Source: Hallerella succinigenes
GTDB lineage: Bacteria; Fibrobacterota; Fibrobacteria; Fibrobacterales; Fibrobacteraceae
NCBI RefSeq assembly: GCF_002797675.1
Contig: NZ_PGEX01000001.1
Location: 2,914,001-2,978,000 of the forward strand
Reading direction: 5' to 3'
Length of the DNA: 64,000 nt
Shown here: positions 1 to 64,000 of the stretch, piece by piece
Layout of the letters: each line of letters begins with the position of its first letter
How positions within the stretch are numbered: the stretch's first letter is position 1
The notes under the pieces: model-generated
Told to the model about the DNA's origin: nothing
Databases searched by the model: none
What the model saw: only the letters and a program-made list of their open reading frames with translations
Program-made: the position numbers and the translations under genes

Positions 1-33
1 TTCAAGTTCTTTGTTTGCAATTTGCATGGGAAC

Positions 34-1197
34 CTATAAAAAGAAAACACTCACATCAATTCCGCCGTTGATCGATTCAATACGGCGTTTGGGCGTAAGG
101 TTTAATGCGTTTTCCGCCTCCTTGCCGGGGACGATCAATGCGATATGGGAATTCTTGAAGTCTGCACGGACCTTCTTTCCGATTTCCCGGTAAAGTCGCG
201 GAATATCGGCGGTAATCCGTTTGCCGTAGGGTGGGTTTAGTGCAAGCAGGGAATTTTCCGAAGCTTTCGGCAGATCAAAAAAGTTCGCCTGGTATATCTG
301 CAAAGTATCGCTCTTTAAGGTTTGCAGATAAGGGGCTGCCGCAGAAGTCTTTAAATTGTATTGGACCGTCGCCAAGGCTTTACTCGAAAGATCGCTTGCA
401 AAAATTTGAAGTTCAGGCAAAAGATCAAGGCCCGGTGTATGGTTCACCATAAAGTTCCATGCAGCCGGTCGAAAGCTCGGGGCATTCTGCAACGCAAAGC
501 TTCGGGTTTTCCAAAGGTTCGCATGCGCTTTGACAAGAGCCGCTTCACTGGAAAAAGTGCCGCTTCCCGACATCGGATCGAACAGCCTTTGCGACCGCAG
601 AAGACCTCCTTCAAGGAGCATTGAAGCGGCGAAGGTGTCGCGGACGGGCGCTTCTTCCACATGGCGATTGAAACCCCTTTTGTACAGAGGTTCGCCGGCG
701 AGATCCACACTGAGCGTGCAACGGTCATTTTCAAAGTGCACAAAGAGCGTTTGAACGGGATCCTTTTTGTCCGTTTCCACGCCACAGGCATTTAAGGATG
801 CGTAAACGATCTTTTGCAAGCGTTCGGCAATTGCATCGGAATGATAGAGCCTGGATTTTTTACAGGTCACCTTGATTTCTGGCAGTGGAGTTTTTGGAAA
901 AAAAAGCTCCCAGGGAACTTCCAAAGCCTTTTTTTCTAAACGGCCAAAGTTTTCGGCGGTAAAACTGTCGATGCGCATCACGATTCGTGTACAGGTTCGT
1001 GAAAAAGCAATGAGTTTCCAAGCGTCTTCGAGTTTTGCCGTAAAATCCACCGCACCAAAAGAGGTTTGCAGGGGTACTTTCACGCCGAGAAGGGTGAATT
1101 CCGCCGCACAGGTCGCTTCAAATCCCGGATGGCAAATCGCCCGAAATTCATGCGGAACGGCTGTAATGTGTCGTTTGACGCGCTTGGAAAGATCCAT
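34..1197 (-). CDS. THUMP-domain class I RNA methyltransferase
   Basis: Probable SAM-dependent RNA (rRNA or tRNA guanine-N2 type) methyltransferase, 387 aa. The N-terminal half reads as a THUMP RNA-binding domain. The C-terminal half carries a Rossmann methyltransferase domain with the SAM motif DPMSGSGTF and the catalytic motif NPPYG, typical of the RlmL/YpsC group. The ATG at 1197 is preferred; an in-frame TTG two codons upstream would also work, and no clear Shine-Dalgarno decides between them. It is divergent from the MgtC-like gene, with only 24 bp between the two starts, so their promoters must overlap. The family assignment is secure; the exact target base cannot be read from sequence. 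Confidence 0.85.
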   Translation of the reverse strand: MDLSKRVKRHITAVPHEFRAICHPGFEATCAAEFTLLGVKVPLQTSFGAVDFTAKLEDAWKLIAFSRTCTRIVMRIDSFTAENFGRLEKKALEVPWELFFPKTPLPEIKVTCKKSRLYHSDAIAERLQKIVYASLNACGVETDKKDPVQTLFVHFENDRCTLSVDLAGEPLYKRGFNRHVEEAPVRDTFAASMLLEGGLLRSQRLFDPMSGSGTFSSEAALVKAHANLWKTRSFALQNAPSFRPAAWNFMVNHTPGLDLLPELQIFASDLSSKALATVQYNLKTSAAAPYLQTLKSDTLQIYQANFFDLPKASENSLLALNPPYGKRITADIPRLYREIGKKVRADFKNSHIALIVPGKEAENALNLTPKRRIESINGGIDVSVFFL

Positions 1198-1221
1198 ATT
1201 CAAAAGATAGAATATAGATTA

Positions 1222-2487
1222 ATGGGTATGGAACTGAGTACGTTTTACAGACTCGCGTGTGCACTTGCAATCGGTTTGATCATCGGTTTGCAACGTGAAA
1301 ACACATACCCGACGGAAGAGGAAATTCGCTCTGCCGGTATTCGTACGTTTTCGATTACGAGCGTTTTAGGGGCGCTGGCCGCTTTGATGTCAATCCAGAT
1401 GGGATCCGCGGCGCCTTTTGTCGGCATGTTGATTGTACTCGGTCTTGTGCTGGCGGCGATGCATATTTCATCTTCTTCGCGTTTTCAGGGCGGTATCACG
1501 ACGAGCGTTTCGATGATTGCGGTCTTTATGCTTGGTGGACTTTGCCAGTATGGGAAAATTTTAGAAAGCGTAGCGGTCGCTGTAGGTGTTCTTGGCCTTT
1601 TGGCATTGAAGGATCCGTTGCATTCCTTTGCGCATCAGGTTTCCAAGGAAGACATCCTTGCGACTCTCAAATTCGCGTTGATTTCGGCGGTTATTTTGCC
1701 AATCCTTCCGGAGAAGGCTTATGGGCCTCCGGGATTGGAAGTGCTTTCGCCATATAAAATCTGGATTTTTGTCTGCTTGATTTCGGGCATTTCCTTTATC
1801 GGTTATTTTCTAATCAAATGGATCGGTCCGGGAAAAGGGATTGGCCTGACGGGTTTTTTGGGCGGTCTTGCGTCGAGTCTTGCTTTGACGTTGAATCTTT
1901 CACAAAGGAGCAAGCAGAATCCGGAATTTTCAAGTTCGCTGACGACGGGAATTGTAATCGCCTGGTCGGTGATGTATTTGCGCATTTATCTGATTTGCAT
2001 TTTGCTTTTGCCGTCGATTGCGGGGAAGCTTGCGGTTGCGCTGCTTGTACCGCCGATTCCGGGACTTTTGTATGCGTATTATCTGTACAGGCGTAATCGC
2101 CGTTTGCATCCGGTGCAGATGACGAATTTTACGAACCCGTTTGAACTTTTGCCGTCGATTAAATTCGGGTTTATTTTTGCGGCCGTGCTCTTCCTTGCGA
2201 ATGCGGCGCAAAAATATTTCGGAAGTGATGCGCTTTTTATTTCGAGCTTTATTACGGGGCTTGCCAGCATGGATGCGATTACGCTTTCCGTGCTGGATAT
2301 GACGAAACAGGGCTCGGTTGTCCTTGGGCCTGCGGCGAAGGCGATTGCTGTGGCTGGTCTTGCGAATACGCTTTGCAAAGGCGTTCTCGCGTGTATTTTT
2401 GGCGATAGGGAAATGCGCCGTCTGATCATTCCTGCTGTCGGCATCATCAGTGTGGTGTCCTTACCGATTATTTTTTGGGCGTTGTAA
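1222..2487 (+). CDS. MgtC/SapB and DUF4010 membrane protein
   Basis: Integral membrane protein, 421 aa, with about ten to twelve hydrophobic segments along its whole length. The first 130 residues match the MgtC/SapB layout (a short N-terminal helix, then the GLIIGLQRE segment with the conserved arginine and acid, then SAGIRTF). The remainder fits the DUF4010 domain that is commonly fused to it. Some MgtC relatives are linked to magnesium limitation, but the function of this fused form is not established. The frame stays open upstream to 1066, inside the divergent methyltransferase gene; ATG 1222 is chosen because it falls just past that gene and starts the first hydrophobic helix. A second ATG lies at 1228. 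Confidence 0.85.
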   Translation: MGMELSTFYRLACALAIGLIIGLQRENTYPTEEEIRSAGIRTFSITSVLGALAALMSIQMGSAAPFVGMLIVLGLVLAAMHISSSSRFQGGITTSVSMIAVFMLGGLCQYGKILESVAVAVGVLGLLALKDPLHSFAHQVSKEDILATLKFALISAVILPILPEKAYGPPGLEVLSPYKIWIFVCLISGISFIGYFLIKWIGPGKGIGLTGFLGGLASSLALTLNLSQRSKQNPEFSSSLTTGIVIAWSVMYLRIYLICILLLPSIAGKLAVALLVPPIPGLLYAYYLYRRNRRLHPVQMTNFTNPFELLPSIKFGFIFAAVLFLANAAQKYFGSDALFISSFITGLASMDAITLSVLDMTKQGSVVLGPAAKAIAVAGLANTLCKGVLACIFGDREMRRLIIPAVGIISVVSLPIIFWAL

Positions 2488-2700
2488 ATCTCATTATTTT
2501 GTTGTAAAACATTACAACATTTTTTGTGGTTCGGGTGATACGGTTCTTGGGGTATCCTTCTAAATTATAAATGGAACGATTCAAGTTCCCTAGACCACAC
2601 ACCCTAACGATAGCGGCCACTTCTGAATGGAGGTGGCCGTTTGTGAGTGGGGGTGCGCCTCTCGAGTTTAATTTCTATTTGTTTGGGGTAAAACAAAAGA
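2488..2700. other. structured intergenic region, possible small RNA
   Basis: No convincing reading frame. A TATAAA box near 2562 has a TTCTTG about 16 bp upstream, giving a weak promoter-like pair on the plus strand. It is followed by a small stem GGAAC/GTTCC (about 2574-2590) and a stronger stem CGGCCAC/GTGGCCG (about 2613-2639) ending in a short T-rich run. This could be an untranslated small RNA or simply the end of the upstream transcript. No known RNA family is recognised. Confidence 0.3.
2501..2518. promoter_or_regulatory. perfect inverted repeat, operator or weak terminator
   Basis: GTTGTAA and TTACAAC, seven bases each, are separated by four bases, 14 bp after the stop of the MgtC-like gene. 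A T-rich run (attttttg) follows, so it may be a weak terminator. Equally it sits about 40 bp upstream of the TATAAA box and could be a repressor site. Confidence 0.4.
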
Positions 2701-2724
2701 AGACCTCCCGAAATCAGGAGGTCT
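2701..2724 (-). terminator. aspS terminator (bidirectional)
   Basis: An eight-base perfect stem AGACCTCC/GGAGGTCT with an eight-base loop lies 25 bp beyond the aspS stop. On the minus strand it is followed by TCTTTTGTTTT; on the plus strand by TCTTT, so it may also stop transcripts coming from the left. Confidence 0.85.
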
Positions 2725-2748
2725 TTCTTTGAGTTCCTACAAGAAGAA

Positions 2749-4542
2749 TTAGGCGTTCTTCTTCGGATCGAGCATGTTGATCGAAATGTGCAGGTCGTTC
2801 AACTGTGCAACATCGACTTCGCTCGGGCTCTTGTCCATCGGGCTCGAAGCACTGGTGTTCTTTGGGAACGCGATGTAGTCGCGGATAGATTCTTCACCTT
2901 CCATGGTAGCGACAACGCGGTCGAGACCGAAGGCGAGACCACCGTGCGGAGGTGCGCCATACTTGAAGGCGTCAACGAAGAAACCGAACTTTTCCTTCAC
3001 CTGTTCTTCGGAAAGACCGAGGAGACGGAAAACCTTTTCCTGAACTTCCGGGTTATGAATACGGATGGAACCACCACCGATTTCAACACCGTTCAAGACG
3101 AGGTCATAAGCTTCTGCGTTGCAATCCTTGAGATTGCCGTCGAGCATCATTTGGAGATGTTCCGGAAGCGGATTCGTGAACGGGTGGTGCATCGCCATGT
3201 AGCGACCTTCCGTTTCGCTGTATTCGAACATCGGGAATTCGGTAATCCACACGAATTCACGCTTCTTCGGGTCGCGGAGACCCTTGATGCGAGCGACTTC
3301 GAGACGGAGCTGACCCATCGCGGTTGCAGCGGTTTTTTCCGGACCTGCGATGAAGAACATCATGTCGCCGCACTTCGCGCCGACAGCGTCGCGGAGTTCG
3401 TTCAGCTGTTCAGTCGTGAAGAACTTGCCGACCTGGGTTTCGACTTCGTCATTTTCCTTGACGCGCATCCAAACGAGACCCTTGGAACCGTACTTGCCGA
3501 CGTAAGCGGTGAGTTCGTCAATCTGCTTACGGGTAAAGTCCACACAGCCCTTGGCTGCGATACCGCGGATCTTGCCACCAGCGGCGACGCAGTTCTTGAA
3601 CACGCCAAAATTGGACTTGGCACCGATTTCAGACACATCGTGAATTTCGAGGTCAAAGCGAAGGTCCGGCTTGTCGCTCCCGTACTTGAGCATGGCTTCG
3701 GCCCACTTCATGCGGCGAATCTTCTTAGGCGGTTCGAAGTTCCAAACCTTGCCGAGCACGTCGGTCACGAACTTGTCGAACATTTCCATGACTTCGTCCT
3801 GGTTGACGAAAGACATTTCCACATCGATCTGGGTGAATTCCGGCTGACGGTCTGCGCGAAGGTCTTCATCGCGGAAGCACTTGGCGACTTGGAAGTAGCG
3901 GTCCATACCGGCAATCATCAAGAGCTGCTTGTACTGCTGCGGCGACTGCGGAAGAGCATAGAACTTGCCCGGGTTCACGCGGGACGGCACAAGGTAGTCA
4001 CGAGCGCCTTCCGGAGTGGACTTGCAAAGGCACGGCGTTTCGATGTTTTCAAAACCGTTTGCGTAGAAGAAGTCGTACACGGCCTTGAGGAAACGGCTCT
4101 TGAGGAGGAGTTTCTTCTGAATCCACGGACGGCGAAGGTCGAGGTAACGGTACTGCAGGCGAAGGTCGTCGTTTTCCTTGCATTCTTCGTTCGGGTCATT
4201 GATCGCGAGCGGAGAAGTGAGAGCGGCGTTTAAAATTTCAAGCGTGTCTGCCTTGACTTCAATATCGCCAGTAGAGAGCTTTTCGTTCGTGTTGCCTTCT
4301 TCACGGGCATAGACCTTACCAGTCACATAAATGACATATTCATTACGGAGCTGTTCAGCGGTCTTCAAAACTTCGGCATTGTAATCCGGGTTGAAAACGA
4401 TCTGCGTCTTGCCAAACTTGTCGCGGAGGTCGACGAAAATGACTCCACCATGGTCGCGGCGGCGATCCACCCAACCGGCGAGGGTTACAGTCTGGCCAAC
4501 ATCTTCCTTGCGAAGTTGGCCGCAGTTATGTGTGCGTTTCAT
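2749..4542 (-). CDS. aspS: aspartate-tRNA ligase, probably non-discriminating
   Basis: Charges tRNA with aspartate in the cytoplasm; 597 aa, the usual bacterial length with a GAD insertion. The OB-fold anticodon-binding domain is at the N-terminus (GWVDRRRDHGG). Class II motif 2 reads FRDEDLRADRQPEFTQID and motif 3 lies in the GLAFGLDR region. The histidine in RRRDHGG and the glycine in REEGNTN match residues associated with non-discriminating AspRS enzymes such as that of Pseudomonas, which also charge tRNA-Asn; E. coli has RRRDLGS. This implies tRNA-dependent asparagine formation by a GatCAB amidotransferase elsewhere in the genome. ATG 4542 (MKRTHNCG) is chosen; the open frame extends 13 codons further without family similarity. 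Confidence 0.97.
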   Translation of the reverse strand: MKRTHNCGQLRKEDVGQTVTLAGWVDRRRDHGGVIFVDLRDKFGKTQIVFNPDYNAEVLKTAEQLRNEYVIYVTGKVYAREEGNTNEKLSTGDIEVKADTLEILNAALTSPLAINDPNEECKENDDLRLQYRYLDLRRPWIQKKLLLKSRFLKAVYDFFYANGFENIETPCLCKSTPEGARDYLVPSRVNPGKFYALPQSPQQYKQLLMIAGMDRYFQVAKCFRDEDLRADRQPEFTQIDVEMSFVNQDEVMEMFDKFVTDVLGKVWNFEPPKKIRRMKWAEAMLKYGSDKPDLRFDLEIHDVSEIGAKSNFGVFKNCVAAGGKIRGIAAKGCVDFTRKQIDELTAYVGKYGSKGLVWMRVKENDEVETQVGKFFTTEQLNELRDAVGAKCGDMMFFIAGPEKTAATAMGQLRLEVARIKGLRDPKKREFVWITEFPMFEYSETEGRYMAMHHPFTNPLPEHLQMMLDGNLKDCNAEAYDLVLNGVEIGGGSIRIHNPEVQEKVFRLLGLSEEQVKEKFGFFVDAFKYGAPPHGGLAFGLDRVVATMEGEESIRDYIAFPKNTSASSPMDKSPSEVDVAQLNDLHISINMLDPKKNA

Positions 4543-4647
4543 AAAGAGAACTTCCTTGATTGGGAATATTAAGCATGACAAATATAAAAAACTCGCTCTT
4601 CAATACAGGCAAAAATTTATTTTTTGAGAGAGGAAAACGGGTAAAGT

Positions 4648-5175
4648 TTGCAAAAAAGAAAGACTCCATTCACGATCTTGTGGATTATCCTTGCTCTGTG
4701 CGGGGGTGGTCTTGTCGTATGGGATTTGACGGCTTTCCCCGATTATATTTACGAAAATCCTTCCAATCTTCCGTTTGACCATGAAAAACACGGGGAATCC
4801 CTCGGGTTGGACTGCTCCAAGTGCCATCCGGGTGCGGAATCCGGAATCCGAGCCGGGATGCCGTCCAAGATGGACTGTATGGACTGCCACAATCTGCCGT
4901 TAAGCGATTCCCCGGAAAATGAAGCCTTTGAAAAGGCGCTTTCGGACGCCAAAGAAATGCCGTTCACGTTCACAAGCCTTTTACCGGCTAACGTCGTCTT
5001 TCCGCACGGATTGCATGTGAAGTCCGGCGTGAGCTGTGAAACGTGCCACGGTTCTGCAAAAGAAATCGATGCGGGACGCCGTCCCAAGGTGCGCATGCAG
5101 GACTGCTTGGCCTGCCACCAGGGAAAGCGTGGATTTCCACCGGCATCGACCGATTGTGCGAGGTGCCACCGATGA
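4648..5175 (+). CDS. membrane-anchored pentaheme cytochrome c (ActA/QrcA-like)
   Basis: Periplasmic electron-transfer protein, 175 aa. One N-terminal hydrophobic anchor (about residues 8-27) precedes five CxxCH haem c sites at residues 56-60, 77-81, 130-134, 153-157 and 170-174. Additional histidines (H45, H48, H120, H123) could supply distal ligands, as in class III/c7-type cytochromes. Size, anchor and haem count resemble ActA of alternative complex III and QrcA-type subunits. The start is TTG 4648; no in-frame ATG occurs before the first haem site. The gene ends in an ATGA overlap with the iron-sulfur gene, so the two are probably translationally coupled. The precise electron donor is unknown. 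Confidence 0.9.
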   Translation: MQKRKTPFTILWIILALCGGGLVVWDLTAFPDYIYENPSNLPFDHEKHGESLGLDCSKCHPGAESGIRAGMPSKMDCMDCHNLPLSDSPENEAFEKALSDAKEMPFTFTSLLPANVVFPHGLHVKSGVSCETCHGSAKEIDAGRRPKVRMQDCLACHQGKRGFPPASTDCARCHR

Positions 5176-6053
5176 AAATTTCACGCGCCTCTTTTTTAAA
5201 ACTTTTGACGGGGTCGTTTGCCGCGCTTTCGCTGTTTGGATGCCGCAAGGAAGAATCCCTGCCGAAAAATACGCATCGGGAAGTCCCTTCTAAAGCGGAT
5301 TTGAGCCTTTGGAAAAAAGAAATCGACGAGGCGAGGTTTGCAAATCCTAAACCGGAATCCTTGGTGATGGTCCATCGACCGGGAAAGCATCCGAAGTTTC
5401 CGGATGCGGACGTGAGATTCGGCATGGCGATTGATTTGGATCTGTGCGACAGCTGCGGAAAATGCGCACTTGCCTGCATGGTCGAAAATAACGTTCCACG
5501 TGTGAATGCGTTAGAAGCTAGCAAGGGACGTTATATGCATTGGCTAGAACTGCGAGGCGGCATGCCTGTGATGTGCGCCCACTGTGGAGACGCACCTTGT
5601 GAAAAGGTTTGCCCGACGGGTGCCGCTGTGGCAAGTCCGGACGGTTTTTCGTCGATGGTTTATCCGCGTTGCATTGGAACGCGATTTTGCGGCGCTAACT
5701 GCCCCCTGCACGCGCGCAAATTCAATTATACCGATGCTGCAGAACAAGGCCTCGCCGCTAAATTTAACCCGGAAGTCCCGCTTCGTCCGCAGGGAGTTAT
5801 GGAAAAGTGTTCCCTGTGCATTCAAAGGCTCCAAAACGCCCGAATTCAAGCCAAGACATTTGGGCTTGAATGGCAGGGAAGTGGAGTGATGCCCGCGTGC
5901 GCGGCGGCATGCCCAAAACACGCAATTATATTTGGTAACTGGTTGAATCTGAATTCGGATCTTGTGCGGAAAACGCGTGGACGCGCTATTTACGCTCCGA
6001 AGTCGATTGCCAAATTCTTACCGGCTGTTGTATATCTGAGGGGCAAAGCATGA
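5172..6053 (+). CDS. lipoprotein ferredoxin-like iron-sulfur subunit (ActB C-terminal/PsrB/NrfC type)
   Basis: Electron-wire subunit, 293 aa, that should pass electrons between the cytochromes and the NrfD-like membrane protein. Cysteine groups lie at 92/95/98/102, 135/138/143/147, 167/173/177 (threonine 170 replaces the expected second cysteine) and 213/216/243/247. That gives three [4Fe-4S] clusters and probably one [3Fe-4S]; the CIGTRFC pattern is usual in Act/Psr relatives. The N-terminus (SRASFLKLL, then LFGC with C24) looks like a Tat-type lipoprotein signal, but the twin arginine is Arg-Ala. ATG 5172 overlaps the stop of the previous gene. The frame is open further upstream, inside the cytochrome gene, and those residues are spurious. 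Confidence 0.9.
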   Translation: MKISRASFLKLLTGSFAALSLFGCRKEESLPKNTHREVPSKADLSLWKKEIDEARFANPKPESLVMVHRPGKHPKFPDADVRFGMAIDLDLCDSCGKCALACMVENNVPRVNALEASKGRYMHWLELRGGMPVMCAHCGDAPCEKVCPTGAAVASPDGFSSMVYPRCIGTRFCGANCPLHARKFNYTDAAEQGLAAKFNPEVPLRPQGVMEKCSLCIQRLQNARIQAKTFGLEWQGSGVMPACAAACPKHAIIFGNWLNLNSDLVRKTRGRAIYAPKSIAKFLPAVVYLRGKA

Positions 6054-7702
6054 ATCGAAACTTTTTGATTTTTGGACTGGTGCTGCTGTTGCCCAGCCTC
6101 TTTGCCGTGGATTCTGCACTTTCGCTTGGACCTGCGAGTTGGGCTCTTTCTCAAAAATCTTTTTGGGGAACGCCGATTGCGGATTTTGTTTTTTGGATTG
6201 GTCTTGCGCATGCGGGTACTTTTTTTTCGGCGATCTTGCTTGTGTTTGGCGTGCGTTGGCAACACCGCGTTGCATTCCTAGCGGAACTTTCGACGATTGC
6301 ATCACTCGGCGTTGCGGCTTTTTTTCCGCTGATCCACTTGGGAATTCCGGAAGCTTTTTACAATATGATTCCGGTAGGGAATGCGTCTTCCGTGTATGTG
6401 AATGTGGAGTCTCCGCTGATTTGGGATTTTGTGGCGATTTTTGTTTATGGCGCAGTTTCTGTGCTCTACCTTCTGCTGCATCTTTTTTCTGTAAAAAACG
6501 CATGCCTTGAAAAATACCGCAGACCGTTTGCGTGGATTCTTTTTCCATTGGTGCTGTGGGTGCACACAATTGTTTCGCTGGATTTTGCGGTAACTTTTGT
6601 GCCAGGGTGGCAGGGCGCCTATTTTCCGCTGTACTTTATTTTTGGTGCACTGTTTTCGGGCGTCGCCTTGGTGCAGGTGCTTGTGGTACTTGCGCATCAT
6701 CGGGTGCGGGCGGTGGAAGATCTGCTGATAGCCTTTTCGTGGGCGCTTCTCGCGTTTTGGATGTGGGAAGCGAATGTAAAGGAAATTTGGCATCCGGAAC
6801 TTTTGGCGTTTGGATTTTTGGTGCCGCAACTTTTGTGGATTTCCAAAGTACGTGAAATTTCGGCGGTGCGTGCATTAGTGGCGATTTCGGTGATTGTGAG
6901 CCTTTGGTGGGAGCGCATCATTCTTGTGCAATCCGAAAATTTGGATTGGACCTGGGTGGATCTTGGACTGATTTCGTTTGGAATCGGTGCTTTCTGTGTG
7001 GCGTTTTCCCTATTGCGGATAGGACTGAAAAAGCTTTTTCCGCAGGCGTTTGATGAAGACGTGATGGAAGCTTTGCGTGCAAGAGTATGCTCTGTTGAAA
7101 GGAAAAAGTTTTGGATCTCTGTGGGTGTGGGCGCATTTGCGGCGGTTGCTTTTGCGATTTATTTTGTAAACCATGCGCCGGCGTTCCCTTGCGAGCGAAT
7201 GATTCCTGTGCTTTTCCCGATAGGAGCTTTATGTGCGGGAGTCTCTCTTTCGCTTTTTGCGATGGCGGAACTTTGGAAGCCTCGCGTGGCAGTGCTATTT
7301 ACTGTTCTTTTGGGAATTTTTGCACTTGCGTTTGGCGGTTTACTTTACCGCGGAACGGATGTTTCGTATACGGAATCCTTTGCAACAGTGGAAAGTGTGA
7401 ATCCTGCGCTTGGAACATCGAAGCAGGCCGCTCGAGAACTGTGGAACGCCCGGTGCGCAGCTTGTCACGGAAAAGATGGAAATCTGAATCGCAAATTTGT
7501 GCATGAATTTTATCCATTGCCGCAAACACTTTCGCTTGAACGGATCGATTCCTTGGGGCTGGATTCTCTTTCCCAGGTTGTGCTGAACGGTCGAAATTAT
7601 ATGCGTCCATTCCGCGGACGTGTGACCGATGCGGAAGCCTTTGCCTTGGTGTGTTACATGCGGAGCCTTGCGCTTCAAAAGAAGGAGGGAAGCGCCCCAT
7701 GA
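6050..7702 (+). CDS. NrfD-like quinone-reactive membrane subunit fused to cytochrome c
   Basis: Membrane protein of 550 aa with roughly ten or more transmembrane helices, followed by a C-terminal monohaem cytochrome c domain. The first eight or so helices read as the NrfD/PsrC/ActC family, which handles quinol or quinone at the membrane. A second hydrophobic block (about residues 350-425) follows. The haem site CAACH is near residue 470 and a likely axial methionine is in YMRPF near 517. In alternative complex III these functions sit on separate ActC/ActF and ActE subunits, so this is a compact fusion. The ATG overlaps the stop of the iron-sulfur gene (ATGA), and its own stop overlaps the next start. 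Confidence 0.88.
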   Translation: MNRNFLIFGLVLLLPSLFAVDSALSLGPASWALSQKSFWGTPIADFVFWIGLAHAGTFFSAILLVFGVRWQHRVAFLAELSTIASLGVAAFFPLIHLGIPEAFYNMIPVGNASSVYVNVESPLIWDFVAIFVYGAVSVLYLLLHLFSVKNACLEKYRRPFAWILFPLVLWVHTIVSLDFAVTFVPGWQGAYFPLYFIFGALFSGVALVQVLVVLAHHRVRAVEDLLIAFSWALLAFWMWEANVKEIWHPELLAFGFLVPQLLWISKVREISAVRALVAISVIVSLWWERIILVQSENLDWTWVDLGLISFGIGAFCVAFSLLRIGLKKLFPQAFDEDVMEALRARVCSVERKKFWISVGVGAFAAVAFAIYFVNHAPAFPCERMIPVLFPIGALCAGVSLSLFAMAELWKPRVAVLFTVLLGIFALAFGGLLYRGTDVSYTESFATVESVNPALGTSKQAARELWNARCAACHGKDGNLNRKFVHEFYPLPQTLSLERIDSLGLDSLSQVVLNGRNYMRPFRGRVTDAEAFALVCYMRSLALQKKEGSAP

Positions 7703-8160
7703 CCTCTCTTGCGTATATGCTCGCCGCCCTATTCGCCATGATTCCTTCGCCATTCCTTTTTAGGGATCCGATGCGTCTTCCTTTGCGCGGGGCGGCGATT
7801 GCGATTGTTTTGCTTGTCGATGAACTTTTTGTATGGCTTGTATCTTCGCCGGAGTATCCGCATTATGAACTGTTGCCGTTCCAGATGCTCGCATTGATGC
7901 TCTGCGTTTCGACCCTTTTCTTGGGCAGAAGACGGCGCTTGTTCGCTTCACTTGCGACTGTGCTTTGGATGTGGATCGATTTCTTCGGTATGCTTTCGCT
8001 GTCTTATCGGGGTGTTCCGTTCCAATGGCTTCCTTTTGTCGTTCTCCTGCTTGCCTTTTTGCCCATCTTTTTCATGCATCCCTATAAAAAAGAGTCCCGC
8101 TTTTTTCTTGCGGTCATTTGGGCCGCAGCGTGGATGCTCTCTTTTTTCTTTGAACTGTAA
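7699..8160 (+). CDS. small membrane protein of the redox operon
   Basis: Unrecognised 153-aa protein with four to five predicted hydrophobic helices and a basic loop (GRRRRLF). ATG 7699 overlaps the stop of the NrfD-cytochrome gene and is preceded by a strong AAGGAGGG Shine-Dalgarno (about 7682-7689); the frame extends upstream but that part overlaps the cytochrome domain. Position and overlap suggest a membrane subunit or assembly factor of the same complex, comparable to the small subunits of Act complexes. No motif supports a specific function. Confidence 0.75.
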   Translation: MTSLAYMLAALFAMIPSPFLFRDPMRLPLRGAAIAIVLLVDELFVWLVSSPEYPHYELLPFQMLALMLCVSTLFLGRRRRLFASLATVLWMWIDFFGMLSLSYRGVPFQWLPFVVLLLAFLPIFFMHPYKKESRFFLAVIWAAAWMLSFFFEL

Positions 8161-8174
8161 ACGCTGTTGCGAAA

Positions 8175-8783
8175 TCAAGGTTCCGGCAAAAGATTGCCAC
8201 GGATGATTTCAATCGAATCGCCGACAAGGCTGATGATGTTTGTCGGGTGAATGCCGATTTCTCCGCAGTCGATCATCATATCGACGCTGTACTGGAAAAT
8301 TTTCCAAAGATCATTGGGTTCCGTCAAGACTTCGTCATCCGAAAGCTTGGCTGCCGTGCTCAGAATCGGTTTGTCGTAAATGCGGAAGAGTTCTTTGAAG
8401 AACGGATGTTCCGGCATGCGGAAGCCGACTTCCGGACGTTTCACATCGAGCTTGCGGGCGATCGAGGGGTCTGCAGGCAGAATAAAGGTATAAGGTCCCG
8501 GAACGCGATGTTTCATAATCTGAAAGGCAAAATTGCTGACGTGAGCGAATTCCGATGCCTTGCGAATGTCCGGAAGGATAATCGCCATCACAAATTTCTT
8601 CATCGGCTTTTTCAGCTGGTAAAGACGGTGAATGGCCTTCGACGATTGGGCGTTGCAACCGATCGCATAACCGGATTCCGTCGGGTAAAGAACCAGACCG
8701 TCTTTGTCGAGAATATCGGCTGCCTGCTTCACAAAGCGAGGTTGCGGATTCAAAGGATGTACTTCAAGTCGCGTTGAATTCAT
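8175..8783 (-). CDS. Sua5/YciO/YrdC-family protein, YciO-like
   Basis: YrdC-fold protein, 202 aa. Sequence signatures are HPLNPQPR at the N-terminus, YPTESGYAIGC (nucleotide-binding strand), PGPYTFIL and a C-terminal PTNIISL. The HPxNPQxR start is characteristic of YciO rather than of the TsaC/Sua5 enzymes that make threonylcarbamoyl-AMP for tRNA t6A. The KxR-type motif of active TsaC is replaced around KKPMKKF. A role in t6A synthesis is therefore possible but not assured. It is the last gene of a six-gene minus-strand run, 9 bp downstream of yraN. Confidence 0.82.
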   Translation of the reverse strand: MNSTRLEVHPLNPQPRFVKQAADILDKDGLVLYPTESGYAIGCNAQSSKAIHRLYQLKKPMKKFVMAIILPDIRKASEFAHVSNFAFQIMKHRVPGPYTFILPADPSIARKLDVKRPEVGFRMPEHPFFKELFRIYDKPILSTAAKLSDDEVLTEPNDLWKIFQYSVDMMIDCGEIGIHPTNIISLVGDSIEIIRGNLLPEP

Positions 8784-8792
8784 AGCATAAAT

Positions 8793-9197
8793 TTAACATT
8801 CGGGAATGACGTGTGTGGAAACGAATGCGTCCGGATAATGCTTTAAAACGAACTTTCCGAAGCGTAAGTCTACCGAAATAACGTCAAAACGACATCTTTG
8901 ATCCTGTCCGCCGTGGTAATGCAAAAAATGCGCAGCGGTTTTCCAAACCTGATTCTGTTTACGAAGGTTCACCCGGCTCGCTGGATTTCCCGCGTTAGAA
9001 TCCCAGACGGATTTGACTTCGACAAAAAGGATGACTCCCTTGGGATTTATGGCAACGATATCCAGCTCGCCGTTTTGATAACGGTAATTCCTAGCGAGAA
9101 GGGTGCACCCTTTTCGGCAAAGATAAGCGGCCGCATGCAGCTCCGCGAATCGTCCTTTTTGTTTATTGTAACTCTTCTCGCTTTTCCGCACAATCAT
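8793..9197 (-). CDS. yraN: YraN/UPF0102 family nuclease-fold protein
   Basis: Small protein of 134 aa matching UPF0102. The restriction-endonuclease-like core is visible as GELDIVAIN followed by LFVEVKS, the E-D-ExK pattern of the fold, preceded by the conserved KGRFAELHAAAYL helix. Family members are inferred to be Holliday-junction-type or other structure-specific nucleases, but biochemical function is not settled. Its ATG (9197) overlaps the TGA of the upstream kinase gene, so it is translated from the same message despite the apparent lack of a functional link. Confidence 0.9.
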   Translation of the reverse strand: MIVRKSEKSYNKQKGRFAELHAAAYLCRKGCTLLARNYRYQNGELDIVAINPKGVILFVEVKSVWDSNAGNPASRVNLRKQNQVWKTAAHFLHYHGGQDQRCRFDVISVDLRFGKFVLKHYPDAFVSTHVIPEC

Positions 9198-10678
9198 TGC
9201 GCGAGAAGCCCCAGAACACGCATTTCAGAAATAGCGAGGTCGCTCGATTCGTTCACAATGTAAGCGTCATCGAGGAACACTTGAATTTCGGTCGTTTCCA
9301 TCGCCTTCATCGTCGGATATTGAACGCCTTTGATATCTTCCAACTGGATCGTTTGACGGAAACCTTCCTTGGTCAGCAACGAAAGGGTTTTCGGCTTGTT
9401 GAAGATGCGGAAGCGATCGCCGAAATCGTCATCGATGGACTTTTGGAAGCCCGAGGCGATACCGATGTTCGTGATGATGGTCGGTTGGTTAAAGTCGAGA
9501 ATACAGATCGGGGCACGGGAATTCGTCGGCATCGGGATGAGCCATGCCGATTTTAAATCCTTGTCTAAAAGATTCGACGGTTCGTAATCGTCATCGCCTT
9601 CCATGTCGCGTTCTTCGTAGGCTGCGCGAACTTCGACGCCGGAAACTTCTTGTAATGTTTTGGGCGGTTTGTACGTTAGCAAGAAGGCGAGAATCAAGAG
9701 GATCAAAAGCGGGAAAAGTGCAATCGCAAACAGCATCGCGTGCTTGTTTGTAAACCTGCAAACCTTGTCGGCCACCTGGTTTGAAATCAACGGACGGTTT
9801 TTGATGAGCTTGCGAATGCTCAGGGTGTCGTGACCGTGATGATCACCCGGGTGGAGCGGCGCAAAGACAATGTCCAGGGCGTCGAGGAATTCCTGCATGT
9901 CCTTGAAACGGTCTGCAACGTTTTTCTTGAGACACTTGAGAATGAGTTTCGCAAGTCCTCGCGGCATGTCGGGACGGAAGTTCTCCGGATTAGGAGGTTC
10001 TTCTTGCACATGCTTCATCGCAATTTCGATCGGCTTGGAACCAGTGAACGGCAAGCGTCCACAGGTCATTTCGAATAAAATAACGCCTAGACTGTAGATG
10101 TCGGATCCAATCGTCACTTCATCACCGTGGCACTGTTCGGGAGACATATATTCCGGTGTTCCCATGGTCATGCCGGTCAAGGTCAATCGTTCCGCGGATT
10201 GAATGTGCGAAATACCGAAGTCCATCAGGTACACACGGTTGTCGTGCGTAATCATGATGTTCGAAGGCTTTACGTCTCGGTGGACAATCGACTTGCTATG
10301 CGCATAAAGAAGACCACGGGCAACTTGCTTCGTGATGATTTCGATGGCGTCAAAATCGAGACGACGACGGTGCTCCAGCACTTCCGAAAGGGTGCTGCCT
10401 TTCACGTAGGTCATTGCAATGAAAAGCTGATTGCCTTGCTTTCCAAAATCGAACACTTGAACCAAGTTCTGGTGGTCCAGTTCCTTCATCGCTTGCGCTT
10501 CCATATAGAAGCGTTCGATGGATTCCTTATCCGAAGAAGCATCGAGTACCTTGAGAGCGACTTCTCGTTTCAGGTTCTTTTGCAGGGCCTTGTAAACATA
10601 GCCCATGCCCCCTTTTCCGAGGACTCCCAAAATCTCATAGTTCTCATTGAACGGTCTTGGAAATTTTTCTACGGTCAT
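9194..10678 (-). CDS. transmembrane Ser/Thr protein kinase with periplasmic discoidin-like domain
   Basis: Hanks-type kinase, 494 aa. Intracellular catalytic domain residues: glycine loop GKGGMG 21-26, lysine 43, HRDVKPSN 133-140, DFG 153-155 and the SPEQ activation-segment end. One transmembrane helix lies at about 313-336. The external part (about 337-494) fits the NADase-type glycan-binding/discoidin-like pattern (NLLDKDLKSAWL, then DLAISEMRVLG), so it may sense a cell-wall or glycan ligand. There are no PASTA repeats. ATG 10678 overlaps the stop of the FHA-ABC transporter gene (ATGA). The FHA domain of that neighbour is the obvious phosphothreonine partner; this is inference from context and from the mycobacterial PknF/Rv1747 pair. 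Confidence 0.92.
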   Translation of the reverse strand: MTVEKFPRPFNENYEILGVLGKGGMGYVYKALQKNLKREVALKVLDASSDKESIERFYMEAQAMKELDHQNLVQVFDFGKQGNQLFIAMTYVKGSTLSEVLEHRRRLDFDAIEIITKQVARGLLYAHSKSIVHRDVKPSNIMITHDNRVYLMDFGISHIQSAERLTLTGMTMGTPEYMSPEQCHGDEVTIGSDIYSLGVILFEMTCGRLPFTGSKPIEIAMKHVQEEPPNPENFRPDMPRGLAKLILKCLKKNVADRFKDMQEFLDALDIVFAPLHPGDHHGHDTLSIRKLIKNRPLISNQVADKVCRFTNKHAMLFAIALFPLLILLILAFLLTYKPPKTLQEVSGVEVRAAYEERDMEGDDDYEPSNLLDKDLKSAWLIPMPTNSRAPICILDFNQPTIITNIGIASGFQKSIDDDFGDRFRIFNKPKTLSLLTKEGFRQTIQLEDIKGVQYPTMKAMETTEIQVFLDDAYIVNESSDLAISEMRVLGLLAQ

Positions 10679-12756
10679 TTTGCTTTCTTCATGGCTTCTA
10701 AAGCGAATATTACAACAATATAAATTATGAATGCAATGCCGAGTGGAATGCACCAATCTAAAAGGGCAGGCTCAAGGCCTGTAAACACATTCTGCAGGGA
10801 AGATTGGTTATAACTCGTCCAAATCGCATTCGAAAGAATCTGTGCAAAGGAGGTCACTTGGTCCTTGGGGACGAGTGCTCCGGAAAGCGCGATCTGCGGA
10901 AGGATGATCAGCGGCAAAAAGGCGTTTGCCTGCCCCGGGTTTCGTGCAAATGTGCTCAACAAAAGTCCTGCCGCCGAAGCTGGAACGACCGTCATCCAAA
11001 GAGAAATCAGTAGTTCTGGAGTCGGATAGACGCCGATGTTTTCTGCAAAGAGCGCATAGGTGATAAAGGTTTCGAGCATGGCAAAGGATGCGGTGAAGAT
11101 AAGCTTTGCGCTTATGACCGAAAGCGGGGAAGTCCCCTTGCGAAATTCATCGAGAAGCAAGGCTTTTTCTTGAACGATTTCACGCACGGAAAGCGAAAGG
11201 GCAAACCAGTTCGCACAAAGGACAAGTGCAAAGGCGGCAACCCAGAGTGAAGAAGTGCTTGAAAAAATCTGCGACAGCAAAAAGCCGATAATGAGCGGCT
11301 GAAGTAAAAGGGAGAACGCCTTGCCGCGGTCCCGGATCCATTGCTTCCAAAGCAGCGAAAAGAAGTAGAAGAACATGTTTTTTCGCAGAAGTTGAGGAAA
11401 AAAGCTTCGGGTCACTTCCGGTTCTTCGATGGCGTTTCCAAGTCCCGATTCAATCCAATTGTTTACGGTGTTATCGGAAAGCGTTTCGAGAATTCCTTCT
11501 GGATCTTCGGCGTTAAAAAAGCGGAAGGCGTCTTTCGGGGTGCCGTAGAATCCCATCTTGCCCTGATGAATCAGCAGTACTTCGTCAGAAACTTGCAGCG
11601 CTTCGTAACTGTGGGTCGTGAGAATGACCGTATGTCCTTTGGCAGCAAGAATCTTGAGATGGGCACAAAGGCGCTTGGCGTTCAGCGGATCAAGTCCCGA
11701 AAGCGGTTCGTCCAAAAGGATTAGGCCGGGAGCGCCCATCAACTGCGAAGCGATGGCGACGCGACGACGTTCTCCGCCAGAAAGAACGCTGATTCGGCTG
11801 CTTTCCAGTTCTGTAATGTGCAAAAGATTTAAGAGTTCCCGTGCTCGGGCATCGGTCTCTTCTGCGGAATAGTCCTTCGGAAGCGAGATGCGGGCGGCAA
11901 GCCTTAGGGTTTCTAAAACGGTCAGCGAATCGCGGAGTAACGGTTCTTGCGGTAAATAAGCAATTTCACGGCGAACGTTACCTTGTTCGTAATCGATGCC
12001 GTCCAAGAGAATGCTCCCGCTTGCTTTGCGAACTTTTCCAGCGAGCAGTTCGAGGAATGTGCTTTTTCCTTGACCGCTCATGCCGATAATCGAAAGGATT
12101 TTCCCTGCCGAAAGGGAAAAACGGATATCGTGGAGAATTTCTTTGCGGGAAAGTTTCACGGAAATGTCTTTGACGACGAGCGAAAATCCGATGTCTTTCT
12201 GGTGAACAAAAAGATTTCCATCGCGGAATTCAAGGAGGCACCAGGGAAGCTTCAGCGTTTCATGATTTTCAAGGTACTGCGTTTTATGCAACCGTTGATG
12301 GATAAAGACGAGCTTCAGACGCTTGCCTTCGAGCTTTGCCTGGGCGAGAACCTTCGGGCAAGCGGGGTGCAGAATCGTTCCTGCTTCATCGTCGTTCGTG
12401 CCGCGGCGAAGTAAAACGCTCGTGTCTTCGGAAAGCGGTATCGCAGGGACGTCTTCGACGGAACGGACGTGCGAAAGAGAAAGTTCTCTCTGCTTTAAGG
12501 AAAAACGGATTTGTTGCAATCCAAGCAGAAAAACGTCGCCGTGGCAGATCTCTTTTTCGTCAATGTTTTTCCCGTCGAAAAGGGTTCCCGACGTCTGACT
12601 CAAATTGGTAAAAATCCAATGCCCATCACGGCATTCGATTTTTGCATGGTGTCTAGAAACGGAAGCGTCTTTCAGCTCAAAGTCCACATCTTTGCCACGC
12701 CCAATCAAAAAAGGAGCGTCCGCAGAAATCTTCTGAACGAAAAAAGTAGAAGCCAT
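10675..12756 (-). CDS. FHA-domain ABC-2 type (ABCG-like) transporter
   Basis: Single-chain ABC half-transporter, 693 aa. An FHA phosphothreonine-binding domain occupies residues 1-90 (LIGRGKD, VSRHHAKIE, LSQTSGTLFDGK). The ATPase domain has Walker A GMSGQGKS at 225-232, signature LSGGERRR near 325 and Walker B LILLDEPLSGLD. An ABC-2 membrane domain with about six helices fills residues 480-690. The order FHA-ATPase-membrane is the same as mycobacterial Rv1747, whose activity depends on phosphorylation by the adjacent kinase PknF. Substrate unknown; export of a lipid or glycoconjugate is plausible for the fold. It starts 10 bp after the aminotransferase stop, within one operon. Confidence 0.92.
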   Translation of the reverse strand: MASTFFVQKISADAPFLIGRGKDVDFELKDASVSRHHAKIECRDGHWIFTNLSQTSGTLFDGKNIDEKEICHGDVFLLGLQQIRFSLKQRELSLSHVRSVEDVPAIPLSEDTSVLLRRGTNDDEAGTILHPACPKVLAQAKLEGKRLKLVFIHQRLHKTQYLENHETLKLPWCLLEFRDGNLFVHQKDIGFSLVVKDISVKLSRKEILHDIRFSLSAGKILSIIGMSGQGKSTFLELLAGKVRKASGSILLDGIDYEQGNVRREIAYLPQEPLLRDSLTVLETLRLAARISLPKDYSAEETDARARELLNLLHITELESSRISVLSGGERRRVAIASQLMGAPGLILLDEPLSGLDPLNAKRLCAHLKILAAKGHTVILTTHSYEALQVSDEVLLIHQGKMGFYGTPKDAFRFFNAEDPEGILETLSDNTVNNWIESGLGNAIEEPEVTRSFFPQLLRKNMFFYFFSLLWKQWIRDRGKAFSLLLQPLIIGFLLSQIFSSTSSLWVAAFALVLCANWFALSLSVREIVQEKALLLDEFRKGTSPLSVISAKLIFTASFAMLETFITYALFAENIGVYPTPELLISLWMTVVPASAAGLLLSTFARNPGQANAFLPLIILPQIALSGALVPKDQVTSFAQILSNAIWTSYNQSSLQNVFTGLEPALLDWCIPLGIAFIIYIVVIFALEAMKKAK

Positions 12757-12766
12757 GAACTTTCAA

Positions 12767-13966
12767 TTACTGAAGCGCGAGAATGCCTTTTTCAAAACGT
12801 TCTGCTGCGGCGGCGAGCGTATCCATCGATGCAGCGTAAGAGAAGCGCACATAACCTTCACGGCCAAAGGCGCTGCCCGGTACAATCGCAAGTCCGACGG
12901 TTTCAAGCAAGTATGTGCAGAATTCGATTGAATCCGAAATGGTTTTGCCTGCCGGAGTCTTTTTGCCAAACAAGGCGCTGATGTCGGCGAACAAGTAGAA
13001 GGCTCCACCTGGAACGCGAAGGCTTACGCTCGGAATCGCGGAAAATTTTCCATAGAGGAAATCACGACGCTTGCGGAATTCATCGCGCATTTTGTACACG
13101 GTATCAAGCGGCATCTTCAAAGCTTCTTCGGCTGCATATTGGGCAATGTTCGACGGATGATGCGTCGTCTGGCCCTGAGCCTTGGCGATAAGCTTTGCAA
13201 TTTCTTTCGGAGCAGCCACGTAGCCAATTCTCCAACCGGTCATGCAGTGAGACTTGGAAAGCCCGTTGATGACAAGCGTGCGTTCATACATGCCATCAAA
13301 GGAAGCGAGGCTCTTGAACTGGAAGGAATCGCTGTACGAGAAGTGCTCGTAAATTTCGTCCGAAATAGCATACAGATCGTTTTCCGCAATGACCTTGGCG
13401 ATGCTTGCTAGTACTTCTTCGGAATAGAGCGTTCCTGTCGGATTTGTCGGATTGTTCAAAATTACGGCTTTGGTCTTCGGGGAAATCACCTTTGAAAGAT
13501 CTTCGCCTGACATCTGAAAATCGTTATCCACCTTTGTATGGACAATCACCGGGACGCCGCCGAGCAGTTTGACGAGTTCCGGATAAGTGACCCAATAAGG
13601 TTCCGGAATGATGACTTCATCGCCCGGATTGATAATGGCGAGCAGGGAATTAAAAACGGCGTGCTTTGCACCGCTTGTCATAATGATTTGTTCCGGAGCG
13701 TATTCGAGGCCGTTTTGCGAACGGAACTTTTCGCAGACCGCTTCGCGGACTTCGAGAATTCCCTGAGGAGCCGAGTAACGTGTCTTGCCTTGATCAATCG
13801 AAGCCTTGCCTGCATTGCGCACATCGATCGGTGTGTCCCAGTCAGGTTCTCCTGCGCCCAAGGAAACGATATCTTTTCCTTCTGCTTTTAATTTTTTAGC
13901 GAGGGTATCGACAGCTACGGTCAAAGAGGGGGCGATGTTCAGAATACGTTCTGAAAGGTTTTTCAT
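12767..13966 (-). CDS. PLP-dependent class I aminotransferase, aspartate aminotransferase-like
   Basis: Cytosolic 399-aa fold-type I aminotransferase that probably interconverts aspartate/2-oxoglutarate and oxaloacetate/glutamate. Visible features are the N-terminal SLGAGEPDWDTP, the conserved NNPTNPTG, the aspartate and tyrosine of AISDEIYEHF that contact PLP, and the Schiff-base lysine in GLSKSHCMTGWRIGY near residue 237. It best resembles the Thermus/Bacillus type Ib enzymes. ATG 13966 overlaps the stop of the RND gene (ATGA), and its stop is 10 bp from the FHA-ABC gene. A metabolic enzyme embedded between two envelope transporters is an unusual setting. Confidence 0.93.
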   Translation of the reverse strand: MKNLSERILNIAPSLTVAVDTLAKKLKAEGKDIVSLGAGEPDWDTPIDVRNAGKASIDQGKTRYSAPQGILEVREAVCEKFRSQNGLEYAPEQIIMTSGAKHAVFNSLLAIINPGDEVIIPEPYWVTYPELVKLLGGVPVIVHTKVDNDFQMSGEDLSKVISPKTKAVILNNPTNPTGTLYSEEVLASIAKVIAENDLYAISDEIYEHFSYSDSFQFKSLASFDGMYERTLVINGLSKSHCMTGWRIGYVAAPKEIAKLIAKAQGQTTHHPSNIAQYAAEEALKMPLDTVYKMRDEFRKRRDFLYGKFSAIPSVSLRVPGGAFYLFADISALFGKKTPAGKTISDSIEFCTYLLETVGLAIVPGSAFGREGYVRFSYAASMDTLAAAAERFEKGILALQ

Positions 13967-16365
13967 CGATGTTTTCTCCTGCGAATCCGTCGGCGATCTA
14001 GTGCACCGGCGAGAAGCGGAAATACAAAGTTATGAGACAGCAACAGGCAAACCACTCCAAAGATGGAAATCATACCGATGGCGTGGATTCCCGGATGAGA
14101 GGAAAGAGAAAGGCCGAACAGCACAACGATCGTCAAAAGCTCGGCAAAGAAACAGGTGACGCCAGTCGTGCGCAGAATGTGGTAGATGCTTCCGGTCGAA
14201 CGCTCGTAATAGGCGTTCCACAGCTGAATGGCGCCGTCTAAACTCATCCCGATCAAAATGGGGAATGCAAGACAGCTATATGCGGTAAGCGGGATATCCA
14301 AGAATCTCAAAAGACCCAAAAGCCAGAAGAAGGCGATAATCGGAGAAACAAGAGTGAAAAGCGAAAAGTAGAATCTCTTGTAAAAAAGGAAGGTCAAAAG
14401 GAAGACGCAGACAATGCCGAAAAGAATCGCCTTGTGGAAATGCGGAAGCGTCATGTTCAAAACGGATGCGCGGACGAGAGCGGTTCCTGTCATCGGATAG
14501 TGAAACGGTTCAAGTTCTTTCGCAAGACGTCGACAGGCAAGTCCGTCGTTTGAATTGAAGTTCGGGAAGATGAATGCGTATTCGGTAGAACCGCCAGCGT
14601 TTGCACCGAACAGCTTGCGCAGATTCATCGGAAGATCCTTTGAAAGAAGCGGCGCCGCCTTCCAATCCTTGACGATCTTTTCAATGCGTGCGGAATCGGT
14701 GGGACTCAAGGCGCGTAACACAGACGGATCCAATTCGTTTTTGATTTCAGTCAAAAGCGAAAGCTTTTCCTGTTGATTAGAAGGCAAAAGGTTTTGGTAG
14801 ATGGCTACCGCACGAATGCCAGAATTCGGATTGGATTCGCGTTCGCGGTTGATGCGGTTGTAGAAGCTTCTCGCCGTTTTGGAATTCGGCAAAATGACGA
14901 CAATCGGATCGTAATTCAGGTAATTTGTTTCGCGAAGCAGGGAGTCTGCCTTCGCTGTATTCGGATGGTAGTCGGAATGCGAAAAATCGTAATCAAATTT
15001 GGGGTAAATACCACGGCTTGGCAAAATCATGCAAAGAAGAAGCACTGGGATAAACGCTTTCTTGAATCCGACGAAGGGGCGTTCCTTGAAATTTTCAACA
15101 TGTCCCTTGATCTTTCCAAATACGAGAAACGAACGGTATTTTTTGGTGAGTTCAATCAAAGCGGGGAAAACAAGGCTTGCTAGAGTCCAGTTCAAGATTG
15201 AACCGATTGCACCGAGAACACCGAGTTCCTGCATGCCTGTCAAAGGCACAAAAAGCAAGCCAAGGAATGCCGCCGCAAACGAGAATGTCGAAATCGCAAT
15301 CGTCGGACCAACGCCCAACAAGGCGCTTTCGAGGCTCAATTCGTAACCGAGACCATTGCGCTGCTCATCCGCAAAACGCGTCATCAAGTGCACGATTTGG
15401 CGGCAAGATATTCCCGGTAAAATCACCGCGAGAACGATCGAATACAGGTTGATTCTCCCAAAAAAGAGCCATGCCGCCGCAAGAGTCCATAAAAAGACAA
15501 GCGCAATCGGAATGATTGAAAGAATAAAGACTGCGGGCTGTTTTGCAAAACGGAACAAGAAGAATAGCGCAAGAATAACAGCAAGAGCGATGCCGGTAAA
15601 ACGGGCTTCCGGTAAAATCCGCCAACCCTCGCTTGCGGTCTGGAAGACTTTTCCCGTCATATAAAGTTCGGCTTTTTCGCTTTCGGGTAAGCTTTCGAAA
15701 GCCCCCGAAACGATTCGGGTCAGCTTACGCGAGGCAGAAAGATCAGAAACACGTGCCTTGGGGAAAACGCTGACGATACGCACCGTCCCTTTTTCGTTGG
15801 AATACATATTCCGGAGCTTTGAAAAATATTTGTCTTCAAGCTCTGCCAGGGAAAGCGAATCAGTGATTTCCCGGGTCAGGGAATCGCGGACTACCTTTTG
15901 CAGGGAATCGTTTGAAAGGAGATCGATGTAGAACGGACTGTTTTCAAACTTGTAACGGGATTGCAGATCCGAAATGCGGTCTCGGATTTTGCGCAGATCT
16001 TCCGTGTTTACATAGAGAAGCTTGTGCTTTTCAAAGAAGTCCATTTCGGACTTGTATTCGACGAAATTGATGTACCGGTTGCCTTCCAGTTCTTTGGCGA
16101 GCCCTTGGACGAGCCGCGAGTTCAAGGCGCTATCCTTGGACGTGATGACTGCAACTAGGGAACCGAATCCGCCGAAATTTTCCTCGACGATGGCGTTTGT
16201 CTTTTTGACTTCCGAAGAATCCGGCAGCATATCGATCATGCGAAGTTCCCATTTGAGATTTCGCACAGGATAAATCGAAAGAAGCGTCACCGCAAGAGCG
16301 ATGCCAAGAACGATTTTTGGATGTTTGAGCGCGTTGCGCAAAAATCTTTGAAGTAGGGAAAACAT
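13963..16365 (-). CDS. RND/MMPL-type membrane exporter
   Basis: Membrane protein of 800 aa with the two-fold RND plan: helix 1 (about 18-35), a large periplasmic loop (about 36-225), a cluster of helices 2-6, then helix 7, a second large loop (about 440-610) and the final helices. The segment around GISCRQIVHLMTRFADE fits the MMPL/sterol-sensing-type helix 4 region. There is no adaptor or outer-membrane factor next to it, but an Omp85-like barrel gene starts divergently 81 bp away. Family members move lipids, hopanoids or hydrophobic compounds; the cargo here is unknown. ATG 16365 is preferred over an adjacent GTG at 16368. First gene of the six-gene operon. Confidence 0.87.
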   Translation of the reverse strand: MFSLLQRFLRNALKHPKIVLGIALAVTLLSIYPVRNLKWELRMIDMLPDSSEVKKTNAIVEENFGGFGSLVAVITSKDSALNSRLVQGLAKELEGNRYINFVEYKSEMDFFEKHKLLYVNTEDLRKIRDRISDLQSRYKFENSPFYIDLLSNDSLQKVVRDSLTREITDSLSLAELEDKYFSKLRNMYSNEKGTVRIVSVFPKARVSDLSASRKLTRIVSGAFESLPESEKAELYMTGKVFQTASEGWRILPEARFTGIALAVILALFFLFRFAKQPAVFILSIIPIALVFLWTLAAAWLFFGRINLYSIVLAVILPGISCRQIVHLMTRFADEQRNGLGYELSLESALLGVGPTIAISTFSFAAAFLGLLFVPLTGMQELGVLGAIGSILNWTLASLVFPALIELTKKYRSFLVFGKIKGHVENFKERPFVGFKKAFIPVLLLCMILPSRGIYPKFDYDFSHSDYHPNTAKADSLLRETNYLNYDPIVVILPNSKTARSFYNRINRERESNPNSGIRAVAIYQNLLPSNQQEKLSLLTEIKNELDPSVLRALSPTDSARIEKIVKDWKAAPLLSKDLPMNLRKLFGANAGGSTEYAFIFPNFNSNDGLACRRLAKELEPFHYPMTGTALVRASVLNMTLPHFHKAILFGIVCVFLLTFLFYKRFYFSLFTLVSPIIAFFWLLGLLRFLDIPLTAYSCLAFPILIGMSLDGAIQLWNAYYERSTGSIYHILRTTGVTCFFAELLTIVVLFGLSLSSHPGIHAIGMISIFGVVCLLLSHNFVFPLLAGALDRRRIRRRKHR

Positions 16366-16446
16366 CACTTCATAATCTAAAAAATGTAAAAGAAGACGAT
16401 GAATGGAAATCCTTGTTTGGAACGAATTATTAAATTATTCTGCGTC

Positions 16447-17943
16447 ATGAGAGTGGGCTTTATCGGAATTCTATTGTGGCTTGCTCTTCCGTTGTGGGCG
16501 GAAGAGGCTTCAAAGCCTGTGGAATCCCAGGGAGATTACTCGATGGCGCATTACGATCCAAATGACTCGACCGTAGTGGAAGTGGAGGAAGAAGAGCAGA
16601 AGGAAATGTCTGCAAAGGATTATCTGCTTTGGCCGTTTTCCCATATTATTCAGCCGGCTTTGGATCTTTTGGTGTATCCGTTTTCGGCTCCGGTCAAATA
16701 TGCGGCGGAAAACCGAATTTTGGAAAAAAGTGCGGATCTAGCCGCTTTTGGACCTAAACGCAATATTTACATCTATCCGACGATGAACTTAAAGCCCGGA
16801 ACGCGAACGCAGATCGGCATAGCCTACCGTCACCGGAACATGCTTTTTCAAAAGGATTATTTCGTAGCGAATGCGACACTTTTTGTCAATAGCGATATGA
16901 AGTTTTCGACCCGGTACACCAAACGAAATCTATTGGGATCGGATTTTGTAATCGGCGGGCGTTTGGACTTAACCTTGGACCGTGATGCGACTGTCGCTTT
17001 GCCGCGTTCTTTGACCCTTTTCGATACAGACGAAACCTTTATTTATACGGATTCATCCTATTCTGCCCAGTTGCGCCTAGGCCATCCGCTTCCATTTGTC
17101 CCCAATATGGATTTTCAGATTGAAGGGGAAATAGATCGTTGCCTATTCGATCTGCCGGACGTGCAAGATACGGTTTTGACAGATCATCCGAAGTTCAACC
17201 CGAATACGCATGGTCTCTACCAGAATTATTACCAGTTCCCGCTAAAGTTTACGCTCACCTATGATAATATAGACGCTCCTTTTGTACCGACCCGCGGTTC
17301 CCGTATTTCCGCAACTTGGAGATACGTAAATGTGACCGAATACGCTGGTGCGAACGTCACTTCAAAGTCCAATTCTCTTGACCACGACTACCAGGCGTTT
17401 GATTTTGTCGCCCAGCACTATTTTTATTTAGGAAAGGACGATTCCAAGTACGGGCTTACTGCGAAAGAAGCTCGTGAATTCCGTAAATTCTATACGGACT
17501 TTTCTTGGGACGAAACCCTTCGCCTTTGGCGCCCAGAAAACATCAAGAACACTCTCTTGAACCGTCGCGTTCTCGCAATTCAGTTCCGCATGAGGCAGAT
17601 GTGGGAAATGGAAGAAGGAGGCGCTCCGTTTTCTGCTTTTTCGACTGCAGGGGGAACGTATCCCCTTCGTGGCTATACGCGCCGGTATGCGGACTTTGCG
17701 ATGAAAGGGATTTCTCTTGAGTACCGCTGGCCGATCGATCGACTGGTGGACGGAGTCCTTTTTGACGAATATGTAAGCTACGGCAGGAATTGGTACTCTC
17801 TTGACGGCGACAAGCTTTTGAACTCCTGGGGCTTCGGTATTCGAGTCCGCAAGCCGGATATGTATTTGTTCCGTATCCAGATTGGATTCCATGGCTTTAA
17901 TGGCTTTGCTCTCATCTGCACGGTCGCGCCTGAATTCCAGTAA
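16447..17943 (+). CDS. outer-membrane beta-barrel protein, Omp85/BamA-TamA-like
   Basis: Exported 498-aa protein. A signal peptide ends at about LPLWA-EE; an acidic stretch follows (VEVEEEEQKE), then about 370 residues of alternating barrel-like sequence ending in aromatic residues. The motif GGTYPLRGY near residue 405 is the Omp85 L6-loop signature, and FVPTRGSRISATWRY matches an Omp85 strand. No POTRA domain is evident in the first 120 residues, so it is unlike BamA itself and may be a stand-alone barrel for lipid or protein traffic. ATG 16447 gives the cleanest signal peptide; ATG 16399 is possible but leaves only 33 bp to the divergent RND gene. Confidence 0.8.
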   Translation: MRVGFIGILLWLALPLWAEEASKPVESQGDYSMAHYDPNDSTVVEVEEEEQKEMSAKDYLLWPFSHIIQPALDLLVYPFSAPVKYAAENRILEKSADLAAFGPKRNIYIYPTMNLKPGTRTQIGIAYRHRNMLFQKDYFVANATLFVNSDMKFSTRYTKRNLLGSDFVIGGRLDLTLDRDATVALPRSLTLFDTDETFIYTDSSYSAQLRLGHPLPFVPNMDFQIEGEIDRCLFDLPDVQDTVLTDHPKFNPNTHGLYQNYYQFPLKFTLTYDNIDAPFVPTRGSRISATWRYVNVTEYAGANVTSKSNSLDHDYQAFDFVAQHYFYLGKDDSKYGLTAKEAREFRKFYTDFSWDETLRLWRPENIKNTLLNRRVLAIQFRMRQMWEMEEGGAPFSAFSTAGGTYPLRGYTRRYADFAMKGISLEYRWPIDRLVDGVLFDEYVSYGRNWYSLDGDKLLNSWGFGIRVRKPDMYLFRIQIGFHGFNGFALICTVAPEFQ

Positions 17944-18050
17944 AATCGGTTAAAAGCCGTCCATTTCACTTTCCAATACACCGATTTCACATTTTTAGAT
18001 GTTTTTTCAGTAAAAAAATTGCTATCATTAAGACAACATTTTTGTCCTAA

Positions 18051-19007
<957 letters not shown>

Positions 19008-19024
19008 TCTTGGTTGATCTTGAA

Positions 19025-19060
19025 AAATGCCCTTGGTTCATCACCAAGGGCATTTTTTTT
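19025..19060 (+). terminator. mdh terminator
   Basis: A 12-bp perfect stem (AAATGCCCTTGG with its complement) and a seven-base loop are followed by a T-run, beginning 17 bp after the mdh stop. Confidence 0.93.
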
Positions 19061-19101
19061 ACAGAAATTTATTAAATTCACTAGACCAACCAAGGAATTG
19101 T

Positions 19102-19584
19102 ATGGCAGATATGATCGACGACGAAGAATTGAATGTTTCCGAAGAAAAACCGAACGAAGACAACATCGAAAGTGCGATGAAGCCTCGCGATTACAGCTTG
19201 CGACGAGTTCTTCTTTGGGAACCGGACGAAAATCGCCGTAATTGTGCAATTGAAGTAATCTCGGGCCTTTTGACCGGAGCTTTTGTCGACGGCGTAGGAA
19301 CGGAAGAAGAAGCTCTCCAGAAGCTCGATGAAGAACTGTGGGATACTTTTGTCGTGGACTTCTACAACGAAGGCTGCTCGGAATCGGAATTCATCAAAAA
19401 GGTGAACAACTACCCGAATTCGATCCTTGTTGCGTTGAACCTCGCTCCGTTCACCCTTCCGGAAGAACGCAACCGTTACAAGATCGAACCTCTCCGCAAG
19501 CTTTTTGAAATTGAAAAGCCGAAGTCGGAAGAAGAGATGGCTGAATCCTCGGACGACGATTCTTTCGACGAGGAAGATTCGTAG
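19102..19584 (+). CDS. degenerate receiver-domain (pseudo-response-regulator) protein
   Basis: Small acidic protein, 160 aa. Residues 34-138 have the strand/helix rhythm of a CheY-type receiver: VLLWEPDENRR supplies an E40/D42 pair, TFVVDF places D86 at the phospho-acceptor position, and K127 sits near the usual conserved lysine. Otherwise the domain is divergent and there is no output domain; both ends are acidic low-complexity tails. ATG 19102 is used because the upstream open frame runs through the mdh terminator. It lies 9 bp before the ABC ATPase gene, so it is the first gene of the importer operon and might modulate it. The receiver assignment is by pattern only. Confidence 0.65.
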   Translation: MADMIDDEELNVSEEKPNEDNIESAMKPRDYSLRRVLLWEPDENRRNCAIEVISGLLTGAFVDGVGTEEEALQKLDEELWDTFVVDFYNEGCSESEFIKKVNNYPNSILVALNLAPFTLPEERNRYKIEPLRKLFEIEKPKSEEEMAESSDDDSFDEEDS

Positions 19585-19593
19585 GACTGATTT

Positions 19594-20685
19594 ATGGCAG
19601 AAGCCAAATCAGCGATTGAACTTTCGCACGTTTCCAAGGCTTATCCTGGAGACGTAGATGCGGTAAACGACGTTTCGCTTTCTATCCGAGAAGGCGAGTT
19701 TGTCGCGTTGGTCGGTCCATCGGGCTGTGGAAAATCCTCCATTCTGCGCATGATCGCTGGGCTTGAGACCCCCTCGGAAGGGGATCTTTTGCTGCATGGA
19801 GAAGATGCAAGCAGGCTCGACCCAAAAGACCGCGACATCGCCATGGTGTTCCAGACGCATGCGCTGTATCCGCACATGACAGTTCGCCAAAATTTGGAAT
19901 TTGCTCTGCGCATGAAGCTTGTTTATTCGGTGAAAGAAATCGAGGAACGTATCCGCGAAGCTGTCGATATTTTGGACCTTGCGCCGTTGCTCGATCGTAA
20001 GCCGAAGCATCTTTCTGGCGGTCAGCGTCAGCGTGTTGCCTTGGGAAGAGCTCTTGTCCGCAAACCGAAGATCTTCCTTTTTGACGAACCGCTTTCCGGT
20101 CTTGACGCCAAGATGAAAAATCAGATGTGCGTGGAACTCGGACGTTTGCATTCTCGTTTGCAGGCGACGATGGTACTTGTGACGCACGATCAGAATGAAG
20201 CGATGACCATGGGTGACCGAGTCGTTTGTCTTTCGAATGGAAAGATTCAGCAGGTCGGGACGCCGATGGAGCTTTACGAGCATCCGGCAAACGAATTTGT
20301 GGCAAGCTTTATCGGAGTTCCTCCGATGAACATCTTTGCTGCCCAGTGGGGACGAGAAGGTCTTTATTTTGAAAAGGCTGGATTCACATTCCCGGTTTCT
20401 GAAGCATTTGCGTCGAAGTACCGCACGGTTCCTCGTATGCTTGTCGGAGTTCGCCCGGAGTTCTTTACCATTTCGGCTGCAGGTCCAAATACGATTGTCG
20501 CGGTCATCGAAGTGGTGGAACATCTGGGTTACGAAACGCTCGTCTATGCGCAGAGCAACGATCTGAGCTTGGTCGTCCGCGTTCCGCCACTTGCCAATTT
20601 TGCGGTCGGCGAAAAGATCTATCTCTCGCTCGACGAAAAGAATATTCATTTGTTTGATATTTCGACAGGGGCAAGCTTCTTTTGA
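19594..20685 (+). CDS. sugar-type ABC importer ATPase (MalK/UgpC/MsmK family)
   Basis: Cytosolic ATPase of a carbohydrate or glycerol-phosphate class importer, 363 aa. Walker A is GPSGCGKSS (about 43-51), the Q-loop lies in MVFQTHALYPHMTV, the signature is LSGGQRQRVALGRAL and Walker B is IFLFDEPLSGLD. The C-terminal third (from about 240) fits the MalK-type OB-fold regulatory domain (GVRPEFF). It is followed by a solute-binding protein and two permeases in the same operon; its TGA overlaps the TTG start of the binding-protein gene. Confidence 0.94.
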   Translation: MAEAKSAIELSHVSKAYPGDVDAVNDVSLSIREGEFVALVGPSGCGKSSILRMIAGLETPSEGDLLLHGEDASRLDPKDRDIAMVFQTHALYPHMTVRQNLEFALRMKLVYSVKEIEERIREAVDILDLAPLLDRKPKHLSGGQRQRVALGRALVRKPKIFLFDEPLSGLDAKMKNQMCVELGRLHSRLQATMVLVTHDQNEAMTMGDRVVCLSNGKIQQVGTPMELYEHPANEFVASFIGVPPMNIFAAQWGREGLYFEKAGFTFPVSEAFASKYRTVPRMLVGVRPEFFTISAAGPNTIVAVIEVVEHLGYETLVYAQSNDLSLVVRVPPLANFAVGEKIYLSLDEKNIHLFDISTGASFF

Positions 20686-22049
20686 AAATCTTCCGGGCTA
20701 TTAGGCTTTTAGCCATGTTGCTCTGTGCAGCTTTTCTGGGAAGCTGTAGTTCGGATGATAGTCAGCAAAAGGAAGTTTTGCAGCTCTGGATTATGCCGAA
20801 CAGTCCTGATCCGACTGCGGATATGCAGCATGTTCTGCGTAATTTTGAATTGGAAAATCCAGGCATTGAAGTGCAGGTGACGGTTCTTGACTGGAGCGTC
20901 GCCTGGACAAAGATAACAACGGCGGCTTCTACGCGAAGCGGCCCCGATGTGATTCAGATGCCGACGACTTGGGCTGCTGCCGTGACTGCGATGGAAGCCT
21001 TGATGCCGATGGATTCTCTGATTGCGGTGTCGGGCGGGGATTCCGCCTTTGCATCTGTGTCGATGAAGTTTGCGCGCCCGGTCGGCGTTCAACAGGCGAC
21101 ATCGGTTCCGTGGTTCTTGGATGTGCGCCCGCTGTATTACAGACGCGATGCTTTGGCTGAAGCGGGCGTCAATCCGGCAAAGGTGCGAAATTGGGATGAA
21201 TTCCGCATTGCTTTGGAAAAAATTCGCAAAGCAAATTTGGTCATCGAAGATCAGCATATCGATCCGATTGGCTATCCAGGAAAACACGACTGGAATGTAA
21301 TTCATAACTTGGCTCCGTGGATTTGGGGCGCGGGTGGTGACTTCTTGGATTCGACCGGAACGGAAAGCCTTCTTGCGACCAAAGAAAGCATCAATGGAAT
21401 TCTGTTCTATTTGAGCCTTGTGCGCGATGGTTTTAACAGCCGAAAAAATTTGTCGAAGAATACAAATCAGGTGAGCATGGACTTTGATGAAGGCAGGTTG
21501 GCTTTCTGGTTCGATGTGACGAATAAGACGTTGTATTTGGATAGCCCGCGTTTCCTGGGAGGTTCATCGAAAAACGTGACAGCACGTAATTATTCGGCAA
21601 TGCTTCCGCCGGTTGCTCCTGAGGGCAAGATGCCTTATTATTTTGCAGGCGGTTCGAACCTTTCTGTTTCTCGTTATACAAAACACAAACGCGCGGCGAT
21701 GGCGCTTGTGCGCTACTTGGTTGCCCGTCCGGACGTTCAGCTCGAAATCGCTCGTGTGATGGGATTTATGCCGGCGCTTCTTTCCACTTACGAATATCCG
21801 TTCTTCAAGGATGACGGAAAGAGAGATGTGTTCCAGCAAATGGTTTTGCATTTGCGATCGTATCCGGCGGTTCCGTATTGGGGTGAAATCGAAACGGAAA
21901 TTTTGCTCCGTCGCTTTGGAAATATCTTCGACCTGATCACATCCAGCCCCGAAAAGGTTTGGCCGGAAAAGGATATCATTGCAGAAATTCGCGCTGCGGA
22001 TAAGGAAGTGAACCGCTTTATCCATCGTCAGAGGGAGGCCTCTCGATGA
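20682..22049 (+). CDS. extracellular solute-binding lipoprotein, family 1
   Basis: Substrate-binding component of the ABC importer, 455 aa. The lipoprotein signal ends in FLGSC, so the protein is anchored by an N-terminal lipidated cysteine. The mature part has the family 1 binding-protein layout (LQLWIMPNS start, LENPGIEVQVTVLDW, SGPDVIQMPTTW, YYRRDAL hinge region). TTG 20682 is chosen because it overlaps the previous stop (TTGA) and supplies the basic n-region; ATG 20715 would remove the positive charges. The ligand is probably an oligosaccharide or glycerol-phosphate-type compound; this cannot be decided from sequence. Confidence 0.92.
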   Translation: MKIFRAIRLLAMLLCAAFLGSCSSDDSQQKEVLQLWIMPNSPDPTADMQHVLRNFELENPGIEVQVTVLDWSVAWTKITTAASTRSGPDVIQMPTTWAAAVTAMEALMPMDSLIAVSGGDSAFASVSMKFARPVGVQQATSVPWFLDVRPLYYRRDALAEAGVNPAKVRNWDEFRIALEKIRKANLVIEDQHIDPIGYPGKHDWNVIHNLAPWIWGAGGDFLDSTGTESLLATKESINGILFYLSLVRDGFNSRKNLSKNTNQVSMDFDEGRLAFWFDVTNKTLYLDSPRFLGGSSKNVTARNYSAMLPPVAPEGKMPYYFAGGSNLSVSRYTKHKRAAMALVRYLVARPDVQLEIARVMGFMPALLSTYEYPFFKDDGKRDVFQQMVLHLRSYPAVPYWGEIETEILLRRFGNIFDLITSSPEKVWPEKDIIAEIRAADKEVNRFIHRQREASR

Positions 22050-22984
22050 GAAAGCGTTATCTCTTTTTGTTGCCGTTGCTCGTCTTTTTGACGTTTGTCT
22101 TTGTGATTCCCGTTCTGATGGGAATCGTATTGCCGTTCTTTTCGGGAGAAGGGACTTCGCAAGAAATTCGAAACGGCTCCTTTAGCTTTGCACACTTTAT
22201 CGAGTCCGTTTCTTCGGGCGCGGGTACAGGCTTGATCGATGCGATTCGCAATACGCTCATTTACACTTTCTGCGTTTCGTGCGGTTGCATTATTTTGGGG
22301 CTTTTCGGGGCTTTGCTTGTAACGCAGAAATTCCCGTCTGCGGGAATTGTTCGCTTTTTGCTGATGATTTCTTGGGTGGTGCCGACTTATATCGTAGGTC
22401 TCCTTTGGGGATTCATGTGGCAGCAGGATGAAGGCATTATCAATATGATCCTGTTTGATTATTTACGTTGGGATCAGATTTCGGGAATTTTTGGTGCGAA
22501 CTGGAATTATTTGCCGGACGGAACCTTGGTGAAGCCGAACTGGCTCACGGGCCCGAATACGATTTGGGCGATTATTGTGCCTTCCATTTGGCGAAATTGG
22601 CCGTTCTGCATGATGATGTTCCTATCGGGACTTTCGGCGATTCCGCATGATATTTATGAAGCGGCAGAAATCGATGGCATTCCTTCGCGTGAACGCTTTT
22701 TGCACATTACCTTGCCGATTTTACGTCCGATATTTGGCGTCATCATTCTCGAATGTTTGGTGATCAATATGTACAGCTTCAACCTTGTGGCGATGATGTT
22801 CGGCAACGGTTCTGGCTTCCCGGGTAAATTTAGCGATTTGATGATGACGTTCCTTTACCGCACTTCGTTCCAGACTTGGAATTTTGGCGCGGGCGCGGCT
22901 CTCGGTACGCTTTCCATGTTCTTTATGCTTATCTGTGTTTCGATCTGGTATCGGAACTTTGGAAAGGATCTGAAGAATGGTTAA
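22046..22984 (+). CDS. ABC importer permease 1 (MalF/UgpA-like)
   Basis: Membrane permease of 312 aa with about six helices. The EAA coupling motif that docks on the ATPase reads EAAEIDGIPSRERFLHITLP. A somewhat enlarged loop (about residues 140-180) lies before it. ATG 22046 overlaps the stop of the binding-protein gene, and its own end overlaps the next permease by 8 bp. It should form a heterodimer with the following permease. Confidence 0.93.
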   Translation: MRKRYLFLLPLLVFLTFVFVIPVLMGIVLPFFSGEGTSQEIRNGSFSFAHFIESVSSGAGTGLIDAIRNTLIYTFCVSCGCIILGLFGALLVTQKFPSAGIVRFLLMISWVVPTYIVGLLWGFMWQQDEGIINMILFDYLRWDQISGIFGANWNYLPDGTLVKPNWLTGPNTIWAIIVPSIWRNWPFCMMMFLSGLSAIPHDIYEAAEIDGIPSRERFLHITLPILRPIFGVIILECLVINMYSFNLVAMMFGNGSGFPGKFSDLMMTFLYRTSFQTWNFGAGAALGTLSMFFMLICVSIWYRNFGKDLKNG

Positions 22985-25160
22985 GTTTGTAGCTTGGGCA
23001 TTCGCGCTTTTGAACGTAGCACCGATTCTTTGGATGGTGTGGAGTTCTTTGCTCGGCTCCAGTGAAATTCAGCAGGGTGAAATTTTCCCTGCTCCATATC
23101 CGAATGACGTCGTCTTTTTTGAAAAAACGCAGAATCGCAGCGTGGTAGCCGCCACTTTGCACGGTCAGATTTACCACTACGAAAACAAGGATCTACGGCC
23201 GAGTTTCCGTCAAAAGCTCGATCTGCAGGCGGTGTCTGTTAACTATGTTCTTTCGGATTCGAGCCTCTACGCGTTTTCGCCAGACGAAGGCTTGATGAAA
23301 ATCAATCTCTCGAAGATGAGAGTGGACCACAAATGGAATTGGTCCGACTTTGAAAAATCCTTTAAACAGTATGACTTCTCCACGTTCCGTTACGTGGCAA
23401 ACCAGACCCCAGAAGGGGAATTCGCCCGTCTAGGCGCTCTTCTGGACACGGTCCCGCTGATTGAAAACTCGGACATGACATTTGCAACGCTCTTCAAGCG
23501 TTCTTTCCCTCGGGATTCAAGCGTCATGGAATCGCTGAACATGATATTGAATTCGACCGAAAGCCTTTCCAAGGTCATTGCCATTTGGCAGAAGAAAACG
23601 GACTGGGTGAACCCAGCGATTAATAAACTTTTTAAGAAACGCTTCCGCTTCACCAAGGAAAATCGCGAACTTTTCCGCTGGTGTTTAGCGGAACGCATTC
23701 CGACTCCGCTCACGATTTACCGTCGTATTCCGTGGTCTTCCATTTGGGTGGACCGTGTTCCGGCGAGCGATCATGGTGTGTCGATTGCGAGTGCAGGTGA
23801 TGTTCTTTGCGTGGGCATGTGGTGGGAATCTTTCCCGGGCATCGCCATTGTGAACAAGAAGACGGGGAAAATCGGCTGGGTGACGCCACAGACCGGTTTG
23901 CCGTCGAGTTCCGTGCAGCGTATTTTGCGCGTTTCCGAAAAGGAAGTTTTGGTGTCGCACGATCAAGGTTTTTCTTTGATTGATGTGCAAAGTGAAAAGG
24001 TCAAAGCGAACTATCTCTTTGGCGAATCGGGACTTCCTTTCTACAATGGCCGCGACATGCGCCTTTCTATTGTGAGCCGCAGTTCGATGCTTTTTGCCTG
24101 TGGACGTGAAATCGTCTTTTTTGACTTCCGTGCGGGTCATGCAGTCAAGCGCCTTTACGGCGATGCCCATTTATTCCAATCGGATATTTCGGTCATCAAG
24201 AGCTTCGGCAATCGAGTATTCTTTGGACTTTCGAATGGCTTTGTCGAAATGAATCTTTGGGACTTGTTGAACGAAGGCAGCGAACAAAAAACATATTCGG
24301 TGGATGGAACGGCGACGAGTCTTTTCTTTGACAATGGAATTCTGTTGGTGGGAATGCAAGAAGGTAAGCTTGCCAATATCGACTTGGCTTCGGGCAAGGC
24401 GGTTGTCAAGGAACAGCTTCCTTCGGGCGGCTTGTATTTGCACTGGCGAAATTATGAGGACCTTTGGCGGACGATTCCTTTTGGCACCTTCCTTTCGAAT
24501 TCGTTGCTGATTTGCTGTTCGACGGTTTTGATCTGTTTGATCCTGGGCTCGCTTGCGGGTTATGGTCTCGCCCGAGCCTCTTTCCGCCTGTACCGTTTTA
24601 TGAATGTGGGCTTGATTTGGAGTCAGGTAATTCCGAACGTATTGTTCTTGATTCCGGCGTTCCTGATCGCGTCGTATTTGCAGTTGCATTCTTCGATCCA
24701 TATTTTGAATACGCGCTGGGGAATCATTGTGCTGTATTCGGCTCTCTTCCTTCCGATGGCGACCTGGATTTTGCAGAACTTCTTCCGTTCCGTTCCGCGT
24801 GAAATTGAAGAAGCCGCTTTGCTCGATGGTTGCACTCCGTTTACGGCTTTTTTCCGAGTAATTGTTCCTTCGTCCCTTCCCGGCATTTTGACCACGGGCA
24901 TTTACGTGTTCATTCTCGCGTGGGACGAACTGATGTTTGCCTGGGTGTTCTCGATGGATGTTTCGACGGCGACGATTCCTGTCGGCATGCGCCTTTTCTT
25001 TGGGCAGTTTGCGACGCGCTATGATTTGGTGATGGCGGCAGCCACCCTTTCCACTTTGCCTGTGATGATTCTTTTTATGATTGTGCAACGTCGCTTGATC
25101 AGCGGTTTCCCCGGAGGACGTGCTGTTGCGGCAAGGAATGCGGGCAAAAAGGTCCGATAG
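22977..25160 (+). CDS. ABC importer permease 2 (MalG-like) with large periplasmic propeller-like insertion
   Basis: 727 aa, against about 280 for ordinary MalG-type permeases. Helix 1 is at about 3-22. The conserved permease sequence resumes near residue 485 (NYEDLW, then FLSNSLLI at helix 2) and continues through a normal EAA motif (EEAALLDGCTPFTAFFRVIVP, about 610-632) to the C-terminus. The intervening 450 residues fall in the first periplasmic loop. They contain repeated short beta segments such as TGLPSSSVQRILR, which resembles two-component-regulator propeller repeats, and IAIVNKKTGKIGW, which resembles PQQ/WD-type blades. The inserted domain may contact the binding protein or sense a ligand. 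The frame is unbroken, with no sign of a sequencing join. Confidence 0.9.
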   Translation: MVKFVAWAFALLNVAPILWMVWSSLLGSSEIQQGEIFPAPYPNDVVFFEKTQNRSVVAATLHGQIYHYENKDLRPSFRQKLDLQAVSVNYVLSDSSLYAFSPDEGLMKINLSKMRVDHKWNWSDFEKSFKQYDFSTFRYVANQTPEGEFARLGALLDTVPLIENSDMTFATLFKRSFPRDSSVMESLNMILNSTESLSKVIAIWQKKTDWVNPAINKLFKKRFRFTKENRELFRWCLAERIPTPLTIYRRIPWSSIWVDRVPASDHGVSIASAGDVLCVGMWWESFPGIAIVNKKTGKIGWVTPQTGLPSSSVQRILRVSEKEVLVSHDQGFSLIDVQSEKVKANYLFGESGLPFYNGRDMRLSIVSRSSMLFACGREIVFFDFRAGHAVKRLYGDAHLFQSDISVIKSFGNRVFFGLSNGFVEMNLWDLLNEGSEQKTYSVDGTATSLFFDNGILLVGMQEGKLANIDLASGKAVVKEQLPSGGLYLHWRNYEDLWRTIPFGTFLSNSLLICCSTVLICLILGSLAGYGLARASFRLYRFMNVGLIWSQVIPNVLFLIPAFLIASYLQLHSSIHILNTRWGIIVLYSALFLPMATWILQNFFRSVPREIEEAALLDGCTPFTAFFRVIVPSSLPGILTTGIYVFILAWDELMFAWVFSMDVSTATIPVGMRLFFGQFATRYDLVMAAATLSTLPVMILFMIVQRRLISGFPGGRAVAARNAGKKVR

Positions 25161-25213
25161 GGGACGACAAATTGCTATTTTGCAGTCGAAAATTTGGTTT
25201 TGGAGCTATCTAA

Positions 25214-27043
25214 ATGAAGTCTCAACGTAAAAAATCTGATGAATCTCGCGCTACACGAATTTCTCGTGTATACTTTAATCGCCTGTTCCCGAAAAGAATG
25301 GATGCTCTTGAAGTGGCTCTTTCGGTTTTTGTCGGCGTCTTTATCGGCGTTTGGCCGACGATCGGTGTGGCGATAATTTTGACTGTGGCTCTTTGTGCAC
25401 TATTCAAACTTCCGAAGGTTCCGGGCGTCATTTCTTCTTTTGTGGCGAATCCGGTAACCCAGTTCGGATTCTTTTATCCGTCGGGATATTTCCTCGGTAA
25501 AAAGATCTGGCATCCGGAAGCGATTACGTTCGACTTTTTGGAAGAATTGAAGGGACTTTCTTTTAGCAATGCAATCGATGTGGTGTCGCGCTTGTGGAAT
25601 GAAGCGGCGGGACATGTGATCGCTTTCTTGATCGGCATTACGATTGTCGCATTTATTTTCGGTTCGATTTTTGGCATTGCCGCCTACTTCATCGTTTCGT
25701 ATCGCAAGCGCAAGCACATCGATATCAAGAACAAGTACATCCACGAATTGATCGCCGAAGATCAAGTTATTATTAAAAAAGCCAAGCAAAAAGGAAAACA
25801 CATGCATATCTTTCCGTTCAAAGCACTCCGTCCTGTTGATCCCGCACAGGCAAAGGATATTTCCGCCCTGCCGTATGACGTGATGAACCGTGAAGAAGCC
25901 AAGGAAATGGCCAAGGACCTTCCGTATTCCTATCTACGCATCACCCGTGCAGAACTTGAACTCCCGGATTCCGTGGACGCCTATGACCCGCAAGTCTATG
26001 CGCACGCCAAGGAAAACTTGGACAAGTTCATCGCAGAAGGCGTGATCGCCTTCGACAAGAAGGACTGCCTCTACATTTATCGTCAGACGATGGAAGGCCG
26101 CGAACAGTACGGTCTCGTTTGCACGGTGCCGGCGAAGGATTACTTCGAAGGCGTCATCAAAAAGCATGAACTCACCCGTAAGGACAAGGAAGACGACCGT
26201 CTTCGCCACGTGCTTGCGACGAATTCCAACACGGGTCCGGTGTTCCTCACTTACCGTGACAACGGCCAGTTCGAACTTCTCAAAGATATTATCGCCCGTA
26301 AGCCGGTCTATGACTTTGTGACGGAAGCGGATGGCTTTGGCCACACGGTCTGGGTTATCGAAGACGATGCAGAAATCGAAAAGATTTGCCGCGCCTTTGA
26401 CGCAGTCCCGGTCAGCTACATCGCTGACGGTCACCACCGTAGCGCTGCTGGCGCACGTGCCGCCGGCTACCGCGCTTCGCAGAACCCGGAAAATAAGGGC
26501 GACGAAGAATACAACCGTTATCTCGCCATTCTCTTCCCGAGCACCCAGCTCAAAATTTTGGATTACAACCGTGTCCTAAAGGATTTGAACGGTCGTACAC
26601 CGGAACAGTTCATGGAAGAATTGAAGAAAGTCTTCGAAATTTCGGAACTTCCGGCACAGGCTCATCCGACGAAGCAGAATGTTGTAAACATGTACCTCGG
26701 CGGCAAGTGGTTCGCTTGCGAATTCAAGCAGGAATACTTGCAGGACCTCGGCCCTGTCGATAGCCTCGACGTAGCGCTTCTCCAGAAGCTCGTTCTGAAG
26801 CCGCTCTTCAACGTGGAAGATCCGAGAACCGCTCAGAACATCGACTTCGTCGGTGGTATTCGCGGTCTTGGCGAACTCGAAAAGCGCGTAAATTCCGGTG
26901 AATGCGCAGTCGCTTTCGCCATGTATCCGACTTCCTTGGATCAGTTGATGGCGATTGCCGATGCAGGTGAAATCATGCCGCCGAAGAGCACATGGTTTGA
27001 ACCGAAACTGCGCGACGGTCTCCTCGTTCATACTCTCGACTAA
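25214..27043 (+). CDS. DUF2062-DUF1015 fusion protein
   Basis: 609 aa, composed of two families that are normally separate. Residues 1 to about 175 are a DUF2062 membrane domain (GVFIGVWPTIGVAI, FVANPVTQFGFFYPSGYFLG, three to four helices). From residue 197 a complete DUF1015 protein follows: FKALRP, then LPYDVMNREEA, and the ADGHHRSAAGARA motif. A basic, lysine-rich linker (KKAKQKGKH) joins them. The DUF1015 start M197 (ATG 25802) is preceded by AAAAGGAAAA, a plausible Shine-Dalgarno, so a free DUF1015 protein could also be made. DUF1015 proteins often occur near serine or phospholipid metabolism genes, but their activity is unproven. Confidence 0.85.
   Translation: MKSQRKKSDESRATRISRVYFNRLFPKRMDALEVALSVFVGVFIGVWPTIGVAIILTVALCALFKLPKVPGVISSFVANPVTQFGFFYPSGYFLGKKIWHPEAITFDFLEELKGLSFSNAIDVVSRLWNEAAGHVIAFLIGITIVAFIFGSIFGIAAYFIVSYRKRKHIDIKNKYIHELIAEDQVIIKKAKQKGKHMHIFPFKALRPVDPAQAKDISALPYDVMNREEAKEMAKDLPYSYLRITRAELELPDSVDAYDPQVYAHAKENLDKFIAEGVIAFDKKDCLYIYRQTMEGREQYGLVCTVPAKDYFEGVIKKHELTRKDKEDDRLRHVLATNSNTGPVFLTYRDNGQFELLKDIIARKPVYDFVTEADGFGHTVWVIEDDAEIEKICRAFDAVPVSYIADGHHRSAAGARAAGYRASQNPENKGDEEYNRYLAILFPSTQLKILDYNRVLKDLNGRTPEQFMEELKKVFEISELPAQAHPTKQNVVNMYLGGKWFACEFKQEYLQDLGPVDSLDVALLQKLVLKPLFNVEDPRTAQNIDFVGGIRGLGELEKRVNSGECAVAFAMYPTSLDQLMAIADAGEIMPPKSTWFEPKLRDGLLVHTLD
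25802..27043 (+). CDS. possible internally initiated DUF1015 protein
   Basis: Nested in-frame alternative product of 413 aa. It begins at the exact start expected for a stand-alone DUF1015 protein (MHIFPFKALRP) and has an AAGGA sequence 7 bp upstream. Codon use also becomes visibly more C-rich from about this point, as in the highly expressed genes of the window, which supports separate origins for the two halves. Confidence 0.35.
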   Translation: MHIFPFKALRPVDPAQAKDISALPYDVMNREEAKEMAKDLPYSYLRITRAELELPDSVDAYDPQVYAHAKENLDKFIAEGVIAFDKKDCLYIYRQTMEGREQYGLVCTVPAKDYFEGVIKKHELTRKDKEDDRLRHVLATNSNTGPVFLTYRDNGQFELLKDIIARKPVYDFVTEADGFGHTVWVIEDDAEIEKICRAFDAVPVSYIADGHHRSAAGARAAGYRASQNPENKGDEEYNRYLAILFPSTQLKILDYNRVLKDLNGRTPEQFMEELKKVFEISELPAQAHPTKQNVVNMYLGGKWFACEFKQEYLQDLGPVDSLDVALLQKLVLKPLFNVEDPRTAQNIDFVGGIRGLGELEKRVNSGECAVAFAMYPTSLDQLMAIADAGEIMPPKSTWFEPKLRDGLLVHTLD

Positions 27044-27049
27044 TCGAAG

Positions 27050-28291
27050 ATGAAAAAATTCTGCGCTCACAGATGGCGTTTGAAAACAGCATGCGTCGTG
27101 GCATGGATGCTCGTTTTCGCGCTTTCTGCGCATGCAGGACATTTAAAGGCCTCCGGAGTTTCCGCGGGGGGAAGCATCACGCGCGACCTTCAGCTGCGGG
27201 AATTTGGCATGGTCTTTCATCCGGGAGCCGATGGCTATCTCGGAGCGAATTTACTTTATTTCCCTTTGCCGAGCCAGTCTCTGCTGAGCACGGACTATGG
27301 AAAACATGAAGGCTATGTCCTTCGTCAAAATTTTGCCGGCTATTTTGCCGAAGAACTCGGAAAAAGCGGCTGGGACTTAGGCGTTCTCTGGTGGATAGAA
27401 CGCCACGGTTGGGACAGTGAAGACTTTGCCGTTTTCCCCAATTATGGAAAATTTTCGTTGATTCGTAGCGTCCAAACGACAGGCCTTTCCATTGCTCGCC
27501 CTGATTTGAATTTGGGCATTGCGGGAGGTATCCAGTACACGAATCCGGAATATGTCGGAAAGGTTTATGAACCGGAATCAGATACTTTGTACGAATGGGC
27601 GGCTGCGACCTGGGGACCGATTTCGGCCCAGACGAGCTTTCATCATTCGAGTTTTCGTCATGCACGCCTTTCTTTGAACCTCGAATCCAAAAAAGTTTTG
27701 GGGGGTAAAGAATCCGGGCCATTGACTTACTTGCCAAATATCGATGTGGCGATTTACGCTCGGAATTGCGATGGGGAAGACTCGCTTCGTCTTTTCTGGG
27801 AACAGAACTTGATTGCACAGCGTTTGTACGCAGAAGTGGCTGTGTACTTCCCGGATCCAGCTTTGCGTTTTGTTGCCCTCAAGTATTACCCAGATCCTTC
27901 CAAGGTCATTTCAATCGATGTGACCTGCTACCGCAAGTCGAACGGGGATTTTTTGTGGGGCGGCGGAATTTCCATGCCGTTTGTCCGCGTCGCATACAAT
28001 CACGCGGATGATATCGAAAACGTTTTGGGGCTGCGTGGGACTTTTGTGCTGCAGTTCCATTTTGGAATCGAAAAAATCCGTGACACCTTTGTCGGTTTGA
28101 ACGGTTCCAAGGCGACGCCAATGATGACGCGTGAAATCGATACCGATGAAAACGTGAAGAAGCAGAGAAGGGAACAGCGCGAACAGGAATTCAACGAATC
28201 TCGACGCAAGTCCAACCTGCAGGAATCGTCTTCGACAAATTCTGCACATGAAATCACGGCTACGGGCATTGTTTGGGAGAATGCAAAATGA
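27050..28291 (+). CDS. exported protein of unknown function
   Basis: Unrecognised 413-aa protein. A long signal peptide (about 1-29, ending near SAHAG) is followed by aromatic-rich alternating beta-type sequence with repeated tryptophan/tyrosine strands, suggesting an outer-membrane or periplasmic beta protein. The last 60 residues are charged and low complexity (KKQRREQREQEF). The gene starts 6 bp after the DUF1015 fusion, and its TGA overlaps the ATG of the next lipoprotein gene, so the three are probably co-transcribed. Confidence 0.75.
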   Translation: MKKFCAHRWRLKTACVVAWMLVFALSAHAGHLKASGVSAGGSITRDLQLREFGMVFHPGADGYLGANLLYFPLPSQSLLSTDYGKHEGYVLRQNFAGYFAEELGKSGWDLGVLWWIERHGWDSEDFAVFPNYGKFSLIRSVQTTGLSIARPDLNLGIAGGIQYTNPEYVGKVYEPESDTLYEWAAATWGPISAQTSFHHSSFRHARLSLNLESKKVLGGKESGPLTYLPNIDVAIYARNCDGEDSLRLFWEQNLIAQRLYAEVAVYFPDPALRFVALKYYPDPSKVISIDVTCYRKSNGDFLWGGGISMPFVRVAYNHADDIENVLGLRGTFVLQFHFGIEKIRDTFVGLNGSKATPMMTREIDTDENVKKQRREQREQEFNESRRKSNLQESSSTNSAHEITATGIVWENAK

Positions 28292-28650
28292 AAAAGTGGA
28301 TTCTCGCATTGAGTTCAGTGATTTTTCTATCGCTTTCCGCCTGCACGCATCTTGTTGTAGATTCGACCGAACGTTTACAGGTTAAAAACCTTTCGGATCA
28401 GTTCATTACAGATGTCTCGGTCGTCGGTAAGAATGATACCATCGTCTGGATTCCGGACACGGTCGCTCCGGGTGAACTTTCTTTTGTGCATGAACAGGAT
28501 TTTGTAGGTTCGTTCCACATTATTTTCAAAACTATGGATTCTACAGGTACGTGGGAATTCGTCGATATGGGAAAAATCGATTTTGATGGAGGCAGTGAAC
28601 TCCTCAAAATTTCGAAAAAATACGGCGAATGGGACCATGAATTCGAATAG
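28288..28650 (+). CDS. small lipoprotein of unknown function
   Basis: 120-aa protein with a lipobox at LSAC (cysteine 19) after a hydrophobic signal (MKKWILALSSVIF). The mature part of about 100 residues looks all-beta and contains no recognised motif. ATG 28288 overlaps the stop of the preceding exported protein. The frame is open five codons earlier, but the ATG with the lysine pair gives the expected signal n-region. Confidence 0.7.
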   Translation: MKKWILALSSVIFLSLSACTHLVVDSTERLQVKNLSDQFITDVSVVGKNDTIVWIPDTVAPGELSFVHEQDFVGSFHIIFKTMDSTGTWEFVDMGKIDFDGGSELLKISKKYGEWDHEFE

Positions 28651-28681
28651 AATCTGTTTTAAAAGTTATTTTTGATTTAAC

Positions 28682-31600
28682 GTGAAAATTACCAAGTTAA
28701 AGATTTTCGGATTTAAGTCCTTCGCTCAGCGTACGGAAATCACCTTTCCGGGCAATGGTCTAACTGCCGTTGTCGGACCTAACGGAGCGGGTAAGTCCAA
28801 CATTGTGGACGCGATTCGTTGGGTGCTCGGTGAACAACGCGCTTCTGTACTCCGTATGGACAAAATGCAGAGCGTGATCTTCTCTGGTACGGAAGAACGT
28901 GCCGCGATGAGTATCGCGGAAGTTTCCTTGGTAATCGACAACAGCAACGGCGATCTCGCTTCGGAATATTCGGAAGTGATGGTGACCCGCCGTGCGCACC
29001 GCGATGGTCTCACGGAATACCTAATCAACAATCAGGAATGCCGCTTAAAAGACATTCAGAATTTGTTCTTTGACTCGGGCCTCGGTCTTGGCAACTATTC
29101 CCAGATGAACGAAACGATGATTCGTAACGTTCTTGCCGATAGCCCGGAATACCGTCGCACGCTTTTTGAAGAAGCGGCTGGAGTGAGCAAATATAAGAAG
29201 CAGCGCAAAGAAACAATCAGCCAGCTTGAACGAGTCCGCAATGACATGGAACGCGTGGAAGACAACCTGCGCCGTGAACGCCAGACGGTTCGCCAGTTTG
29301 AAAAGCAGGTCGAAAAGGCGAAGGAATGGAAGCGTCTCCGCACCCGTCTCCGCGAACTGGATCTTTCGGTAAGTCTCGACCGCCACGAAGAAAATCGTCG
29401 CAATCTTGGCGTTTTAAATGAAGCGAAAGCTCGCGTATCGAACGAGCAGGAATCCGACAAGACCCGCTTGACTGAACTCGATGCGAAGATCGCAGAACGT
29501 CAGCTTGCGATTGCGGGTGATGAAGAAAATCTCCGCGGACTTGAAAATGAAGTTAAAAAGCAAGAAATCACCTTGAACGATTTGAATAACGAGCTTACCC
29601 GTAATCGCGAACAGCAGGGAATTGCCGCGATGAACGTGCAGAAGTATCGTGATGAAATCACCCAGGCGGAAAATAGCATTTCGCAACTTGAAGCCGAAAA
29701 GGCGAAACTCGAAGAAAACCTGCAGTCCTTGGGCTCGGAAGATGCCATCTCGGAACAGGAAGCGGAACTTGCCCGCGAAGAAGAAGCTCTCCAAATTTTG
29801 ACCGACACCGTGGACGATCTCCGCGAACAATCGAGAACTCTTTCGGATCAGCGTATTGCAAGCCTTAACAGGGCGAACTCTCTCCGCAGCAAGTGGCAGC
29901 GCCAGGATGCGGAAGCGGATATGCTCCGCGGCAATATCGACAAGTGGAAAGAAGACCTCGAAGATCTGGAACGCAAAAAGTCGGAACTCGAAGAGTCTTT
30001 GAAAACTTTTGAAGACGGCATTAAAAATGCCGAAAAAGATATCGAAAATGGCTCGGAACGCAAGAGCGTCCAGGAAGAAGATATCGAAATCAAGAAGCAG
30101 GAGCTTTCGGCAATTGACGAAAAGATTTCGCGGGCGAAAAGCCATAAGGCGGGTCTTGAATCTCGGATCGAAGTGCTCCAGAATATGGATTCCGATGCGG
30201 GTTCCGGTGCCGATTACCTGGTGAATAGCCGAGCTTCTGAAGTCAAGGGTCTTCTCGGTTCCTTGATCGATGTCGATGCGGAATATGCGAATGCGATTGA
30301 ATTTGCTTTGGGTCGTTCCTTGAATGCGGTCGTGACAAATAGCCCGTCTAGTTTGGAGGGCTTGCTCGATGCATTGGATTCGGCAAATGCCGGTAATGCG
30401 ATGATCGCCTTTGCTCATGGATCTTCTGTTAATCCGGAATTCCCGTCCAAGCCGGGAGTCATCGGTATCGCGTCGAATTACGTGAAGGCGGACGCTTCGG
30501 TCAAAGCGATTGTCGATCAGCTGCTTTCGCATACGATTTTAGTGGATAGCTTTGCGACAGCAAAAGCGCTCTCTGCTGAATTTGCGGGAGAGGATTACTG
30601 GTTCCTTTCGACGGACGGACGTTACGTTTCGGCATCGGGCCTTGTATTTGGCGGTCGCGGCAAAAGCGAAGCACCGGGCGTTCTCGCTCGCAAGGCGGAA
30701 GTCGATAAGGATCTGGCGGAACTCGAAACGTTGATTGCAGAAATCGGCAGCTTGGAAGATGAACGCGAAAAGGCAAACGAACTTTTGGAAGAAGCGCGTT
30801 CCATGCTTTCGGAAACGGAAGAAACCATTCGCGAAGCAAATGAAACCATCCGTTCGGGAATTGCTGCACAGAAAATTCACCAGTCGATGCTTTTGGATAC
30901 GGAACATCGCATAGATGCTTTGAATGCGAATTTGCAGAATGCCGAACAGCGTATTCAAAAAGCAGAATCGGAACGCTCCGACGATGCGGAACTCGCCGAA
31001 GCCGAAGCGGAATCGGAACGCCTTGAAGATGAATATGCGAAGGTGATGGAAATCCTTGAAGAAAAGGATCAAATTCGCAAGGATAAGGACGAAGATGTGC
31101 GTACATTGCGTAGCCAGCTGGGTTCTGCCCAGTCGACGATGCAAGAAAGCCTTGCCCGTATTCGTTCCATTGGCGATCAAGTCAAGTTCTTTGACAACAT
31201 CATTTCGAACCGCAAAAACGATATCGATAATATCGAATCCCACAAGGATGAACTCCTTTTCAAGGAGACGGAAATAGCCGATCGTATCCAGGTTCAGGAT
31301 GCAGAACTGCGCAAAAAAGAAGAAGAACGCGATATCGCTCGGGAACATTATAATGTTGTCGCGGGGGATATGAATGATTGGCGTTCGGAAGTGCGCCAGA
31401 TCAACTCCAAGCTTTTGGAACGTTCAAACGATTTGAACGATTTGACCCTTCGCATCAGCACGCTGGGTCAAAACATTGACCGTATGCGTGAACGCATTTT
31501 TGCGGAATGGGAAGTTGATATTGACCATGCGGAAGACGTCTCCCGTGTGGAATACGAGGAAAAGGAAGCGAAGAAGGAAATTTCCGAAATTCGCGTTCAG

Positions 31601-32233
31601 ATTAAAAATTTGGGACCGGTCAATACCGAAATCATGGAAGATTTCGATGCGGAAAAGGCTCGCCTTGCCGAAATCGAAAAGCAGTTCGATGACTTGGATA
31701 AGGCTCGTGCATCTTTGGAACGCACCATTACGAAGCTTGACGGCATCGCGCGTGATCGCTTCCTCAGCACGTTCCGCAATATTCAAAAAAACTTCCAAGA
31801 TGTGTTCAGCCGCATCATGATCAACGGTGAAGCGAAGCTCACTTTGCAGGATGGCGTCGATCCCCTCGAAGCGGCGATCGAAGTGAACGCTCGACCGACC
31901 GGTAAGAAGATGCGCGGTGTAACCGCCCTTTCGGGTGGTGAACGTGCGCTGACGGCGGTCTCGCTCCTGTTCGCCATTTACATGGAAAAACCTTCGCCCT
32001 ACTGCGTTCTGGACGAAGTCGACGGTCCGTTGGATGACGCAAACATCGGCCGCTTTATGGAACTTCTGCGTCACTTCTCGAACCAGACTCAGTTCATTTT
32101 GGTGACGCATAACAAGCGTACCATGGCTGCGGCAGACATGCTTTACGGTGTGACTCAGGAAATCAAGGGTATTTCCCGTATTGCATCGGTCAAGCTCGAT
32201 GATGCGGTGGCATTGGAATTGCACAGAACCTAA
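28682..32233 (+). CDS. smc: chromosome segregation protein SMC
   Basis: Condensin ATPase, 1183 aa, the standard bacterial length. Walker A is GPNGAGKSN (32-40). Two long heptad coiled coils flank a hinge at about 510-670 (glycine-rich, EVKGLLGSLIDVD onwards). The C-terminal head has LSGGERALTAVSLLFAIY and CVLDEVDGPLDDAN. The start is GTG 28682, supported by the family N-terminus MKITKLKIFGFKSF. It should work with ScpA/ScpB, not encoded nearby. The coiled-coil regions are rich in E/K/R and give long spurious frames on the other strand. Confidence 0.96.
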   Translation: MKITKLKIFGFKSFAQRTEITFPGNGLTAVVGPNGAGKSNIVDAIRWVLGEQRASVLRMDKMQSVIFSGTEERAAMSIAEVSLVIDNSNGDLASEYSEVMVTRRAHRDGLTEYLINNQECRLKDIQNLFFDSGLGLGNYSQMNETMIRNVLADSPEYRRTLFEEAAGVSKYKKQRKETISQLERVRNDMERVEDNLRRERQTVRQFEKQVEKAKEWKRLRTRLRELDLSVSLDRHEENRRNLGVLNEAKARVSNEQESDKTRLTELDAKIAERQLAIAGDEENLRGLENEVKKQEITLNDLNNELTRNREQQGIAAMNVQKYRDEITQAENSISQLEAEKAKLEENLQSLGSEDAISEQEAELAREEEALQILTDTVDDLREQSRTLSDQRIASLNRANSLRSKWQRQDAEADMLRGNIDKWKEDLEDLERKKSELEESLKTFEDGIKNAEKDIENGSERKSVQEEDIEIKKQELSAIDEKISRAKSHKAGLESRIEVLQNMDSDAGSGADYLVNSRASEVKGLLGSLIDVDAEYANAIEFALGRSLNAVVTNSPSSLEGLLDALDSANAGNAMIAFAHGSSVNPEFPSKPGVIGIASNYVKADASVKAIVDQLLSHTILVDSFATAKALSAEFAGEDYWFLSTDGRYVSASGLVFGGRGKSEAPGVLARKAEVDKDLAELETLIAEIGSLEDEREKANELLEEARSMLSETEETIREANETIRSGIAAQKIHQSMLLDTEHRIDALNANLQNAEQRIQKAESERSDDAELAEAEAESERLEDEYAKVMEILEEKDQIRKDKDEDVRTLRSQLGSAQSTMQESLARIRSIGDQVKFFDNIISNRKNDIDNIESHKDELLFKETEIADRIQVQDAELRKKEEERDIAREHYNVVAGDMNDWRSEVRQINSKLLERSNDLNDLTLRISTLGQNIDRMRERIFAEWEVDIDHAEDVSRVEYEEKEAKKEISEIRVQIKNLGPVNTEIMEDFDAEKARLAEIEKQFDDLDKARASLERTITKLDGIARDRFLSTFRNIQKNFQDVFSRIMINGEAKLTLQDGVDPLEAAIEVNARPTGKKMRGVTALSGGERALTAVSLLFAIYMEKPSPYCVLDEVDGPLDDANIGRFMELLRHFSNQTQFILVTHNKRTMAAADMLYGVTQEIKGISRIASVKLDDAVALELHRT

Positions 32234-32262
32234 GAGCTGTTTTCAATTCTGTTTCAAAAACC

Positions 32263-32290
32263 AAAGGCGCGAAGTTTCGCGCCTTTTTTG
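32263..32290 (+). terminator. smc terminator, interrupted by the insertion sequence
   Basis: The palindromic stem AAAGGCGCGAA/TTCGCGCCTTT is followed by a run of T. The run is cut by the left end of the IS at 32290/32291, and the T-run reappears beyond the right IS end (33736-33743), showing that the element landed in the terminator tail. Confidence 0.85.
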
Positions 32291-32315
32291 GGTAACGTAT
32301 ATTTTCTTTCGCAAA
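32291..32315 (+). repeat. left terminal inverted repeat of the IS
   Basis: Begins GGTAACGT and ends TTTCGCAAA. It pairs with 33711-33735 at 18 of 25 positions. Confidence 0.75.
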
Positions 32316-32398
32316 TTCCTTTAAGAGGGTAAAAAAATAGGATGTTCCAATTTTTAGATTTGAAATAACCACAAATCAACCTAAAAGAAGAGCATCCT

Positions 32399-33687
32399 AT
32401 GGATAACAATATAATCAAAATTGACGAGGAAAATCTCAAGAACGACCTGAAAGGAGTCATTAGAAAGACCATCGAGGAAACCCTCAACACGATGCTGGAC
32501 GAAGAAGCCGCGGAGCTGTGCAACGCAGAAAGGCATGAACGTACCGACGAACGCAGGAACTACCGCAGCGGCCATTACCACCGCAAGCTGCTGACGTCCG
32601 CCGGGGAGGTCGACCTGTCCGTACCCAAGCTGCGCCTTGCCCCGTTCGAGACCGCCATAATCGAGCGCTACAGGCGCAGGGAATCGTCGGTCGAGGAGTC
32701 GCTTATCGAGATGTACCTGGCGGGTGTATCCGTGCGCCGCGTGGAGGATGTGACCGAGCTCCTGTGGGGATCGCGCGTCAGCGCCTCGACCGTCAGCAGC
32801 CTAAACCAGAAGGTATACGGCAAGATCGAGGAATGGCGAAACAGGCCCATAGGCGGGGAATATCCCTATGTCTATGTTGACGGCATATACCTGAAGCGCA
32901 GCTGGGGCGGCGAGATGACAAGCGTCTCGGTACTTGTCGCGATAGGGGTATCCGAGGACGGCTACCGGGAGATACTCGGCGCATGCGAGGGCGCGAGCGA
33001 AAGCAAGGAATGCTGGCGGAGCTTCCTCGTAGGCCTCAAGGAACGCGGTCTGAAGGGCGTAAGGCCGTTCACTTCGGACAAACACCTGGGCTTCCTGGAA
33101 TCAGCCTCGGAAGTGTTCCCGGATGCGAAATGGCAACGCTGCACGGTGCATTTTTTCAGGAACCTGATGTCAAAGATCCCGCGCAAGAAGCTTGCTTCGG
33201 CCATGCCTCTGCTAAAGGCGACATACGCCCAGGAAGACAAGGAGGCTACCCTGAAAAAGGCTGCCGATGTAGAACAGAAACTGCGTGATATGGGGTTGAA
33301 ATCTGCCGCCGAGCTTTACCGCAAGGGCGTGGCTGAGACGCTGACTTATCTCGACTTTCCGCACGAACACTGGCGCAGCATAAGGACGAACAACATCCTT
33401 GAACGCCTGAACCGGGAAATTCGCAGAAGGACTAGGGTTGTGGGCTGTTTGCAGAAACATCCTCGGCTCGGATATGAAAACATGCAAGCATGTTTTCGCA
33501 TCACTCGCCTTGCGGCGTTTTCCCGGATGGAGCGTCGGCTTTGATGCTTGTCTGCGCCAGACTAAGATACATTGCGACAAAGGAATGGGGCACCAAGAGG
33601 AACCTGAACATGAAGCACCTCTACGAGCTTGAAAAAATACAGGAATACGAAAAGGGATTGAAAAAGGCGAAGATGGACGTAGCCTAA
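32399..33687 (+). pseudogene. IS256-family transposase, interrupted near the C-terminus
   Basis: A mutator-type DDE transposase. The frame from ATG 32399 gives a family-like protein through ERLNREIRRRTRVVG (about residue 349), including VYVDGIYLK (first catalytic aspartate), PFTSDKHLG (second) and the later conserved EHW/NNILE region. After VVG the expected continuation (VFPDGASALMLVCARLRYIA, ending WGTKRNLNMKHL) is found in another frame from 33517 to 33687. Between lies a 71-bp segment carrying a perfect palindrome. The original frame reads through it and stops at 33544. The product is thus altered in its last 60 or so residues; the DDE residues are upstream and intact. Confidence 0.88.
33446..33516. 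repeat. 71-bp palindrome-containing insertion within the transposase gene
   Basis: Removing these 71 bases exactly restores the IS256 transposase frame (VVG joined to VFPDG). The segment holds a perfect 10-bp stem GAAAACATGC/GCATGTTTTC with a two-base AA spacer at 33476-33497. The boundaries are marked by a repeated GGC (33443-33445 and 33514-33516), which may be a short target duplication. It looks like a REP- or MITE-like palindromic unit. No second copy is found in this window. Confidence 0.65.
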
Positions 33688-33710
33688 ATCTGATGTTGGG
33701 ACAAACTATT

Positions 33711-33735
33711 TTTGCGAAAAAACCTTGACACTACC
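33711..33735 (-). repeat. right terminal inverted repeat of the IS
   Basis: Read on the minus strand it begins GGTAGTGT and ends TTTCGCAAA. Outside it, the T-run and G of the interrupted smc terminator resume. Confidence 0.75.
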
Positions 33736-33858
33736 TTTTTTTGTGCGAACCGTTATGGAATGTTCCGGCTAATTCGAGACGTTTATGGATTGGAGAAATC
33801 GGTCAAATCGAAATTGTCGAGTTGAATTTTGATGATAGGGGATTCTGCTTCCCTGAAT

Positions 33859-33888
33859 AAAAAAAAAGACCCGGATTTCATCCGGGTC
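33859..33888 (-). terminator. terminator downstream of the initiator tRNA
   Basis: The stem GACCCGG/CCGGGTC has a seven-base loop and, on the minus strand, is followed by nine consecutive T. It starts 8 bp beyond the tRNA 3' end. On the plus strand it also ends in TTTTT and may act in both directions. Confidence 0.9.
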
Positions 33889-33895
33889 TTTTTAG

Positions 33896-33969
<74 letters not shown>

Positions 33970-34055
33970 TCAAGCGGGTACTGTTACCAGTACAGCACCA
34001 TATATAGTAATTATATTTTCCATTGTCAAGGGGAAATAGGGGATAAAGCTTTGAT

Positions 34056-35195
34056 TTAGACGTATTTCTGCAGAATATGCTTCGATGATACAAAGTAATC
34101 GATGCCACTTGCGATTGTGACGAATGTAATCACGCCCATCACGATCTGCGGAAGTGCTTGCCAAACAGCCTTGAAGCCTTCGATTTGTTGAATTGGATCC
34201 AGGGCGCAGACAAGGATAGTCACAATGCCGATGCCCTGTAAAGCAGTTTTCCATTTGCCGCTGCGGCGAGCTGGCATAATCAATCCCTCTGCGGCGGCAA
34301 GAGTGCGGAGCGTTTCCACGCTGGCTTCACGGAAGTAAATCAGCGCCACCATCCATACCGGAGCGTAACCCGTAGCGATGAAGCACATAAAAATCGTCAT
34401 GTTCGAAATCTTATCGCTGAATGGATCCAGGTATTTTCCGAGTGTCGAAACTTCTCCCCATTTGCGGGCGAGATGTCCGTCCAAGTAGTCGGTCAGCATA
34501 AAGCCCAAAACCATCACCAGAGCGAGAACCTTGAAAACGATATGGTTGTCTTCGTAATTCAAATTGTTGTCATAGAAGAACACCCAGAGGAAGAACGGAG
34601 TCAGCACAATGCGGGTCATCGTGAGCTGGCTTGCTATCGAGAGCGGCTTACGGTGCGCCGGGTCGCGATAGAACCAGTATAAAAATTCCACAGAAGCGGC
34701 GCTCATCAATAAAATGCTCGCGACCATGAAAATCTGCTGATAACGTTCGAGTCCCAGAATGTACACGAGCATCGTCGCATTGATCGCCATCGCCGAAATT
34801 TTTGACCATACATGCCGACCAGGAACCTTTTTTCCTTCACGGATTACAGAAAGGCTAAGCAGGGAATGTGCAATCACGCGCCCGAATAAGCAGGCGCAGC
34901 CGACCGCGAGTAAAATTTCAAAATTTCGAAGTAAAACGCTCGTCATCACCGTAACCGAGAGAATGCCTTCGATGACATTCAGCCACAGCTGATAATAAGG
35001 TTCTTCGAATTCCTGAACGCGAAGTTGCCAGTTGTTGAGCCAGGTAAGAATCAACACAGCCAACGTGATCATCGCAGCGGTATAGTTATGCTGAGTCCAA
35101 ATGGTTGCAATCAGCGGAATAAAAAGGGCCGCTCTGAAAATCCGCCATGCACGACCGCGCAGGCGCAGGCTCAACAACTTCTTTTTAAGAGGCAT
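34056..35195 (-). CDS. CDP-alcohol phosphatidyltransferase, PgsA-like with extra N-terminal membrane domain
   Basis: Phospholipid synthase, 379 aa. The CDP-alcohol phosphatidyltransferase signature DG..AR...G...D...D is complete: D236, D239, D257 and D261 in DYLDGHLARKW and YLDPFSDK. The C-terminal 180 residues resemble phosphatidylglycerophosphate synthase (CDP-diacylglycerol plus glycerol-3-phosphate). Residues 1-190 are an additional block of about five or six helices not present in ordinary PgsA (about 180-200 aa in total). ATG 35195 (MPLKKKLL) is chosen; it lies 11 bp inside the recN gene, so the two genes overlap and are in one operon. Confidence 0.85.
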   Translation of the reverse strand: MPLKKKLLSLRLRGRAWRIFRAALFIPLIATIWTQHNYTAAMITLAVLILTWLNNWQLRVQEFEEPYYQLWLNVIEGILSVTVMTSVLLRNFEILLAVGCACLFGRVIAHSLLSLSVIREGKKVPGRHVWSKISAMAINATMLVYILGLERYQQIFMVASILLMSAASVEFLYWFYRDPAHRKPLSIASQLTMTRIVLTPFFLWVFFYDNNLNYEDNHIVFKVLALVMVLGFMLTDYLDGHLARKWGEVSTLGKYLDPFSDKISNMTIFMCFIATGYAPVWMVALIYFREASVETLRTLAAAEGLIMPARRSGKWKTALQGIGIVTILVCALDPIQQIEGFKAVWQALPQIVMGVITFVTIASGIDYFVSSKHILQKYV

Positions 35196-36846
35196 TCGCT
35201 TCCTCCAGTAATTCCTTTGCGTGGGCAAGCGAGGTGGGGGACTTGGCGTCTCCGAGCATTCTCGCAATTTCCACGATTCTCTCATTATATGATAACAATT
35301 TCACATTTGAAATAGTACGGGCTTCGCCATTTTCATGTTTTTCCACGGCCAGGTGAGACTGGGCGCGGCATGCGACCTGTTGAAGGTGCGTAATGGCGAG
35401 AACCTGATGGTACTTTCCGATGTTGCGGAGGGCTTCTCCGACGTTGTTGCCGATTTCACCGCTAATGCCGGAGTCCACTTCGTCAAAGACGAGGACCGGA
35501 ACGTGATCCTGTTCGGCCATCACCGATTTGAAGGCGAGAAGCACACGGGAAAGTTCACCGCCCGAAACGGCAACGCGGAGGGGCTTTTGACCTTCGCCGA
35601 GGTTCGGAGCCATGCAGAATTCCACGCGGTCCTTTCCGGTTGCGGAATAGGCTTCTTCGGTAATGTCCGTGTTGAACGTAGCCTTGGGCATGCCGAGGGA
35701 ATGCAGAACTTCGGCGACTTTGGCGTCGAGGGTCTGCTTGCCGGCTTTGCGCTTTTCGGAAAGGGCGCTTGCGGCAACGGCGAGCTTTTCTTCCGCTTTT
35801 TGGATGTTTTTACGGATTTCGGCGAGATCCGCGTCCAGGTTTTCAAGGCTTTCGAGTTCCTGCTTGCGGCGGGCGTAAAGATCGATCAGCCCCGCTTCAT
35901 CGGTGCGGTACTTGCGCTTTAAACGCTGAATTTGTGCAAGACGCGTATTGGCGCGGTCGAGTTCCGCCGGATCGAGTTCCGAGGATTCTTCGGCTTCGCG
36001 GAGAGCGTCTTCGATGAAGGAAAGCGAGTCGTAGGCGTCGCCGAGCTTGACAGCCCATTCTTCCATTTCGGGAAGCTTGGACGAGAACTGGCGAATCTTG
36101 GACTGGAAAACTTCGAACTGCGAAAGGAGTCCGTTTTCACCGTCAAAGAGTTTGCTCAGCTCTTCGATCGCATGCATTTTCGCTTCGGACTTGGAAGCAG
36201 CAGAAGTCTTTTCTTCGAGTTCGGCTTCTTCACCTGCGCGGAGTTTTGCCTTTTCCAATTCATTTTTCTGGAAAGTCAAAAATTCCTTTTGTTCGGCGAG
36301 GTTGCGGGCGTTTTCTTCGGTCTTCTCAAGTTCTTCTTTGAGCTTGTTCCATGTGGACCAGGTTTCGCTGTAGGCAGCGAGTTCCGGTTCGCATGCGCAG
36401 TAATCGTCAAGAAGCTTGAGCTGGATGCGCAAATCGCGCAGCAGAAGCTGATCGCTTTGACCGTGCATCTGGATCAAGGTTTCGCCGAGGTTCTGGAGAG
36501 TTCCTTGTTTGATGATGACGCCGTTGACGCGGGTGCGATTTTTACCGCCCGAAAGGATTTCACGCTGAATGATGAGTTCATCGTCTGCGTCGATTTCTTC
36601 CGCGGCAAGAATCTTCTTCGCTTCGGCATTGTCCGAAATATCGAAAGTCGCTTCGACTGTCGCTTTGTCGGCTCCGTGGCGAATCATCGCCGGGAGAGTC
36701 TTTCCGCCGACGACCACGCGCAAGGCGCCCATAAGGACGGATTTGCCTGCGCCGGTTTCGCCGGTGATGGCGGAGAAGCCCGTGCCAAATTGGACCTGGG
36801 TTTCTTCGATGAGAGCAAAATTACGGATCGTCAGCTGTTCTAGCAT
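35185..36846 (-). CDS. recN: DNA repair protein RecN
   Basis: SMC-like ATPase for double-strand break repair, 553 aa. Walker A is GETGAGKS (29-36); long coiled coils fill about 150-370; the signature is VSGGELSRVLLAFKSVM and Walker B PVLVFDEVDSGISG. Gene order is MBL hydrolase, trmB, recN, pgsA-like, with gaps of 7 and 15 bp and then an overlap, so it is probably one transcript. Confidence 0.96.
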   Translation of the reverse strand: MLEQLTIRNFALIEETQVQFGTGFSAITGETGAGKSVLMGALRVVVGGKTLPAMIRHGADKATVEATFDISDNAEAKKILAAEEIDADDELIIQREILSGGKNRTRVNGVIIKQGTLQNLGETLIQMHGQSDQLLLRDLRIQLKLLDDYCACEPELAAYSETWSTWNKLKEELEKTEENARNLAEQKEFLTFQKNELEKAKLRAGEEAELEEKTSAASKSEAKMHAIEELSKLFDGENGLLSQFEVFQSKIRQFSSKLPEMEEWAVKLGDAYDSLSFIEDALREAEESSELDPAELDRANTRLAQIQRLKRKYRTDEAGLIDLYARRKQELESLENLDADLAEIRKNIQKAEEKLAVAASALSEKRKAGKQTLDAKVAEVLHSLGMPKATFNTDITEEAYSATGKDRVEFCMAPNLGEGQKPLRVAVSGGELSRVLLAFKSVMAEQDHVPVLVFDEVDSGISGEIGNNVGEALRNIGKYHQVLAITHLQQVACRAQSHLAVEKHENGEARTISNVKLLSYNERIVEIARMLGDAKSPTSLAHAKELLEEANAS

Positions 36847-36861
36847 AAGTCCCGTTTTGAA

Positions 36862-37611
36862 TTAGGCCTTGTCAAACTCAATGATACTACGATAGATCGG
36901 GCGACCTTCCAACCGATACTTCTTTTCAAAATTCGTCATGATCCCTTCCGTCGGAAGGGCCGTGTTACGTTCGATGATCTTGCAACCTTGGAAGTTGTCA
37001 AAGACTTCAAGTGCGACTGCGTTGTATTCCTTGTGATCCGTGCCCCAGTAGAAGATACGTTTGCCCGGTTTCAGAACACGGGCGACTTCCACGAGAAATT
37101 CTTCGCGGAGGAGACGGTTCTTGTGGTGGCGTTCTTTTGGCCACGGATCCGGGAAGTACATGTGGAATGCGTCCACGGTATTGCTCTGAACACGGTCGCG
37201 GAGAAAGTAGAAAACATCGCCGCGGAGCATGGCCGTATTGGCGTTAAGCTTGTTACGCATCATGCGGTCTGCCGCGTAACGCGCCCATGTCAAATCCCAT
37301 TCGCTTCCCATGATGAAATAATCCGGGTGTTTTTTGCCATATTCCACGAGAAATCCGCCCTTGCCGGAACCGATTTCAATTTCGATGTGATCGTTGTGCA
37401 TCGGGAAGATTTCCTTCCAATCCAGCGGATGCTTGTCCGGCTGGTTGTCTTCGGTCTGGATAGGTTTGCGCGTGCCCGGAATATGACGGTGAACAAAGTG
37501 CCACATGCAAGGCAAATCTTTGTCCTGGTTCAAGTCACGGTAAAATTCAGGAATGATGATTTCCTTCTTTGCCTTCGGGCTTTCTTCCATGTTTTCCATT
37601 TCGTTAGTCAT
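36862..37611 (-). CDS. trmB: tRNA (guanine-N7)-methyltransferase
   Basis: Methylates G46 of tRNA with SAM; 249 aa. The SAM site is IEIGSGKGGFL and the catalytic/tRNA-binding motif is FHMYFPDPWPKERHHKNRL, diagnostic of TrmB. An N-terminal extension of about 60 residues (charged, low complexity at the start) is longer than in E. coli. It begins 7 bp after the MBL gene in the same operon. Confidence 0.95.
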   Translation of the reverse strand: MTNEMENMEESPKAKKEIIIPEFYRDLNQDKDLPCMWHFVHRHIPGTRKPIQTEDNQPDKHPLDWKEIFPMHNDHIEIEIGSGKGGFLVEYGKKHPDYFIMGSEWDLTWARYAADRMMRNKLNANTAMLRGDVFYFLRDRVQSNTVDAFHMYFPDPWPKERHHKNRLLREEFLVEVARVLKPGKRIFYWGTDHKEYNAVALEVFDNFQGCKIIERNTALPTEGIMTNFEKKYRLEGRPIYRSIIEFDKA

Positions 37612-37618
37612 GTTTACC

Positions 37619-38533
37619 TTAGATAAATGCGATAATCTTATCGCGGTAAGCTTCCGGGATCTTTTTCAGGATGGTTCCAAGAATGTGATCCGAAGAATAT
37701 TTCATCGAAAAATGATTCAGCACGATGTGCTTGCACTGCATGGTCGGACCGTAGATTTCAAGGGCCTTGACGAGTTGTGCAATGTGCGTGTGACCTTTTT
37801 TATCTGCCATCGATTCTTCACCGTCGTCGACAAACGTACATTCGGTAACCAGAACTTCGGAATTCCAAATTGCGGCGAGATCCGGATCGGTGAGGTTATC
37901 GCCGAGGCAGTCTCCCATAAACGTGATCAGCGGATCGAAAACTTCGCGGGTAATTTCGATTCCTTGCTTGCGAAGTTCAATAATTTGCGTGGTGTCATAG
38001 CCGAGGAATTCGTCTTTCAGCTTGTTCTTATGATTGTAAAGCGTGACGCCCATCGAAGGCAAAAAATTCTGACGGCCCACTTGAGTATGGCGCGTGCGGA
38101 ACGCTTCGATCGAAAGATCCTTTCGGTATTTGAGAGGCACTTTTTCACCAGCCTTCATCGCGACGATTTCCGGGAGCTTAAAACGCTGCTCGGGAACACC
38201 TTCGAAGATGGCTTCGGAATGAATCCATTTTTCTGCTCCGGGGACGAGGTCTTCGGATATGTAATAAACCGAAGGCTTTTCGACGCCCATCATGCGACGT
38301 AAGCTGTGGTGCCGCATCAGGCAGCGACTGTGGTCGCCATGCGCATGGGTCAGGAATACGTGGTTGATGCCGATTGCGGAAACAGGGCATTCTCCCATGT
38401 CCACGCAAAAGTCGTATTCCGGAAGTTGAAGATAGGTGGCGAGTCCGGAAACAGAAAAGCCATGAATATTGACTTTTCCGACGTGATGACGGACTTGGCG
38501 TAAAGCGTTGTGCAGGGACCGGTTTTCTTGCAT
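37619..38533 (-). CDS. metallo-beta-lactamase-fold hydrolase, RNase Z-like
   Basis: 304-aa zinc hydrolase. The metal motif HAHGDH is at 63-68; further ligands are likely in the FMGDCLGD region and HIVLNHFS near the C-terminus. The layout resembles RNase Z/ElaC-type or plant-like MBL enzymes. Adjacency to trmB would fit a tRNA-processing role (3'-end trimming), which matters because the tRNA gene of this window lacks an encoded CCA. It lacks a clear RNase Z exosite arm, so the substrate is uncertain. First gene of the operon leading to recN. Confidence 0.8.
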   Translation of the reverse strand: MQENRSLHNALRQVRHHVGKVNIHGFSVSGLATYLQLPEYDFCVDMGECPVSAIGINHVFLTHAHGDHSRCLMRHHSLRRMMGVEKPSVYYISEDLVPGAEKWIHSEAIFEGVPEQRFKLPEIVAMKAGEKVPLKYRKDLSIEAFRTRHTQVGRQNFLPSMGVTLYNHKNKLKDEFLGYDTTQIIELRKQGIEITREVFDPLITFMGDCLGDNLTDPDLAAIWNSEVLVTECTFVDDGEESMADKKGHTHIAQLVKALEIYGPTMQCKHIVLNHFSMKYSSDHILGTILKKIPEAYRDKIIAFI

Positions 38534-38574
38534 TTCGGGCTCAAAGATAGTAAGTTTTGAAAGGAGGCTGTTGT

Positions 38575-38934
38575 ATGAAACATCGTCTTTTGAACTATAT
38601 CTCGTATGTAGAAAGCGTCCTTGTGGGGGAGTCTACGCTTGAATCGGATGAAGCCGTCCGAAAGGATTTGATTTTACAGATTCAGTTCTTTCAACATGAA
38701 CGATTGATCCATCTGCTTGTAACCCTTTTGTTTGCGCTCTTGTTTGTAGGCACGACCCTTTTCTTTACGCTTTACCCGACTCTTCCACTGCTTGTGCTGG
38801 ATCTGCTTTTTTTGGTCCTGCTCGTTCCATATATTCGTCACTATTACATTTTAGAGAACGGCACTCAAAGACTCTACCATTTGCAAGATAAACTATGGAA
38901 ACGAATCTTGGAAAAACGCAAAATTTCCGTATAA
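38575..38934 (+). CDS. small membrane protein of unknown function
   Basis: 119-aa protein with two hydrophobic helices (about 45-90) flanked by charged ends. ATG 38575 is fixed by a strong AAGGAGGC Shine-Dalgarno 8 bp upstream (38559-38566). It is divergent from the MBL-trmB-recN operon. No family recognised. Confidence 0.75.
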   Translation: MKHRLLNYISYVESVLVGESTLESDEAVRKDLILQIQFFQHERLIHLLVTLLFALLFVGTTLFFTLYPTLPLLVLDLLFLVLLVPYIRHYYILENGTQRLYHLQDKLWKRILEKRKISV

Positions 38935-39078
38935 AATACCATCCGAAAGGAAAGATTTTGTTCATTTGTATGAAATTGCGCGTTATACTGAAGCGTGCAG
39001 AATGCGTGACTATGAAAAATACTAATCGTTTTTTAAAAGATGAATGCGTATATTAAAAGAAGAAGATAAGGAGTTCGT

Positions 39079-39408
39079 ATGTTAATCGATTTTAGTCAGA
39101 TTGAACCGGTAAGGGGACCGGGAATGAATCACGGGGCTGGAGAAATGACCGCACAAATGGTAATCCATTCTCTTGGTAGATTTGTCTTGAACCGGATCCA
39201 TCCTTATGGATCGATAGGGATTCATGAACAAAAAAAAGGGGAAGAGATCAATTACGTTGTCTCGGGGACTGGGGTTGCTATTTGCGATGGGAAAGAAGAA
39301 TTTCTCCATCCCGGTTGCTGTCACATTTGCCCGCAAGGTTCGATTCATACGATTGAAAATACGGGAATCGATGACCTGGTGCTGTTTACAGCGGTGATAG
39401 AAAAGTAA
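39079..39408 (+). CDS. single-domain cupin protein
   Basis: 109-aa small barrel protein. Cupin motif 1 is present as IGIHEQKKGEEINYVVSGTG (H/E metal ligands) and motif 2 as HPGCCHICPQGSIHTIENTG. Such proteins bind a metal and either a small ligand or nothing known. A clear TAAGGAG Shine-Dalgarno precedes the ATG. Three cysteines near motif 2 (CCHIC) are unusual for the family. Confidence 0.85.
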   Translation: MLIDFSQIEPVRGPGMNHGAGEMTAQMVIHSLGRFVLNRIHPYGSIGIHEQKKGEEINYVVSGTGVAICDGKEEFLHPGCCHICPQGSIHTIENTGIDDLVLFTAVIEK

Positions 39409-39464
39409 AGAATGGTTTGAATTTTCTTGCTTTTTCCCGAAAAAAGAGTAATTTTTGCGGAAGA

Positions 39465-39479
39465 AGCCCGTGTCGGGCT
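39465..39479 (+). terminator. possible terminator after the cupin gene
   Basis: A six-base stem AGCCCG/CGGGCT with a TGT loop is followed by AAATTTTTC. It sits 56 bp after the cupin stop and 38 bp before the next start. The stem is short, so it could instead be an attenuator for the following small gene. Confidence 0.4.
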
Positions 39480-39516
39480 AAATTTTTCATTTCACATTTA
39501 TAAGGAGTCTTGTTCC

Positions 39517-39723
39517 ATGCGCGATTTGATTGAAAAACTGTTGCTGAAGGGTTATTCCGTTCTTTTTTCGATGGAAGGTGGTTTCCCGGTAATCCGTATC
39601 ATCAAGGGTACGGACGCAGAACACCCGGTTAAAAGCTGTAGCATTGGTTCGGCGGATTTTCGCTCCTCGGTGGAAGACTCTCTGCAGTCCATGATCCTCG
39701 ATCTGGAACGCCATCCGCAGTAA
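39517..39723 (+). CDS. small protein of unknown function
   Basis: 68-aa soluble protein (starting MRDLIEKLLLKGYSV) with no recognised motif. ATG 39517 is supported by TAAGGAG 9 bp upstream. The frame is open 30 codons further upstream through the hairpin, but that stretch lacks a binding site and looks non-coding. Its ending is followed by a TTG-start prfC gene 71 bp later. Confidence 0.65.
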   Translation: MRDLIEKLLLKGYSVLFSMEGGFPVIRIIKGTDAEHPVKSCSIGSADFRSSVEDSLQSMILDLERHPQ

Positions 39724-39794
39724 TTCCGCGACGATTCTCTTAAAACTATTTTCTCTTTTTCTATATTTGGGCCCGTCAACGAACGAGGCCCATT

Positions 39795-41366
39795 TTGTCA
39801 ATAAATCCAGAAATCGCCAAGCGTCGCACTTTCGCCATTGTCAGCCACCCTGACGCAGGTAAAACCACCATCACCGAAAAATTTCTTTGGTTCGGTAAAG
39901 TTATCCGTGAAGCGGGCCATGTCCGCGCTAAAGCTAACCGTAGCTATACGGTCAGTGACTGGATGAAGATCGAACAGGACCGCGGAATTTCCGTTTCGAG
40001 TTCTGTTTTGAATTTTCCCTTTGAAGGTTGCTGGTTCAACCTCGTCGATACACCGGGGCACCAAGACTTCTGCGAAGATACCTACCGCGCTTTGACCGCC
40101 GTGGACTCGGCGCTCGTTTTGATCGATAGCGTGAACGGTGTGGAAAAACAGACGATCAAACTCATGGATGTTTGCCGTATGCGCCACACCCCGATCATTA
40201 CCTTTATCAACAAGATGGACTTGGATGGTCGTTCGGTTTTGGATTTGATCGACCAGATTGAATCTGTTTTAAAAATCAAGGCGATTCCATTTACCCTACC
40301 GATTGGTGTCGGTAAACTTTTCAAGGGCGTGTATTGCATCGCCGACAATACGTTTAATGTTTATAATGCTCAGTCCGGTCACCAAGAAATTTTGCAGATG
40401 TCCGGTCCGGACGATCCGAAGCTTGTAGAACTTTGCGGAGAAAACTGGGTGAACCAGTTCCGTGAAGAATATGACGTGGTGACGGGCGGCATGGATCCGT
40501 TCAACCATGAACTTTTCTTGAAGGGTGAAATGTGCCCAGTGTTCTTCGGCAGTGCTGTGACGGGTTTTGGCGTGCGTCAGCTTTTGAATGCTTTTGCCGA
40601 TCTCGCTCCGGCTCCGATGCCGCGTGAAACGGACAAGCGTACAGTGGATCCGAGTGAATCGGATTTTTCGGGCTTTGTCTTTAAGATTCAGGCAAACATG
40701 GACCCGAAACACCGTGACCGTACAGCGTTCATCCGCATTTGCTCGGGACAGTTTCAGCGCGGTGATAAGGTTTACCACGTCCGTTCCGAACGTGATGTGC
40801 GTTTAGCGGCTCCGACGGCATTCCTCGCCAAGGATAAGGAAGTGATTGATACGGCATGGGCTGGCGATATTGTCGGCATTAACGATCCGGGCCTTTTCCA
40901 CATTGGCGATACGCTGACAAAGGGCGAAAAAATGAGCTTTTCAGGCATTCCGGATTTTGCACCGGAATATTTTGCCCGTGTGACGCTTTTGAATCCGCTC
41001 AAGTCGAAGCAGCTTGCGAAGGGATTGAAAGAATTGACGGAAGAAGGTGCAACGCAGTTATATCAACCGTTCAAATCTGCCATTCCGGTGATCGGTGTGG
41101 TCGGCGAACTGCAGTTCGATGTGCTCAAGTTCCGTTTGATGTCGGAATATGGTGCCGATGTTTCTCTGGATCGCATCCCTTCCTTCGGCGTCCGTTGGAT
41201 CGTTGGGGATCCGGCTGAAGTCGAAAAGTTTGTGACCGATAACGGCGGCGATTGTATGCGTGATAAAGAAGAGCGTTTTGTCTGTCTCTTCCCGAACGAA
41301 TATCGCTTGACGCTCGCAGTCAAGAACTATCCGGAATTGAAGTTTGTCGAAACATCTTTAGGGTAA
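39795..41366 (+). CDS. prfC: peptide chain release factor 3
   Basis: Translational GTPase that recycles RF1/RF2 from the ribosome; 523 aa, close to the E. coli length. G1 is SHPDAGKTT (17-25), G2/switch I contains RGISVSSSV, G3 is DTPGHQDF and G4 NKMD. The C-terminal RF3 domain follows. The start is TTG 39795, needed to include the conserved RRTFAIVSHPDAGK; no ATG is available upstream of the G1 motif. Confidence 0.96.
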   Translation: MSINPEIAKRRTFAIVSHPDAGKTTITEKFLWFGKVIREAGHVRAKANRSYTVSDWMKIEQDRGISVSSSVLNFPFEGCWFNLVDTPGHQDFCEDTYRALTAVDSALVLIDSVNGVEKQTIKLMDVCRMRHTPIITFINKMDLDGRSVLDLIDQIESVLKIKAIPFTLPIGVGKLFKGVYCIADNTFNVYNAQSGHQEILQMSGPDDPKLVELCGENWVNQFREEYDVVTGGMDPFNHELFLKGEMCPVFFGSAVTGFGVRQLLNAFADLAPAPMPRETDKRTVDPSESDFSGFVFKIQANMDPKHRDRTAFIRICSGQFQRGDKVYHVRSERDVRLAAPTAFLAKDKEVIDTAWAGDIVGINDPGLFHIGDTLTKGEKMSFSGIPDFAPEYFARVTLLNPLKSKQLAKGLKELTEEGATQLYQPFKSAIPVIGVVGELQFDVLKFRLMSEYGADVSLDRIPSFGVRWIVGDPAEVEKFVTDNGGDCMRDKEERFVCLFPNEYRLTLAVKNYPELKFVETSLG

Positions 41367-41369
41367 TCT

Positions 41370-42683
41370 ATGCGAATACTTCCTTGGCTCTCGCTGTTTA
41401 CTCTTGTCGCTTGCAGTGGAACGTCTAAAGAGAATCTCTTACCGGTACATGATTCGGCAACTGAGAAAACTTCCGCCGTGGATACATTAGCCGTAGACTT
41501 TGCAGCAGTGGATTCGACTGCACTCGATACGGCTGCGGCTCTGGATTCCGTAAAGCCGGTGAAGGAAGATTCACCCGTTTTCGAAGTTTCGTTTTTCGCT
41601 ATCGGAGATGTTCTCTTTCACACGCCGCTATTTAAAGCGTGCAAGGAAGATTCTTCTAAGTGCAATTACGATTATGTCTTTGCTCCGTGGAAAAAGGATA
41701 TCCAGGCTGCAGACATTGCGATTGTGAACCAGGAAACAGTCTTTGTTCCGCGTTCGGAAGGCTACGCATCTTACCCGAGCTTTGGTTCTCCGGAAGAAAT
41801 CGGCCTTGCGGAAATCGAAGCGGGCTTTGACATTGTGACCCATGCGACAAATCACACGATGGACCGTCGCGCTTCCGCAGTCGATTACACGATCGATTTT
41901 TGGACGGGTAAATCGGCAAATGTTTTGGGAATTCATAAGACCCAGGCTGGGCAGGATTCTGTTTTCACTCTCGACAAGAAAGGTATTCGTTTTTCGTTTG
42001 TGAATTTTACTTACGGCCTGAACGGACAAAAACTTCCGGCGGATAGACCGTATCTGGTGGACCTTCTGGATTCGAACGGGGATTGGGTAGAAATGGTTCG
42101 GAAAGCGGAAGCCGAAGCCGAAGTCACCGTTGCCTTTATGCACTTTGGAACGGAATACGTGGAACTGCCGACTGCAGAAGCAAGGGCTTATGCGGAACAG
42201 GCGATCGATGCCGGTGCCGATATCCTTGTTTGTACGCATCCGCATGTGATTGAGCCTTATGGCATCTATACGACGAAAGCAGGGAACCGCGCTCTCGTGT
42301 ACTGGTCGCTTGGCAACTTTGTTTCGAACCAACAGGATATTTCGACAAATCTGGGTGGGGTAGCGAAGTTCGCCGTGCGCAAGGTCGTGAAGGGCGATTC
42401 ATCCCGTTTGGAAGTTTCTTCTGCGACCTTTGAAGGATCCGTCACTCAGCAAGAAGTGGGGAACTATCACGCGATTCCTCTTGTCGCTTATTCGGATTCT
42501 TTGGCAGAACATCACTTGTTAAAGGCGAAAAAGCCTGAGCTTTCCCTGAAAGCGTTTGAAGAACTTTTCCACAAAAATTTAGAGAACGCTCCGAAGTGCA
42601 ATACAGAAGATCCTGCAAATGTTTTACCTCTCGAAATTGTGAATTTATCTGCAAAAGGATTCCGCAAAACGGCTGCCCCGTAA
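41370..42683 (+). CDS. CapA-family (poly-gamma-glutamate capsule type) lipoprotein
   Basis: 437-aa lipoprotein (signal ending VACSG, lipidated C15) with an Ala/Asp/Thr-rich spacer of about 50 residues before the catalytic domain. The domain has the CapA/metallophosphatase pattern: FAIGDVLFHTP, IVNQETVF, THATNHTMD, VAFMHFGTEY and CTHPHVIEPYG. Family members are found in capsule poly-gamma-glutamate loci, but many stand-alone ones are of unknown function, as here. It starts 3 bp after the prfC stop. A role on a cell-surface polymer is inference. Confidence 0.87.
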   Translation: MRILPWLSLFTLVACSGTSKENLLPVHDSATEKTSAVDTLAVDFAAVDSTALDTAAALDSVKPVKEDSPVFEVSFFAIGDVLFHTPLFKACKEDSSKCNYDYVFAPWKKDIQAADIAIVNQETVFVPRSEGYASYPSFGSPEEIGLAEIEAGFDIVTHATNHTMDRRASAVDYTIDFWTGKSANVLGIHKTQAGQDSVFTLDKKGIRFSFVNFTYGLNGQKLPADRPYLVDLLDSNGDWVEMVRKAEAEAEVTVAFMHFGTEYVELPTAEARAYAEQAIDAGADILVCTHPHVIEPYGIYTTKAGNRALVYWSLGNFVSNQQDISTNLGGVAKFAVRKVVKGDSSRLEVSSATFEGSVTQQEVGNYHAIPLVAYSDSLAEHHLLKAKKPELSLKAFEELFHKNLENAPKCNTEDPANVLPLEIVNLSAKGFRKTAAP

Positions 42684-42751
42684 TGATTTAGATAGAACAG
42701 GCAAAGCGGGCCTCTATTTAGGTTTGAATATATAAAAGGAGTCAAAAAGAA

Positions 42752-43873
42752 ATGAAATCCGTACCTATTACACTCCTCGCCGGTTACCTCGGAGCCGGCA
42801 AGACGACGCTTCTCAATCACGTTTTGAATAACCAGCAGGGTTATCATGTGGCGGTGATTGTGAACGATATCGGCGAAGTGAATATTGATCAGACCCTGAT
42901 TGAAAAGGGCGGCAAAATTGAACAGAAGGATTCCGTTGTTCCGCTTTCGAACGGTTGCATTTGCTGCACGCTCAAAACGGACCTTTTGGAACAGCTCGCC
43001 CAGATTCTCGAACAGGGCAAGTTTGACTACATCTTGATAGAAGCAAGCGGCATTTGCGAACCGCTTCCGATTGCGCAGACGATTACGCTCATGGGCTCGA
43101 AGCTTAAGGGACTCGATGGTCAGAATCTTCCGTGCCATTTGGATGGCATCATCTCTGTGGTGGACGTTCTTCGTCTCGCAACAGAATTCGGCGGGGGAGA
43201 TAAGCTGCTTGAAGAAGATAGGGAAGAAGAAGATCTGGCAAGCCTTCTCGTTCAGCAGATAGAATTCTGTAACACGATTGTTTTGAACAAAGTCGACACG
43301 ATCTCCGCAGAAGAACTGAAGCATGTGAAGGCTGTTGTCCGCGCACTCCAGCCGGAAGCCAAGATGATCGAAACGAACTTCGGCAAGGTCGATATCCAGG
43401 ACATTCTTGATACGAAGCTTTTCAACTTCGAAAAGGTTTCTTCTTCTGCATCCTGGATTCAGCAACTCAACAATCCTGAAGAAGAGGAAGAAGAAGGGGA
43501 AGCTCTCGAATACGGTATCGGCACGTTCGTTTACAAGGCTCGTCGCCCGTTCTCCCGTGCAAAGCTCGAAGCGTTCCTCGACAATTATCCGAACAGCATT
43601 ATCCGAGCCAAGGGCATTATGTGGTTCGACGATGACCGCTCTTACTCATATATCTTCGAACAGGCCGGCAAGGACGCTAGCGCCCGCTGTCTTGGCCGTT
43701 GGATCGCTTCCTTAAAGCCGAGCGAACAGGAAGTCGCTCTGAAGGAAGAACCGGACGTGAAGAAAATGTGGGATGAAAAGTACGGCGACCGTGAAATTCG
43801 TCTCGTCTTCATCGGTCAGAAGATGGACCGCAAGGAAATCTGCGACAAGCTCGACAATTGCCTTGGCGAATAA
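42752..43873 (+). CDS. CobW/G3E-family GTPase metallochaperone
   Basis: 373-aa COG0523 protein that uses GTP to deliver a metal. Walker A is GYLGAGKTT (10-18), the metal-binding CxCC motif is GCICCT near 73-78, and the guanine specificity motif is NKVD. The C-terminal CobW_C domain (RRPFSRAKLEAFL, then SYIFEQAGKDAS) is present. An acidic insert (PEEEEEEGEALE, about 240-252) precedes it, instead of the histidine-rich insert often seen in zinc-linked members. An AAAGGAG Shine-Dalgarno precedes the ATG. The metal (zinc, cobalt or iron) is unknown. Confidence 0.93.
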   Translation: MKSVPITLLAGYLGAGKTTLLNHVLNNQQGYHVAVIVNDIGEVNIDQTLIEKGGKIEQKDSVVPLSNGCICCTLKTDLLEQLAQILEQGKFDYILIEASGICEPLPIAQTITLMGSKLKGLDGQNLPCHLDGIISVVDVLRLATEFGGGDKLLEEDREEEDLASLLVQQIEFCNTIVLNKVDTISAEELKHVKAVVRALQPEAKMIETNFGKVDIQDILDTKLFNFEKVSSSASWIQQLNNPEEEEEEGEALEYGIGTFVYKARRPFSRAKLEAFLDNYPNSIIRAKGIMWFDDDRSYSYIFEQAGKDASARCLGRWIASLKPSEQEVALKEEPDVKKMWDEKYGDREIRLVFIGQKMDRKEICDKLDNCLGE

Positions 43874-43883
43874 GCTTCTAAAA

Positions 43884-43917
43884 GAATCCCGGAAAACTCT
43901 CCGGGATTTCTTTTTTA
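43884..43917 (+). terminator. terminator of the CobW-type gene
   Basis: The stem AATCCCGG/CCGGGATT with an eight-base loop is followed by TCTTTTTT, starting 11 bp after the stop codon. Confidence 0.9.
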
Positions 43918-44108
43918 TTTATAGTTTACATAATGCGCATTATCGGACATTTACGTCCGGAGCCATCACGAAAATGGCTTCTCTTGTCTCCGGGGCCAGC
44001 CGAGCCGTGCGCATCGTTGGTCGGGCCGCGGCGCCTTTTGACGATTTTCGGGCAAAATGGCGCTTTTCAACGAAAACGTCCCGATCCGTTTTCAATTATC
44101 TTTACTCT
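43918..44108. other. intergenic region rich in inverted repeats
   Basis: 191 bp without a credible gene. It contains the palindrome AATGCGCATT (43931-43940), the stem CGGAC/GTCCG around 43943-43958, the stem GAGCCAT/ATGGCTT nearby, and a very GC-rich patch around 44030. The next gene's open frame runs through it but has no coding character. It may be a mobile palindromic remnant or the leader of the next gene. Confidence 0.35.
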
Positions 44109-44768
44109 ATGATTTTTAAGAAACTCGCACTCTTTTTGACTCTTGCAACGACGACTTTTACCTTTCTTTCGGGCTGTGCTGCGTCCCGAAAGGTTCAAGC
44201 GGCAAACATTTTAACCAAATGCAAGCTGGAAGTCATTGGAGCGAGTTATGACTCCGTACGTGTCGACTTGGACAAGTTTATCGGAGAGCAGCCGAAAAAT
44301 TCGATTTTACCGAATCCCAAAGCAATCTTGCTCGTTCAGAACATTGCCAAAGGTAACATTCCCGACAGCCTTGGGACCCTTTATTTTGCGATTCAGGTGA
44401 ACGTGAAAAACGGTTCGGATGACTCGCTCTGGCTGCGTTCTGCCAAGGGTATAATCTCGTTTGATTCCCAAGTGGAACTTCCGATCGAGTTTCAGGATTC
44501 CGCATTTGCGATTGTACCGGGATCTTCTAAAATGGAACTTCACACGCATTTGAATATCGATATGAATGCGCTCAAGATCCTTGCGACGGATACTATCCGC
44601 ATTTCTGGCGATTTTGAATTCTCCCTTACGCCAAACGGCGAACTCGTCCATTTTGCTGTGGATGAAAAGAAGCCCGTACAGCCGGAAGAAAGAACCGCCT
44701 TTATCGATCAGGCCAAAAATGCGGTCCTTTCTTCGATTATTGACGCTTGGTCTTCGAAACTCCAGTAA
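44109..44768 (+). CDS. lipoprotein with a possible LEA/WHy-like domain
   Basis: 219-aa lipoprotein (signal then FLSGC). The mature region has beta-sandwich-like segments: an IQVNVKNGSDDSLWL strand followed by VELPIEFQDS, which recalls the late-embryogenesis-abundant type 2 fold seen in bacterial lipoproteins. The assignment is weak. ATG 44109 is used; the frame extends 112 codons upstream into the CobW gene, which is clearly not part of this protein. An outer-membrane-type protein gene follows 15 bp later. Confidence 0.7.
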   Translation: MIFKKLALFLTLATTTFTFLSGCAASRKVQAANILTKCKLEVIGASYDSVRVDLDKFIGEQPKNSILPNPKAILLVQNIAKGNIPDSLGTLYFAIQVNVKNGSDDSLWLRSAKGIISFDSQVELPIEFQDSAFAIVPGSSKMELHTHLNIDMNALKILATDTIRISGDFEFSLTPNGELVHFAVDEKKPVQPEERTAFIDQAKNAVLSSIIDAWSSKLQ

Positions 44769-44789
44769 TTTTTTTAATATCTTTTGAAC

Positions 44790-45500
44790 GTGAAAAATTT
44801 ATTCCGCACTTCCCTGCTTTTGATTATCTGGCTCGCGGCTTCCGCTTCGGCGTTGGATCGCATTTGGGATACGCGTTACACGTTCGGACCTGAATTTTTA
44901 GTTCGCGATCGTACATCGCTTGGTGCGGGCTTTTATACAAATTACCAGGAAGACGGCTACTTGCCGATCAATGCCCAGCTTGCCATCAACGATTTCTGGG
45001 AAGTCGGTGCCAAGCTTTTGTTTGATTCTGAAGACGACATGGAAAGCGTCCAATCTTACGTAGATGTGGGCGCTAAGTACCGTATCATGGAATATTCGAC
45101 AATCGGTGCGGATTTCTTGATCGGTATCGGCAATAAGCGCGGTGCGGGCCTTGTCTTCTCCTATACATCGCTTCATCCGATGTCCCGTATTTTTTCGACG
45201 CTTTATGAAGCCCGCTTGGGATTCTTTGACCGTATCGTGAGCGATGGCGGTCTTGCGGAATTTGCCTTGGGAGTCACTCCACAGTTTAAATTTACGCCGG
45301 CATTGATTGCGATGATTGGCATTGAATCTTCCGGCAGTTTGGGAAACATCTTGGATGACTTCATGGTGGATATAGTCCCCCGTGTGCAAATCGGCATTCT
45401 CCCCTATTTCCATGTGATGACCGAACTTTCGATCGGCATTATGCAAGAAAAGAATAACGACCGAATGCGACTCGGCGCTTACGGGATTATTGAATTCTAA
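44790..45500 (+). CDS. outer-membrane beta-barrel-like protein of unknown function
   Basis: 236-aa exported protein. A signal peptide (hydrophobic LLLIIWLAASASA) precedes about ten amphipathic beta strands with frequent glycine and aromatic residues (SYVDVGAKYRI, FLIGIGNKRGAGLVFSY) and a final strand ending GAYGIIEF, typical of outer-membrane barrels. GTG 44790 is preferred; a TTG two codons upstream is also possible. It is convergent with the glycosyltransferase gene, whose stop is only 4 bp away. Confidence 0.7.
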   Translation: MKNLFRTSLLLIIWLAASASALDRIWDTRYTFGPEFLVRDRTSLGAGFYTNYQEDGYLPINAQLAINDFWEVGAKLLFDSEDDMESVQSYVDVGAKYRIMEYSTIGADFLIGIGNKRGAGLVFSYTSLHPMSRIFSTLYEARLGFFDRIVSDGGLAEFALGVTPQFKFTPALIAMIGIESSGSLGNILDDFMVDIVPRVQIGILPYFHVMTELSIGIMQEKNNDRMRLGAYGIIEF

Positions 45501-45504
45501 GCGT

Positions 45505-46464
45505 TTACGCGTTCCAGAGTTGAACGCATCTTCTTAACGAACCCGCTTTCAGGAACTGGTGACGTAGCATAAAGAGAATGCGCTGTATCTTGGATTTGCT
45601 TTCTAAATGGGCGAATTCTTGCAAGATTTTTAATTCCCCCGCTTTCAGTTCTTGCTCAAAATATTTGGCAAAGAATTCAGCGTATTGCATAGAACGCTTT
45701 ATGTCGTCAGACTGATTTTTTAAACGTTCGAAGATATGCTTGCGACTGGTGATGTCTTGGACGCCGACCGTATTCTTGTCATGATGACGGTACAGAGAAA
45801 GGGCTTTACGCACAAAGTAAATATTGCCGAATATAGCCGCTGTCGTCGCAAGGAAGGCGTCGTGCATGGGAATCTTCGAAAGGTTTTGCCACAAAAGATC
45901 CGGATTCTTGAGAACGTAATTTTTTAACGCCTGATTGAAAAGCGTGACGCAGCCCGAAACATTGTTCTGCATAAAATAAAAGTGCGCAGGAGCTGCATCG
46001 TTCGGCAATTTTTCGGCATTCAAAAAGGAATGTGCCAAAAACCGACCGTCCGAAGTGATAATCTTCATGTCCGAAAACAGTAATGTTGGCAAGGCCTGTT
46101 TCGCGTTGCTCAGATTGCGATACCTTTCATAAAGACTTTGTACGTGATCCGGCATCCAAAGATCGTCCTGATCTGCCAAAAGATACAAATCGGAATCGAC
46201 GTTTTGCATCAGATAGAAAAAATTCGAACAGGCTCCCCTTCCACGCGTGTTGGGCGGCAACAAGAATATTTTTGCCGGGAACTGGCGGGCAAAATCTTCA
46301 AGAATTTCTGGCGTTGAATCGGTGGATCCGTCATCGGAAATGTAGATGGATATTTGGGGTCCAATCTGCGCTAAAATGGAATCGAGCTGTTCTCGCAAAT
46401 ACGAAGCTCCGTTGAAGGTCGCCATTAAAACACAAATTCGAAGGTTGGATTCCATTTTTTCCAT
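45505..46464 (-). CDS. family 2 glycosyltransferase (rhamnosyltransferase-like)
   Basis: 319-aa GT-A fold enzyme, cytosolic or membrane-associated, that would transfer a sugar from a nucleotide donor to an envelope glycan. Donor-binding motifs are LMATFNGASYL, SDDGSTD and LLADQDDLW (the DxD-type site). Sequence style resembles rhamnosyl- or galactosyl-transferases of O-antigen loci, although no other polysaccharide genes are adjacent. ATG 46464 is chosen, 11 bp after a GAGG; the TTG further upstream lies inside the clpB terminator. Confidence 0.87.
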   Translation of the reverse strand: MEKMESNLRICVLMATFNGASYLREQLDSILAQIGPQISIYISDDGSTDSTPEILEDFARQFPAKIFLLPPNTRGRGACSNFFYLMQNVDSDLYLLADQDDLWMPDHVQSLYERYRNLSNAKQALPTLLFSDMKIITSDGRFLAHSFLNAEKLPNDAAPAHFYFMQNNVSGCVTLFNQALKNYVLKNPDLLWQNLSKIPMHDAFLATTAAIFGNIYFVRKALSLYRHHDKNTVGVQDITSRKHIFERLKNQSDDIKRSMQYAEFFAKYFEQELKAGELKILQEFAHLESKSKIQRILFMLRHQFLKAGSLRRCVQLWNA

Positions 46465-46489
46465 TTGAAGCTTTTCCTCAAAATAATTT

Positions 46490-46532
46490 AAAAACAAAAA
46501 GGCCGAAACAAACGTTCGACCTTTTTGTTTTT
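46490..46532 (-). terminator. clpB terminator (bidirectional)
   Basis: A long near-perfect stem runs from AAAACAAAAAGG with its complement CCTTTTTGTTTT, plus an inner CGAA/TTCG. It lies 18 bp beyond the clpB stop and just upstream of the glycosyltransferase start. Confidence 0.8.
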
Positions 46533-46549
46533 AGGAATTCACGATGAAT

Positions 46550-49099
46550 TTATTTGACGATAAATTCACCATTTTGGAAGTCAATCGTGCAAGGCACTTC
46601 GGGCTTAACTTCACCAGCGATAATCGCATGCGAAAGCTTGCGCTCCACTTCGCGTTCGAGGAATCGCTGAATCGGACGGGCACCGAATTCCGGATTATAC
46701 GACTTGTCTGCGATCGCCTGCAATGCCGCATCCGAAGCGTTCACGATGTAACCTTCACGAGCCGCACGCTTAGCGAGATCCTTGAACTTAAGCCCCGTGA
46801 TCGAAAGAATCTGGTCCTTCGAAAGGCTCTTGAACACAAGAACTTCGTCCAAACGGTTCAAGAATTCCGGTCTAAAGAATCCCTTCAATCGAGGCATCAC
46901 GTCGTCAATCGAAACATCCTTTTCCGGATTATTCATGAACAGATCCGAGCCGAGGTTCGAAGTCATTAAAATCAGAGTGTTCTTGAAGTTCACCGTTCTG
47001 CCCTTGCCATCGGTCAAACGTCCGTCGTCCAGAACCTGGAGCAAGGCGTTGAATACATCCGGGTGCGCCTTTTCGACTTCATCCAGAAGCACCACGGAAT
47101 ACGGCTTGGTACGGACCGCTTCCGTCAGCTGACCGCCTTCTTCATAACCGACATATCCCGGAGGGGCACCGATCAAACGGGCAACGGAATGCTTCTCCAT
47201 GTATTCGCTCATGTCGATTCGAACAATCGCGTTTTCGCTGTCGAAAAGTTCCTGAGCCAAAGCCTTGGCGAGTTCCGTTTTGCCGACACCGGTCGGGCCG
47301 AGGAAGAGGAAGCTTCCCACCGGAGCATTTTCTCTCGAAAGTCCGCTGCGGTTTCTCAGAATGGCTTCCGCAACAGAAGATACGGCAACGTCCTGACCGA
47401 CGACGCGTTCGTGCAAACGTTCGTCCAAGTGCAAAAGCTTTGCACGTTCCGATTCGCGGAGACGTGTGACCGGAATGCCTGTCCAACGGCTGACCACTTG
47501 AGAAATCGTCTCTTCATTGACTTCTTCGGTCAGTTCGCCTTCGCGGGCCGCTTTCTGCGCCTTGGCTTCGAGGTCTGCCACATCTTTTTCGAGCTTCAGA
47601 ATGGTGTTGTACTTGAGTTCCGCGGCTCGGTTCAAGTCGTAGCGGGCTTCCGCCTGTTCCATTTCTTCATGCGCCTTGTGCAGGCGTTCCTTTGCATCCT
47701 TCAGTTCGTTGAACTTGGCACGTTTTTCTTGCCACTTCGCCTGCATCATCGAAACGGCAGCCGAAGTCGTTTTGAGTTCGTCTTGCAGTTCCGCTAAACG
47801 CTTTTTGCTCTTGTCGTCCGATTCCTTGGCCAAAGCCTTTTCTTCAATCTTCAGCTGCAATTCCTTGCGTTGCAGATTGTCCAAGTCTTCGGGTACGGTA
47901 TCGAGCTGGGTCTTGACCATGCTCGCCGCTTCATCGATTAGGTCAATCGCCTTATCGGGAAGGAAACGGTCTGCAATGTAGCGGCTCGAAAGCTTTACTG
48001 CCGCCACGAGAGCGTTGTCGTGAATGCGCACGCCGTGATGGCTTTCAAAGCTTTCTTTAACGCCGCGCAAAATGGAAATCGCTTCGTCTTCGGTCGGTTC
48101 AAAAACGGTGACCGGCTGGAAACGGCGTTCAAGAGCCGCATCCTTTTCAATGTAACGGCGGTATTCCTGCGTGGTCGTTGCTCCGATGCAGTGCAGTTCT
48201 CCACGGGCGAGCTTTGGCTTCAGCATATTGCCGAGGTCCATGCTGCCTTCGGTCTTACCAGCACCGACAATCGTGTGCAGTTCATCGATAAAGAGCAGCG
48301 TATTGCCGTCTTCTTCAAGAGCGGTCAGTACATTTTTCAAACGTTCTTCAAAGTCGCCACGGTACTTTGCACCTGCCATCAGCGCGGACAAATCGAGAGA
48401 AAAGAGCTTCTTTCCCTTCAACGCGTCGGGAACGTCCCCCTTGAAGATTCGCATGGCAAGCCCTTCGACAATCGCGGTCTTACCGACGCCTGGTTCCCCG
48501 ACGAGGACTGGATTGTTCTTCGTCTTTCTCGAAAGGATCAAAATGACTCGGCGGATTTCTTCTTCTCGTCCGATCACCGGATCCAATTTCCCTTCTTCAG
48601 CCAAAGAGACCAATTCCCTACCGTAAAGTTTTAACGGGGATTCTTCTTCGGCGACAGCAGCGGCGCTCATCGGATCGGAAAGCCAGGTTTCCACGACTTC
48701 AGCACTGCCAAGGGCGTCTTCAAAAATTTTGGCTACACGGCGTTCCTGTGCAAAACGCATCAAGGAAACGAGCATATCGCTCGGACTTGCCGCCTGCGAA
48801 GTTTTACGGCCGGCCTGGATAGCCGCCCTCAGCACACGGGAAAGATCTTCGTCCGGGCGTCCAGCGTCCGGATTTACATCCATCAGTTTAGGAACGGAAT
48901 CGAGGAACGGTGCAAGCTTAGCCTGCATTTCCTTGATGTTCGCCTTTTTGGCTCGGTACAGATTTTTCAAACGGGCGTCCGGAGCTTCGAGAAGCCCGTG
49001 GGCAAGATGGACCACTCCCAGATAGGAATGGGACTTCTTGTCCATCAGTTCCTGCGCTTTGGCAAGAACCTTTTCCGAATCATTCGTAAAATCAGCCAT
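46550..49099 (-). CDS. clpB: ATP-dependent disaggregase ClpB
   Basis: Hsp100 chaperone that extracts proteins from aggregates with DnaK; 849 aa. Domain order is an N-terminal Clp repeat domain (1-140), AAA-1 with Walker A GEPGVGKT (near 200), the ClpB-specific coiled-coil middle domain (about 405-525), AAA-2 with GPTGVGKT (near 595) and the C-terminal small domain. An ideal GGAGG site lies 6 bp before the ATG, immediately preceded by a hairpin (see 49112-49128). No CIRCE or other known heat-shock operator is visible upstream. Confidence 0.96.
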   Translation of the reverse strand: MADFTNDSEKVLAKAQELMDKKSHSYLGVVHLAHGLLEAPDARLKNLYRAKKANIKEMQAKLAPFLDSVPKLMDVNPDAGRPDEDLSRVLRAAIQAGRKTSQAASPSDMLVSLMRFAQERRVAKIFEDALGSAEVVETWLSDPMSAAAVAEEESPLKLYGRELVSLAEEGKLDPVIGREEEIRRVILILSRKTKNNPVLVGEPGVGKTAIVEGLAMRIFKGDVPDALKGKKLFSLDLSALMAGAKYRGDFEERLKNVLTALEEDGNTLLFIDELHTIVGAGKTEGSMDLGNMLKPKLARGELHCIGATTTQEYRRYIEKDAALERRFQPVTVFEPTEDEAISILRGVKESFESHHGVRIHDNALVAAVKLSSRYIADRFLPDKAIDLIDEAASMVKTQLDTVPEDLDNLQRKELQLKIEEKALAKESDDKSKKRLAELQDELKTTSAAVSMMQAKWQEKRAKFNELKDAKERLHKAHEEMEQAEARYDLNRAAELKYNTILKLEKDVADLEAKAQKAAREGELTEEVNEETISQVVSRWTGIPVTRLRESERAKLLHLDERLHERVVGQDVAVSSVAEAILRNRSGLSRENAPVGSFLFLGPTGVGKTELAKALAQELFDSENAIVRIDMSEYMEKHSVARLIGAPPGYVGYEEGGQLTEAVRTKPYSVVLLDEVEKAHPDVFNALLQVLDDGRLTDGKGRTVNFKNTLILMTSNLGSDLFMNNPEKDVSIDDVMPRLKGFFRPEFLNRLDEVLVFKSLSKDQILSITGLKFKDLAKRAAREGYIVNASDAALQAIADKSYNPEFGARPIQRFLEREVERKLSHAIIAGEVKPEVPCTIDFQNGEFIVK

Positions 49100-49104
49100 T
49101 TTTA

Positions 49105-49128
49105 CCTCCTTGCCGGAGCTATTCCGGC
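49105..49128 (-). promoter_or_regulatory. hairpin abutting the clpB Shine-Dalgarno
   Basis: The leader RNA of clpB can form GCCGGA/TCCGGC with a five-base loop (49112-49128). The AGGAGG ribosome site (49105-49110) starts one base after the stem. The stem could affect ribosome access, but does not itself sequester the site. Confidence 0.45.
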
Positions 49129-49397
49129 AGGCTTTATTTTTGTCGTTTTCCTAAAAGCAAAATGTGTGCCATTCTAAAAAAGGCTTAAATTTCTTAAATT
49201 TCGCCACTTTTCTGTATTGCGTTTTATTTTGAAACGGTCGTTATCCGCTTTGTTTTGGAAAGGAATGGCAAAAACAAAATTCTTGCCTTTTTTACTCGGA
49301 ATCATCGTCTAACTTGGAGTATTTTTCTAGATTTCACTAGGTCTAATTAACAAACGGCGCCTAAAAAACGCCACAACAATCAATCAGAGGTAAAAAA
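49129..49397. other. divergent promoter region between clpB and fba
   Basis: A/T-rich 270-bp space between two oppositely transcribed genes, expected to hold both promoters. No sigma-32-like or CIRCE operator is recognised. The fba side ends in AGAGGTAAAAAA, a good ribosome site 7-8 bp from the ATG. Confidence 0.5.
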
Positions 49398-50396
49398 ATG
49401 GCAGTTTCTTACAAGGAACTCGGCTTGGTCAACACCAAGGAAATGTTTGCTAAGGCCGTCAAGGGTGGCTACGCTATCCCGGCTTTCAACTTCAACACCA
49501 TGGAACAGATGCAGGCCATCGTGCAAGCCGCCGTTGAAACCAAGTCTCCGGTGATCATGCAGGTCTCTAAGGGTGCTCGTAACTACGCTAACGGCACCAT
49601 CCTCCGCTACATGGCTCAGGGTGCTGTTGAATATGCCAAGGAACTCGGCTGCGCCAATCCGCAGATCGTGCTCCACCTCGACCACGGCGACTCTTTCGAA
49701 CTCTGCAAGGACTGCATCGACAACGGTTTCTCTTCCGTGATGATCGACGGTTCTGCTCTTCCGTACGAAGAAAACATCGCCCTCTCCAAGAAGGTTGTTG
49801 AATACGCTCACGCACACGACGTGACCGTCGAAGCTGAACTCGGCGTGCTCGCCGGTGTGGAAGACGAAGTGGCTTCTGAAGTTTCTCACTACACAAAGCC
49901 GGAAGAAGTGATCGACTTCTCTACCCGTACCGGTTGCGACTCCCTCGCTATCTCCATCGGTACTTCTCACGGTGCTTACAAGTTCAAGCCGGAACAGTGC
50001 ACTCGCAATGCTCAGGGCAAGCTCGTTCCGCCTCCTCTCGCATTCGACGTTCTCCACGAAATCGAAAAGAAGCTCCCGGGCTTCCCGATCGTTCTCCACG
50101 GTTCTTCTTCTGTCCCGCAGGACGAAGTCGACACCATCAACGCCCACGGCGGCCGTCTCCCGGACGCAGTTGGTATTCCTGAAGAACAGCTCCGCGAAGC
50201 TTCCCGCTCCGCTGTCTGCAAGATCAACATCGACTCTGACAGCCGTCTCGCTATGACTGCCGCAATCCGTAAGTATTTCGACGAACATCCGGAACACTTC
50301 GACCCGCGTCAGTACCTGAAGCCGGCTCGTGAAAACATGAAGAAGATGTACATCCACAAGATCGTGAATGTGCTCGGCTCCGACAACAAGCTTTAA
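49398..50396 (+). CDS. fba: class II fructose-bisphosphate aldolase
   Basis: Zinc-dependent aldolase of glycolysis/gluconeogenesis; 332 aa. Metal and substrate sites visible are HLDHGDS (zinc histidine and catalytic aspartate), VEAELGVLAG, ISIGTSHGAYK and VLHGSSSVPQDE. C-terminal residues YLKPARENMKKMYIHK match the FbaA-like long-chain type. Strongly biased codon use (CTC, GGC, AAG, TTC) indicates very high expression, as for mdh. Confidence 0.96.
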   Translation: MAVSYKELGLVNTKEMFAKAVKGGYAIPAFNFNTMEQMQAIVQAAVETKSPVIMQVSKGARNYANGTILRYMAQGAVEYAKELGCANPQIVLHLDHGDSFELCKDCIDNGFSSVMIDGSALPYEENIALSKKVVEYAHAHDVTVEAELGVLAGVEDEVASEVSHYTKPEEVIDFSTRTGCDSLAISIGTSHGAYKFKPEQCTRNAQGKLVPPPLAFDVLHEIEKKLPGFPIVLHGSSSVPQDEVDTINAHGGRLPDAVGIPEEQLREASRSAVCKINIDSDSRLAMTAAIRKYFDEHPEHFDPRQYLKPARENMKKMYIHKIVNVLGSDNKL

Positions 50397-50450
50397 TCGA
50401 GTCTTGTCGTCCTAATGGTTGCAAAACCTGGGACTTAGCGAAAAGCTTAA

Positions 50451-50482
50451 AAACCGCACGGTGTATGCCGCGCGGTTTTTTG
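50451..50482 (+). terminator. fba terminator
   Basis: The stem AAAACCGC/GCGGTTTT encloses an inner CGG/CCG with one A-C mismatch, followed by TTTTTTG. It starts about 55 bp after the fba stop. Confidence 0.85.
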
Positions 50483-50540
50483 TATATAAATTCAGAATGT
50501 TCCCATTTTATACTTTATCAGTAAAGAGCAGGAATTTTCT

Positions 50541-50801
50541 ATGGATGATGTGAAAAAAATTTGCCCCCATTGTGGCGCCGAGCTGAAAGACGATGCCACA
50601 TTCTGCCCCCATTGCGGGAGCGACAAGGATACCGGCTGGAAGGAAGGCGCGGAGTCCGCGGACCTGGAACTTCCCGATTACGATGAAATCGTCGAGAATG
50701 AATTTGGCCAAAAGAAAAAAAATTTTTCTCGGATTGCGTCGGCAATTATCGGCGGAATTTTAGCCGTCGTTTTGTTAATCGTGTTTACCGGGATCGTCTA
50801 A
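50541..50801 (+). CDS. double zinc-ribbon membrane protein
   Basis: 86-aa protein. Two CPHCG knuckles (residues 8-12 and 22-26) form a zinc ribbon, followed by an acidic linker and one C-terminal transmembrane helix (about 62-84), so the ribbon faces the cytosol if the tail anchors it. Small proteins of this layout are common and of unknown function. Confidence 0.8.
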   Translation: MDDVKKICPHCGAELKDDATFCPHCGSDKDTGWKEGAESADLELPDYDEIVENEFGQKKKNFSRIASAIIGGILAVVLLIVFTGIV

Positions 50802-50837
50802 ACACGAAAATTCATTCTATTTGAGCGTAAAGGCGCA

Positions 50838-54781
<3,944 letters not shown>

Positions 54782-54782
<1 letters not shown>

Positions 54783-55867
54783 TACTCTCCAAACGACTTA
54801 TAAATTTTAGGGAGTTCATTCTCGAAAGTGTCAAAGGCTTTGACAACGTCGGGATCAAAATGCTTTCCGCTTCCTTCGTGAATAATGCGGAGAGATTCTT
54901 CATGAGGAATCGCATCTTTATAGACACGTTTAGAAACGAGAGCATCGTAAACATCGGCAACTGCCATGATGCGGGCGCAGAGAGGAATTTCTTTTCCAGA
55001 AATTCCAGTCGGATAACCCGAACCGTCCCATTTTTCATGATGAAATTTGGCAATGTTTGCCGCAATCACGACCATCGGATTGTTATTCAGTTCCTGCGTT
55101 GCAGAAAGAAGAACCTGATAGCCGAGAATGGTATGCTTCTTCATTTGTTCGCGCTCCGCATCGGTCAGCGGACCAGGCTTACGAAGAATGCCGTCAGTAA
55201 TACCAACCTTGCCGATATCGTGGAGCGGAGCCGCGATTGCATATTCGTCGACGATTTCTTCGTTCGGAAGCTCTGCCTTGAATTCGTCCATTTGACTCAT
55301 CGCATGCGCGAGTTTTCGCACCACGAGCTGAGTTCTGCGCAAATGCGTTCCCGTTTCATTGTCGCGGAATTCTGCAAGGGCGCCCAAACTGGTGAGCATC
55401 ACCTGCAACGTCTTTTGCAAATCTGTGGTTTTTTGTGACAGTTCACTTGTGCGTTCGGCGACAAGATCCGAAAGATGATCGCGATAAAATTTACGCTCCA
55501 GCTGATTGCGGATGCGCAGTTTTAAAAGACCTTGGTTGAAAGGCTTTGCGATGTAATCGTCCGCTCCTAGGGAAAGCCCCTTCATTTCGCTTTCGCTTTC
55601 GGCTTGGGCGGTCAAGAAAATAACCGGGACATCTTTGCAACTCGGAATTTCCCGTAAGCGACGGAAGGTTTCATAACCGTCCATTTCGGGCATCATCACG
55701 TCGAGCAGAATCAAATCAGGAACACTACGCTTGACAAGCTCCAATGCTCTTTTTCCGCTGAGTGCGACATGAATGCTATAATTTTCCTGTGCGAGTGCCC
55801 CTTCCAACACCTCGATGTTTGGCTTGGTATCGTCAACAACTAGAATTTGAGGCATCCGTTCTTCCAT
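54782..55867 (-). CDS. HD-GYP response regulator, cyclic-di-GMP phosphodiesterase
   Basis: 361-aa regulator. The receiver is intact (LVVDDTKPN, LILLDVMMPEMDG phospho-acceptor). A short coiled linker leads to the HD-GYP domain with HDIGKVGI and the HHEKWDGSGYPTG motif, so c-di-GMP hydrolysis is expected. It directly precedes the hybrid kinase with a one-base overlap and is probably its output. An in-frame ATG four codons later (MPQILVVDD) is an equally good start. Confidence 0.93.
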
Positions 55868-55950
55868 ATAAGAATAATCTATTCTGTTTTATCCGATTTG
55901 AACAAAAAAGCACAAAAAGATTGTTCTAATATGGAATATATGATGTTGGA

Positions 55951-57564
55951 CTATAGGTCTTTAATGACCATGATGCCGCTGCGTTCGATCTTTGGGAACG
56001 GCTGCATGCCTTCACCGCCCTTACCCTTGTCGAGAATATCCAACAGTTCTCCCGAAGAAGAGTACAGATGGAGTTCCCATGGACCAGCCGGAGCATTAAA
56101 GTAACCGGAATTCTTCTGCACGTTGCGCTGGAAGCTACAGTTGAGACGGTCCGTCACGCTACGCGCCTGTACAAGGGAAACGTCCGAAAGCGTCCAACCG
56201 ACCGGGCTTGCGCCCATGTCGAAAACCAGGACCGCATTTTCGTCCGTCGGTTCCTTCATCGTGAACTTCCAGCTAAAGTCCTGCCAGCTGGTAGAAAGGT
56301 CGAGGAAACGTCCGTTTGCATACGGTACATATTCCGTTGTCGCACGCTTGATGTCTACATTCAATGTACGCGGTTTGTCTGCCTTGGCACGCATGCTGAA
56401 AACGTAGGTAATCCCGTTGCGAAGCGGCAAAGACTGCTTGAACTGCAAATTCCAAGTTTCTTTTCCTGCTTCCTGAATCGAGAAGTGCAACGTGCCGTTC
56501 TGGATGTCTGTTTTCGCTTTGCCGCCCCAAAAGTCTGCGGTCCAGTTTTCAAGACCATCCGAGAAGTCGCTGTTGCTGACCAGATTGCGGCCGCGGTCCA
56601 AAATGCCCGTGCTGAAATCTTCGTTCTGGATAAAGTTCGGAATCACGCTCGTATTCTGAATGCCGAGCGGACTGTCGACGCAAACTTCCTTGCCCCAGCT
56701 GACGAGAGTGTTGTAAGAGCTATGGGTCGTCATGTCCATTTCCGGACTGTCGAGGTTGCCCGGGCCCCAGCTCCAAGCAAGCCATCCGATGTCTAAACGT
56801 TCCGCTTCCGCCATAATGAATTTGTACGGAATTTCACGGGCACCGTTTACAGCGACCGGTGCAAATTCACCGATCATCAGCGGAATGTTCTTTTCAACGG
56901 ATTCTTCAAGAACGCCCGTGACGCGATCCTGAACAGTTTCATATCCTGTCGCTTTCGGATCGTGTAGTTCGGACGGCCACCACATGTGGATGTCAAAAAT
57001 CAAATTGTGTTCCGGGTCAACCGAAAGGAGCCTTTCGCCCTGGCCCAAAATGTTGTTCGGATTCTTTCCCCAGTCATCGGCGTCGATAATCAGCGGAACG
57101 CGAATGCCTGCGGCACGCATACGGGTAACTGCCGAAGAATAGGCTTCAAAGAATTCTTCCCCGCTCTCGATTTCACCGCCGACTTCGTTGCCGATATTCA
57201 CCAAAAGATATTCCTGGTGATTGCGGATCAGTTGCAGGGATTCTTCGCGAGTCCAGTAATTGACGAGTTCCGGCAAACGATTCCAACGACCTGTAGCGTC
57301 GTGAAGTTCTACAATAGGAATCATGCCGTTCGTGATGCTTTCATCGACCAAGCGGTACAGATCCGCGATTCGACCATGCATGTTCCAAACGATACGGACG
57401 CAGTTCGCACCCGTCTTTGCAATTTCAGGAATGGATTTTCCTTCGCGATCCGTCCAGATGAACATGTGGTTGATGCCGCGCAGAATAACCTTTTCGTTAT
57501 CCTTCGTATAAAGAAAACGCCCTTGAACAAAAAATCCCGGTTTCGAATTGCTGACCTGTTCCAT
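55951..57564 (-). CDS. GH5 glycoside hydrolase with CBM4/9-type module, no signal peptide
   Basis: 537 aa. Residues 10-290 form a GH5 TIM barrel: RGINHMFIW near the start, acid/base E127 in NIGNEVGG and nucleophile E233 in MIGEFAPV. The opening GINH and HDATGR segments resemble the GH5 mannanase subfamilies more than cellulases. A carbohydrate-binding module (about 327-467, NLVSNSDFSDGLENW) and a 44-residue C-terminal tail (WELHLYSSSGELL onward, like a secretion/sorting beta tail) follow. No signal peptide is found: the protein starts at MEQVSNSKP, and an in-frame TGA lies about 40 bp upstream of the ATG. The enzyme is therefore cytosolic, or exported in an unusual way. Confidence 0.87.
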   Translation of the reverse strand: MEQVSNSKPGFFVQGRFLYTKDNEKVILRGINHMFIWTDREGKSIPEIAKTGANCVRIVWNMHGRIADLYRLVDESITNGMIPIVELHDATGRWNRLPELVNYWTREESLQLIRNHQEYLLVNIGNEVGGEIESGEEFFEAYSSAVTRMRAAGIRVPLIIDADDWGKNPNNILGQGERLLSVDPEHNLIFDIHMWWPSELHDPKATGYETVQDRVTGVLEESVEKNIPLMIGEFAPVAVNGAREIPYKFIMAEAERLDIGWLAWSWGPGNLDSPEMDMTTHSSYNTLVSWGKEVCVDSPLGIQNTSVIPNFIQNEDFSTGILDRGRNLVSNSDFSDGLENWTADFWGGKAKTDIQNGTLHFSIQEAGKETWNLQFKQSLPLRNGITYVFSMRAKADKPRTLNVDIKRATTEYVPYANGRFLDLSTSWQDFSWKFTMKEPTDENAVLVFDMGASPVGWTLSDVSLVQARSVTDRLNCSFQRNVQKNSGYFNAPAGPWELHLYSSSGELLDILDKGKGGEGMQPFPKIERSGIMVIKDL

Positions 57565-57612
57565 TGGTAACCTTCAAATAGAAATGATTTCCCTCTCAAA
57601 ATAAGAAAATAA

Positions 57613-57646
57613 ACAAAAGGCAAGGTAAAATTCCCTTGCCTTTTGT
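57613..57646 (-). terminator. terminator between the lipoprotein and GH5 genes
   Basis: The long stem ACAAAAGGCAAGG with its complement CCTTGCCTTTTGT has an eight-base loop. It is 23 bp beyond the lipoprotein stop and about 50 bp before the GH5 start, so the two genes are transcribed separately. Confidence 0.85.
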
Positions 57647-57669
57647 GTAAAACTTAGCTGCAAATCCAC

Positions 57670-58116
57670 TTAGTTCTGCGAACGGGTGTCGAATGCGTAC
57701 TTTTCTTTGTAGTAGCTGAGCATTTCGTCCGCATTGCGGAAAGCACCGCTGCGAACGGCGCTGCGCACTTCAGGATCGGTGCGTACCATCTTGCGAAGAC
57801 GGGAATCCACGTCGCGGAAGAAAAGGTCGTTCGAAGCCTGGTCAATATTCTGCTGATTGTAGTTCAAGTGGTAACGGCGTTCAAGCATTTGGAACAATTC
57901 CGTCTGGCACTGATTTTCAGGAGGATTCTTTGCGAGAATCGGTTCGTAGCACTGGGAAATGTATGACTTCTTCAGGTCCACGATCATATTGTCGATTTTC
58001 GGGATGTTACGGCTAGTGTCGTTGTGCGTTGCAACTTCTGCAGTAGGTATACGGGTAGACGAACAGGCTGCTGCGAAAATAGCCAAACTTGCAATAGCGA
58101 GTGAACGAATTGTCAT
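57670..58116 (-). CDS. lipoprotein of unknown function
   Basis: 148-aa lipoprotein; signal MTIRSLAIASLAIFAAACSS with the lipidated cysteine at 18. The mature helical part has charged repeats (RRYHLNYNQQNIDQASND, then RTDPEVRSAV) and two more cysteines. ATG 58116 is chosen because of an AGAGGAG site 6 bp upstream; the open frame extends 29 codons without signal character. Probably co-transcribed with the M23 peptidase gene 87 bp upstream. Confidence 0.75.
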   Translation of the reverse strand: MTIRSLAIASLAIFAAACSSTRIPTAEVATHNDTSRNIPKIDNMIVDLKKSYISQCYEPILAKNPPENQCQTELFQMLERRYHLNYNQQNIDQASNDLFFRDVDSRLRKMVRTDPEVRSAVRSGAFRNADEMLSYYKEKYAFDTRSQN

Positions 58117-58203
58117 GAATACTCCTCTTGTATCACTTTCCCAGCCGCATGTAAAGTTACCAAATTCCCCGCCAAAAGTAAGGGTAAATTTGTAATATTT
58201 CAC

Positions 58204-59583
58204 TTACTCCTTCTGGATAGAGAAGTACCAAGTGATTGGGTTCACAATTGTATATCGGATATTTCCTAAGCGCTTTTTGCCGTTTTTGTTGACAAAGCCT
58301 GTCACTAGGTGAACATGCGGTCCTGTCGTATGGCCCGTTGTGCCTACCGTTGCAACAGGATCCCCTTGCATCACATTTTGTCCATCTAGATACAAAAGCT
58401 GATCGCAGTGCATAAAAAGCACTACGTGCTTCTTGTCTGCGATTCCGATGACGATACCACCGCGTTCATCTTGGAATGTCCAAGCCTTTCCGCTGAAAGG
58501 CGCGAGAATACGTGCGCCAGAACGGCTTGCAACGTCCCATGCCGGATGCAAACGGACGCCGGGAGTCGCTTTCGGGTGATAGAGTTCCGTCACATAGGCG
58601 ACAGAATCGGCGATCATCTTGGTGAAATATTTCCAAGCCGGAGCAATGGAATCGTAAGACGGATTCGTGATGTTATCTGGAATAGAAAAACGGATCGAAG
58701 TCCCTTGTGGCGGAATATGCAGACGATCTTTTTTCCAGGAATCCTTGGAAAATCCGTTCTTGTCCAATGTCTCGCTCACATAAGAACCTAAGGTGGATTC
58801 ATTTGTGACAACTGCGGTAAAGCGGCCTACCGCATAACGGGCGATGCGTTCAAAGGATTCCGTCCCGTTGAAGGTGTAATCAAAATAAGGCGCATCCGAA
58901 TACATCGCCATTTCCGACTTCATATTGCGCATCATCGAAGGCAGCGAAACGAGCTTAGACGGCACCACAAAAGGGATGATCACCGCAATGACGCACAAAG
59001 GAATAAAGAATTTACGGAAAAGTTTTGGAAATCCGACGAGCTTATTTTCGCGCAGAATACGAATCTCTAGAAGCGCTTGAAAAGTCGATGCTGCTGTTTT
59101 CGGGCTTGCTTCTACATCTTCTGCCGAAAGGAACGGCTTAATGATGGATTTCGCAATGTGATCTTTTAAGTAACGGAACTTTTTCTGCTGAGGCTTGGGG
59201 GCGATCCACCAGAAAAAGCTCGGGTCAAAAGGACCCAAGGCGTCTAAGTCAGAAAGAACCTCGGAGTCTATCTCTTCTCCGTTTGCAGACAAAAGAATCG
59301 TCATACGCATAGAGCACAAGAGCTTCCCCGCTTCTTCGTCGATTCCTTTTTTGAAAAGGACAAAAATCGTTTTGACGCCTGTGGCCTGTTTTTCCCGGAG
59401 CTTCAGCAGAAAATTTCGCGCGGAGCCTTCGATCGAAGAATATTCGACAAAAAGAAAAGGCGCATTCCCGCACAGGGAATGCGCAAACTCTTCTAACGAT
59501 TTTTGGACATTGCAAGACTTCGAAGCGATGATTCCGATGAAAGAACCTCGGGCAATCAGCGAATCGAGAACCTTGCGTTGCAT
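58204..59583 (-). CDS. transmembrane M23 (LytM-type) metallopeptidase
   Basis: 459-aa cell-wall endopeptidase or LytM-like regulator. Residues 1-195 are a soluble N-terminal region of unknown fold, one transmembrane helix lies at about 195-215, and the C-terminal half is periplasmic. Zinc ligands are the H and D of LHPAWDVA, the middle HCDQL histidine region and GPHVHL. The chain is unusual for the family in having about 200 residues inside the cell; ordinary M23 proteins have a signal or a short anchor. It starts 12 bp downstream of the preceding minus-strand gene. Confidence 0.85.
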   Translation of the reverse strand: MQRKVLDSLIARGSFIGIIASKSCNVQKSLEEFAHSLCGNAPFLFVEYSSIEGSARNFLLKLREKQATGVKTIFVLFKKGIDEEAGKLLCSMRMTILLSANGEEIDSEVLSDLDALGPFDPSFFWWIAPKPQQKKFRYLKDHIAKSIIKPFLSAEDVEASPKTAASTFQALLEIRILRENKLVGFPKLFRKFFIPLCVIAVIIPFVVPSKLVSLPSMMRNMKSEMAMYSDAPYFDYTFNGTESFERIARYAVGRFTAVVTNESTLGSYVSETLDKNGFSKDSWKKDRLHIPPQGTSIRFSIPDNITNPSYDSIAPAWKYFTKMIADSVAYVTELYHPKATPGVRLHPAWDVASRSGARILAPFSGKAWTFQDERGGIVIGIADKKHVVLFMHCDQLLYLDGQNVMQGDPVATVGTTGHTTGPHVHLVTGFVNKNGKKRLGNIRYTIVNPITWYFSIQKE

Positions 59584-59595
59584 GTACCCGAAAAA

Positions 59596-60030
59596 TTAGA
59601 CAGCGGCCGTCTTCTTGGTCGGAACCTTGCAAGCACAACGCGGATAGCTGTGCATCTGAGGGGGAGCGGCAACGAACTTGTCGATCAATGTGTAAAGTTC
59701 TTCGGAAGAAGCGTTCGGCGTAACGATCATTTCCTGACCGCGGAGTGCGCTACGGCCCTTGAGCGGTTCAAAACGTCGTGCGCGGCTCACAACAGCGAGC
59801 GGAACGGTTTCGAGAACTGGAAGCAGTCCGAAATAACGGAACAAGCTGAAGTTCTTCTGCCAGGTGAAGCGTTCAACGAGAAGACCAAAGGTGTTCTCCG
59901 GGAAGCCCTTTGCTTGCAGGAATGCTTCACCAGACATGGTTACCAGTTCGTGATTTGTGGGAAAGTTATTGACGAAAGCGGCATAATCGCCCTTGAGGTA
60001 AATGTCGTCGCAAAGGAAAACAAATTTCAT
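59596..60030 (-). CDS. protein of unknown function
   Basis: 144-aa soluble protein, no signal peptide, no recognised domain. The N-terminus MKFVFLCDDIYLKGDY has a beta-strand followed by acids; the C-terminus has CACK and a lysine-rich end. ATG 60030 is preferred to upstream starts, because the additional 30 residues overlap the promoter zone. It precedes the M23 gene by 12 bp and probably shares its transcript. Confidence 0.65.
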   Translation of the reverse strand: MKFVFLCDDIYLKGDYAAFVNNFPTNHELVTMSGEAFLQAKGFPENTFGLLVERFTWQKNFSLFRYFGLLPVLETVPLAVVSRARRFEPLKGRSALRGQEMIVTPNASSEELYTLIDKFVAAPPQMHSYPRCACKVPTKKTAAV

Positions 60031-60217
60031 AGAAGTCCCATTGTTGAACAAATTTTTGCTTAAAATAGATAAAATTCGCTTTTTTGTCATCGCAAAGCGG
60101 ATTTGGAGGTCTTTCCTCATTTTTTCTTAGCAAGTTTTTTTTGCTGAAATGAAATTCGGCAGCACACCCCCACTCTTTGTAATTTGTTGTAGCTCAATGA
60201 CTTAAATCTAAAAATAT

Positions 60218-60239
60218 GCGAAATTTTTAAAAATTTCGC
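60218..60239. promoter_or_regulatory. perfect 22-bp A/T-rich palindrome
   Basis: Two 11-base arms starting GCGAAATTT meet without a spacer. It is about 188 bp from the minus-strand start and 212 bp from the plus-strand start, suitable for a regulator site or a small bidirectional terminator; no poly-T tail directly follows. Confidence 0.45.
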
Positions 60240-60323
60240 TATTTTGTGTCATTTTTTTGTCTAGAAATTGTGAATTTTCTTCAAAGAAATCAGTCCATAT
60301 TTCGTAATAAAAACTTTATATTT

Positions 60324-60339
60324 GGTGATGTCCATCACC
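60324..60339. promoter_or_regulatory. GGTGATG-CATCACC inverted repeat near the promoter
   Basis: A perfect seven-base inverted repeat with a two-base spacer, 3-4 bp after the TTTATATT box (about 60315), so it would overlap a transcription start. This is a typical position for a repressor operator. Confidence 0.45.
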
Positions 60340-60388
60340 TTTGGCTTTTGGGGTCTAAATGTGGTGAATCGGATGTGTAGTGGTTATG

Positions 60389-60446
60389 ACGGGTCGGACC
60401 GCCCCCTGTGGTCGGATTTCGTCATGGATTGATCTTATTGGAGATC
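60389..60446 (+). promoter_or_regulatory. structured leader; ribosome site in a small stem
   Basis: The leader can fold TGACG...CGTCA around an inner TCGGACC/GGTCGGA stem with one mismatch (60389-60426). Then GATCT/AGATC (60431-60446) forms a second stem whose loop and 3' arm include the GGAG ribosome site 7 bp before the ATG. No known riboswitch class matches. Confidence 0.4.
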
Positions 60447-60450
60447 GTAA

Positions 60451-63400
60451 ATGAGTCAAAAGAAATCAGTATCTGTATTGTTTTTAACAGCTGCAATGTT
60501 TGCTAGCGGTGCGTTTGCTCAAGACGCCCCACAGGAAGCACCGCAGGCTTCTGAAAATAATCCCCCATCCCTGAATGGTATTCCGGGCGAATCAATTCAA
60601 GAAGGCGGCCAATTCGCTCCAATCAAGTTGGATGAATATGTCAGCGATCCTGAAGAAGCTCCTGCCGCGCTGAACTGGAAGATTACTGGCAATAAGAACC
60701 TGGTAGTGAAAGAAGATAAGCACGTGGTAACAATCCAGACTCCGAACCAGTATTGGAACGGTTCTGAAGACATCACGTTCACTGTTACAGATTCTAAGGG
60801 TGCTTCGAGCTCTGAAACCGTGAATTTCACAGTCGAATCGGTGAACAATCCGCCGGTCGTTTCGAAGATCCCTGACCAAACGATTGACGAAGGCAAAAAG
60901 TTTGCCCCGATTAAGCTCGACAACTATGTCGAAGACGTCGATCATCCGAAGGATCAGATCGCATGGGAATATGAACTGACCCCGATCGCAAAGGAACAGG
61001 CTGAAGGCGAACTCTCCGTCGAAATTTCGAAGGACCGCATCGCAAACGTCGTCGTTCCAGACACGAACTGGTACGGTGCTTATAAGATTACGTTCATTGC
61101 GACTGATGGCGAATACGCTTCCGCCAAGACCGATGCAAACTTCACGGTCAATTCGATCAATGACGCACCGATCGTTCAGAAGGCTCCGGATCAGACGATC
61201 CAAGAAAAGGAACAGTTTGAACCGATCAACCTTTCCGACCTCGTCAGCGATGTCGATGATGATGTTTCAAAGATCAAGTGGTCTGTTTCTGGCGGTAAGG
61301 AACTCAAGGTCAAGATCGATAAGTACAACGTTGCTGAAGTCATCATTCCGAACGAAAACTGGAATGGCCCGACCGAAACGTTCGAATTCAAGGCAACCGA
61401 TCCGAAGGGTGCTTCTGCAAGCTTCAAGACTTCTTTCACGGTGAAGTCTGTGAACGACGCTCCGGAATTCGTCGATATGATTCCGGACCAAACGATCATG
61501 GAAAAGCAACAGTTCCAGCCGATCGATCTTAGCAAGTATGTCAAGGATATCGACCACAAGTTCGAACAACTGAAGTGGGAATTCTCTGGCAATAAGGATC
61601 TCAAGGTCCAGCTTGCAGGTAAGAATGCAAAGATTTTGATTCCGAATGCTCTTTGGAATGGCTCCGAAACGATCAACTTCAAGGTCACGGATCCAGAAGG
61701 AGCAAGTGCTGAGGCTCAGGCAAACTTCACTGTCGAATCTGTGAATGACGTTCCGCAGTTCGTGAAGCAGATCCCGGCTCAGACGATTGACGAAAAGAAT
61801 CAGTTCGCACAAATTAACCTCAACGACTTTGTCAAGGATGATGACCACAAAAAGGAAGAACTTTCCTGGGAAGTCGAAGTGAAGAGCGTCGGCAAAGAAC
61901 ATCCGACTGGTCCGCTCTTTGTGAATATCGACGAAAAGCATGTCGCCAAGGTTGAGATTCCGGACCCATACTGGAACGGCGCCGCTGTCGCAACGTTCAA
62001 GGTAATTGACCCGGAAGGCGCAGAAGCAAAGCAGGAAGTGAAGCTCACTGTCCGCTCCATCAATGATCTCCCGGTCTTCAAGAAGATTCCGGACCAAACG
62101 ATCGACGAAAAGGCAATGTTCGACGGCTTTGCTCTCGACGATTACCTCTCTGATGCAGACCATGATCTTTCTCAGTTGAAGATTACCGTTTCCGGCAACA
62201 AGGAATTGAAGGTCAATGTGGACAACAATCGCATGGTCTCCATCCAGACTCCGGACATCAACTGGAACGGTTCTGAAACTGTGACATTCACCGCTACCGA
62301 TCCGGATAATGGCAAGGCTTCTACTTCTGTCAAGTTCACGGTGAACTCTATCAATGACCCTCCAGTCATGAAAGACATCCCGTCTCAGACGATCAAGGAA
62401 AAGGAAGAATTCAAGCCTATCGAGCTCGATAAATTCGTAAGCGACCTCGACCACCCGGCTAACAAGCTCAAGTGGACGATTTCTGGCAATAAGGACATCA
62501 AGGTTACCCTCGATGCAAACCGTAAGGCTTCCTTCAAACTCCCGAGCATGAACTGGCACGGTTCTGAAGCAATCACCTTCAAGGTAACGGACCCGGAAGG
62601 CGCTTCGAATGAACGCACCGTCAACTTTACCGTGGAATCGGTGAACGACGCTCCGGAATTCGTAAAGAAGATCCAAAATCAGACAATCAAGGAAAAGACT
62701 CAGTTCAAGACCATTAACTTGGGTGAAATGGTCAAGGATGCTGACCACAAGCTTTCTGATCTCAATGTGGCTGTCGAAGTGAAGCCGGCTCCGGGCGTGA
62801 AGAATACGCAGGGTGATCTCCAGGTGAATCTCGATGCAAAGCTTGTTGCAACGATTGCAATTCCGAACAAGTATTGGAACGGTGCAAACGTCGTGACCTT
62901 TACAGTCACGGATCCGGAAGGTGCTAAGGCCTCCGAAACGGCAACCTTCACGGTGGAATCCGTGAACGACGCTCCGGTTCTGCAGGAAATCAAGTCTCAA
63001 ACGATTAATGAAAAGGCTCAGTTCGCTCCGATCAACCTTGCCGAACTCGTTACCGATGCAGACCATGCCTTCGATAAGCTCAAGTGGACGATCACCGGCA
63101 ATAAGGATCTCAAGGTCAATATCGACAAGGCTGGCACAGCAACGATCGCAATTCCGAACCAGCTCTGGAACGGTACCGAAAAGATCACCTTCACGGTAAC
63201 GGACCCGGAAGGCGCTTCGGCGAAGCAGACCGCAGTCTTTACGGTAAAATCCATCAACGATCCTCCGGTGATGAAGGACATTCCGTCTCAGACGATCAAG
63301 GAAAAAGGCCAGTTCAAGTCGATTAAACTTGACGACTACGTTAAGGATCTCGACCATCCGAATAACAAGCTCAAATGGAACATCACAGGTAATAAGGATC

Positions 63401-64000
63401 TCAAGTTCAAGATTGACGCGCAGCGTGAATTCTCTGTGGTGATCCCGAACAAGTACTGGCACGGTTCTGAAACTGTCCTCTTCGAAGTTGTGGACCCAGA
63501 AGGTGCTAAGGATTCTCGCAATGTGACCTTCACGGTGGAATCCGTGAACGACGCTCCGGAATTCGTAAAGAAGATCAACGATCAAACGATCGACGAAAAG
63601 AAGCAGTTTGCTCCGATCAACCTCACTGAAATCGTGAAGGATCCGGATCACAAAATTCAGGATCTCACTTGGGCTTTCAATGTCAAGGGTGCAAAGAATG
63701 GTTTGACGGTTCAGGTAGATCCGAAGACTCTCGTCGCTACAGTGGTTGCACCGGATAAGTATTGGAATGGTTCGAATGAAATCGAATTCGTCGTGACGGA
63801 TCCGGAAGGCGGCAAAGCTTCCCAGACAGCAACCTTCACGGTGAAGTCCATCAACGATGCTCCGGTTCTTGCAAAGATCAATGACCAGATCATTGTCGAA
63901 AAGGAAGAATTCAAGGATATCAACCTTGCAGAACTTGTAAAGGATCCAGACGATTCCTTCAAGTCTCTCAAGTGGACGATTACCGGCAATAAGGATTTGA
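60451..64000 (+). CDS. giant secreted tandem-repeat (cadherin/Ig-like) protein, truncated by window end
   Basis: Open from ATG 60451 to the end of the window (1183 codons so far). A signal peptide (about 1-23, ending GAFA-QD) and a short proline-rich segment precede tandem modules of about 95-106 residues with the consensus SVNDAP..IP.QTI.EK.QF.PI.L...V.D.DH..LKW...GNKDLKV...IPN..WNG.E.ITF.VTDPEGA. Eleven complete modules and part of a twelfth are present; QTI-type motifs start at 60592, 60877, 61192, 61489, 61780, 62095, 62386, 62680, 62998, 63289, 63583 and 63886. Module lengths follow a long-short-short pattern, making a trimer of about 900 bp. Likely a calcium-binding surface adhesin; its C-terminus is not seen. 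Confidence 0.9.
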   Translation, partial: MSQKKSVSVLFLTAAMFASGAFAQDAPQEAPQASENNPPSLNGIPGESIQEGGQFAPIKLDEYVSDPEEAPAALNWKITGNKNLVVKEDKHVVTIQTPNQYWNGSEDITFTVTDSKGASSSETVNFTVESVNNPPVVSKIPDQTIDEGKKFAPIKLDNYVEDVDHPKDQIAWEYELTPIAKEQAEGELSVEISKDRIANVVVPDTNWYGAYKITFIATDGEYASAKTDANFTVNSINDAPIVQKAPDQTIQEKEQFEPINLSDLVSDVDDDVSKIKWSVSGGKELKVKIDKYNVAEVIIPNENWNGPTETFEFKATDPKGASASFKTSFTVKSVNDAPEFVDMIPDQTIMEKQQFQPIDLSKYVKDIDHKFEQLKWEFSGNKDLKVQLAGKNAKILIPNALWNGSETINFKVTDPEGASAEAQANFTVESVNDVPQFVKQIPAQTIDEKNQFAQINLNDFVKDDDHKKEELSWEVEVKSVGKEHPTGPLFVNIDEKHVAKVEIPDPYWNGAAVATFKVIDPEGAEAKQEVKLTVRSINDLPVFKKIPDQTIDEKAMFDGFALDDYLSDADHDLSQLKITVSGNKELKVNVDNNRMVSIQTPDINWNGSETVTFTATDPDNGKASTSVKFTVNSINDPPVMKDIPSQTIKEKEEFKPIELDKFVSDLDHPANKLKWTISGNKDIKVTLDANRKASFKLPSMNWHGSEAITFKVTDPEGASNERTVNFTVESVNDAPEFVKKIQNQTIKEKTQFKTINLGEMVKDADHKLSDLNVAVEVKPAPGVKNTQGDLQVNLDAKLVATIAIPNKYWNGANVVTFTVTDPEGAKASETATFTVESVNDAPVLQEIKSQTINEKAQFAPINLAELVTDADHAFDKLKWTITGNKDLKVNIDKAGTATIAIPNQLWNGTEKITFTVTDPEGASAKQTAVFTVKSINDPPVMKDIPSQTIKEKGQFKSIKLDDYVKDLDHPNNKLKWNITGNKDLKFKIDAQREFSVVIPNKYWHGSETVLFEVVDPEGAKDSRNVTFTVESVNDAPEFVKKINDQTIDEKKQFAPINLTEIVKDPDHKIQDLTWAFNVKGAKNGLTVQVDPKTLVATVVAPDKYWNGSNEIEFVVTDPEGGKASQTATFTVKSINDAPVLAKINDQIIVEKEEFKDINLAELVKDPDDSFKSLKWTITGNKDL

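Follow-up and report, generated by a model that had tools for sequence, protein, structure and literature searches.

Type I sugar importers, a textbook class of machine, have small permeases, and the locus studied here raises the question of what a large extra domain is doing in the first periplasmic loop of one such permease. The gene, PERM2 (22977..25160, + strand), lies in a window of 64,000 nucleotides from Hallerella succinigenes (the whole stretch of DNA that was analysed), in a genome which is one 3.13 Mb contig. The first-pass annotation had read it as a MalG-type permease that is intact and in an unbroken frame, and both points hold: all 727 codons are open at exactly these coordinates, and residues 523-707 match PF00528 (E 8.6e-17, 61.9 bits for a cut-off of 26.4). 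The product is a BPD_transp_1 permease, EAA-type coupling motif included; in the alignment E611, E612, D617, G618 and P635 of this motif are invariant and P631 is nearly so. Both the motif and the PF00528 match lie in the permease core, TM2-TM6 (residues 489-715, 24441..25121), for which the Foldseek matches include SugB (31-33% identity) and MalG (26%).

The other three genes of the importer precede PERM2 on the + strand. They encode a UgpC/MalK-type ATPase with a TOBE domain (19594..20685; ABC_tran, TOBE_2, and 435 bits for the UgpC model NF008653, whose cut-off is 432), a lipoprotein binding protein (SBP) of the beta-glucoside/cellodextrin type (20682..22049; SBP_bac_1 E 2e-27), whose lipoprotein signal ends with the lipobox LGSC, read directly in the sequence, and a MalF-type permease, PERM1 (22046..22984; 312 aa; PF00528 E 1e-13), which is 46% identical to the Paenibacillus partner permease and has no large P2 domain. 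The four genes overlap in the order ATPase, SBP, PERM1, PERM2, and this order is repeated in the Fibrobacterota relatives wherever the locus is long enough. An SBP_bac_1 SBP, a second permease and a MalK/UgpC-type ATPase, as recognised by Pfam and NCBIfam, are what is expected of a CUT1 operon. Judged by its sequence, this operon encodes a CUT1 (type I) sugar ABC importer which is ordinary apart from the insert. A search of the same genome with PERM2 gave just one further match, a weak one, and SBP_bac_1 has three matches in it; hence this importer may be the genome's main one of its kind.

The insert (residues ~40-485, 23094..24431) has about 446 aa and replaces the first periplasmic loop. 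Insert-free relatives align directly on either side of it, and this alignment places it after TM1 and before the NYxxLW segment that leads to TM2, just where the loop had been said to be expanded. TM1 (residues ~5-28, 22989..23060; AlphaFold2 helices 2-12 and 15-25) aligns with the TM1 of these relatives; in the AlphaFold2 model it precedes the insert and all the other helices follow. This model, obtained for the single PERM2 chain with an alignment of 38 sequences, has a mean pLDDT of 83 and a pTM of 0.73, the insert being mostly at 85-95. In it the insert has 28 strands which make up seven four-stranded blades (residues 45-82, 89-120, 268-302, 313-347, 362-393, 406-441 and 446-480). Blade 1 (strands 45-50, 56-60, 64-68 and 78-82) and blade 2 (strands 89-93, 96-101, 105-110 and 115-120) occupy residues 45-121 (23109..23339), while blades 3-7, with 20 strands between 268 and 480, occupy residues 262-485 (23760..24431). 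Between blades 2 and 3 stands a helical module of ~140 aa (residues 121-261, 23337..23759; helices predicted between 122 and 240). In the alignment, this module was observed in family f1 (Fibrobacterales) alone, its columns holding no residues in Margulisiibacteriota or in family f3.

When residues 40-495 are compared with solved WD40 propellers by VIA-align, Z is ~26, with 2.6-2.7 A over ~285 residues, and the Foldseek matches for the insert include BamB and the BT3049 sensor ectodomain. At the level of sequence, PERM2 has propeller matches below threshold, to PQQ_2 at 260-481 (E 1.4e-5; 25.3 bits, for a gathering cut-off of 27.6) and to the PorZ propeller (E 0.017); Reg_prop is not among the matches listed for PERM2 itself. 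With hmmscan at E up to 0.1, PQQ_2 is found in 12 of 38 members and Reg_prop in three, which means that sequence and fold agree. The insert is predicted to be a seven-bladed beta-propeller. The structure prediction that the first-pass annotation had proposed as a check thus gave a confident propeller, neither disordered nor of another kind; the propeller-type repeats which it had noticed are recovered as blades by AlphaFold2 and VIA-align, but roughly one third of its length is made of helices instead.

Among the 168 Fibrobacterota genomes surveyed, a strong match to PERM2 (E <= 1e-35) was obtained in 28, from eight genera. The insert stands at the same site in all 25 whole proteins that were aligned, that of the source genome included, and the remaining three are consistent with this: two members of genus g6 match both flanks and the insert, and the third is a cut-off frame. 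No strong match was found in the sister genus g2, which is well sampled and which we take to include F. succinogenes. The isolate F. intestinalis ATCC 43854 has the insert, with 70% identity. The ratio dN/dS (Nei-Gojobori) is 0.06-0.12 for the insert and 0.03-0.12 for the core, these values being rough as several dS are saturated; purifying selection on the insert is nevertheless clear. The expected conservation in Fibrobacterota is therefore real, and orthologues lacking the domain are not what the alignment contains, but the domain is not restricted to this phylum.

Indeed, MAGs of Margulisiibacteriota, Saganbacteria and WOR-1 have homologous inserts at the same site, of 315-322 or 196-198 residues, and close insert-free versions of the permease are also present in Margulisiibacteriota. 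The ~320-residue insert has seven blades and the ~197-residue insert a predicted four. In the model of the short insert the four blades reach a pLDDT of ~90, the whole model being weaker (75), and its propeller matches by VIA-align are parts of 7-8-bladed rings. Profile comparison gives E 2.9e-20 for f3 against the ~320 group, 4.9e-15 for f1 against the same group and 6.9e-33 for the ~320 against the ~197 group, all values which the repeats inflate; the shared insertion site supports a common descent of the inserts. Some blade columns are missing from the alignment in genus g6 of Fibrobacterota; together with the short inserts, this shows that the number of blades varies, from about 4 to 7. 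On an unrooted tree of the core only, the state of the insert needs 8 changes, gains and losses not being distinguished, and many of these are in the WOR-1 group; the insert-free score of two rows (L058 and L074) is due to contig ends. Permeases of WOR-1 and Saganbacteria with and without the insert are about 80% identical in their core. This points to an insert that is accessory and not essential to translocation. With their blade numbers of about 4 to 7, these permeases with and without insert offer a natural comparison series.

The kind of sugar imported can be approached through the SBP. Over its full length it matches both 7c63 (E 3.5e-89; 413 aligned residues, 38% of them identical), which we take to be the Thermus beta-glucoside-binding protein, and C. 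thermocellum CbpB (E 1e-70); by this homology it falls among the CbpB/betaGlyBP SBPs for cellodextrins and beta-glucosides. The aromatic positions that differ among the deposited 7c6x variants (LDW, TTW), which we infer to be ligand-site mutants, are kept in it. Genes for a GH1 glucosidase, a GH94 phosphorylase, a GH26+CBM9 protein and a GH8 protein adjoin relatives of PERM2, as does a weak xyloglucan-binding match, and the source genome encodes a GH94 enzyme. Considering the SBP homology and the neighbouring genes, the substrates are most likely cellodextrins or beta-glucosides. They would be shared with the C. thermocellum transporter B (CbpB) and Thermus betaGlyBP systems, to which the full-length SBP homology and the CUT1 organisation also relate this importer. 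In C. thermocellum, CbpB belongs to the only transporter for cellodextrins, and it was compared with the Thermus protein in the same paper; the ATPase gene of transporter B lies elsewhere, whereas here it is inside the operon (PMC9601137). How F. succinogenes S85 transports cellodextrins was stated to be unknown (PMC6851124), and for the import of these sugars in Fibrobacter of the F. intestinalis type our operon is a strong candidate.

What might the propeller do in such an importer? The first-pass annotation had suggested substrate sensing, gating of the importer or tethering to a surface complex. E. coli MalFGK2, also a type I sugar importer, likewise has a permease with an additional periplasmic domain on the SBP side. 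That domain, however, is MalF-P2, which is smaller and of a different fold, whereas the propeller stands in the P1 loop of the MalG-type protein and its MalF partner is plain. Hence PERM2 is not of the MalF-P2 type, and MalF-P2 has no counterpart here, since the MalF-type partner is only 312 aa long. An insert in P1 beside a PERM1 without any domain of the size of P2 leads us to prefer a docking or regulatory function. The propeller would be a fixed platform in the loop equivalent to MalG P1, where it would hold or orient the lipoprotein SBP over the path of translocation; in this way it would tune SBP residence and the coupling of the ATPase, and it would take over the job of E. coli MalF-P2. 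Daus 2007, as cited in PMC3150292, reports that E. coli MalE interacts with MalF P2 and MalG P1, and the earlier suggestion that the insert adjoins the docking face of the SBP agrees with the second of these contacts. MalE is also reported to bind the P-open transporter tightly (PMC3328499).

That the SBP docks on the propeller is something we infer, and the conserved residues of the insert, partly structural in appearance, do not by themselves define a surface facing the SBP. The main point against docking as a universal role is that no SBP homologue was found in the short-insert WOR-1 loci, within the locus sequence examined. Furthermore, relatives in Paenibacillus, Tumebacillus and Chloroflexota have a similar SBP and no insert, and evidently need no such platform. 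Taken as a whole, the statement that PERM2 is a cellodextrin/beta-glucoside CUT1 permease whose P1 propeller is an SBP docking or regulatory platform is put forward tentatively, with a probability which we place somewhat below one half.

The propeller could instead be a ligand sensor, similar to the Reg_prop propellers of Bacteroides hybrid two-component sensors, which would gate import or report the availability of sugar; a receiver-like protein, whose gene lies immediately upstream, might take up such a report. The gene of this protein (19027..19584, + strand) ends just before the ATPase gene and is syntenic in Fibrobacterales relatives, a point in favour of this reading. It is weakly recognised, though, with PDB receiver matches at E 0.015-0.04, a Response_reg match in one orthologue at E 0.0037 (17.8 bits, below the cut-off of 30.2) and none listed for the protein of 19027-19584 at E up to 1, and it was not found in the insert-bearing loci of family f3 or of Margulisiibacteriota. 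In one Fibrobacterota locus the gene of the propeller permease is followed directly by that of a HisKA-receiver protein (L038:10654-11814), but such a kinase neighbour occurs in a single genome. The match to the BT3049 ectodomain and the three members with Reg_prop (best E 9.3e-6) point to a sensor as well, and in C. thermocellum the induction of the cellulosome is lost on deletion of the CbpB-type transporter (PMC9601137). We regard a sensor as a rather unlikely reading.

BamB and scaffold WD40 proteins are among the top structural matches, and this is consistent with a BamB-like scaffold which would tether the importer to, for instance, a periplasmic glycosidase or phosphorylase or to outer-membrane uptake proteins. 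The variable number of blades and the extra helical module would suit a changing partner, and glycosidase genes do adjoin the relatives. Structural matches between propellers, however, say little on partners, and no partner gene is constant across the insert-bearing loci; we consider a scaffold unlikely.

A lectin-like module, concentrating oligosaccharide near the SBP, would be well placed on the extracytoplasmic side of an importer of glycan breakdown products, and six Trp of the insert are conserved (W122, W204, W210, W253, W257 and W301). Five of these six, however, belong to the region of the helical module and not to repeated blade positions, and no lectin propeller is among the structural matches listed, which does not exclude one; we hold sugar binding of that kind to be quite improbable. 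About as doubtful, and perhaps a little more so, is a combination of importer and receptor, in which the propeller would read extracytoplasmic beta-glucans or the state of the SBP and signal through the permease with the receiver-like protein as output; if true, it would couple cellodextrin uptake to regulation. Lastly, that PERM2 is an assembly chimera or a frame artefact has practically no probability left, because the genome is a single contig, independent orthologues including that of the isolate F. intestinalis carry the insert, purifying selection acts on it and homologous inserts exist in another phylum.

The individual parts of this architecture are of known kinds, and their combination is undescribed as far as open-access literature shows. 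The closest solved permease core is SugB (E 1.9e-31) of the mycobacterial LpqY-SugABC, which imports trehalose; SugB has 274-278 aa and no inserted domain. The fold is shared with BamB/WD40 and with Reg_prop propellers such as the BT3049 ectodomain, to which the weak PQQ_2 matches and the Reg_prop matches of some members correspond; those, however, are separate proteins or sensor-kinase ectodomains, whereas here the propeller is a loop of a transporter permease. The first-pass annotation knew of no described importer with this design, and our search of open-access literature, which cannot prove absence, found no description of a propeller in a permease either. Large-insert PstC, a possible precedent, was not found to be linked with a propeller in the literature searched; DUF3708 (PF12501) is absent from the source genome and was matched, among the controls, in Caulobacter only. 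The large conserved propeller in the P1 loop means that importers can gain extra periplasmic domains at this site, which as far as we found had not previously been noted as one.

Other long permease frames in Fibrobacterota turned out to be an SBP fusion, a two-core permease or overlapping frames and not propeller inserts. Several unusual frames were seen in the loci examined. L082:923-3253 is a frame of 776 aa, apparently a fusion of an SBP with a MalF-type permease, and the next gene encodes a MalG-type permease; in the source genome, L088:1637-3337 is an SBP_bac_3-permease fusion of 566 aa, and L087:1145-3343 is a frame of 732 aa with SBP_bac_1 in residues 264-566 only and no assignment for the other residues. 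At L055:3790-5751 a MalF-type permease shares one frame of 654 aa with a GH26-like domain, and in related WOR-1/Saganbacteria loci, whose sequence showed no homologue of the SBP, a GH26-like protein is encoded just upstream of the permease. In the window itself, a DUF2062-DUF1015 fusion (25214-27043) lies directly downstream of PERM2, an FHA domain is fused with an ABC ATPase and an ABC-2 membrane domain at 10675-12756, and the NrfD-like membrane protein of 6050-7702 carries a cytochrome c domain of the CBB3 type at its C terminus.
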